Assembly: GCA_013044195.1 (NCBI GenBank)
Contig: JABEUV010000043.1
Span: forward strand, 1 to 42,459
DNA from: Elusimicrobiota bacterium
GTDB lineage: Bacteria; Elusimicrobiota; Elusimicrobia; UBA1565; UBA9628
Length of the DNA stretch: 42,459 nt
Direction of reading: 5' to 3'
Shown here piece by piece: positions 1 to 42,459 of this stretch (its first letter is position 1; each line of letters starts with the position of its first letter). A program made the position numbers and the translations under genes. The notes under the pieces are model-generated. The model was not told the origin of the DNA. It saw only the letters and a program-made list of their open reading frames with translations, and searched no databases.

Positions 1-281
1 TATTTGAGCGGTTGGGCGTAGCCCAGGAAGCCGTATTGGTCGGCCAGTATGCCGCTGTGGAAGCTGGTCTCCAATTCCGGGGCCGTCGCCGCGGCGACGC
101 CGGCGGGATTGACGCCCAGCGAGGAGATGCCGCCGTCGACGCCCGTGTACGCTCCGCCCATCGCGGCGACGTCCGCGGAGACGGGCAGGCGCAGGACCGC
201 CGCACCCGCCTGCATGGCCGCGCGCGCGGCGGGGGCCGCGCCGACGACGACGGCGGCGGCGAGAAGAGCGGCGCGTCTCAT
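1..281 (-). CDS. PorV/UPF0164-like outer-membrane beta-barrel protein, N-terminal part (continues past window start)
   Basis: Reverse frame from ATG at 281: MRRAALLAAAVVVGAAPAARAAMQAGAAVLRLPVSADVAAMGGAYTGVDGGISSLGVNPAGVA..; signal peptide followed by the 'AAMGGAYTGV..ISSLGVNPAG' pattern typical of PorV/UPF0164 proteins; start overlaps the stop of the upstream gene (ATGA). Confidence 0.65.
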   Translation of the reverse strand, partial: MRRAALLAAAVVVGAAPAARAAMQAGAAVLRLPVSADVAAMGGAYTGVDGGISSLGVNPAGVAAATAPELETSFHSGILADQYGFLGYAQPLK

Positions 282-1780
282 CGGATCACGACGATCTTCT
301 GCTTCGCGTCGATCTTTTGGCCGGTCACGTGGAGGACGTAGACGCCGCTCGGCGCGGGCGCGCCGGAGGCGAAGGCGCCGTTCCAGGTCAGGTTCAGCGT
401 GCCCGGCCCCTGCGGCCCGTCGTAGAGCGTGATCACGCGCCGGCCGTCGATGGTGAAGATGCGGGCGGTGGTCTGGCCGGGATTGTAGACGGTGATCGCG
501 ATCTTGGTGGAGGTCGTCGCGGTGCGCGGGCTGATCAGATTGTCGAGCACGGTCACGGTGCCGGGCTGGAAGGTGATCTGAAAGGCGCTGAGCAAGGTCG
601 TCGAGGCGCCGTCGGCGTTGGTCACGGTCAGGTCGCGTGGTCCGGGAGAGGCGCCGACCGTGTTGATGGTTCCGGTCAAGGTCTCGTCGTTGACGGTGAG
701 GACGGAGGTGGGGGTGATGTTCGCCGCGCCGGCCCCGGTGAGCACGAACGAGGCGCCCGGGGAGAAGATTTCGCCGGAGATCGTCACCGCGGCGGCGGCG
801 ACGGTGTTATCCATGGCCGTCGGCGCCATGGAGACCGGCGCGGGTTCTCCGGTCAGAGAGGAGTCCGCGTCATAGGCCGCAATGACGGGATTATACTCGC
901 CGTAGTAGAGCCGCCAGCGGAAGGTGTCCGTCGAGCGCGTCGGCGCGGCGCCGAACAACGCGCTGGTCGAAAAAGTCGACACGCGTACGCCGGTTTCCAG
1001 AGTGAAGCCCGTGCCGCTATTGTCGGCGGAGAGAGCGCTGAGGATGCTGGTCGCGGTGGATTGCCCGACGGCCGGCTCGGTGAAGAACAGGCGCACGCGG
1101 CCGTCGGTCAGTTCCGACGCGCCGACTTGGTAGGCGACGGTCGCGACGGCGATCACGGGAGGCGTCCAGGTCAGACCCTGATCGGTCGACACGGTCGTGT
1201 AGATTAGGCGGTTGGCCGGATCGGTCAAGCCGTCGACGTTCTGCACGTAATACATTCTCCAGCCGGCGCCGCCCTGGAGTTGGACGACGCTGGGCGAGCC
1301 GACGTAGGCCGCGCCGCCGCTGGCCTGGAGCCGCACGCCGGAGTCGTTGATCCAACTGAGACCGTCGGTCGACTTCGCGCTGACGATCTGGTAGGAGGCG
1401 CTCGACGTCTGGATCGAGTATTCCATGCGAAAGCCGCTGCTGAGCGCAACCACCGAAGCGCCGGTGATGAAGGCCGCGGAAACCGAGGGCAAAGTCGTCG
1501 TGCTGACGTCGCCGCCCGTCGCCTCGGCGGTCCACGCGGCGCCGTCGGGCGACTGCGCGCTGCGCACCGCGTAGGCCGCGCTCGAGCTGTACAGATAATA
1601 CAGCCGGATCGGGTAGGGCGTGGGAGGTGAAACGGGGGCGACGCACAGCGGCAGGGCGCTGGAGATGGACACGTTCGTTTCCGCATTGAACTGCGGCGTG
1701 GCGCGGGCGCGCGCGGCGGACAGCAGAAGCAGCGCCATACACGCGTGCGCCGCCGTCGATCCCCAGTTCTTGTTGGTCAT
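278..1780 (-). CDS. secreted sialidase-like repeat protein with IPT/TIG domain and FlgD-like C-terminal Ig domain
   Basis: ORF 278..2098 trimmed to MTNKNWG.. (ATG at 1780), signal peptide; C-terminus 'TARIFTIDGRRVITLYDGPQGPGTLNLTWNGAFASGAPAPSGVYVLHVTGQK' is FlgD-like. Confidence 0.75.
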   Translation of the reverse strand: MTNKNWGSTAAHACMALLLLSAARARATPQFNAETNVSISSALPLCVAPVSPPTPYPIRLYYLYSSSAAYAVRSAQSPDGAAWTAEATGGDVSTTTLPSVSAAFITGASVVALSSGFRMEYSIQTSSASYQIVSAKSTDGLSWINDSGVRLQASGGAAYVGSPSVVQLQGGAGWRMYYVQNVDGLTDPANRLIYTTVSTDQGLTWTPPVIAVATVAYQVGASELTDGRVRLFFTEPAVGQSTATSILSALSADNSGTGFTLETGVRVSTFSTSALFGAAPTRSTDTFRWRLYYGEYNPVIAAYDADSSLTGEPAPVSMAPTAMDNTVAAAAVTISGEIFSPGASFVLTGAGAANITPTSVLTVNDETLTGTINTVGASPGPRDLTVTNADGASTTLLSAFQITFQPGTVTVLDNLISPRTATTSTKIAITVYNPGQTTARIFTIDGRRVITLYDGPQGPGTLNLTWNGAFASGAPAPSGVYVLHVTGQKIDAKQKIVVIR

Positions 1781-1839
1781 GGTGCGCCGTATGGCGGCCC
1801 GGGCGAGATTATATATATAAGCGGCCCGCGGACCGCGGC

Positions 1840-2682
1840 CTAAATCAAGTCCAGGCCCAGGTCGAGCGCGGGCGCGCTGTGCGTCAGGCGGCCGATGGAG
1901 ATGCGGTCCGGCCCCAGGCGTGCGAGCGCGAGGACGGTGTCCAGGCTCACGCCGCCGGAGATCTCCAATAGAACGCGCGGCGCCCGCGCGCGCAGGCGCC
2001 GGATCGCGGCGCGCAGAAGGCGCGGCGGCATGTTGTCGAGCAGGAGCACGTCGGGACGCAGCGCCAGGGCGCGCTCCGCCTGGACCAAGTCGTCGCACTC
2101 GACGATCAGTTTGGCGCGCGGACGCAGGCGGCGCAGCGCGCGCGCGCCTTCCTCAAGACTCCCGCCGAGGCGGTGGTTGTCCTTGACCATGGCCGCGTCG
2201 TAAAGGCCCATGCGATGGTTGACGCCGCCGCCGCAGACGACCGCGTATTTGTCCAGCGCGCGCCAGCCGGGAAGGGTCTTGCGCGTGTCGAGGATGCGCG
2301 CGCGCGTGCCGCGCACGCGGTCGGCGTAGCGCCGGGTCAGGCTGGCCACGCCGGACATGCGCTGCAGAAAGTTAAGCGCGGTGCGTTCGGCCGTGAGCAG
2401 GCCGCGTCCACCCGACACGTCCATGACCGCCTGTCCGGGGCGTACGCGCGCGCCGTCGCGGACCCGCGCGCGCACGCGCGCGCCGGGCGCGCAGGCGCGA
2501 AAGGCCGCCGCCGCGACATCTAAGCCGCAGACCACGCCGGCCTCCCGCGCGACCACCCGCGCGCGCACGCGCGCGTCCGCAGGAACGAAGAAGCGCGTGG
2601 TCAGGTCGCCGTCGCGGCCTAGGTCCTCGCGCAGCGCGGCGCGCAACAGCGGACGGTACGCCGAGGGTGCTAGGCGCTTCAT
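1840..2682 (-). CDS. nadC: nicotinate-nucleotide pyrophosphorylase (carboxylating)
   Basis: LREDLGRDGDLTTRFFVPADARVRARVVAREAGVVCGLDVA...RTALNFLQRMSGVASLTRRYADRV.GTRARILDTRKTLPGWRALDKYAVVCGGGVNHRMGLYDAAMVKDNH is the canonical NadC signature. Confidence 0.96.
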   Translation of the reverse strand: MKRLAPSAYRPLLRAALREDLGRDGDLTTRFFVPADARVRARVVAREAGVVCGLDVAAAAFRACAPGARVRARVRDGARVRPGQAVMDVSGGRGLLTAERTALNFLQRMSGVASLTRRYADRVRGTRARILDTRKTLPGWRALDKYAVVCGGGVNHRMGLYDAAMVKDNHRLGGSLEEGARALRRLRPRAKLIVECDDLVQAERALALRPDVLLLDNMPPRLLRAAIRRLRARAPRVLLEISGGVSLDTVLALARLGPDRISIGRLTHSAPALDLGLDLI

Positions 2683-3779
2683 TGCGCGGGAATGGGCGGC
2701 GGGCTGGTGGGCGGAGCGCCCATGTCGGGCGCGTCGGCGGGGACGGCGTCTACGCCCGGAGTCGACGGCTGAGAGGGGGCCCCGTCGACCGGGCGCAGGG
2801 CGGAGCGGCCCTGCGCGTCGAACACGTCGTAGGTGCCGTCGAGGAGGAGAAGAAGAACCTGGAGCTTGTCGCCGGTCGACTCCGAGAACTGCGCGCTCTT
2901 GACCCCCGGCGCGAGGTAGGCGAGGAACTGCGGCTCGCCGCTGGAGCGGTCATAAAGAAAAGCCTCGCGGCGCTCGCCGTAAATCTGCACCTCGCGCGTG
3001 GAGTCCGGGCTGACCACCGCCTGTTCGTTGGCGCCGCCGCCGTTCGAGTCGGCCGCCGCGATCGCGTCCGAGGAGTCGGTCGGTTCCGCGTCGGCCGACG
3101 CCGCCGGCTGTTGAAGGGTCTCGTCGTAGGGATAGTAGCTGTCGCCGATGACGACATACGGCGTCTGCGGCGCGTTCGGGTTGTTCCACCACCAGTAGTT
3201 GTCGTGCCAATAGAGCCAGCGGTCGGCTCCTTGGTCGTACCACCACCAGCGGTTGTCGTCGTAGCGCGTCCAGTAGAACTGCGGGCCGTTGTAGAAGCCG
3301 TACCAGTGCCGGCGGCCGTCGTACCAGTGCGCGTAGCGCATGCCGCCCACGTCGTGCCAATAGGGGTGGTTGACTCGCGTTTCCGAGGATTGCAGCGCCA
3401 GCGCGCGCCGGGCGAAGCCTTGGACTCCCGAGACAGCGCCGTGGTCGGGCGCGCGCCAGCCGCCGTTCCATTGCGGGCTGGGGCGCTGGGCGCTCCACGC
3501 GGACGGACGTCCCCAGGCGTTGGCCCGTCCGTTCGTCCGGCCGAAGCCCGTTCGCGGCGGGACGCGGGCGCCGCGCGGGCGCAGGCGCGCTCCCGGCCAC
3601 AGTTGCGGCGCGCGCGGGGCGCGCGGCCGGACGTAGGAGTACTGCGCGCGCGAGGCGCCCCACGCGCGGCGGGCGCCGCCGCGACCGGCGCCCCAGCCGT
3701 GACGTCCACCGTGGCCTTGGGCGAGTGCGGGCGCGGCGCACAGGACGAGGCTCAAGGCAAAGCGCAGGACGCGGTTCAT
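2679..3779 (-). CDS. secreted Trp/Tyr-rich hypothetical protein
   Basis: Signal peptide MNRVLRFALSLVLCAAPALAQG; aromatic-rich core 'HWYGFYNGPQFYWTRYDDNRWWWYDQGADRWLYWHDNYWWWNNPN'; stop overlaps nadC start. Confidence 0.75.
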   Translation of the reverse strand: MNRVLRFALSLVLCAAPALAQGHGGRHGWGAGRGGARRAWGASRAQYSYVRPRAPRAPQLWPGARLRPRGARVPPRTGFGRTNGRANAWGRPSAWSAQRPSPQWNGGWRAPDHGAVSGVQGFARRALALQSSETRVNHPYWHDVGGMRYAHWYDGRRHWYGFYNGPQFYWTRYDDNRWWWYDQGADRWLYWHDNYWWWNNPNAPQTPYVVIGDSYYPYDETLQQPAASADAEPTDSSDAIAAADSNGGGANEQAVVSPDSTREVQIYGERREAFLYDRSSGEPQFLAYLAPGVKSAQFSESTGDKLQVLLLLLDGTYDVFDAQGRSALRPVDGAPSQPSTPGVDAVPADAPDMGAPPTSPPPIPAQ

Positions 3780-3831
3780 GGGGTTAATCAACACTTTTTG
3801 AAGGGGGGAGTAAAGCGTCGGGGCGTGAAGA

Positions 3832-4986
3832 TCAGGCGGCGGCGCGGGAGGCGCTTGCGGTCATTTCATCGAAGGCGCGATGTGCGCGGGGCATCAGCGG
3901 CTCGACGAACGCGAACATCTCCCGATTGGTGTCGATATGGGAGGCGGCGTCGACCAGTTCCAGTCGGTGGAGGGAGGCTTTCCCGCGCGCGCGCACCAAG
4001 GCCGCGTAGCCCTCGGCGTGCGGACCGGACGGGATCAGGTAGTCGCGGCGGCCGGCGATCGAAACGAGCGGGATCTTGAGATCGCCGGTGTTCTCGAACC
4101 GCCGTATCGTCTCGCGCACGGAGGCGGGACGCGCGTCCAGGTCGTAGGACTCGGCGGGCCCCGCGTAGGCGGGGTCGACGTCGCCGAGAAAGAGGCCCAG
4201 CGAGGCCTCCCAGTACACCATCCGGTAGAACGCGCGCAGAGGATTCCAGCGTCCTTCGGCGGGCGGGTAGCCCGCGCGCGCCAGCGCGGCTTCGTCCCAG
4301 TGCGGGCCGGTGCCGGCGCGCAGGGCGGCGGGCAGTTCGCGCAGGAGGTTGCCGGCGTCGGCGCGCCAGAATACGCCGGAGACGTCCAGCGCGGCGTCGA
4401 AGAGCCCCGCGTCGGACTCGGCGGCGCGGCGTGCCACGTAGCCGCCGTTGGAGAGGCCGACGGCATAGGCGCGCTCGACCGGGCGGCCGTAGAAATCCGC
4501 GGCCTCGCGGCGCGCAAGCGCGCACAGCGCCTCCAGGCGCGAGGACCAGCGACGCACGGAATTGTCGGGCGAGTGAGGCATCAGCACGGTGTCGCCGTCG
4601 AGCACCAGTCGGCGCACGGCCTTGTCCGTCGCGGCGAAGGCGAAGCCCCGGCTCAGCGCGAAGTCGGAAAAATAGAGGTCGTAGGTGCGCTCGTCGGTGA
4701 TGCCGGACGCGGCGGCGCAAACCAGGCCGCCGTTCCAGTCGCGCGGCAGGCGCAGGACGAAGCGCGCTCGGTGGTCATCGGGGAGGGTTCCCGCGACGCG
4801 GCGTCCGGGCACGGGCTTGGGCAACGGCGTCCAATACTCTTTCGGCGGCGCGACATGCAGCGCGTCGGGCGCGAGCGTGCCCGACTGGCGCTCCGGGCGC
4901 GTGGTCAGATCGGCGGCTTCTTCGGCGGTGCGAACCGGTTTGACCGGCAGATCCGCGCGAAAGGCGAAGGAGCGCAGCAGGCTCAT
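3832..4986 (-). CDS. alpha/beta hydrolase (tannase / 3-hydroxybutyrate-oligomer-hydrolase-like)
   Basis: From MSLLRSFAFRADLP..; nucleophile elbow GLSNGGYVARRAAE, late 'SIAGRRDYLIPSGPHAEGYAALV' and His region 'DAASHIDTN'. Confidence 0.7.
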   Translation of the reverse strand: MSLLRSFAFRADLPVKPVRTAEEAADLTTRPERQSGTLAPDALHVAPPKEYWTPLPKPVPGRRVAGTLPDDHRARFVLRLPRDWNGGLVCAAASGITDERTYDLYFSDFALSRGFAFAATDKAVRRLVLDGDTVLMPHSPDNSVRRWSSRLEALCALARREAADFYGRPVERAYAVGLSNGGYVARRAAESDAGLFDAALDVSGVFWRADAGNLLRELPAALRAGTGPHWDEAALARAGYPPAEGRWNPLRAFYRMVYWEASLGLFLGDVDPAYAGPAESYDLDARPASVRETIRRFENTGDLKIPLVSIAGRRDYLIPSGPHAEGYAALVRARGKASLHRLELVDAASHIDTNREMFAFVEPLMPRAHRAFDEMTASASRAAA

Positions 4987-5108
4987 GGGTCCAACACCTG
5001 CGACAATTTGTCCGGCTGCTTGAGCGGGAAGTTGTGATCGCCGTCGACCTCGGTCGCGCACAGCGCGGCCGGCGCTCCGGGCTGAGCGAGCGCGCGCAAG
5101 TATCTCAT
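4983..5108 (-). CDS. 41-aa small ORF MRYLRALAQPGAPAALCATEVDGDHNFPLKQPDKLSQVLDP, overlapping the hydrolase start
   Basis: Read directly on minus strand; stop TGA overlaps the downstream ATG; TACAAT hexamer exactly 6 nt upstream of its ATG. Resembles the C-terminal end of an alpha/beta hydrolase. Confidence 0.4.
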   Translation of the reverse strand: MRYLRALAQPGAPAALCATEVDGDHNFPLKQPDKLSQVLDP

Positions 5109-5238
5109 GACGGGATTGTAAGTGAGACGCTCCCGTGACGATTAGGTCTCCCGGCCCTCTGCGTGCGCGGCAAAGGGCATGCGGCTCCTGGGTCTTTGGC
5201 GGATGGTTCACGGCGCGGGTCTTGGTAGAATGACGGCA

Positions 5239-5967
5239 ATGGCGCAATCCGAAGAGCTTTGGACGGCGTCGGTGGCGCGCGAAGGCTTCGCGTTCGCGCG
5301 CGCCGAGGACGTGCGCGCGCGGCTGTCCGGCGCGCTGGGCGGCTGGGACCGTTTCGCGGCCGGTTGGGAGGGCATGCCGCGCGACGCGTACATGGCCGAC
5401 GGCGGGCGCGACCGGCGCCGGCGCCACGCGGTGCTGACCGTGGCCTCCGACGGCTCCGCCGCGCTTCAGCCGCGACAGCCGCACTACCAGAGCCGGGCAT
5501 ACAACGCGCTCAACGGCGGCGTGGAGCGCTGGTATGAGCCGATGGCGCCGGAGATCGCGGCGGGAGCGCCACTGGCCGCCATCACGGCGCTGGGGGCAAG
5601 CCTCTTCGGCCGTCTGCGGCCCGCCGCCTCTTGGCGCGTGGAACTGCATCAGTTCCGCATTGAGGCGACCGCCGGTTCTCCCGGCCGCCCCACGCCGGAA
5701 GGCGTGCACCGCGACGGCGTGGACTACGTGCTGGTCCTGCTGGTGCGCCGTGAAAACGTGGCGCAGGGCACCACGACGGTGCACGACCCGTCCGGCCGCG
5801 GGCTGGGCGCCTTCACGCTCGCGGCACCGCTGGACGCCGCCTTCGTAGACGACGCGCGCGTCCTGCACGGCGTCACGCCCGTGACCGCGCTGGATCCCGC
5901 GCGGCCCGCGTTTCGCGACGTGTTGGTGGCGACCTATCGGGCCCTGGCTCCGGAGGCGAAATCGTGA
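5239..5967 (+). CDS. 2OG-Fe(II) dioxygenase family protein (PF10014-like)
   Basis: ELHQFRIEATAGSPGRPTPEGVHRDGVDYVLVLLVRRENVAQGTTTVHD...DDARVLHGVTPV contains the H-x-D...H pattern of this dioxygenase family. Alternative in-frame ATG at 5230. Confidence 0.8.
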   Translation: MAQSEELWTASVAREGFAFARAEDVRARLSGALGGWDRFAAGWEGMPRDAYMADGGRDRRRRHAVLTVASDGSAALQPRQPHYQSRAYNALNGGVERWYEPMAPEIAAGAPLAAITALGASLFGRLRPAASWRVELHQFRIEATAGSPGRPTPEGVHRDGVDYVLVLLVRRENVAQGTTTVHDPSGRGLGAFTLAAPLDAAFVDDARVLHGVTPVTALDPARPAFRDVLVATYRALAPEAKS

Positions 5968-6238
5968 GGATCGCCACCGCGGCGCTGGCGCTGTTCCCGG
6001 CGGTTCCGTGGGCGCGCGCTGCAACGTGTTCAGCTACGTGCTGAAAGATTACGACGCCCTGCGCACCTTCTGCCGCGGACTCCTGGCCCGAACCGACCGC
6101 GCGAAACTGACCCGCCACGAGTATTTTTTTGCCACATGGTCATGGGGCGACCTATCTCTCAAGGGCGACCCCGCGACGCTGCGCGACGGCGAATCCTTTG
6201 AGGCTCCGTGGCAAGCTTGCCGCTTCCCAACGATGTGA
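5964..6238 (+). pseudogene. possible frameshifted small exported protein
   Basis: GTG at 5964 gives signal-peptide-like VRIATAALALFPAVPWARA then a stop; another frame continues as FSYVLKDYDALRTFCRGLLARTDRAKLTRHEYFFATWSWGDLSLKGDPATL. Confidence 0.25.
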
Positions 6239-6363
6239 GGAACCGCGTCCGCCAAGCCCGGACGCAGGAACACCACGGCCTCGCCGAACATCAGCCCGTT
6301 CTTCGTGCCGCCCAGGGAGACCACGTCGACGCCCATCTCTGTAATCAACGCCGACCGGCTGGT
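6217..6363 (-). pseudogene. low-specificity threonine aldolase fragment
   Basis: Minus frame: SRSALITEMGVDVVSLGGTKNGLMFGEAVVFLRPGLADAVPHIVGKRQ, the PLP-lysine region of LtaE-type aldolases; preceded by an in-frame stop and truncated after 'GKRQ'. Confidence 0.75.
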
Positions 6364-6631
6364 CTACAGCGCCGCGCCGCCCCGCGTGCGCCTTCAGCCG
6401 GTCCAGGCTCATGACGCCGTTGCGGTTGACCACTTGGATCACGGGGCGCGGGGTCCGTGCTCGCCGAAACCGGAAGACGCCGCCCGCAGCGATGAGATCA
6501 TCACAAACACGTGACGGATCATCCATACCCTTCGCCTCCAGGCCTGGAATCTTCTCGTACCGCAGGAACTCTTTGACGTCGAAACCAGCGGTCGGTCGGA
6601 CATCGATTAGTTTAGCAGCGCTTAGGGTCAA
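6364..6631 (-). pseudogene. unidentified truncated coding fragment
   Basis: ORF MTLSAAKLIDVRPTAGFDVKEFLRYEKIPGLEAKGMDDPSRVCDDLIAAGGVFRFRRARTPRPVIQVVNRNGVMSLDRLKAH looks protein-like, then runs out of frame into the aldolase remnant. Confidence 0.3.
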
Positions 6632-7395
6632 TCGGCGCCAAGGCGCGGGGAAAGTGAGGCCTCAGCTCGTTCAATGATGCGACGAGCGCGCTCAAGTCTG
6701 TCGTGCCCAGGCACGTCCGTCCGCGCGGCAGCCGCGAGATAATCCGCGATCTGCCGCTGCGTGAGTGCGCCTTGGGTCGGGTCGTAGCCTGCCCGACGCG
6801 TCAGATCGACGGCGAACCGGTCGGCCTCGAACTCCTGGTCGGACGCTTGTCGATTGAGTTGCGGGCAGACGGCGGCCGTCAACTGGCGCCGGCGTTCCTT
6901 TCGGTCGTATGGCGTGTTCGGATTGCGCGGATGCGCCGCGAGCCATCGTCCACGAAGAAGCTTCTCCGTGTCCTCGGCGAGTTCCGCATGACGGTACTTC
7001 AAGTGACCTAGTTCATGGGCGATCACGAAGAAGATTTGCTCGTAGTTTGCCACGACGAATCGAAAATTCGAGCAGATCAAGACGGCATCGTAGGGCCGCA
7101 TCCCCCTGAAGGCCATCTCGCTGTAAGCGCTTGTCGTGCAGTCCCGCAGATCGTCGCGATTGAAGATCTGGAGTCGCGCATCGGGCAACCGGGCCAACTC
7201 CCTGGCCTGGTAGAAGGCTTTTTGGACGTCGACAAGAAGCTTCTGGGTATCCGCGTAAAGCGGCTCCAAGACACGCTGCCCGGCATTGGCCTGCGCGGAG
7301 GTGACGACGGGAGTCCGGCATGACAGCGGCATCTGATCATCCACGGAAGCGGCCATCGCGGGGACCGCCCAGAGGATGTAGAGCAAGGCGAGCAT
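6628..7395 (-). CDS. secreted M48-like zinc metallopeptidase
   Basis: MLALLYILWAVPAMAAS signal; FFVIAHELGHLKYRH (HExxH) and downstream 'SDQEFEADRFAVDL' zinc ligand motif. Confidence 0.8.
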   Translation of the reverse strand: MLALLYILWAVPAMAASVDDQMPLSCRTPVVTSAQANAGQRVLEPLYADTQKLLVDVQKAFYQARELARLPDARLQIFNRDDLRDCTTSAYSEMAFRGMRPYDAVLICSNFRFVVANYEQIFFVIAHELGHLKYRHAELAEDTEKLLRGRWLAAHPRNPNTPYDRKERRRQLTAAVCPQLNRQASDQEFEADRFAVDLTRRAGYDPTQGALTQRQIADYLAAAARTDVPGHDRLERARRIIERAEASLSPRLGAD

Positions 7396-7524
7396 GCCGA
7401 CAGTATACCCATCCGATGTGTCAATTTTTGTTCCAAAAGCCTTAACGTCATCTCCATCGGAATATGCGGTCAATCTTTCTATGTTGATGCAAGGTCCGGT
7501 TAATGACGCACGGGAGGCGAACCC

Positions 7525-7761
7525 ATGAACAACGATCAATTCAAAGGAAAATGGATGCAGTTTAAAGGCGAACTCAAGAATAAGTGGGGGAAGTTCACGG
7601 ACGACGACTTGCAGCAGATCCAAGGCAACTATGAGAAGCTGGTGGGCAAGGCCCAGGAACGCTACGGCGACAAGAAAGACGAAGTTCTGAAGTGGAGCGA
7701 CCAGTGGCACCAGCAGCCCGCGCAGTCGAAAAAAGAACACACGACTCTACGGCCCCATTGA
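7525..7761 (+). CDS. CsbD family stress-response protein
   Basis: MNNDQFKGKWMQFKGELKNKWGKFTDDDLQQIQGNYEKLVGKAQERYGDKKDEVLK; SD upstream. Confidence 0.95.
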   Translation: MNNDQFKGKWMQFKGELKNKWGKFTDDDLQQIQGNYEKLVGKAQERYGDKKDEVLKWSDQWHQQPAQSKKEHTTLRPH

Positions 7762-7784
7762 ACGAACAAGGAAAGGAGAAGATA

Positions 7785-8342
7785 ATGAAAATAAAGACAG
7801 GCATCGTATCGTTGTGCGCCGCGATGTTGATGGCCGCGACGCTCGTAAGTTCGGTGGTGGCGGCATCGGGAGATTCCGAGATGTCCGACACATGGATCAC
7901 CGCCAAGACCAAGATGTCCTTGTCGGCTGACCAGCGGGTCAAAGGACGCGACGTCAAGGTCGAAACGGAGCAGGGCCAAGTATTCCTGCGCGGGAAAGTC
8001 GATACGGCCGAGGCCAAGACCGCCGCGGAAGAGATCGCAAAAGGTATCGACAACGTCAAAAGCGTGAAAAATGAGCTCCAGGTCGTGGCTCCTTCCGAGC
8101 GAGAGGAAGTCGCGGTCAGCGATGAGGTCATAACCAAGCGCGTCAAGAAGAGCTTCGCCAAGCACCGCGCCCTACGCAAAGCGGGCATCGACGTCACGAC
8201 CAATGACGGCGTCGTCACGTTGACGGGCGAAGTTGCGAACATCACGACGAGCGCCGACGCGTCCTGGTCCGCTCGGAAGGAATCGGGCGTCAAGTCCGTG
8301 AAAAATGACCTGACGCTAAAGGATACAGCCAAGGCCTATTGA
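7785..8342 (+). CDS. periplasmic BON-domain (OsmY-like) protein
   Basis: Signal peptide; two BON-type repeats 'DRVKGRDVKVETEQGQVFLRGKVDTAEAK' and 'AGIDVTTNDGVVTLTGEVANITTSADA'; aaggagaag SD before ATG 7785. Confidence 0.9.
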   Translation: MKIKTGIVSLCAAMLMAATLVSSVVAASGDSEMSDTWITAKTKMSLSADQRVKGRDVKVETEQGQVFLRGKVDTAEAKTAAEEIAKGIDNVKSVKNELQVVAPSEREEVAVSDEVITKRVKKSFAKHRALRKAGIDVTTNDGVVTLTGEVANITTSADASWSARKESGVKSVKNDLTLKDTAKAY

Positions 8343-8366
8343 GCCGTCGGCAGTTTCGCCATCACC

Positions 8367-8400
8367 GCCCCTGCGGGGCAATTGAAGAGCCCGCAGGGGC
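8367..8400 (+). terminator. hairpin after BON gene
   Basis: gcccctgcggg ... cccgcaggggc inverted repeat, 11-bp stem, directly downstream of stop at 8342; no clear U-tract. Confidence 0.55.
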
Positions 8401-8547
8401 CGGATTAGGTCAAAAGAGGCACGCCGGCGTTCCAATTCTGAAAGAGTCCTTCGTCATTTTAAATGCAAAACACATTACCACTGCTGCAATGGGATGTCGC
8501 TCACGCCGCGCCTATACTGGGAATGCGTCGACTTCAGGAGAAATAAC

Positions 8548-8700
8548 ATGCCCACAATGCTGCTGGTCGTCCTGATCGTTCTGCTCCTCGGAACACTTCC
8601 CCATTGGCCGTACAGCACCGGCTGGGGCTACTATCCCAGCGGCGGAATGGGGATTGTCGTCTTGATCCTCTTAATCCTCATGGTGACGGGGCGGCTATAA
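8548..8700 (+). CDS. DUF3309 family small membrane protein
   Basis: MPTMLLVVLIVLLLGTLPHWPYSTGWGYYPSGGMGIVVLILLILMVTGRL; SD aggag upstream. Confidence 0.9.
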   Translation: MPTMLLVVLIVLLLGTLPHWPYSTGWGYYPSGGMGIVVLILLILMVTGRL

Positions 8701-8883
8701 ACAGAAAACACCGTCTATCAGGGCTAGATGTTTGAACTCGCGACGTCTGCGGAAACTAAGTTCAAGAGCGCCTGCCTTTCCAAATCCGCGGACGGGAAGC
8801 CGAGGATCAAGAGCATGAAGTTCTCGGTGGAACTGTCCATGCCTCCGGCCGCGAAGCCCGAGAAGCGGCGGCGTTTCGCCGAT

Positions 8884-9055
8884 TGATGCCGTGGATGTCG
8901 GTGAACTGGAACTCGGCCGGAGGCGGGTTGAACATGTCGCCTTCGTCCAGCCGCGGCGGGCGGATCATCTGGACGACTTTCTTGACGATGGCGCCGTTTT
9001 CGACGCGCACGAGATCGACGGAGCAGGCGGAGTAAGGTCTCCTGCTTCCGAAGTA
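8884..9055 (-). pseudogene. DnaQ-type 3'-5' exonuclease fragment
   Basis: Minus frame YFGSRRPYSACSVDLVRVENGAIVKKVVQMIRPPRLDEGDMFNPPPAEFQFTDIHGI resembles the 'SAC.VGLVRVENG.IV...LIRPP...FT.IHGI' stretch of polIII-epsilon-like exonucleases; catalytic N-terminus and remainder missing. Confidence 0.55.
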
Positions 9056-9070
9056 TGCGGGCCGTTCCGG

Positions 9071-9415
9071 TCAGATCCCGCTCCATGTCGCGAGCACGAG
9101 CAGCCAAGAGACGGCGTTCGCAACGACGGAGATTTTGAAGAGACTCCAGAGTTCGGAGCCTTTCAGCCCGGAGCGGGTCAGCCGTTGTCGGATGTAAACA
9201 TGGAGCGGGATTGCCCAGAAGGCCGCGACGAACGCGGGCGGGTAGACGTAGAACGCGGTCAATAGTGTGATCCCGTCACCGTCCGGCCAACTCCGGCGCA
9301 CGAGGACGAGAAAGAACGCGAGCAGGAACACCGGCAGGCTCGTCGCAACTCCGAGAGCGCAGAGCGCCCAGTCCCATCGGCGCCGCGTTCGCGCCGCGCC
9401 TTCAGTGGCGGTCAT
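9071..9415 (-). CDS. hypothetical membrane protein
   Basis: 114 aa with about three hydrophobic segments. Confidence 0.5.
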   Translation of the reverse strand: MTATEGAARTRRRWDWALCALGVATSLPVFLLAFFLVLVRRSWPDGDGITLLTAFYVYPPAFVAAFWAIPLHVYIRQRLTRSGLKGSELWSLFKISVVANAVSWLLVLATWSGI

Positions 9416-9420
9416 CTGCG

Positions 9421-9467
9421 GAAGTGGGCCTCATCCGCTATCAGCCTACCAAAACGAACGGGGGGCC
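9421..9467 (+). repeat. interspersed intergenic repeat, copy 1
   Basis: gaagtgggcctcatccgctatcagcctaccaaaacgaacggggggcc; near-identical to copies at 13052 and 14335. Confidence 0.8.
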
Positions 9468-9542
9468 GCCGCATCAAGAGCGGTCGTCCCGAAATGCGGT
9501 TTAGGTCTCGACGCGGGGCTTGCGGTATATTAAGCTAAGCCC

Positions 9543-10340
9543 ATGGTCACGAGAATCTCTCGGCTTTGCTTCGTTCCCGTCGCGCTCGGACTTCTCGCCG
9601 CGATCGGCTGCGGCGGCGTGGCGATCAAGCCGGAGAATCCGAACGTCGTCGTTGCGCGCGCCTCCGCCTCTTCGGGCTTGACCGCCGCGCTCGTCTCCAA
9701 GGGCTCGACGGTGGAGGGGGACTTCGGGGTCTGGAGCCCGCACTTCGGCGCTGCCGCGCGCAACTCGATCGCATCGTCGATTTCGTCGAAGCTCGGCGAC
9801 GCCGTGCGCCGGTCGGGCGCTTTCGGCTCGGTGGAGACGGACGCCGCCGCCGACGGTTCGGCCGCCGTCGTCTTGTCCGCGCGCAGCAGTTTGAAGTTCA
9901 CGGCGGACGAGGCGTGGCCCATGAAATCTTTTCTCACGGGATTTACCCTGTTCATTGCGGCGCCGCTCATCACCTACGACGACCGTTACGACGCTTCCGG
10001 AGAATTGACGGTCCGCGGCTCGGACGAAACCGAGTTGGCGCGCTACGCGGAGACCTACCGCGTGGACATGGCGCACTGGATGATCCTGCCCGGGCAGGCC
10101 GACGAGATGCTGCAGAGCGGCGCCGACGCCGCGATCGCCGGCCTGGCGGCGAAGCTTGCGGGCGATCTGGTCCGCGACCTCGACTCGATCAAGCGGAAAG
10201 CCGTTGCGAAACGCGTGCGCCGCTTCTCGCGTCCCGCGCCCCCGCACGCGTCCGCGCCGGCGGCCTCGGCTCCGGCGCCCGACAAGCCGCAAGCGCCGCG
10301 GAGGACGGCGGCGTCCGCGGACGATCAGATCGATCTCTAA
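9543..10340 (+). CDS. hypothetical lipoprotein
   Basis: MVTRISRLCFVPVALGLLAAIGCGG lipobox-like; continuous ORF. Confidence 0.65.
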   Translation: MVTRISRLCFVPVALGLLAAIGCGGVAIKPENPNVVVARASASSGLTAALVSKGSTVEGDFGVWSPHFGAAARNSIASSISSKLGDAVRRSGAFGSVETDAAADGSAAVVLSARSSLKFTADEAWPMKSFLTGFTLFIAAPLITYDDRYDASGELTVRGSDETELARYAETYRVDMAHWMILPGQADEMLQSGADAAIAGLAAKLAGDLVRDLDSIKRKAVAKRVRRFSRPAPPHASAPAASAPAPDKPQAPRRTAASADDQIDL

Positions 10341-10439
10341 ACGGTTTTCTCGACCGACGGCTCGGTGGGAACAGGGCTTGAAACGCGACTCGACCATCGT
10401 TAGCCGCTGAGGCAAAGCGGTTGTGTGCAGCAAAAATGA

Positions 10440-10600
10440 CGCCCTGGCGAAAAAGAGCCAATCGGTCTGCGTCTCGCCGACGAACCTGTTCTCGAATGAG
10501 ATCGGTTCGAGTCGTATGTCGCGAAAAATGCGGCGCAGCAGCGCGGTCAAGGGCGGGCTCTCATCGTAGGACCAGACGCCCAGCACTCCACCGGACTTGT
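10440..10600 (-). pseudogene. spermidine-synthase-like C-terminal fragment
   Basis: Minus frame NKSGGVLGVWSYDESPPLTALLRRIFRDIRLEPISFENRFVGETQTDWLFFARA; no N-terminal SAM-binding region present. Confidence 0.5.
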
Positions 10601-10889
10601 TCGGCCGCCCATCAAGACAACGAAACCGGCGCGCGACGCACCACCGCAAGGCGCCGGCGAATCTTTTCCTTCAGGCCAAGGGATATCTCCTGGGATTGAA
10701 GCGCCTCGGCTCGCGCCAATTGACCGATGGATTCATCAAGAGACACGATGGCGGTGAGGTCTTGGCCCGATTCAGGCGAGGCTTCGATCCCTTCCGCCGT
10801 CTTCGCGACCCACGAGAGGTCCTTTGCGATGCGTTCCTCGAATGTAATAATGACGGGCGTCTCGATCTTGCGCCGCAAGGAGCCAAACC

Positions 10890-13052
10890 GTGAAACGATC
10901 TCTGCTGATCCTGGTTGCCGCCGTCGCCCTCGCCGCTCCCGCGTTCGCGGCCCAAAATCCCCTCTTCGAGAAGAGCCCGCTGCCTTATCAACTGCCGCAG
11001 TTCGGGAAGATCAAGGACTCCGATTTCAAGCCCGCCTTCGAGGCCGGCATGGCGCAGCAGCTCAAGGAAGTCGACGCGATCGCGAAGAACCCCGCGGCGC
11101 CGACCTTCGACAACACCATCGTCGCGCTCGAGAAGACCGGGGAGCTGCTGACGCGTACGTCGAAGACCTTCTTCAACTTGAACTCCTCGAACACCAACGA
11201 TGAGCGCCAGAAAATTGAGGCCGAGATGTCGCCGCGCCTCGCGGCGCATTCCGACGCGATCTTCATGAACCCCGAGCTTTTCGCGCGCGTCGACCAGCTC
11301 TACCGGAAGCGCGATTTGCTCGGCCTCGATTCGGATGGCGTGCAACTTCTTTCCCGCTACCACCTGCTCTTCCTGCGGGCGGGCGCCAAGCTCTCCGATG
11401 CCGACAAGACGCGGCTCAAGGAGATCAACGCCCAAATATCGTCGTTGACGACGCAGTTCTCACAGCAGCTGCTCAAGGCCGCCAAGGACGACGCCGTGGT
11501 CTTCGACGACGTCAAGGCGCTCGACGGCCTTTCTCCCGAGGAACTGGGCGCCGCGGCCGAGGCCGCGAAGGCCCGAAATCTGAACGGCAAATGGGTCGTC
11601 ACGCTGCAGAACACGACGACCCAGGCGGTGCTCGAGAATCTCAAGGACCGGGCGACGCGCGAGAAGATCTACCGCGCCTCGATTTCCCGCGCGCAGTCGG
11701 GCGACGTCGACAATCGCGCGCTGGTCGCCAAGATCGTCGCGCTCCGCGCCGAGAAGGCGAAGCTGCTCGGCTATCCCAATTTCGCCGCCTACGCGCTTGA
11801 GGACGAGGGCGCCAAGACTCCGGCCGCGGTCAATAAGATGCTCGAAAACCTCGGCCACGCGGCGCTCGCCCAGGCCAAGATCGAGGCGGCCGAGATCCAG
11901 ACGCTCATCGACGCGCAGGCGCGCGCGGCGCATCAAAAGCCGTTCAAGCTTCAGCCGTGGGACTGGGCGTTCTACGCCGGACAGGTGCGCAAGGCCAAGT
12001 ACTCTTTCGACCAGGGGCAGGTTAAGCCCTACTTTGAGCTTGAGCACGTCTTGAAGGACGGCCTTTTTTACGCCGCGCAGGAGCTCTACGGCGTCACGTT
12101 CAAGGAACGCAAGGACCTCCACGCCTACCGCCCCGACGTGCGCATCTTCGAGGTCTTCGACGCCGACAAATCCACGATCGGGCTGCTGCTGCTCGACTAT
12201 TTCAAGCGCGACAACAAGAACGGCGGCGCCTGGATGGACACCTACGTCGATCAGGTCGGCCTGTTCGACCAGAAGCCGGTGGCCATCAACAACCTCAACC
12301 TCCCGAAGCCCGCCGAAGGCCAGCCTGTGCTGATGGACTTCGACGAGGTGACCGGAATGTTCCACGAGTTCGGCCACGCCCTGCACGGCCTATTTTCGAA
12401 GGTGAAGTATCCGCTCATCACGGGCACAAGCGTCCCGCCGGACTTCGTGGAGTTCCCGTCGCAGTTCAACGAGATGTGGGCCCGCGATCCTCAGATCCTC
12501 GCGCACTTCGCGAAGGATTATCGCACCGGAGAGCCGATGCCCAAGGCGCTGTTCGAGCGGGTGTTGGCCGCGCAAAAGTACGGCGAGGGCTACGCCACGC
12601 TCGAATACCTTGAGGCGGCGACGATCGACCAGGCCTGGCACCAGATCACGGCCGCGCAGGCCCCGAAGACCGACGGCGTTATGGCTTTCGAGCAGAAGGC
12701 GCTGGACAAGGCCGGCCTCTCGTATGGCCCCGTGCCGCCGCGTTACCACACGCCCTACTTCCTGCACCCGTTCAACGAGGGCTATGAGGCGGGCTACTAC
12801 GCCTACATCTGGAGCGAGGTCCTCGCGCGCGACAGCGGCGATTGGTTCTACCGGCACGGCGGCATCAGCCGCGCCAACGGCGACTTTTTCCGCGCCAAGA
12901 TTCTCTCGCGCGGGCGGACGATGGAGCCGGACGTGCTGTTCTCGCAGTTCTACGGCGGGCCGCCGCGAATCGGGCCGCTGCTCGACTATCGCGGCCTGTC
13001 GATGCCCAAGTCCGCGAAGGCGAAGGCCTCCGTCGTCAAAGCCGGCCGCTAG
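10890..13052 (+). CDS. dcp: M3 family peptidyl-dipeptidase Dcp
   Basis: GTG start with aaggag SD; signal peptide; 'GMFHEFGHALHGLFSKVKYPLITGTSVPPDFVEFPSQFNEMW' M3 zinc site. Confidence 0.92.
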   Translation: MKRSLLILVAAVALAAPAFAAQNPLFEKSPLPYQLPQFGKIKDSDFKPAFEAGMAQQLKEVDAIAKNPAAPTFDNTIVALEKTGELLTRTSKTFFNLNSSNTNDERQKIEAEMSPRLAAHSDAIFMNPELFARVDQLYRKRDLLGLDSDGVQLLSRYHLLFLRAGAKLSDADKTRLKEINAQISSLTTQFSQQLLKAAKDDAVVFDDVKALDGLSPEELGAAAEAAKARNLNGKWVVTLQNTTTQAVLENLKDRATREKIYRASISRAQSGDVDNRALVAKIVALRAEKAKLLGYPNFAAYALEDEGAKTPAAVNKMLENLGHAALAQAKIEAAEIQTLIDAQARAAHQKPFKLQPWDWAFYAGQVRKAKYSFDQGQVKPYFELEHVLKDGLFYAAQELYGVTFKERKDLHAYRPDVRIFEVFDADKSTIGLLLLDYFKRDNKNGGAWMDTYVDQVGLFDQKPVAINNLNLPKPAEGQPVLMDFDEVTGMFHEFGHALHGLFSKVKYPLITGTSVPPDFVEFPSQFNEMWARDPQILAHFAKDYRTGEPMPKALFERVLAAQKYGEGYATLEYLEAATIDQAWHQITAAQAPKTDGVMAFEQKALDKAGLSYGPVPPRYHTPYFLHPFNEGYEAGYYAYIWSEVLARDSGDWFYRHGGISRANGDFFRAKILSRGRTMEPDVLFSQFYGGPPRIGPLLDYRGLSMPKSAKAKASVVKAGR

Positions 13053-13099
13053 AAGGGGACCGCATCCGCCGTCAGCCGACCTAAACGAACGGGGGGCGG
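13052..13099 (+). repeat. interspersed intergenic repeat, copy 2
   Basis: gaaggggaccgcatccgccgtcagccgacctaaacgaacggggggcgg. Confidence 0.75.
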
Positions 13100-13236
13100 C
13101 GTATTGCGAATGGACGCGCGTGGATTTCGTTCGTCGCATGACGCACAAGAAAGTGCGACCCAGCCTCTATGGGTGCAGTTCTCCGTTGGGGCCTATAATG
13201 GCGGCAGAAGGTTCGCCCGCTGAACGGAGATGAGAA

Positions 13237-13851
13237 ATGAAGACCTCCACTGAGTCCCTGAATGCCGCGCCCATCGGACGTTATGCGCTGGACCGGATTT
13301 TCGTCGAGGCGCGGACGCACAATGTATGGCGGAAGGAGTCCGTGTCCGATGAGAAATTGCACGAGATCTACGATTTAATGAAATGGGGTCCGACCAGCGC
13401 CAACTGTTGCCCGGCGCGCTTCGTCTTCGTGAAGACCCCCGAAGGCAAGCAGAAGCTTCTCCCCTGCATGACCCCGACCAACGTGGAGAAAACCAAGACC
13501 GCGCCCGTGACCGCGATCATCGCGCATGATCTGGAATTCTACGAGAAGCTGCCCAAGCTCTTTGCGCAGACGGACGCGCGCGCTTGGTTTGCGGGCAATA
13601 AAGAGTTGATCGAAGCCACCGCGTTTCGCAACGGGACCCTTCAGGGCGCGTATTTTATGATCGCCGCGCGCGCCCTGGGCTTCGACTGCGGGCCTATGTC
13701 CGGTTTCGACAATGCCAAAGTGGATGCGGCCTTTTTTAAGGATACATCTTGGCGCTCCAATTTCGTTTGCAACGTGGGCTTCGGCGACGCCAGCAAGTTG
13801 CATCCGCGCAATCCGCGCCTGGACTTCGCCGAGGTCTGTAGGATCGAATGA
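13237..13851 (+). CDS. nitroreductase family protein, RutE/malonic semialdehyde reductase-like
   Basis: LHEIYDLMKWGPTSANCCPARFVFVKTPEGKQKLLPCM...NGTLQGAYFMIAARALGFDCGPMSGFDNAKVD. Confidence 0.88.
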   Translation: MKTSTESLNAAPIGRYALDRIFVEARTHNVWRKESVSDEKLHEIYDLMKWGPTSANCCPARFVFVKTPEGKQKLLPCMTPTNVEKTKTAPVTAIIAHDLEFYEKLPKLFAQTDARAWFAGNKELIEATAFRNGTLQGAYFMIAARALGFDCGPMSGFDNAKVDAAFFKDTSWRSNFVCNVGFGDASKLHPRNPRLDFAEVCRIE

Positions 13852-13860
13852 GCCGAAGGT

Positions 13861-14286
13861 TCAGGCGGGCTGAGGCTGGGCGCAGTGGCCGCAGCGCTTG
13901 GCCTTCAGCGGGATGTTCATCAGGCACTCGGAGCACTGCTTCTCGCTGGGGGCCGGCGCGACGGCGGGAGCCGCGCGCTTCATCGCGTTGATCGCCTTCA
14001 CCAGCATGAACACCGCGAAGGACACGATCGTGAAGTCCACCACCGCGGTGACGAAGGCTCCGTAGTTGAGGGTCACGGCCGCGGTCTTGGCGGCCTCGTC
14101 GGCGGCCTTGAGAATGATCTTGTGCTGCGTGAAATCCACGCCGCCGGTGAGCATGCCCAACGGAGGCATCAAGACGTCGTTAAGGAACGAGGCGACGATC
14201 TTCCCGAACGCCCCGCCGATGACCACGCCGATCGCCATGTCCAGCACGTTGCCCTTCATCGCGAATTCTTTGAACTCTTTGAGCAT
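13861..14286 (-). CDS. mscL: large-conductance mechanosensitive channel with C-terminal zinc ribbon
   Basis: MLKEFKEFAMKGNVLDMAIGVVIGGAFGKIVASFLNDVLMPPLGMLTGGVDF; C-terminus KQCSECLMNIPLKAKRCGHCAQ. Confidence 0.97.
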   Translation of the reverse strand: MLKEFKEFAMKGNVLDMAIGVVIGGAFGKIVASFLNDVLMPPLGMLTGGVDFTQHKIILKAADEAAKTAAVTLNYGAFVTAVVDFTIVSFAVFMLVKAINAMKRAAPAVAPAPSEKQCSECLMNIPLKAKRCGHCAQPQPA

Positions 14287-14334
14287 GATGAGTCTCCTGG
14301 AGATGCGATTCAACTCAGCCGCAGTGCCGGCTTG

Positions 14335-14379
14335 GAAGTGTCGCCTCCGCGATCAGCCTACCAAAACGAACGGGGGCCT
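14335..14379 (+). repeat. interspersed intergenic repeat, copy 3
   Basis: gaagtgtcgcctccgcgatcagcctaccaaaacgaacgggggcct. Confidence 0.8.
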
Positions 14380-14575
14380 CGATCACGGTCGTTCGCCGTT
14401 CCCCTATGTTGACGATCGTTTGAATTCCTCTTGACGGGCGCGTCTCTGTCATCACTCCGTCAAAATAAAGTCAGGGTTCCTCAATCGACTCGGCGGCGCG
14501 CAAGTCTTAGACTGCGCTGACGAGAAAACGGAGGCCCGCCTCGGCGGGCCGACCAAGATAACCGATGGAGGAATC

Positions 14576-15361
14576 ATGCCTGAAGTGATGAGCAAGAAGG
14601 TCGTCGCGATCGACTACCCGCGCGCGAACGAGACGATCAAGTCCGACAATTACACCTTCCGCGTCGAGGCGATGGAAGGCGCGACGAACGTTGAAGTCTC
14701 GATCGACGACGCGGCCTTCGAGCCCTGCCGCCAGGCCGGAAACTCCTGGTGGTACGATTGGTCGGGCTACGGCTCGGGCGATCACGAGATGACGGCGCGC
14801 GTGCACTTGGCCAACGGCCAGCACCACACGACCGAGCACCGCGACTTCACCGTCGAGCTCGAGAACGCCGATTGCTCCCAGAACGGGGGCGAGAGCCGCA
14901 CGATCTCGGCGCGCCGCGCGCAGCAGTATCTGGGCCGTCCGGACGCGCACAAGTGCATGATCAACAAGTACGTCGTCGCCGTACCGAACAAGCCGGAAAT
15001 CATGCGCCAGCTGACGGAGCTGCTCTCGCAGGAAGGCGTCAACGTCCACAGCATGCTCATGCAGTGCGTCGGGGACGTCGCGACCTTCAAGTTCCTGGTC
15101 GAGAAGGAGCAAGGGCTGCGCCAGACGCTGGAGTCCGCGGGCTTCCATGTCGTCGAGGACAAGGTGTTCTGCCTGGACCTGCCCAATCGACCCGGTGAGC
15201 TGGATCAACTCGCGCAGAAGCTGCTGGACCAGGGCGTCGCCATTCGCTACATGTATGGAACATCGCACGGCCAAACGACGAAGGTCGTCCTCTCCGTCGA
15301 TCGGCCCGAAAACGCGGTCGGCGTCGTCCGCGAGCTCGGAAAGCAGTTCGCCGAAGCTTAA
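14576..15361 (+). CDS. Ig-like domain plus tandem ACT-domain protein
   Basis: N-terminal 'IDYPRANETIKSDNYTFRVEAMEGATNVEVSIDDAAFEPCRQAGNSWWYDWSGYGSGDHEMTARVHLANG'; C-terminal 'KYVVAVPNKPEIMRQLTELLSQEGVNVHSM' and 'FCLDLPNRPGELDQLAQKLLDQGVAIRYMY' ACT repeats; no signal peptide. Confidence 0.75.
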   Translation: MPEVMSKKVVAIDYPRANETIKSDNYTFRVEAMEGATNVEVSIDDAAFEPCRQAGNSWWYDWSGYGSGDHEMTARVHLANGQHHTTEHRDFTVELENADCSQNGGESRTISARRAQQYLGRPDAHKCMINKYVVAVPNKPEIMRQLTELLSQEGVNVHSMLMQCVGDVATFKFLVEKEQGLRQTLESAGFHVVEDKVFCLDLPNRPGELDQLAQKLLDQGVAIRYMYGTSHGQTTKVVLSVDRPENAVGVVRELGKQFAEA

Positions 15362-15379
15362 GCGCCGGAAAGCAGGAAA

Positions 15380-15413
15380 GAGGGGCGCGTTCCCGTCCGG
15401 GAACGCGCCCCTC
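15380..15413 (+). terminator. strong hairpin after the Ig-ACT gene
   Basis: gaggggcgcgttccc-gtcc-gggaacgcgcccctc, perfect 15-bp stem, 4-nt loop. Confidence 0.75.
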
Positions 15414-15463
15414 TCGGCCGCGTGGCGACGCTCGAGCCGCCGAACTTCATGACGATCGCGGCG

Positions 15464-15994
15464 TCAGGCGGCGGGCGTCTTCTGCGAAGGCACGGCCTGC
15501 CAGGCCTTCTGCACGGCGGGAGACAGCTCTTTCATGTGCTTGAGAAAGAGCGCGAGCTGCCATATCTGGGTTTCGCTCAAAGTCTTCGCGAAGGAAGGCA
15601 TCCCGGTCATGCGGATGCCGTGGTACACCTTCCAATACGTCGCGCCCTCCGGGTCGTCGGTCACGTCGTCCTTGGCCAACTGCGGCGGCTTCTGGTAGAG
15701 GCCCAAGGCCACGTTCGACGCCTCGTGGTCGGCCGCGCCGTGGCAGACCGCGCAGTTGGCCGCGTACAGCTTGACGCCGGCGGTCATGTTCTCATCGCTG
15801 AGCGCGACCGGGTTGGGTCCCTTCGGCGCCTGGCGCGCGATCGTGGCGTGCAGGGACTTATGCGCGGCCCAGCGCTCCAGCGCGGAGGGGTTGGCATCCG
15901 CGTTGGCGGGCATCAGGCCGAAAATCACGAAGAAGTACGCCCCGATCAGAGCGGCCACGCCGGCGGCGGCGATTCCGACGAAGAAGTTTTTCAT
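15464..15994 (-). CDS. membrane-anchored class I cytochrome c
   Basis: N-terminal TM; ANCAVCHGAADHE heme motif; 'HGIRMTGMPSFAKTLSETQIWQLALFLKHM'. Confidence 0.9.
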   Translation of the reverse strand: MKNFFVGIAAAGVAALIGAYFFVIFGLMPANADANPSALERWAAHKSLHATIARQAPKGPNPVALSDENMTAGVKLYAANCAVCHGAADHEASNVALGLYQKPPQLAKDDVTDDPEGATYWKVYHGIRMTGMPSFAKTLSETQIWQLALFLKHMKELSPAVQKAWQAVPSQKTPAA

Positions 15995-16016
15995 GGGTTC
16001 TCCCGAGAGCGTCAGT

Positions 16017-18050
16017 CTATAACTTAGAGCGGGACTTGCGCGAGCGCGTTTTGGCGGACGTTTTCGCGCCGGAGGCGCTCATCGACTTGAGCTCGAAGAG
16101 CTGGTCGCGCAGCAGCGTCGCCGCCTCGAAGTCGAGCGCCTCGGCGGCGGCCTTCATGCGCTCTTCCACTTCCGCGACGATGGACGGCAGGTCCTTGGCG
16201 TTGAGCGGGCGTTCGGCGTCGCGCAGGAGCATCAGCCCCTCGCGCTTGGCCGTCGACTGGAACTCCTCCAGTTCCTCGACGGCCTTGACGATGGTCTTGG
16301 GCGTGATCCCGTGGGCGGCGTTGTAGGCGACCTGTTTGACGCGGCGGCGGTTCATCTCGTCGAGCGCGCGCTTCATGGAGCCTGTGACCGTGTCCGCGTA
16401 CAGGATCACCTGGCCGCCGACGTTGCGCGCCGCGCGGCCGGAGATCTGGATCAAGGTCGTTTCGGAGCGCAGGAAGCCCTCGTGGTCGGCGCCCAGGATG
16501 GCCACGAGGGAAACCTCCGGCAGGTCCAGGCCTTCGCGCAGAAGATTGATGCCGACCAGCACGTCGAAGACGCCCGCGCGCAGTTCCTGGAGAATCGAGA
16601 TGCGCTCCAAGCTGTCGATGTCCGAGTGCAGGTAGCGCGCCTTCACGTCTTTGGTCGACAGCCACGACGTGAGGTCCTCGGCCGTGCGCTTGGTCAAGGT
16701 GGTCACCAGCGCGCGCTCGCGCTTTTTGGCGCGGTCCTTCAGACGGATCAGCAGGTCGTCGAGCTGGCCTTCGCTGGGCTTGATGATCGTCTCCGGGTCC
16801 ACCAGGCCGGTGGGGCGCACCACCATCTCGACGACCTCGCCCTGAGTCTTCTTGAGCTCGTAGGGGCCGGGCGTGGCGGACACGAACAGGGTCTGGCCGG
16901 CCAGCGCCTCGAACTCGGCGAACTTCAGCGGGCGGTTGTCCAGCGCCGAGGGCAGGCGCCAGCCGAAGTCCGCCAGCGTCTGCTTGCGCGCGCGGTCGCC
17001 CTCATACATGCCGCCGACCTGCGGCACCGCGACGTGGGACTCGTCGACGACCAGCAGGTAGTCCTTTGGAAAAAAATCGATCAGGCAGTTGGGCCGCTCG
17101 CCCGGGGGGCGGCCGCTGAGGTGGCGCGAGTAGTTCTCAATGCCGTGGCAGAAGCCCACCTCCCGCAGCATTTCCAAGTCGTAGCGCGTGCGCTGTTCGA
17201 TGCGCTGGGCCTCCAAAAGCTTGCCCTGGGACGTGAACCAGGCCACGCGCTCCTTGAGCTCCGCATCGATCGCGCCGATGGCGCGCTCGCGCTCGGGGCC
17301 GTCGGTGACGAAATGCTTGGCCGGGTAGACCCACTCGCGTTTCAGGTCCTTGATCTTCGCGCCGGTCAGCGGATCGAACTCGTAAAGGCCCGCCACGCCG
17401 TCGTCGTCCAAAGTGGCGCGCAGGGCGGTTTCCATGTAGGCGGGGAAGATGTCCACCGTGCCGCCCTTCATGCGGAACTTGCCGCGCACGAATTCCATTT
17501 CGTTGCGTTCGTAGTGCACCGCGACCAGGCGTTCGGCCAGTTCATCGCGCGTGACCTTCCAGCCGACCTCCAGCGGCAGGGCGCGCTTTTCATACTGCTC
17601 CGGCGAGCCGATGTTGTAGATGCACGACACCGACGCGATCACGATCACGTCGCGGCGCGCCATCAGCGAGCTGGTGGCTTTCAGGCGCAGGCGGTCGATG
17701 CGGTCGTTGATCGAGGAGTCCTTTTCGATGAAGGTGTCGGTGGACGGGACGTAGGCCTCGGGCTGATAATAATCGTAGTAGGAGATGAAGAACTCCACGG
17801 CGTTGTCCGGGAAGAACGCCTTGAACTCCGCGTAGAGCTGGGCGGCCAGCACCTTGTTGGGCGACATCACCAGAGCGGGGCGGTCCAGTTTGTCGATGAC
17901 GTTGGCGATCGCGAACGTTTTTCCGGAGCCGGTGACGCCCAGCAAAGTCTGGGCGGGCGCGCCTTCTTGAATGCGGGAGACCAAGGTCGCAATTGCGGCG
18001 GGCTGGTCGCCGGCGGGCGAAAACGGCGAACGCAGGCGGAAGACACCCAT
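16017..18050 (-). CDS. uvrB: excinuclease ABC subunit B
   Basis: GVTGSGKTFAIANVIDKLDRPALVMSPNKVLAAQLYAEFKAFFPDNAVEFFISYYDYYQPEAYVPSTDTFIEKDSSIND; C-terminal UvrC-binding helix. Confidence 0.98.
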   Translation of the reverse strand: MGVFRLRSPFSPAGDQPAAIATLVSRIQEGAPAQTLLGVTGSGKTFAIANVIDKLDRPALVMSPNKVLAAQLYAEFKAFFPDNAVEFFISYYDYYQPEAYVPSTDTFIEKDSSINDRIDRLRLKATSSLMARRDVIVIASVSCIYNIGSPEQYEKRALPLEVGWKVTRDELAERLVAVHYERNEMEFVRGKFRMKGGTVDIFPAYMETALRATLDDDGVAGLYEFDPLTGAKIKDLKREWVYPAKHFVTDGPERERAIGAIDAELKERVAWFTSQGKLLEAQRIEQRTRYDLEMLREVGFCHGIENYSRHLSGRPPGERPNCLIDFFPKDYLLVVDESHVAVPQVGGMYEGDRARKQTLADFGWRLPSALDNRPLKFAEFEALAGQTLFVSATPGPYELKKTQGEVVEMVVRPTGLVDPETIIKPSEGQLDDLLIRLKDRAKKRERALVTTLTKRTAEDLTSWLSTKDVKARYLHSDIDSLERISILQELRAGVFDVLVGINLLREGLDLPEVSLVAILGADHEGFLRSETTLIQISGRAARNVGGQVILYADTVTGSMKRALDEMNRRRVKQVAYNAAHGITPKTIVKAVEELEEFQSTAKREGLMLLRDAERPLNAKDLPSIVAEVEERMKAAAEALDFEAATLLRDQLFELKSMSASGAKTSAKTRSRKSRSKL

Positions 18051-18061
18051 GCGACCCGCCG

Positions 18062-18604
18062 TCAGCGTCCGTGCGGCGCGGGTGCGGGCGCCGCCACCGG
18101 CAGGCCGTTTTGACCGACCGAGCCGCCGGTCTCCTCCAGCGTCGGCCCCGCCTTCGGCGCCCACGGCCGGTCGAAAATAGGGCCCAAAATCTTGACGAGG
18201 GTTCGGTCGTCGTCCAGCACGTTCGCCTCGATCTTGAACTTCTTGGCGTCGCCGACCACCGCAAGCGTGGTCAGGTCCAGGTGGCCGGCCATGCGCGCCT
18301 TGCGCGCGGCGCCGTCCGGGGCCAGCGCCAGCAGGGCGTCCAGGTCGCTGGCGTAGAAGCCGTGCGCGCGCGCGTACTTCAACTGCAGGCCGTAGAGCTC
18401 CAGAACGTCCTCCGTCGTCTCAAAGCGTTTGCGCTGGGCGTCGTTCTGGGGCTTCAGCCATAGCCGCCACGCCGCGCCGGACGCGGCGGCGCCGACGACA
18501 AGCGCGCCGAACATCAGGCGCAGCGACGCGGCGGAAAACAGGCGCTGTCTCCAAGACGGACGCGGCGCCGCGGTCGCGGGAGGGGGCGCGGCGGGATCGC
18601 TCAT
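18062..18604 (-). CDS. hypothetical single-pass membrane protein
   Basis: 180-aa ORF with one TM segment; promoter TTGACA-17-CATAAT immediately upstream of ATG; probably co-transcribed with uvrB. Confidence 0.65.
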   Translation of the reverse strand: MSDPAAPPPATAAPRPSWRQRLFSAASLRLMFGALVVGAAASGAAWRLWLKPQNDAQRKRFETTEDVLELYGLQLKYARAHGFYASDLDALLALAPDGAARKARMAGHLDLTTLAVVGDAKKFKIEANVLDDDRTLVKILGPIFDRPWAPKAGPTLEETGGSVGQNGLPVAAPAPAPHGR

Positions 18605-18610
18605 GGGTTC

Positions 18611-18639
18611 ATTATGTTAGGCGCGGCGCGGCCTGTCAA
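18611..18639 (-). promoter_or_regulatory. sigma70-type promoter placing TSS at the ATG of the 18604(-) gene
   Basis: Minus strand TTGACA (18639-18634), 17-nt spacer, CATAAT (18616-18611), 6 nt to ATG. Confidence 0.7.
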
Positions 18640-18669
18640 GCGCGCGGCGGGCTTTTGATAGGATGAGCC

Positions 18670-19629
18670 ATGGAGCTTCGGCCGCTGGGGCGTTCGGGCC
18701 TGCGTGTGTCCGTCCTGTCGCTGGGCACGATGAACTTCGGCGCGGATTGGCACGGGATCGGCGCGATCGACGAGAAAGTGGCGTCGTCCTTGCTGGATCT
18801 GGCGCTGGAGCGCGGCGTCAACTTGATCGACACGGCCGACGTGTACGGCCGCGGCTCCTCCGAAGAGATGCTGGGCCGCCTGTTGTCTCGGGGCGGTCGG
18901 CGCGCACGCGTGCTGCTGGCCACGAAGGTGTGCGGGCGGATGGCGCCGGAGGACGCATCGAGCGAGGGGTTGTCGGCGCGCTGGATTGGGCGCGCGCTGG
19001 ACGAGAGTCTGCGCCGCCTGCGCACGGACCGCGTCGACCTTTACATGGCCCACGCGCCCGACCCGTTCACGCCCATCGAGGAGACTTTAGCCGCGTTCGA
19101 CCGCGCCGTGCGCGCCGGCAAGGTCCGCGCCGTCGGCGTGTCGAATTTTTCCGGCGCGGAGTTTTCGCGCGCGCGCGCCGCGGCGGAGCGCGGCGGCGGG
19201 GCGGTCCCGGTCTTCGACCAGGTGCAATACAGCCTGGCCTGCCGCGGCCCGGAGACCGACCTGGTCCCGGCGGCGCTCGCCGCCGGGGCCGCCTTGCTGG
19301 CGTGGAGCCCGTTGGCGGGCGGCCTGCTCAGCGGCAAATACGCCTTGCCCGGCGCGTCCGGGCGCCGTGCGGATCCGGATGCTTTTCCGCAGGTGCGCGC
19401 CGCCGCCGGCGCGGCGCTGGTCGAGGTGCTGCGCGGCGCGGCCCGGCTCGACGGGCAGAGCCCCGCGCAGGCCGCGCTGGGCTGGATCATGGGAAAGCCC
19501 TTCGTCGCGTCCGCGGTGGTCGGCGCGCGCACGCGCGCCCAACTGGCGGAGACGCTTTCCGCGCGGCCGTTGTCGCCGCGCGCGGCGGATCTGCTGGATC
19601 GCGCCTCCCGGATCTGCGCGGCGGCGTAG
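18670..19629 (+). CDS. aldo/keto reductase
   Basis: LGTMNFGADW...NLIDTADVYGRGSSEEMLGRLL...RVDLYMAHAPDPFTPIEETLAAFDRAVRAGKVRAVGVSNFSG. Confidence 0.94.
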   Translation: MELRPLGRSGLRVSVLSLGTMNFGADWHGIGAIDEKVASSLLDLALERGVNLIDTADVYGRGSSEEMLGRLLSRGGRRARVLLATKVCGRMAPEDASSEGLSARWIGRALDESLRRLRTDRVDLYMAHAPDPFTPIEETLAAFDRAVRAGKVRAVGVSNFSGAEFSRARAAAERGGGAVPVFDQVQYSLACRGPETDLVPAALAAGAALLAWSPLAGGLLSGKYALPGASGRRADPDAFPQVRAAAGAALVEVLRGAARLDGQSPAQAALGWIMGKPFVASAVVGARTRAQLAETLSARPLSPRAADLLDRASRICAAA

Positions 19630-19640
19630 GGCCGCGCGGG

Positions 19641-21017
19641 TTAGAGCGCCTTCATGAATTCGACGACGTCCTTCTTTTCCCGCGTGGTCAGCTTGGTCTG
19701 CAGGACGATGTTGAAGAACTCGACGGAGTCGTCGAGCGTCAGAAGCCTTCCGTCGTGCAGGTAGGGCGGCGTGTCCTTGATGCCGCGCAGCGGGAAGGTT
19801 TTGATCGCGCCGTCTCCCTGCGCCAGCATGCCGTTGATCATGCGGGGCTTAAAGAAGCGATCGACCTTGAGGTCGTGCATCGAGTTATCCGTGTAGTATG
19901 GCGGCGCATGACAGGTCGCGCACTTGGCCTTGCCGAAGAACAGCGCCTGGCCGCGACGCTCGGCGGCCGTCGCCTTCTTCGGATCGAGCTCGCCGTCGAT
20001 CTCGAGCTTCGGCGCCGGCGGAAAGTCCAGCAGTTCCTCGAATTCCGCCATGTGATGAACTTGGGAAGTTCGGTCCAGGACATTGACGCCCTTTTTCGCG
20101 GCAAGTGAGATATCGCCGTCGAAGTATGCGGCGCTCTGCTCGAATTCCGTGAAATCCTCGATGGACTTCAGCGCGCGCTGCGAGCCGAATAGGCGCTGGA
20201 TATTGACGCCGCGAAGCGCGGGCGTCTCGATGCGGTGGCGCTCCTCCTGCGGACGTATGTCCCCCACCAGGTGCGTCGCTGCGTTCGTTCCTCCGTTGGC
20301 GTGGCAGTCGAAGCAGGTCACGCCCAAGCTGGGCCGCGCGACGCGGCGGTCGTCGGTGGAGTTGAACTGCTGCTGCGGGAACGGCGTCACCAGCAGGCGC
20401 AAGCCGTCGAGCTGCTTCATGTTGAGGATGTCCTTGAAGAGCGCGTAGTAGTTGTCGAGGGTGACGAGCTTGCCGTGAGAGACGTCGCCGAGCTCGGGGT
20501 GCGTGGTGAGGTACATGGCCGGAGGAAATCCCGGGAGAAACCGCTCCGGGATGTCGAAGTCCAGGTCGAAGCGCTCGAGGTCGCGGCCGTCCTGCTTCTT
20601 GACCAGGTCGATATTCGATTTCGGAAAGAGCATGCCCCCCTCGGGCTGATTCGGGTGAGGAAGGGGCATGAAACCGATCGGAAAGACGTTCTTGCTCCGG
20701 ATTTCATCCGGGCTCATCTTCGAGAGATCATTCCAGGTGACGCCCGGCGGCAAGCGGACCCGCACGCCCTCCTGGATCGGCTTGCCGTTAGACATCCGCG
20801 CATCTTGAGCCGGTCGATCGGACAGGTCGTAGCGTTCGTTGAGAAGATTTTCCTGCCTCTTGTCGACCTCGCCGCGTCGGGCGGAGAACCACTCCTTCAT
20901 CGCCTCGAAACTCGGGAAACTTTGGGGAGTCGTCGGGTCCTCCGCGGCCGGCGCGGGGGCGGCCCACGCGATCGCCATCACGCACATCGCCAGCGCCGGC
21001 AGATTCGCACGTTTCAT
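19641..21017 (-). CDS. di-heme cytochrome c peroxidase-like protein
   Basis: Signal peptide; two CxxCH sites 'GVTCFDCHANGG' and 'KCATCHAPPYYTDN'; 'FPLRGIKDTPPYLHDGRLLTLDDSVEFFN'. Confidence 0.85.
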   Translation of the reverse strand: MKRANLPALAMCVMAIAWAAPAPAAEDPTTPQSFPSFEAMKEWFSARRGEVDKRQENLLNERYDLSDRPAQDARMSNGKPIQEGVRVRLPPGVTWNDLSKMSPDEIRSKNVFPIGFMPLPHPNQPEGGMLFPKSNIDLVKKQDGRDLERFDLDFDIPERFLPGFPPAMYLTTHPELGDVSHGKLVTLDNYYALFKDILNMKQLDGLRLLVTPFPQQQFNSTDDRRVARPSLGVTCFDCHANGGTNAATHLVGDIRPQEERHRIETPALRGVNIQRLFGSQRALKSIEDFTEFEQSAAYFDGDISLAAKKGVNVLDRTSQVHHMAEFEELLDFPPAPKLEIDGELDPKKATAAERRGQALFFGKAKCATCHAPPYYTDNSMHDLKVDRFFKPRMINGMLAQGDGAIKTFPLRGIKDTPPYLHDGRLLTLDDSVEFFNIVLQTKLTTREKKDVVEFMKAL

Positions 21018-21193
21018 TGTTCTCTCCTGATCCAATCGTTCGGTTCATGCGGCAAGTTGGTGTCTTCTGATCTTATGAAAATTCCAACGATGCGGGTAGG
21101 TCTTTGGGCCTGCAAAATGGATAGGACCAAAAGCCCTGCCGGCGGGGCTTCCCGGCCCGTGCGCGCGCACACGCGCCGTGGTATCCTGAAGCC

Positions 21194-21505
21194 ATGACGG
21201 GAATGGCTCTGTATGTGCGCTTCATGCTCACGCTCGCGGTCGGCCTGGCCGGCCTCGGCATGGTCCTGACCACGATCTTCGAGACGCTCCTGCGCGACTG
21301 GGACCCTTCGCGGGACATCCGTCGCTGGTGGCGTTCGTTCTCGTCGACGCGCTCACTGGCCGCCGAGATCCGCGCCGAGGACATTCTCCAGCAACTGCGC
21401 ACCCAGCGCGCCGTGCCCGCGACCGGGTCCCTGGAGCGCCGCCGCGAAGTCCTGCGCGCGGTCTCGGACGTCGAAAGCCGCCTCGCCGCCGCGCCGTCGG
21501 CCTAA
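21194..21505 (+). CDS. hypothetical single-TM protein
   Basis: 103-aa ORF; TATCCT 6 nt before ATG. Confidence 0.5.
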   Translation: MTGMALYVRFMLTLAVGLAGLGMVLTTIFETLLRDWDPSRDIRRWWRSFSSTRSLAAEIRAEDILQQLRTQRAVPATGSLERRREVLRAVSDVESRLAAAPSA

Positions 21506-21582
21506 ACCTCCGGGCGTCCTCTCGGTTTATTCGGCAGTTGCGGCCCTGTCTGACGGCCTTGACGCTTGCTTCGAGGAAAAGA

Positions 21583-21855
21583 ATGAACGTCACTTTTCAA
21601 GTCAGTCTCTATCCGGTCGGGCGCGAGGAGTTCAAGGCGCCGATCGACGCCTTCATCGCGGACCTGCGCGAGGACGGTTTGCGCGTGGACGTTCACGAGA
21701 CGGCGACGATCGGCCGCGGGTCGCTTGCGGAGGTCTTCGCGTCGCTGGCGCGGGCTTACGAACGCGCAACGAAGGGAGGCGAGGCGGTGATGGTCGTGAC
21801 GGTGGCCAGCGGAGCGCCGACCAAGGACGAGCTTACGCGGCTCAATCCCCGATGA
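21583..21855 (+). CDS. YkoF/thiamine-binding-like small protein
   Basis: VTFQVSLYPVGREEFKAPIDAFIADLREDGLRVDVHETATIGRGSLAEVFASLARAYERA; overlaps next gene (ATGA). Confidence 0.65.
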   Translation: MNVTFQVSLYPVGREEFKAPIDAFIADLREDGLRVDVHETATIGRGSLAEVFASLARAYERATKGGEAVMVVTVASGAPTKDELTRLNPR

Positions 21856-22718
21856 CCATCGCTCGGATTACGTTTTCGGCGGCGGAGGCGCGGCGCCCGT
21901 CGGCACGGACTTTGCGCCGCGTCCGCTCCGCGATGGCGCACGACGGCGCGGCGGCTTTTGACGGCTTGTTTCCGATGAGCCTCCTTAAAAAGCTGCGCGC
22001 GGAGGTCCTCCTCCGTCACGAATCTGGAGAACTGCGCGAGCGCGGGCTGGTGCGCGACATCGCCGGGCGCTATGCCGCCCTCGTGCCGTTTGAAGGGCCG
22101 TTTCTAAATCCCGCGTTTTACGCCAACCCCGCCCTGCACGCCATGCTCGAGTCCCTGCTGGGAGCCGACTACTGCATCGGCAGTCTGGAGACGGTCGTCG
22201 CGATGCCGGGCGCGTTGCGCCAGCACCAACACATCGACGGGCCGATCCGCTTCGACCGCCGCGTGGGCGGAAAAACGACGGCCTATGCGGGCGATCTGTC
22301 CGCGCTTGCGCCGTATGCCGTCACGCTCTGCATTCCGCTCTGCGATGTCGACGAGAGCAACGGCCCCACCGCGATCTGGACCGGTTCGCACCGCGCCGCC
22401 CTGCGCGCCCGGCCGCCGGGCGGCAGGCAGGTCGCCCGCGAATTTCCGGTCGAGCGCATGGTCGGCAGGCTGGGCCGCTCCTTCTTCTTCGACTTTCGCG
22501 TGTTTCACGGCGGCGAGCCCAACTTCTCGCGCGAGCCGCGTCCGGTTCTAATGTTCGTGTTCACGCGCAGTTGGTATCGGGATCCGAACCTGGCCGACGT
22601 ATTCCCGAGCGTGGTCATCACGAAGCGGAACCTGAACCGCGTTCCCGCCGCGCGCCGCGGCCTGTTCATGCTGGCGCCGGCCGCCCGGCTGTCGCGATGG
22701 GTGAACAAGCTCGAATGA
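21852..22718 (+). CDS. phytanoyl-CoA dioxygenase (PhyH)-like protein
   Basis: 'ALRQHQHIDGPIRF' (HxD) and 'FFFDFRVFHGGEPNFSREPRPVLMFVF' distal His/Arg motif. Confidence 0.75.
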   Translation: MTIARITFSAAEARRPSARTLRRVRSAMAHDGAAAFDGLFPMSLLKKLRAEVLLRHESGELRERGLVRDIAGRYAALVPFEGPFLNPAFYANPALHAMLESLLGADYCIGSLETVVAMPGALRQHQHIDGPIRFDRRVGGKTTAYAGDLSALAPYAVTLCIPLCDVDESNGPTAIWTGSHRAALRARPPGGRQVAREFPVERMVGRLGRSFFFDFRVFHGGEPNFSREPRPVLMFVFTRSWYRDPNLADVFPSVVITKRNLNRVPAARRGLFMLAPAARLSRWVNKLE

Positions 22719-23329
22719 AGGCCGCCCTCTTGCCGCCGGACGCGGCTCGGCCTGATGCGCGGCCGCGCTGCCGGTGGGCGGGGACTGACCCGCTCTACGT
22801 CCGCTATCACGACACGGAGTGGGGCCGTCCGGTCCACGACGACGGCAAGCTCTTTGAGATGCTGATCCTGGAAGGCGCGCAGGCCGGGCTGTCCTGGATC
22901 ACGATCCTGCGCAAGCGCGAAAACTACCGGCGCGCCTTCGCTGGGTTCGACGCCCGCAAGATCGCGCGCTTCGACGCGCGGCGCCGGGCGGCCTTGATGC
23001 GCGACGCCGGCATCGTGCGCAACCGCCTCAAGATCGCGGCGGCGGTCGACAACGCGCGCGCGTTCTTGAGCCTGAGCGCGCAGCCGGGGGGCTTCGACCG
23101 TTACGTCTGGAGCTTCGCCGTTGAACGTCCTCGGGGGCGGCGTCCGTCGACCTGGGCCGACGTGCCCGCGCGGACGGCCGAATCCGACGCGCTGAGCGCG
23201 GATCTCAAGAAGCAAGGATTCCGCTTCGTCGGCTCGACTATCTGCTACGCGTTCATGCAGGCCTGCGGCCTGGTCGACGACCATGTCGCCGACTGCTTCC
23301 TGGCCGCACTGGGCGTGTCGGCGACTTAA
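22715..23329 (+). CDS. tag: DNA-3-methyladenine glycosylase I
   Basis: CRWAGTDPLYVRYHDTEWGRPVHDDGKLFEMLILEGAQAGLSWITILRKRENYRRAFAGFD...KKQGFRFVGSTICYAFMQACGLVDDH. Confidence 0.97.
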   Translation: MKAALLPPDAARPDARPRCRWAGTDPLYVRYHDTEWGRPVHDDGKLFEMLILEGAQAGLSWITILRKRENYRRAFAGFDARKIARFDARRRAALMRDAGIVRNRLKIAAAVDNARAFLSLSAQPGGFDRYVWSFAVERPRGRRPSTWADVPARTAESDALSADLKKQGFRFVGSTICYAFMQACGLVDDHVADCFLAALGVSAT

Positions 23330-25779
23330 GTCCTGGGGATCAGGACTTCGCGCACTTTCTCGGCCAATTCGTAAGGCCGAAACGGCTTGGGAAGGAAGGC
23401 GAACTCGGCGGAACTCACGCCGTCGCGCAGGGCGGCGTCGTCTGTATAGCCGGACATGAAAAGAATCTTGCACTTGGGGCGGACCGCGCGCAGGCGCTCG
23501 GCCAGCTCGCGGCCGCCCAGCTTCGGCATCACCACGTCGGAGACCAGCAGGTCGATTTGGCCGGCGTGCGCCGCGGCGACGCTCAGGGCTTCCTCGCCGT
23601 CGGCGGCCTCTAGAACGGTGTAGCCGCAGGTCCGCAGCACGCGGCCGGCCACCAGGCGCACGCCGCTTTCGTCTTCGACCAGCAGCAACGTCTCGGCGCC
23701 GTGGGCGAATGCCTCGGCCGCGCCAGCGTCCGTCCGCGGCGCTTTCTGGCCCTCGTCCGCGCGTGGCAGATAGATCCGGAACGTCGCGCCTCGGCCCGGC
23801 GCGCTCTCCACCGCGACGGCGCCGTGCGACTGCGCCACGATGCCGTGCACGGTGGACAGGCCCAGCCCGCTGCCTTTGCCCGGGGGTTTCGTGGAAAAGA
23901 AGGGCTCGAAGATGCGCGGCTGCACGGTCGGCTGGATTCCTTGCCCGTCGTCGCTCACCGCCAGTTCGACGTAGCGGCCGGGGACGACGTCGCCCAGGCG
24001 CAGGCAGTCGTCCTGCGCAAGCGAGACGTTGCGGGTCTCTACGCGCAATTGGCCGCCCTTGGGCATGGCGTCGCGCGCGTTGACCGCCAGGTTGATCAGG
24101 ATCTGCGTCAGTTGGCTCAAGTCGGCCTTCACCAGCCATAGGTCCGGCGCCGCCGTCGTTTTCAGAACGACGTGCTCTCCGATGAGGCGGCGCAGAAGCC
24201 TTTCCGCGTCGGCGACGACGTCGTTGAGGCTGACGATTTTCGGCTCTAGAATCTGTCGGCGGCTGAACGCCAGCAATTGGCGCGTCAGCACCGCCGCGCG
24301 CCCGCCCGCATCCAACATCTCCGCGATGAGTGCGCAACGCGCGTCGTCGGGGGCCGTTTGCGCCAGCAAAGTCTCGCCGGCCACTCCGATGATGGTGAGC
24401 AGGTTGTTGAAATCGTGGGCGATGCCCCCGGCGAGTTGGCCGACGGCTTCCATTTTTTGCGACTGCCGGAATTGCTCCTCAAGCCGCCGCCGTTCCGTCA
24501 CGTCGGTCTGCACTCCGACGAAATGGGTGACGGCGCCGCCGGCGTCCAAGATGGGGGAAATCGTCAGTTCGTTCCAGAAGGTCGAGCCGTTTTTGCGGTA
24601 ATTCAAAAGCTCCACCCGGCACTCGCGTCCGGAAGCAAGCGCGGCGCGAATCTTGGCGACGGCGGCAGGGTCGGTGTCGCGGCCTTGGAGAAAGCGGCCG
24701 TTGCGGCCGAGCACCTCCCCAAGCGAATAGCCCGTCAGCCTCACGAAGCCGGGGCTGACGAAGATGATGGGCATGTCGGGGGCGAGTGCGTCGGCGATGA
24801 TGATGCCCTGCGACGCGGCCTGAATGGCGCGGTCGCGCAGGCGCAGTTCCTCCTCGTCGGCGCGGCGGCGCTTCTCGGCGGCGAAGCGGTCGAGCGCCAG
24901 CGAGACGATCGGCGCGATCTCGGTGAGGGTGGCGAGTTGATCCGGGGTGAAAAAATTCGTCCGGCCTGCGTACAAGCCCAGGACGGCGACGGGCCGACCT
25001 CCTTCCCGCAGTGGAAAAGTGGCCGACGCAGCGATGCCGGCCCGGCGGGCGTCTTCGTGCCAGGGCACGGTCATGGGGTCGCTGAGGAAATCGTTGACGA
25101 TCACGGGCCGCTCCCGCTTCAGCGCGGTCCAGGCCGGGCCCGGGTGCGCGTCCTCTCCGAGGGGGATCGTAAGTTCTTTGATGTAGTCGAGAGCTTTTCC
25201 ATGACAGCTCTCGATCCTCAGATGGTCGCCTTCGACGACGCCGATGTAGGCGGAGAGAAACCCCCCGGTCTCGACGGCGATCCGGCATATCTCCGGGTAG
25301 AGTTCCGCGGCGCCTCGGGATTGGTTTGCCGCCGCGCCGGCGCGCGACAGCATCAAGTACAGCGCGTCGCGCGCGGCGAGCGCGGTCTGTGTCCGACGCC
25401 GCTCGGTGATGTCATGGGCGATGAGGCCGACGCCGGTGATTCCTCCGAGAAGGTTCACGGCAAAGCAGGAATAGCGCCAATAGGTCTCTAGGCCGTCCGG
25501 TCCCGGCGCTCCGCACAATTCACGGTCGAGCGCGGGCTGTCCGCCCACGGCCTGTTTCAGCGCGGGCTCCAGCGAAGTCCAAAGCCGGGCGTCGAGTTCC
25601 GCGACGGTGCGGCCCGGCGCAGGCGTCTGCGCCAGCCCGTGAAAACGAGCGAGAGCGTCGTTGAGCAGCACGTAGCGAAAATCACGGTCGATCAGTCCGA
25701 CGCCCGCCGGCATATGTTCGCACAGGTGCGCCAGGACGGCGAAGTTTTGATCCGCCTCGGCGTCGGAAGGCTTGGGCAT
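23326..25779 (-). CDS. PAS-GAF-LOV-like PAS hybrid histidine kinase with C-terminal receiver
   Basis: PAS, GAF ('TAYIGVVEGDHLRI..'), LOV-like PAS ('SLGEVLGRNGRFLQGRDTDPAAVAKIRAALASGRECRVELLNYRKNGSTFWNELTISPI'), HisKA 'GGIAHDFNNLLTIIG', HATPase, REC 'DLLVSDVVMPKLGG'. Confidence 0.93.
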   Translation of the reverse strand: MPKPSDAEADQNFAVLAHLCEHMPAGVGLIDRDFRYVLLNDALARFHGLAQTPAPGRTVAELDARLWTSLEPALKQAVGGQPALDRELCGAPGPDGLETYWRYSCFAVNLLGGITGVGLIAHDITERRRTQTALAARDALYLMLSRAGAAANQSRGAAELYPEICRIAVETGGFLSAYIGVVEGDHLRIESCHGKALDYIKELTIPLGEDAHPGPAWTALKRERPVIVNDFLSDPMTVPWHEDARRAGIAASATFPLREGGRPVAVLGLYAGRTNFFTPDQLATLTEIAPIVSLALDRFAAEKRRRADEEELRLRDRAIQAASQGIIIADALAPDMPIIFVSPGFVRLTGYSLGEVLGRNGRFLQGRDTDPAAVAKIRAALASGRECRVELLNYRKNGSTFWNELTISPILDAGGAVTHFVGVQTDVTERRRLEEQFRQSQKMEAVGQLAGGIAHDFNNLLTIIGVAGETLLAQTAPDDARCALIAEMLDAGGRAAVLTRQLLAFSRRQILEPKIVSLNDVVADAERLLRRLIGEHVVLKTTAAPDLWLVKADLSQLTQILINLAVNARDAMPKGGQLRVETRNVSLAQDDCLRLGDVVPGRYVELAVSDDGQGIQPTVQPRIFEPFFSTKPPGKGSGLGLSTVHGIVAQSHGAVAVESAPGRGATFRIYLPRADEGQKAPRTDAGAAEAFAHGAETLLLVEDESGVRLVAGRVLRTCGYTVLEAADGEEALSVAAAHAGQIDLLVSDVVMPKLGGRELAERLRAVRPKCKILFMSGYTDDAALRDGVSSAEFAFLPKPFRPYELAEKVREVLIPRT

Positions 25780-25863
25780 GTTCGGGTCGGCCGCGCGCGT
25801 TCGCGGCCAGTCCTGGATTGTAACTTATATTTCTAAAATTATATTTTAATCCCACGCGGGAGT

Positions 25864-26292
25864 TCATTTCTGGCGGCTTTCGACGCGGACGACCGCGCCG
25901 TCCTGGAAGACGACGCGCTCCCTCTCGCTGCGGTCCGGTCCGGATTCGGCGCCGAGCGACTCGCCGTAGCCGCCGCCGTATCCGCCCTCTCCCATGCCCA
26001 GGCCGAGACCCAGCCCCAGGCCGCCCGCGTCCGAGCTGTAGATCCATATCTCCTGAACGACATCCACCGCCTTGCGCGTGTAGCGGCGGTCGGGCCGGCC
26101 GAGGGCCAGTTCGACCTGCGCGGGCGTGAAGCCCACGTCCGCTTGGCCGGCGCTGATTTTCCGGCGGATCTCCGGCGGGTAGGAATCGAACGCCGCCTGA
26201 TGGCTGCGGATGCGCGACTGCGGCGACGCGCAAGCGGACAGGAACAGGTACGCGGCCCACGCGACGAGGGCGAGACGGTGTTTTGAGTTCAT
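25864..26292 (-). CDS. hypothetical lipoprotein, glycine-rich
   Basis: Lipobox LFLSACAS; Gly-rich 'GGLGLGLGLGMGEGGYGGGYGES'; TATACT 6 nt before ATG. Confidence 0.7.
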   Translation of the reverse strand: MNSKHRLALVAWAAYLFLSACASPQSRIRSHQAAFDSYPPEIRRKISAGQADVGFTPAQVELALGRPDRRYTRKAVDVVQEIWIYSSDAGGLGLGLGLGMGEGGYGGGYGESLGAESGPDRSERERVVFQDGAVVRVESRQK

Positions 26293-26463
26293 GCACCCAG
26301 TATAGGCCCGCGGGTGGCTTCTGCGGCGTGAAGGCTTCGTCGCATTCAAATGACCGTCGCCGCCGCGTGCGGGTCGAGACGGCGACACAAAGTTTTGACG
26401 CGCCGTACATGGCGGAACGCGCCCGCGTCTCGCACAATGACGAAGTCGGAACAGGAGGACGCC

Positions 26464-27159
26464 ATGAACCCCGAGATTTCACGCGCCGGCCGCCCCCGCG
26501 TCGCGGGAGCCTTTCTGGTCGCGCTGGCCGTCGCCGTCCCGGCCGGAGTCGGCGCGCAGACCCGCGTCTCCTCCGTCGCGCCGCCCGACCCCGCCGGCAC
26601 CGACGCGCCCGCGGCGCGCACGGCCGAGTCGGTCATCCAGAATTGGCCGGAGCGCTCGCGCGACACCGCGCGGGCGCTCATCGCGGAGTACGGGGAACCC
26701 GCGGCTTTCAGCGGCGAAGCGTTGGTCTGGAGCGGCAACGGCGCCTGGAAGAAGACCGTCGTCCACCGCGGAGCGTGGCCGCGCCTGCTGGTGATGAAGG
26801 ATCGCAACTATTTGGAACAGGCCATCTCCTACCGCGTTCCGGAAGACAAGATCGCGGCTCTGAAGATGTTCGACTCGCGGGTTCAGGTCGACCCGGTCGA
26901 TGGAGAACTGTCCTCGCGCGCCGAGAGCGAGAAGATGAACTACCTGGCGCTGAATATGGCCGTGGAGATCATCGACGAGAAGCGCAGCGTCGAGGACGCG
27001 TCGGCGTTCTATCGTCGGGAGGCGGAGCTGGCCGCGGCGGGAAAATCCTCTCCCTATTTGGAAGGATTCACCTTCAACGTCGACGCCGGCGCGTCGGGGG
27101 CTCCCGGCGATCCCGGCACGCGCTCCGAGTTCACCCTGCCGCCGACGGACTCCGATTGA
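26464..27159 (+). CDS. hypothetical secreted protein
   Basis: SD caggagg; signal peptide [32 protein letters not shown]; '[33 protein letters not shown]'. Confidence 0.7.
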
Positions 27160-27167
27160 GGCGGCGC

Positions 27168-27196
27168 TTGCGGCGGCACGGGGCATTCGCTACAAT
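27168..27196 (+). promoter_or_regulatory. clpP promoter, leaderless geometry
   Basis: TTGCGG (27168-27173), 17 nt, TACAAT (27191-27196), 6 nt, ATG 27203. Confidence 0.65.
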
Positions 27197-27202
27197 TCCC
27201 GC

Positions 27203-27832
27203 ATGAATCTCATCCCCCAAGTCATCGAGCGCGCCAATCAGGGCTCCGTCATCGGCTACGACATTTATTCAAGGCTGTTGAAGGATCGCATCATCTTCGT
27301 CGGCGGCTACGAGGGCGAGTTCACCACCGATTCGGCCAACACCTTGATCGCCCAGCTTCTCTACTTGGACAGCGACGACAGCACCAAGGACATCAACCTC
27401 TACATCAACAGCCCCGGCGGCATGGTCACCGCGGGTTTGGCGGTCTACGACACGATGCAGTTCATTAAATCTCCGATCACCACCATCTGCATGGGCATGG
27501 CCATGAGCTTCGGCGCGGTCATCCTGGCGGCCGGTTCCAAAGGGAAGCGCTATGCGCTTCCCAACTCCCGCATCATGATCCACCAACCGCTGGTGGGCGG
27601 CATCTCCGGCCAGGCCACCGACATCATCGTGGAGGCCAAGGAGATGGCGCACACGCGCAAGATTCTGGAGGAGATCATGGCCAAGCACACCGGCCAGAGC
27701 TTCGACAAGGTCAACCGCGACATGGAGCGCAACAACTACATGTCCGCCGAGGAAGCCAAGGCCTACGGCATCATCGACGAGGTGATCGCCGGCGCGAAGG
27801 TCGTGGCCCTCAACGGCGCGGCCAAGAAGTAG
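27203..27832 (+). CDS. clpP: ATP-dependent Clp protease proteolytic subunit
   Basis: [67 protein letters not shown]. Confidence 0.98.
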
Positions 27833-27842
27833 ACGCGCGCTC

Positions 27843-28367
27843 TCAGGGCGTGGCCCGCGCGGCGGACGCCGCGACGGCGGGCGCTTCGGCGTCCAACGCG
27901 TCCTGTATGTCCGAGGCGTAGAGAAAGCTGGGGCTGAGCTTGTGCTGGACGCGGCCGTAGGCGTCCAGCACGAAGGTCTGGGGAATTTCCTCGACGCCGA
28001 AGGCCCGGATCATGCGCGCGTCGGCGTCCAGGCCGATCCACGGCTTCATCGGGTGCGTGAGCAAGAAGCGCTGGACCGTGGCGCGGTCCTCGTCGGTCAC
28101 CGATAGGAACACGACCGGCTTGCCCGTGAATTTTTCAGCCAGCTTGTTCATGTGCGGCAAGGTCTCCACGCAGGTGGGGCACCAGGTCGCCCAGAAGTCG
28201 ATCACCACGGCTTTGCCGCGCAGGGCGGACAAGGCGGGCAGATCGGCGCGCGGGGCCTGCAGCAGTTCGGGCAGGCCCACGTCGGGCGCCAGCGGGGCCG
28301 GTCCTTTGCGTCCGCAGGCTCCTGCCAGAGCCATCAAGAGCAGAAGCGCGGCCGGGCGGCGGTTCAT
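27843..28367 (-). CDS. TlpA/ResA-like thioredoxin-fold lipoprotein
   Basis: Lipobox LAGACGRK; 'GKAVVIDFWATWCPTCVETLPHMNKLAEKF'. Confidence 0.9.
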   Translation of the reverse strand: MNRRPAALLLLMALAGACGRKGPAPLAPDVGLPELLQAPRADLPALSALRGKAVVIDFWATWCPTCVETLPHMNKLAEKFTGKPVVFLSVTDEDRATVQRFLLTHPMKPWIGLDADARMIRAFGVEEIPQTFVLDAYGRVQHKLSPSFLYASDIQDALDAEAPAVAASAARATP

Positions 28368-28377
28368 GGCCGGCCCG

Positions 28378-30288
28378 CTATTTTCCGACCACGGAATTCT
28401 GCTGGGCGCGCAAGGCGTTGAGCGCGGCGACGGGGTCGACGACCAGGAAATCCTGCGCCAGCGACACGTCCGGCGGCAAGGTCGAGAGATTCATGGGCGC
28501 GGAGCCGGAGCGCAGGGCGTCGACGATGCGTTGCGACGCGGTGACCGGATCGGGCGCCGGGTTGAAGGACGACGCCTGCTGGAGCAGGGCGACGACGCCG
28601 CTCAACGCGGGCGTGGCCATCGACGTGCCGCTCATCGTGCCGTAGCCGCCGCCGGGCAAGGTCGAGCGGATGTTCTGGCCCGGCGTCATGAACACGTCCT
28701 TGACCACGTATTTAAGCTTGCGCGTGTCGAAGTCCAGGCCGAACGAGGTGTAGTCGGACATGCGCCCGTCGACGTTGAGGCTGCCGACGCTCAGCGCGCC
28801 CGGGGCGTCCGAGGGGCTCTCGACGCTGTTCGTGCCGCGATCGTTGCCGGCGGCGACCACGAAGATCACGCCCCGGCGCGCATACTTGTCGACCAGGCGC
28901 GACATCGGCTCGCTGGGCGGGCCGGAGCCGGCGAGGCTCATGCTGATGATTTTGTTGCCGTCGGCGACGGCCTTTCGGATCGCGGCCATGATGCCGGGGT
29001 CGTTGTCCTGGACGAGCTTGGGGTTGCCGGCGTCGTCGGCGGGAAAGACGATGTAGCTGTTGATCTTCGCGTCCGGCGCCAGCTGGTGGATGATGCCGGA
29101 CACGTGCGTGCCGTGGTCGCCGGCCAGGGCCGCGCCGCGGTCGGAGGTGAAGTTCTGACGCGACGCGATCGCGGCGTCCAGCTCCGGGTGGGGGGCCACG
29201 CCCTGGTCGATGACCGCGACCTTGACGCCCTGGCCGGTCAGGCCTTGCCGCCAAAGATTCTGCACGCCCATTCTCCAGACCAACTCACCCATCGGAAAGG
29301 ATTCGATCAGCGCTTTCTGCTGATCGGGCGTGAGCGGCCGGCCGTTGATGCGGTCCAAAGTCTTGAGAAGTCCGGGCATGCCGCTGGACAGAGGAACCGG
29401 CTTTCCCGCGGGCGCGACGGAGTCCGGCGCGGGAACGATGCTTTCGTCGACCGCGTAGCGCTGGGTCTTCAGAGTGTTCAGAACGGCCAAGGCGTTTCGG
29501 TCTCCGGCGCGGCGGGCGGGATCGGCGGCGACGCCGGGGGAGACCGCGTCCGCCTCGATTTCGGCGCGGTATTTGGCGAGCGTGGCGCCGAGGTCGGGAT
29601 AGGGCCGCAGGTTCAGCGGCTGTTCGCCCGAGCGCGGCGGCGCGCCCAGGATGCGGTCCCAGACCAAGGTCAATTCGTCGGCGGCGATGTCGGGCGCCTG
29701 CTGTTTGAAGGCTTGGTAGTAGGCGTCCTTGAAGCGCGCCAGCGCCTGGGAGAGACGCTCCTTGCTGAGGCGCTTCAATGCGTCCGGGGACTTCACGTAA
29801 TATTGGTAGAGCATCAGGCCGTAGTAGGTCGCCGATCCGTCGGGGTCCAGGATGGGATTGCCGTCGAACGCGGGGGGAATGCCCCAGGCCGCGAGCGCGC
29901 GGCCGACGGCCTTGGGGTCCATCGCCGCGGCCTCGGAGAAGACGGCCAGGCCGCGCAGGATAGGGCCGAGCTTGTCGGCGTCCACGGGTTGGAAGGTGGT
30001 GTCGTAGACGATGCGCCCGTCGTGCCAGAGGAAAGACGCGTTCGTGAGTACGTCGATCGGCACGCGCGCGCCGTCGCGACCGGACAGGCTGCCGTCGCGG
30101 CTTGCCGTCCAGCCGAGCGAGGCCAGACGGCCGGCGAACGCGGCGCCGACCGTGACGGCATCGGGCGTGGCGGCGGTGATTGCCGGCAGGACGGGAATCA
30201 TCGACGACTGTTCGGGGGGCTGAACGGCGCGCGCGAAGACGGCGGCGCCGAAGCTCGATAAAAAAACGACGAGGAGAGGGGGTCTCAT
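28378..30288 (-). CDS. subtilisin-like S8 serine protease
   Basis: VKVAVIDQGVAPHPELDAAI (Asp), GDHGTHVSGIIHQLAPDAKI (His), GTMSGTSMATPALSGVVALL (Ser). Confidence 0.95.
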   Translation of the reverse strand: MRPPLLVVFLSSFGAAVFARAVQPPEQSSMIPVLPAITAATPDAVTVGAAFAGRLASLGWTASRDGSLSGRDGARVPIDVLTNASFLWHDGRIVYDTTFQPVDADKLGPILRGLAVFSEAAAMDPKAVGRALAAWGIPPAFDGNPILDPDGSATYYGLMLYQYYVKSPDALKRLSKERLSQALARFKDAYYQAFKQQAPDIAADELTLVWDRILGAPPRSGEQPLNLRPYPDLGATLAKYRAEIEADAVSPGVAADPARRAGDRNALAVLNTLKTQRYAVDESIVPAPDSVAPAGKPVPLSSGMPGLLKTLDRINGRPLTPDQQKALIESFPMGELVWRMGVQNLWRQGLTGQGVKVAVIDQGVAPHPELDAAIASRQNFTSDRGAALAGDHGTHVSGIIHQLAPDAKINSYIVFPADDAGNPKLVQDNDPGIMAAIRKAVADGNKIISMSLAGSGPPSEPMSRLVDKYARRGVIFVVAAGNDRGTNSVESPSDAPGALSVGSLNVDGRMSDYTSFGLDFDTRKLKYVVKDVFMTPGQNIRSTLPGGGYGTMSGTSMATPALSGVVALLQQASSFNPAPDPVTASQRIVDALRSGSAPMNLSTLPPDVSLAQDFLVVDPVAALNALRAQQNSVVGK

Positions 30289-30334
30289 CGTGAAAGGAGG
30301 TTAGCCCCGGTCGCCGCCGGCTGTCAAGGGCCCG

Positions 30335-30363
30335 TTGCAATTTTTTTGGCGATGGGTTATAAT
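30335..30363 (+). promoter_or_regulatory. sigma70-type promoter of hrcA operon
   Basis: TTGCAA (30335-30340), 17-nt spacer, TATAAT (30358-30363). Confidence 0.85.
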
Positions 30364-30390
30364 TTAGCAGTCGATAAATTCGACTGCCAA
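30364..30390 (+). promoter_or_regulatory. CIRCE-type operator (variant)
   Basis: TTAGCAGTC-N9(gataaattc)-GACTGCCAA directly after the -10; consensus CIRCE is TTAGCACTC-N9-GAGTGCTAA. Confidence 0.9.
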
Positions 30391-30403
30391 TTATCAGCAA
30401 CTC

Positions 30404-31492
30404 ATGAGACAGCTCAAGCCCGAGGTCGTTCAGGAGCGCAAACGCCACCTTCTGCAGTGGATCGTCCACTATTACATCAAGACCTCCAAGCCGGTGTCCT
30501 CCGGGCTGATCGCCGAAGAGTCGGGGCTGGACCTGTCCAGCGCGACGATCCGCAGCATCCTTCAAGAACTGGAGGAAGACGGCTACTTGATTCAGCCTCA
30601 CTCCTCTTCGGGGCGCGAGCCCAGCGACAAGGGTTATCGCTTTTTCGTCGACTACCTGTCCGGTGTTCAGCGCCTGGCCGCGACCGAGAAGGACAGTATT
30701 GAGGAACAGTATCGCCGGCGCATCGGGGAGCTGGACACCTTGCTGGTGGAGACCTCGCGCCTGTTGTCGAGCGTGTCGCACGGCGCGGGTATCGTGCTTT
30801 CGCCCCAGGCCAAGCGCCAGACGCTCAAGCGCCTGGAACTGGTCGCGCTGGGCGGGCGCAACGTGCTGGGCGTGATGGTCACCGAGGAGGGCTTAGTTCG
30901 CCATTGGCCCATCCAATTAACATTCGCTCCCACCGCGCGGCAACTCACTCTGCTCAACAACTTCCTCAATGAACAGGTGAAGGGTGTGCCGATCGAGAAG
31001 GCGCAGGCGCAGGTGCTGGCCAACCTGGGCGCGATGGAGCGCGAGTTCCAGGCCTTGGCGGAGTTGGCCGGAGAACTGATGAAGGACCTGGGCCGCGTCG
31101 CCTCGCCCGATTCCTTGTATATCGACGGCGCCGACAACATCCTCTCCCAAGCCGAGCAGTTCGGAGACCTGAAGGACGTGCAGTCTTTGATGCGCGTGAT
31201 CGGAGAGAAGGAGCGCCTGGCGGAAATTTTGGAACGCGAGGTGCGCGACGCCGACGAGACGAATCTGCCCGCGCGCGTGCGCGTGCGCATCGGCGAAGAG
31301 GCGGGACTGCCGGAGCTGAAGGCGGCAAGCCTGGTCACGCACGTCTACCGCCACGGCGACCGCGTGGTGGGCGTGTTGGGCATACTGGGATCCAAGCGCA
31401 TGGAGTATTCGCGCATGATGGGACTGGTGGACTATGTCGGCCGTCTAGTCGAGGGACGGCTTCAAGAATGGGATCAGGAGGACGAGCGGTGA
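30404..31492 (+). CDS. hrcA: heat-inducible transcription repressor
   Basis: VQERKRHLLQWIVHYYIKTSKPVSSGLIAEESGLDLSSATIRSILQELEEDGYLIQPHSSSGREPSDKGYRFFVDYL. Confidence 0.97.
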   Translation: MRQLKPEVVQERKRHLLQWIVHYYIKTSKPVSSGLIAEESGLDLSSATIRSILQELEEDGYLIQPHSSSGREPSDKGYRFFVDYLSGVQRLAATEKDSIEEQYRRRIGELDTLLVETSRLLSSVSHGAGIVLSPQAKRQTLKRLELVALGGRNVLGVMVTEEGLVRHWPIQLTFAPTARQLTLLNNFLNEQVKGVPIEKAQAQVLANLGAMEREFQALAELAGELMKDLGRVASPDSLYIDGADNILSQAEQFGDLKDVQSLMRVIGEKERLAEILEREVRDADETNLPARVRVRIGEEAGLPELKAASLVTHVYRHGDRVVGVLGILGSKRMEYSRMMGLVDYVGRLVEGRLQEWDQEDER

Positions 31493-31979
31493 GCGACGAA
31501 GCCAAGACCGCCGCGCCCGCGGACGCGGCCGCCCCGGCGGAGGCGGCGCCGGACTATTTCGGCCAGCTGCTGATGCTGAAGGCGGAGTTCGAGAACTACC
31601 GCAAGCGCGTGGACCGCGACCGTCCCGAGTGGCTCAAGCTGGGACGGGCGGAAGTGCTGGTGAAGCTTCTGCCGCTCTACGATCTGCTCCAGCATGCGCA
31701 TGCGGAGGTCAAGACCGGGCACGCGGACACCCCGCTTGCCAAGGGCCTGGACGCGATTTTCCGCGAGTTCGAGAAGCTTTTCAAGGAAGAGGGGGTCGCG
31801 CGGATCGACCCCGCCGGCAAGCCGTTTGATCCGCACTATCACGAGGCCTTCGGCTTCGTCGACAGGCCGGACGTCGAGGAGGGCGCCGTCGCCGACGTGC
31901 TGCAGCCCGGCTACCTTCTCGGTGATAAAGTTTTGCGGACCGCCAAGGTCCGCCTGCAGAAAAAGAAGCAGGAGGGGAT

Positions 31980-31983
<4 letters not shown>
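31489..31983 (+). CDS. grpE: nucleotide exchange factor GrpE
   Basis: [44 protein letters not shown]...[23 protein letters not shown] start overlapping hrcA stop. Confidence 0.95.
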
Positions 31984-33830
<1,847 letters not shown>

Positions 33831-33856
33831 GGCCGCGGGCGCGGTCCGGGTGGGGC

Positions 33857-34990
33857 ATGGCTAACGATTACTACGGTCTTCTGGGCGTCGCGCGCAACGC
33901 GACCGAGGCGGAGATCAAGTCCGCGTACCGAAAGTTGGCCATGAAGCACCATCCGGACCGCAATCCCGGCAGCAAGGAGTCGGAGGAGACGTTCAAGAAA
34001 ATCGGCGCCGCCTACGAGGTCCTTTCCGACGTGAAGAAGCGCAAGCTCTACGACCAATACGGCGAGGCCGCAGTCAACGCCGGCGCCTCCGGCGGCTTCG
34101 GCGGGGTTCCGCCGGGCTTCGAGGGCTTCGGCGGCGCGGACGTCAACGAGGCGTTCGGGGACTTATTCGAGAATTTCTTCGGCGCCGCGAGCGGCCGCGG
34201 CGGCCGCAGACGCGCGGCGGGCGCGGACCTCAAATACGAGACGGATATCTCTTTAGAAGACGCGTTCACGGGATCGCAACTGCCGCTGAAGTTCCCGCGC
34301 GTGGAGTCCTGCGCGACCTGCGGCGGCTCCGGCGCCAAGCCCGGAACCCACCTCAAGCGCTGCGCGCAGTGCCGCGGGTCCGGCCGCATCCAGCTGTCGC
34401 AGGGATTCTTTTCCATGGCGCAGGCCTGCCCGCGCTGCCGCGGCGAAGGCCAGGTCGTGGAGGATCCCTGCAAGGACTGCCGCGGCCAGGGCCGCGTGCG
34501 CCGCGAGGCCGACCTCAAGATCAAGATCCCTCCGGGCATCTACGACGGCGCGACCTTGCGCATCTCCGGCGAGGGCGAGGCCGGTCCGCACGGCGCCGGC
34601 GCCGGCGACCTGTACGTCCACATCAAGGTCAAGGCCGACCCGCGTTTTGAACGCCGCGAGGACGACCTGACCGCGGTGACCGGCATCGACGTGGCCACCG
34701 CCGCGCTGGGCGGCTCCGTGGACGTGCCCACCATCGACGGCGAGTCCGTGCGCGTGAAAATTCCCTCCGGCGCCCAGGCCGGAGCCACCTTCCGCGTGCG
34801 CGAGAAAGGCATGCCCCGCCTGCATGGGCGCGGCCGCGGCGACCTTCTGGTCCAAGTCCGCGTCGACGTTCCGCGCGAGCTGACCGCGCGCCAGCGCGAG
34901 CTCCTAGAGGAACTGCGCAAGTCCTTCGATCCCGACGGCGCGGCCAAGGGCGACGGCGGAGTCTTCGGCCGCATCTTCGGCAAGGAATAG
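33857..34990 (+). CDS. dnaJ: molecular chaperone DnaJ
   Basis: J domain with HPD; four CxxCxGxG zinc motifs ([32 protein letters not shown]). Confidence 0.98.
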
Positions 34991-35146
34991 TTCCGTCGGA
35001 AGGGGGGGGTAAAATGAGACCCTCTTTCGTCGAAATAATCCCCCGTTGCGGGCCGGTTCGTGGTAGAATAAAGCTATCGGGAAGATGGTTTCCCGTGCCA
35101 CATAGACGTAAGTGAGCAAGACGTACAGAAGAGGATAGACAACGAC

Positions 35147-35350
35147 ATGGCGACCGGAAAAGTGAAGTGGTTCAACGATCAGAAGGGCTTCGGATTCATC
35201 ACGCCGGACGATGGGTCTAAGGACTTGTTCGTTCACCACTCGTCCATCATGGGCGAAGGCTTCAAGACTTTGGCCGAGAATCAGGCCGTGGAGTTCGACG
35301 TGGAGAAGTCCGACAAGGGCCCCCGCGCCGGAAACGTTCGCAAGCTCTAA
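35147..35350 (+). CDS. cold-shock protein
   Basis: [67 protein letters not shown]. Confidence 0.98.
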
Positions 35351-35376
35351 TCGGCTGACGAACACCGCCTGACAAA

Positions 35377-35410
35377 GCCCCCTGCGCCGCGCGCGGCGCA
35401 GGGGGCTTTT
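35377..35410 (+). terminator. rho-independent terminator of csp gene
   Basis: gccccctgcgcc-gcgcgc-ggcgcagggggc followed by tttt. Confidence 0.9.
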
Positions 35411-35476
35411 GCCTATGTTCGCAGGCCTTCTCGTCCTTTGCTAGGATGAAGCGACGGCGCGTGACAAGGAGGCGAC

Positions 35477-35719
35477 ATGAGCGAAGAGGATTTGAAGGCG
35501 GAACTGGCGAAGCTGAAGGCGGAGAACGAGGCGCTTCGGAAATCAAGCGCGAGCGGCGTATCCTTGAAGGTCAGCCAGAAAGGCGCGCTCTCTCTGTATG
35601 GCATGGGCCGCTTCCCTGTCACCCTTTACAAGGAGCAGTGGCTGAAGATTCTAGAGATGGCCGACGGCATCCGTAATTTCATCTCGGAAAATAATTCCCA
35701 GCTCAAAGAAAAGCAATAG
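35477..35719 (+). CDS. small conserved-looking protein of unknown function
   Basis: SD aaggaggcgac; MSEEDLKAELAKLKAENEALRKSSASGVSLKVSQKGALSLYGMGRFPVTLYKEQWLKILEMADGIRNFISENNSQLKEKQ. Confidence 0.85.
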   Translation: MSEEDLKAELAKLKAENEALRKSSASGVSLKVSQKGALSLYGMGRFPVTLYKEQWLKILEMADGIRNFISENNSQLKEKQ

Positions 35720-35733
35720 GGGGCGGCCTGCTC

Positions 35734-36507
35734 ATGCCACAGTTCTTCGTCGCTGCCGAGGACATCCAGAAAAAATCGTTCCGGCTGACCGGTCCGGAGG
35801 CCTTTCACGTGGTCAAGGTCCTGCGCTACGCGCCGGGCCAGACCATCGAGCTGTTCGACGGCAAGGGCGGGCGGTTTTCGGGCGTCATCGAGGACGTGGG
35901 GCCGGACGGCGCGGTCGCGGGGCGGCTGACGGCCACGCTGAAGGCCGACGACGCGCGTACCCCGGTCCGCGTGCATCTCCAACTCGGACTGCTCAAGGCC
36001 AGCCATTGGGACTATGCGCTTGAGAAGGGCACGGAGCTGGGCGCGGCGACCTTCACCCCCATCCTGACGCCGCGCACGGTCGTCTTGATCCACGAAGTGG
36101 AGCGCGCGCGGGCCAAGCAGGACCGCTGGGCGCGCGTGGTGATGGCGGCGGCCAAGCAGTGCGGGCGCGCGGACCTGCCCACGGTCAAGGAGCCGCAGGC
36201 GTTTCGCGACGCGATTCGCGCCTGCAAGGACCAGGGGCTGATCCTGCTGGCATGGGAGGGCATGAAGGGCGCGGTTGCCGGCGAAAGCCTGCGCGCGGTC
36301 CTGAAGGCGGCCGACGCCGCGCGGGGCGACCAGCCTCTGGATGTCTTCGTGTTCATCGGTCCCGAAGGCGGCTTCACCGAAGAGGAAGTCGAGCTGGCCG
36401 AAACCGAGGGCGCGACCTTGTTCGGGCTGGGCCCGCGCATCCTGCGCGCGGAGACCGCGGCCGCGGCCGCGGTGACGCTCGTCCAGTACGAGCTCGGCGC
36501 GCTTTGA
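35734..36507 (+). CDS. rsmE: 16S rRNA m3U1498 methyltransferase
   Basis: FRLTGPEAFHVVKVLRYAPGQTIELFDGKG...LLKASHWDYALEKGTELGAATFTPILTPRTV...FIGPEGGFTEEEVELAETEGATLFGLGPRILRAETAAAAAV. Confidence 0.97.
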   Translation: MPQFFVAAEDIQKKSFRLTGPEAFHVVKVLRYAPGQTIELFDGKGGRFSGVIEDVGPDGAVAGRLTATLKADDARTPVRVHLQLGLLKASHWDYALEKGTELGAATFTPILTPRTVVLIHEVERARAKQDRWARVVMAAAKQCGRADLPTVKEPQAFRDAIRACKDQGLILLAWEGMKGAVAGESLRAVLKAADAARGDQPLDVFVFIGPEGGFTEEEVELAETEGATLFGLGPRILRAETAAAAAVTLVQYELGAL

Positions 36508-37013
36508 GCCAGCCGGGTTTCGGCCGCGACGTCGCGGGCCGCCTGACGCCGAAAGTCGCCCGCACGTTGCGCGTGGTGAGCACCGCGATGGGCGTCGGCG
36601 TACTCGCGCTGGCGGCGGCGGTCGTCTTCGTCTATGGGCGCGGAGCGGGCGCGGAGCCGTCGCCGCAGGCGCTGATTCAAGCGCGCCTGCTGACCATGGT
36701 CTCGCTGTTCGGCACTTTGGTGGCGATCTTCGCCTCGGAGATCGTCTGGCGCCAGCAATTGCTGGCCGCGGACGCGGCGGCCGCCGCCGCTCAGGTTCCG
36801 GCCGCGTTCATCTTCCGCGCCGCTCTGCGCGAGAGCGCGGCGCTTTTGGGGGCCGCGACCGCGCTGCGTGCCGCCGCTTCCGGTGTGTTGGGCGCCTTTC
36901 CCGCCTATTGGGTGAACTTCGCGCCGGCCGCGCTGTTCGCGGCGTTTCTTCGGGCGCACTGGCCTTCCGATGAACGGCTCAAGGCCGAGGTCGAGGCCGC
37001 GCTCGGCGGCTGA
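36504..37013 (+). CDS. hypothetical membrane protein
   Basis: Open frame overlapping rsmE stop (TTG at 36504); two or more hydrophobic helices. Confidence 0.6.
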   Translation: MSQPGFGRDVAGRLTPKVARTLRVVSTAMGVGVLALAAAVVFVYGRGAGAEPSPQALIQARLLTMVSLFGTLVAIFASEIVWRQQLLAADAAAAAAQVPAAFIFRAALRESAALLGAATALRAAASGVLGAFPAYWVNFAPAALFAAFLRAHWPSDERLKAEVEAALGG

Positions 37014-37084
37014 CGCCCAGAACTTCAGACGGATTTAAGCTGGGCTTGGGCGCGGGGGCCGCGCGGGCCGGTTAAGCTGATGAC

Positions 37085-37677
37085 GTGAACAAGGCGACCG
37101 CGGCCGGGACCGCGCTTTGGATGGCTCTCTGCGCGTCCGGCATGTACGCTCTCTGGTCCTACGCCAGCGCGCCCGGCCAGATCGGCTCGGTCCCGCGGCG
37201 CTGGCCGGCCGCGGCGGCGTCGCGGCCGGACCCGACGCGTCCCACGCTCCTGGTGTTCGTGCATCCGCACTGTCCATGCACGCGCGCGACCCTGGACGAC
37301 CTCGCGTGGGTGTTGACGCGCGCGCGCGGCCGCGTGGCGGCGCGCGCGTATTTTTACAGGCCCGCCGACGAATCGGACGGCTGGACGCGCACGTCGTTGT
37401 GGAAGACGGCCGGGGCGCTCGGCGTGGCGGCCGCGTCGGACCCGGACGGCGCGCAGGCGCGCCTCTTCGGCGCGGCCACGTCCGGCATGGCGCTGATTTA
37501 CGCGCCCGACGGCCGCCTGCTTTACGACGGCGGCCTCACGCCCGGCCGCGGCCACGAGGGCGACGGCCCGGGCCGCAAAACGGCGCTCGCGGCGATCGAC
37601 GGCACGCTCGCGTCGGCGGCCGAGGTTCCGGTGTTCGGCTGCGCGCTGATTTGGGCGGGGACGAAAAGAGAGGGCTT

Positions 37678-37681
<4 letters not shown>
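37085..37681 (+). CDS. RedB-like thioredoxin-fold membrane protein
   Basis: N-terminal TM; '[25 protein letters not shown]', '[26 protein letters not shown]'; overlaps next gene (ATGA). Confidence 0.7.
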
Positions 37682-40305
<2,624 letters not shown>

Positions 40306-40312
40306 TCGGGCC

Positions 40313-41554
40313 ATCGATATCTGGGTCAAGACGTTCGGCTGCCGGGTCAATCAGGCCGAGGGCGACGCGCTGAAGGCCGCGCTGCTGGCCGGCGGCGCCG
40401 CGTCCGCCACGGGCTTCGAGGACGCCGACGTGTGCGTCGTCAACACCTGCACGGTCACTGCGGAGGCCGACCGCGAGGCGCTGGCTCTTCTGCGGCGCGT
40501 CACGCGCCGCAATCCCGCCGCACGGCTGGTGGTGACCGGTTGCCTGGCGGAGCGCGCTCCCGACCTGGTGCGCGCGGCGGCGCCGCACGCGACGGTGGTG
40601 GGCCACGCGGGCAAGGCGTCCATTCCCGCGCTGTTCGGTTGCGCGCCCGCGCCGGCGGAGGCCGCCCTGCCGGCGTCGAACGGGCGCAGCCGCGCGTTCT
40701 TGAAAATACAGGACGGCTGCAACATGGCGTGCGCCTACTGCACGATCCCGTCGATCCGGCCGACCTTGGTCTCGCTGCCTGTCGCGGAGCTATTGGAAAA
40801 AACGCGGGCGTACGCGGCGGCGGGCGTGCCCGAGATCGTGCTGTGCGGCGTGCGCCTGGGCCGCTACCTGCGCCGCGATGCGGGCACGCGCACGGACCTG
40901 GCCGGCCTGATCGAGCGCCTGCTGGAAGTTCCGGGGAACTTTCGCGTCCGGCTGTCGTCGCTGGAAGTCACCGACGCGACCGACCGCCTTTTTACGCTGA
41001 TGCGCGGGGCGGGCGGCCGCCTCTGCCCTCACCTGCACCTGCCCTTGCAGTCCGGCTGCGACGCGACGCTCAAGCGGATGAAGCGCTGGTATACGGCGGA
41101 TTTTTATCGCCGCCGAGCCGACGCCTACCGTGCGGCCGCGCCGGACGGCTCCTTGTTTGCCGACGTGATCGCGGGTTTCCCCGAGGAGACCGACGCCGAG
41201 CACGAAGAGTCGCTTGGTTTCGCTCGCGACCTGCAATTCGACGGCCTGCATGTGTTTCGCTACTCGCCGCGCCCCGGCACCGCCGCGGCGCGCTGGAAGG
41301 CCCCATCGGAGCGCGTCGTCTCCGCCCGGGCCCAGGCCTGGCGCACGCTTGACTTCGAGCGCCGTGGCGCGCACGCACGCCGCGCCGTGGGCCGTCCGCG
41401 CGTCCTTGCGCCCGCCCTGGACGGCCGCGAGGGCGTCAGCGAGGACTTTCTGACCGTGCGCGTCGACGGCGTCCTGGGCCGCGGCCTGACGCCGGTGCGC
41501 GTGACGGGGCTGGCCGGCGGCGTGCCGACGGGAACGGCACGGACGGCCGTCTGA
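40313..41554 (+). CDS. mtaB: tRNA (t6A37) methylthiotransferase MtaB, apparent ATC start
   Basis: (I/M)DIWVKTFGCRVNQAEGDALKAALL..VCVVNTCTVTAEADREALALLRRVTRRNP..; radical SAM 'IQDGCNMACAYCTIPSIRPTLVSLP'. The ORF caller starts at GTG 40430, which removes the essential FGCRVNQAE Cys region. Confidence 0.92.
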   Translation: MDIWVKTFGCRVNQAEGDALKAALLAGGAASATGFEDADVCVVNTCTVTAEADREALALLRRVTRRNPAARLVVTGCLAERAPDLVRAAAPHATVVGHAGKASIPALFGCAPAPAEAALPASNGRSRAFLKIQDGCNMACAYCTIPSIRPTLVSLPVAELLEKTRAYAAAGVPEIVLCGVRLGRYLRRDAGTRTDLAGLIERLLEVPGNFRVRLSSLEVTDATDRLFTLMRGAGGRLCPHLHLPLQSGCDATLKRMKRWYTADFYRRRADAYRAAAPDGSLFADVIAGFPEETDAEHEESLGFARDLQFDGLHVFRYSPRPGTAAARWKAPSERVVSARAQAWRTLDFERRGAHARRAVGRPRVLAPALDGREGVSEDFLTVRVDGVLGRGLTPVRVTGLAGGVPTGTARTAV

Positions 41555-41557
41555 TCA

Positions 41558-42459
41558 TCAGGGGCGGGCTAAGACGACCAGATCGGCTTGCGTGCAGATG
41601 GCGTGATAACCCGCAAGCCGTTTAAGAACGGCCGCGCTCGTCGCGGGATCCGCTTTGACCAGCCAATAGCGCGACAGCAGGACGCGATCCGGCAGGAATA
41701 GTCTCGACTCGAAGACGGGACTTGCACCGAAAGGGAGGATGCGTAGCTGCCGACGCAGCGCGAAGTGCGGCGAAAGATATTCGTCGACCCAGAGCGATGC
41801 CTGCGGTGGGACGCAGCGCGCTATCTTTGGGACGGCTTCAACCCAGGCCGACGGTAGAACGCCGATCGGCGGAGAAAATGAGGCGCTCTGAAGAAAATTG
41901 ATGCCGATCGCGAGCGCCGCGACGGCGGCAAGCCGCACCCTTCTTTCGGGACGGGCCCAGAGCGTCTGCAGTCCGGTTGCGGCCGACCAAGCCAGCGGTC
42001 CGAGGAGCATCGAGCCATAGTGCTCCTCCAGGCGCATGAACGTCGATGAAGAATCCGCCAGTTGCTGCGGAAGCCACGTGGCGGCCGCGGGCAGCACCGC
42101 GGCGCCGCCGGCCAACGGCAGGAGTCCGAAGCTCAGGAGGGTCCGCGCCGCGATTTCGGCTTTCACCGGCGGCCAGACCAAGCTTCGAGCGATCCTGAGG
42201 GGGTCGGACAAAAGCGTGTGGAGCACGCCGGACAAGGACCCTCCGAGGTTCTGATAGAATCCCCATTTGTCGTAGAAGTTCATGCCTGCGCGGTAGCGCT
42301 CGATGAGAGCCATTTCTCCGAACCATAACGCAATCGCGGCGGCCATGAGGCCGCCGCCCAGCGCGCGCGCGCGCGAATTGCGGCCGGCGGCGATGAATGC
42401 GGCTGCGACGCCGAACAGCGTCATCGGAGCCTGCTCTCGCGTCAGCAGCAAGGCCGCCA
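41558..42459 (-). CDS. DUF2079-like polytopic membrane protein (N-terminus outside window)
   Basis: 'LIERYRAGMNFYDKWGFYQNLGGSLSGVLHTLLSDPLRIARSLVWPPVKAEIAARTLLSFGLLPLAGGAAVLPAAATWLPQQLADSSSTFMRLEEHYGSMLLGPLAW'; frame stays open to the window edge. Confidence 0.65.
   Translation of the reverse strand, partial: AALLLTREQAPMTLFGVAAAFIAAGRNSRARALGGGLMAAAIALWFGEMALIERYRAGMNFYDKWGFYQNLGGSLSGVLHTLLSDPLRIARSLVWPPVKAEIAARTLLSFGLLPLAGGAAVLPAAATWLPQQLADSSSTFMRLEEHYGSMLLGPLAWSAATGLQTLWARPERRVRLAAVAALAIGINFLQSASFSPPIGVLPSAWVEAVPKIARCVPPQASLWVDEYLSPHFALRRQLRILPFGASPVFESRLFLPDRVLLSRYWLVKADPATSAAVLKRLAGYHAICTQADLVVLARP

What the first reader, a model, noticed from the sequence alone, without database searches (positions are those of the whole stretch)
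14576..15361. Unusual fusion of an Ig-like domain to tandem ACT domains in a protein without signal peptide
The N-terminal ~100 aa read as a beta-sandwich of the type normally seen outside the cell (YTFRVEA..VEVSIDDAAFEPC..WWYDW), followed by two ACT-like repeats of the amino-acid-sensing type (KPEIMRQLTELLSQEGVNVHSM; RPGELDQLAQKLLDQGVAIRYMYG). It is a stand-alone monocistron flanked by a leader hairpin and a perfect 15-bp terminator, so it looks like a highly expressed regulator or binding protein of unknown function.
Basis: partly seen in the sequence, partly recalled or inferred. Interest (0 to 1): 0.6.

Follow-up and report, generated by a model that had tools for sequence, protein, structure and literature searches.

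The report
Cytosolic Ig–ACT fusion protein in Elusimicrobiota
A 261-residue protein joins an immunoglobulin-like module to a pair of amino-acid-sensing (ACT) domains; the module belongs to an undescribed family found almost only in one bacterial phylum, repeatedly linked to glycogen and sugar-phosphate enzymes, so this protein may tie amino-acid status to carbohydrate metabolism.

Summary
The ORF at 14576-15361 is conserved (60-63% identity in four congeneric genomes), lacks a signal peptide, and has a confidently predicted Ig-like sandwich (residues 9-94) followed by a BT0572-like ACT pair (128-258). No sequence library assigns the N-terminus above its cut-off (Pfam Big_7 falls just short). 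The module is a family essentially confined to Elusimicrobiota: 116 of 199 genomes across the phylum, one copy in most non-class genomes, up to ten matches per genome near the window. It is cytosolic: relatives are fused to glucose-6-phosphate isomerase, transaldolase/isomerase and a sugar nucleotidyltransferase, or sit beside glycogen branching enzymes of two unrelated types. In one genus with reduced genomes it decays together with GH57 genes. A lone non-Elusimicrobiota copy lies in a protein with a starch-binding CBM53. The ACT fusion occurs in 9 of 56 genomes of the order; a tenth carries the two halves as adjacent genes, sister to the window clade. Best reading: an amino-acid-responsive adaptor whose Ig module docks on alpha-glucan or its enzymes. 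The module's metabolic link is well supported; ligand and mechanism are inferred. The fusion gene itself has no glycogen neighbours. 'Highly expressed' is untested.

The parts
14576..15361 (+). Ig-ACT-ACT fusion gene, 261 aa, ATG start
   Evidence: full-length homologues at 60-63% identity
14600..14857 (+). Ig-like module (residues 9-94) with family signature P15, Y26, R29, C51-R52, W58-W59-x-D61-W62, G68
   Evidence: AF2, Foldseek, alignment of 81 relatives
14858..14956 (+). linker (residues 95-127), low confidence, length variable between orthologues
   Evidence: pLDDT 43-69; alignment
14957..15139 (+). first ACT domain (about residues 128-188); loop NKPE, without the usual PG
15140..15349 (+). 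second ACT domain (about residues 189-258); keeps the NRPGEL loop
14482..14513 (+). conserved promoter-like block CAATCGAC-N12-AAGTCTTAGACT (-10-like TAGACT)
   Evidence: CAATCGAC identical in five orthologues; exact pattern once in the genome
14533..14550 (+). leader hairpin GGCCCGCC/GGCGGGCC
   Evidence: z -1.7; hairpin at the same place but of other sequence and length in orthologues
14567..14572 (+). ribosome-binding site GGAGGA
   Evidence: identical in five orthologues
15379..15414 (.). 16-bp hairpin between convergent genes, probable bidirectional terminator
   Evidence: positional counterpart in L036, L037, L007
13861..14313 (-). neighbour: MscL mechanosensitive channel, divergent
   Evidence: Pfam PF01741
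15464..15994 (-). neighbour: secreted-type cytochrome c, convergent
   Evidence: Pfam Cytochrome_CBB3

Best explanation
The gene encodes a cytosolic two-module adaptor. The C-terminal ACT pair (BT0572-like, expected to dimerise) senses a small ligand, most likely an amino acid through the intact second ACT loop, and the N-terminal Ig-like module docks the protein on a carbohydrate-metabolism target, either alpha-glucan itself or a sugar-phosphate/glycogen enzyme. It arose within the order by joining a stand-alone Ig gene to a neighbouring stand-alone ACT-pair gene, and would report amino-acid status to carbohydrate storage or use. Shown here: architecture, conservation, cytosolic family context, adjacent split genes, and the family's linkage to branching enzymes and isomerases. 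Inferred: ligand, target and direction of regulation.
For: Architecture and fold. Split adjacent Ig and ACT genes in G036 (L011/L039), whose Ig is sister to the window-genus fusions (support 88/92), and Ig-ACT-ACT gene rows in G026 and G032. Cytosolic Ig family tied to carbohydrate enzymes: fused to bifunctional transaldolase/phosphoglucose isomerase or isomerase (L061, L063, L065, L144-L147, L149-L151), to a nucleotidyltransferase-family protein (L148); adjacent to GH57 1,4-alpha-glucan branching enzyme in L124, L130, L138 and to GlgB in L140; beside GlgX (L048), GH13 (L132) and, two genes away, alpha-glucan phosphorylase (L047). Co-retention with GH57 in genus g48: 15 Ig+ genomes all GH57+, 26 of 27 Ig- genomes GH57-, Fisher 1.6e-10; the MutS control gives 0.05; the three genomes with broken Ig genes also keep only broken GH57. 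Phylum-wide, 115 of 116 Ig+ genomes are GH57+; the exception G048 has its Ig beside glgB. L079, outside the phylum by record name: four Ig copies plus starch-binding CBM53. Precedent: some GH77 enzymes carry an N-terminal Ig-fold domain presumed to bind alpha-glucan (PMC11046441).
Against: The fusion gene itself has no glycogen or sugar-phosphate neighbour in the window or in L036-L038, L044, L046. The Ig fold is closest to sulfite-oxidase dimerisation and FnIII-like domains, not to a carbohydrate-binding module. Many genomes have GH57 without Ig (genus g31, f16-f18). Other Ig genes sit beside SMC, response regulators, Hsp20 or superoxide dismutase. Co-loss in reduced genomes may reflect general shrinkage. 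No ligand is known; the first ACT loop is degenerate.
Confidence: 0.35

Rival explanations
1. The Ig module is a protein-protein dimerisation or scaffold domain, as the like-folded domain of sulfite oxidases is. It merely oligomerises or anchors whatever it is attached to, and the ACT fusion is an oligomeric amino-acid-binding protein with no special tie to glycogen.
For: Best solid fold match by TM-score is the Mo-co dimerisation Ig domain of sulfite oxidase 6y0k (TMq 0.78), also the top sequence-profile hit although not significant (E 0.095). Partners and neighbours of the family are diverse, including SMC, response regulators and an NTP transferase.
Against: It does not explain repeated linkage to two unrelated branching-enzyme families or the co-retention with GH57. 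Conserved aromatic and charged residues are dense on the WWYDW strand, more than core packing seems to need.
Confidence: 0.35
2. The protein belongs to a general stress or dormancy response: Ig and ACT proteins are members of a stress-gene group (Hsp20, Dps, YtxH, CBS, response regulators), and the carbohydrate linkage is secondary.
For: Ig genes beside Hsp20 (L040, L042, L059), Dps-like protein, CBS and YtxH proteins and response regulators (several of these read by eye from sequence); superoxide dismutase downstream of the fusion in L036 and L037; MscL next to the window gene.
Against: The ancestral single-copy Ig in distant families has no stress neighbours, the enzyme fusions are metabolic, and response regulators are also common among control genes (3 vs 6).
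Confidence: 0.2
3. A chance gene fusion with no dedicated joint function: two common small domains became one reading frame and were kept neutrally.
For: The fusion is rare (9 of 56 genomes of the order) and its neighbours are not conserved.
Against: Sixty percent identity kept over both modules in five species, with a conserved promoter block; fused or adjacent Ig-ACT arrangements in several separate clades.
Confidence: 0.1

Closest known systems
ACT domain pair family PF19571 (ACT_8): BT0572 (PDB 2f06), YdjB (PDB 9vp8)
   Same: ACT pair over the Pfam cut-off; Foldseek 2f06 E 1.4e-9, TMt 0.72; 9vp8 TMt 0.73
   Different: Those chains are 144 and 129 residues, too short for an added module; here an Ig module is fused in front and the first ACT ligand loop is altered
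Bacterial Ig domains Big_7 (PF17957) and FnIII-like modules of CbhA (3pdg)
   Same: Same fold; weak sequence similarity (best E 2e-4)
   Different: Below the curated cut-off for the window protein; those are modules of secreted enzymes, this family is cytosolic with its own CR...WWxDW signature
Mo-co oxidoreductase dimerisation domain (PF03404; sulfite oxidase 6y0k, 1sox)
   Same: Fold (TMq 0.72-0.78)
   Different: No significant sequence match (one of 81 members at E 0.03) and no molybdenum enzyme attached
Cytosolic beta-sandwich modules of alpha-glucan enzymes (CBM48 of GlgB/GlgX; N-terminal Ig-fold of some GH77)
   Same: Ig-type sandwich working with cytosolic glycogen enzymes; GH77 Ig-fold presumed to bind alpha-glucan (PMC11046441)
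   Different: Not CBM48 by sequence (1 of 81 members, E 0.007) and not among the top 50 by fold; usually a separate protein, not part of the enzyme

Membership tests
ACT domain pair (ACT_8, BT0572-like) | Profile match over the curated cut-off across both domains | tested here: met
   33 bits vs 23.5, residues 129-253
ACT domain pair (ACT_8, BT0572-like) | Fold matches 2f06/9vp8 | tested here: met
   Foldseek E 1.4e-9 and 3.2e-7, TMt 0.72-0.73
ACT domain pair (ACT_8, BT0572-like) | Binds an amino acid at the ACT interface; intact loop glycine | tested here: inconclusive
   Second ACT keeps NRPGEL, first has NKPE; binding not testable here
Big_7 bacterial Ig domain | Profile match over the curated cut-off | tested here: not met
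   18.8 bits (whole) and 21.7 bits (domain) vs 24.1; the four-copy L079 protein passes, 33.2 bits
Ig-like fold (superfamily level) | All-beta sandwich matching solved Ig/FnIII-like domains | tested here: met
   pLDDT 91.6, pTM 0.80; TMq 0.74-0.78 to 3pdg, 6y0k, 9kvu
CBM48/CBM20 alpha-glucan binding modules | Profile or fold match | tested here: not met
   CBM_48 matched by 1 of 81 members at E 0.007; none in the listed Foldseek hits
CBM48/CBM20 alpha-glucan binding modules | Binds glycogen or maltodextrin | not testable with these tools
   needs a binding assay
Mo-co oxidoreductase dimerisation domain | Profile match, C-terminal to a molybdopterin domain | tested here: not met
   1 of 81 members at E 0.03; no such domain in the window protein
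Secreted or surface Ig protein | Signal peptide or transmembrane anchor | tested here: not met
   N-terminus read by eye; relatives fused to cytosolic isomerases

The most novel reading that the evidence does not exclude
The WWYDW Ig module is a new, Elusimicrobiota-wide cytosolic alpha-glucan-binding or glycogen-enzyme docking module, and the Ig-ACT fusion is an amino-acid-gated regulator of glycogen or sugar-phosphate metabolism, a control link not described before.
Probability: 0.25. Interest if true: 0.7.

Novelty: new variant of a known kind. Interest (0 to 1): 0.5.

Why it matters
A single-domain cytosolic Ig protein conserved across one bacterial phylum, in one copy in most of its deep lineages, decaying together with glycogen enzymes and fused to isomerases, is unusual and was not found described in the papers searched. 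It offers a simple, testable hypothesis: a new glycogen-associated module. The ACT fusion would then be a direct physical link between amino-acid sensing and carbohydrate storage in a phylum with very few cultured members.

Tried and rejected
The first genome-contig scan, with the single protein, found nothing; the alignment-based scan succeeded. No plasmid match. NCBIfam gave only chance hits for the query. Foldseek against viral proteins gave generic Ig/FnIII matches of no use. A search for a regulon sharing the promoter block found only this gene. RNAalifold of the leader gave no real covariation support, one compensatory pair. Literature: no paper found on DUF4912 function, no mention of glycogen in the Endomicrobia genome-reduction paper, none on a cytosolic Ig family in this phylum. 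Considered and dropped: secreted protein (no signal, cytosolic fusions); misassembly (five species share the frame).

Full report
Observation. The ORF 14576-15361 (+) encodes 261 aa from ATG behind GGAGGA. It is a real gene: full-length homologues at 60-63% identity occur in four other genomes of the genus (G016, G007, G001, G009), with a conserved promoter-like block (CAATCGAC in all five) and ribosome-binding site. The N-terminus lacks a signal peptide by eye.

Domains. Pfam assigns the C-terminal half to an ACT pair (ACT_8, 33 bits against 23.5) and leaves the N-terminus just under the Big_7 cut-off. AlphaFold2 with 53 aligned sequences gives pLDDT 88.6 with an unordered linker at about 95-127; the Ig domain alone, with 81 sequences, gives pLDDT 91.6 and pTM 0.80. 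Foldseek puts the ACT half on BT0572 (2f06) and YdjB (9vp8), and the Ig half on sulfite-oxidase dimerisation domains, CbhA FnIII-like modules and a bacterial Ig domain. The second ACT keeps the usual NRPGEL loop, the first has NKPE; the other fusions also depart from PG in the first loop, except G043 (L013) and G039 (L015). So the second site is the likelier ligand site (inference).

The Ig module is a family of its own. A scan of 84,980 species genomes with its WW[YF]DW motif returned 47 loci, named Elusimicrobia/Elusimicrobiota or unnamed bacteria apart from two: a Parcubacteria record whose contig shares three neighbour families with Elusimicrobia loci (probably misbinned) and a Phycisphaerae record (L079). 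The scan used one DNA-level motif, so divergent relatives elsewhere could be missed. Within the phylum, 116 of 199 genomes have it, in 53 of 65 genera, with one copy in most genomes outside the class and up to ten matches near the window (the matches include ACT-pair genes). Twelve columns are at least 90% conserved, including C51-R52 and W58-W59-x-D61-W62.

It works in the cytosol, around carbohydrates. Relatives are C-terminal extensions of bifunctional transaldolase/phosphoglucose isomerase (NCBIfam equivalog, 1027 bits), of stand-alone isomerase, and of a nucleotidyltransferase-family protein. Where not fused, the gene follows the isomerase (L133, L135, L136) or lies between DUF4912 and a GH57 branching enzyme (L124, L130), after GH57 in L138, and beside GlgB with GlgX nearby in L140. 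Branching enzymes of two unrelated families being neighbours in three taxonomic families (f23, f6, f5) argues for a functional link. Other neighbours: GlgX (L048), GH13 amylase (L132), alpha-glucan phosphorylase two genes away (L047), phosphoketolase (L003). In a count of immediate neighbours against genes at least four positions away in the same loci, GH57, GH13, RpiB and pyruvate kinase occurred 3, 3, 5 and 3 times in 121, and none of them reached two in 121 control genes. RpiB and pyruvate kinase come from inherited gene order in one group and are not independent.

Co-retention. In genus g48, which includes strongly reduced genomes, 15 of 42 genomes keep an Ig gene or remnant; all 15 also keep a GH57 gene or remnant, against 1 of 27 others (Fisher 1.6e-10). 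The three genomes with a broken Ig (G123, G149, G221) keep only broken GH57. Glycogen synthase (PF08323) follows less closely (10 of 15 vs 1 of 27); the one control, MutS, barely does (p 0.05). Genomes are not independent and shrinkage alone links losses, so the p-values are descriptive. Across the phylum, 115 of 116 Ig+ genomes have GH57, and the exception, G048, has its Ig beside glgB. The reverse does not hold: genus g31 and families f16-f18 keep GH57 mostly without Ig.

Outside the phylum. L079 encodes a 1325-residue protein with four Ig copies and a starch-binding CBM53 (42.8 bits vs 27.6). It is on a 4.7-kb contig, so its host is uncertain, but the company is again alpha-glucan. A review notes Ig-fold domains on some GH77 enzymes, presumed to bind alpha-glucan (PMC11046441).

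The ACT fusion. Nine of 56 genomes in the order carry it, and G036 has the two halves as adjacent genes. In the Ig tree the fused rows form three groups; G036 is sister to the window group (support 88/92). One origin is not excluded, because the backbone is poorly resolved. In G026 and G032, Ig and two ACT-pair genes stand in a row. The fusion gene itself has no carbohydrate neighbours: MscL, nitroreductase and cytochrome c in the window, superoxide dismutase in two orthologues, a glycosyltransferase-2 protein in L046.

Mechanism. I take it as an adaptor: ACT pair senses, Ig docks. The docking target, glucan or enzyme, is inferred from family context and not shown. A pure dimerisation role for the Ig domain is about as likely. 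The 3' hairpin is a plausible bidirectional terminator; high expression is untested.

Noticed in passing
L144-L147, L149-L151, L061, L063, L065: Ig module fused C-terminally to transaldolase/phosphoglucose isomerase or isomerase alone, with rpiB and pyruvate kinase alongside in most of the transaldolase-type loci.
   Followed up: yes
L079:568-4545: 1325-aa protein from a Phycisphaerae-named contig with four copies of the Ig module alternating with an unassigned domain, then CBM53; host of the 4.7-kb contig uncertain.
   Followed up: partly
L124, L130, L138, L054, L073, L075, L077: DUF4912 proteins near the Ig gene (next to GH57 branching enzyme in three loci); in L124 and L138 their C-termini weakly match an Ig-like glucodextranase domain B. 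No paper on DUF4912 function was found.
   Followed up: partly
L054:1356-1652, L067:3038-3268, L073:5641-5871, L075:5512-5808, L077:3128-3421: Small conserved protein (about 77-99 aa) near DUF4912 and response regulators; the L054 copy has no Pfam match.
   Followed up: no
L148:5026-6237 (-): Ig module fused to the C-terminus of a mannose-1-phosphate guanylyltransferase-like protein; unfused Ig genes lie beside similar genes in L002 and L056.
   Followed up: partly
L075: Contig filed under Parcubacteria GW2011_GWF2_45_11 carries an Elusimicrobia-like gene neighbourhood; probably misbinned.
   Followed up: partly
L113-L127: In family f15 and related families the single Ig gene mostly lies upstream of an SMC gene and often downstream of an epimerase, a KBL/serine-palmitoyltransferase-like gene and a GNAT-like gene, a context with no obvious glycogen link.
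   Followed up: no
window 7758-8342: Exported protein that by eye resembles the BON/OsmY type, a possible stress gene; not checked by domain search.
   Followed up: no
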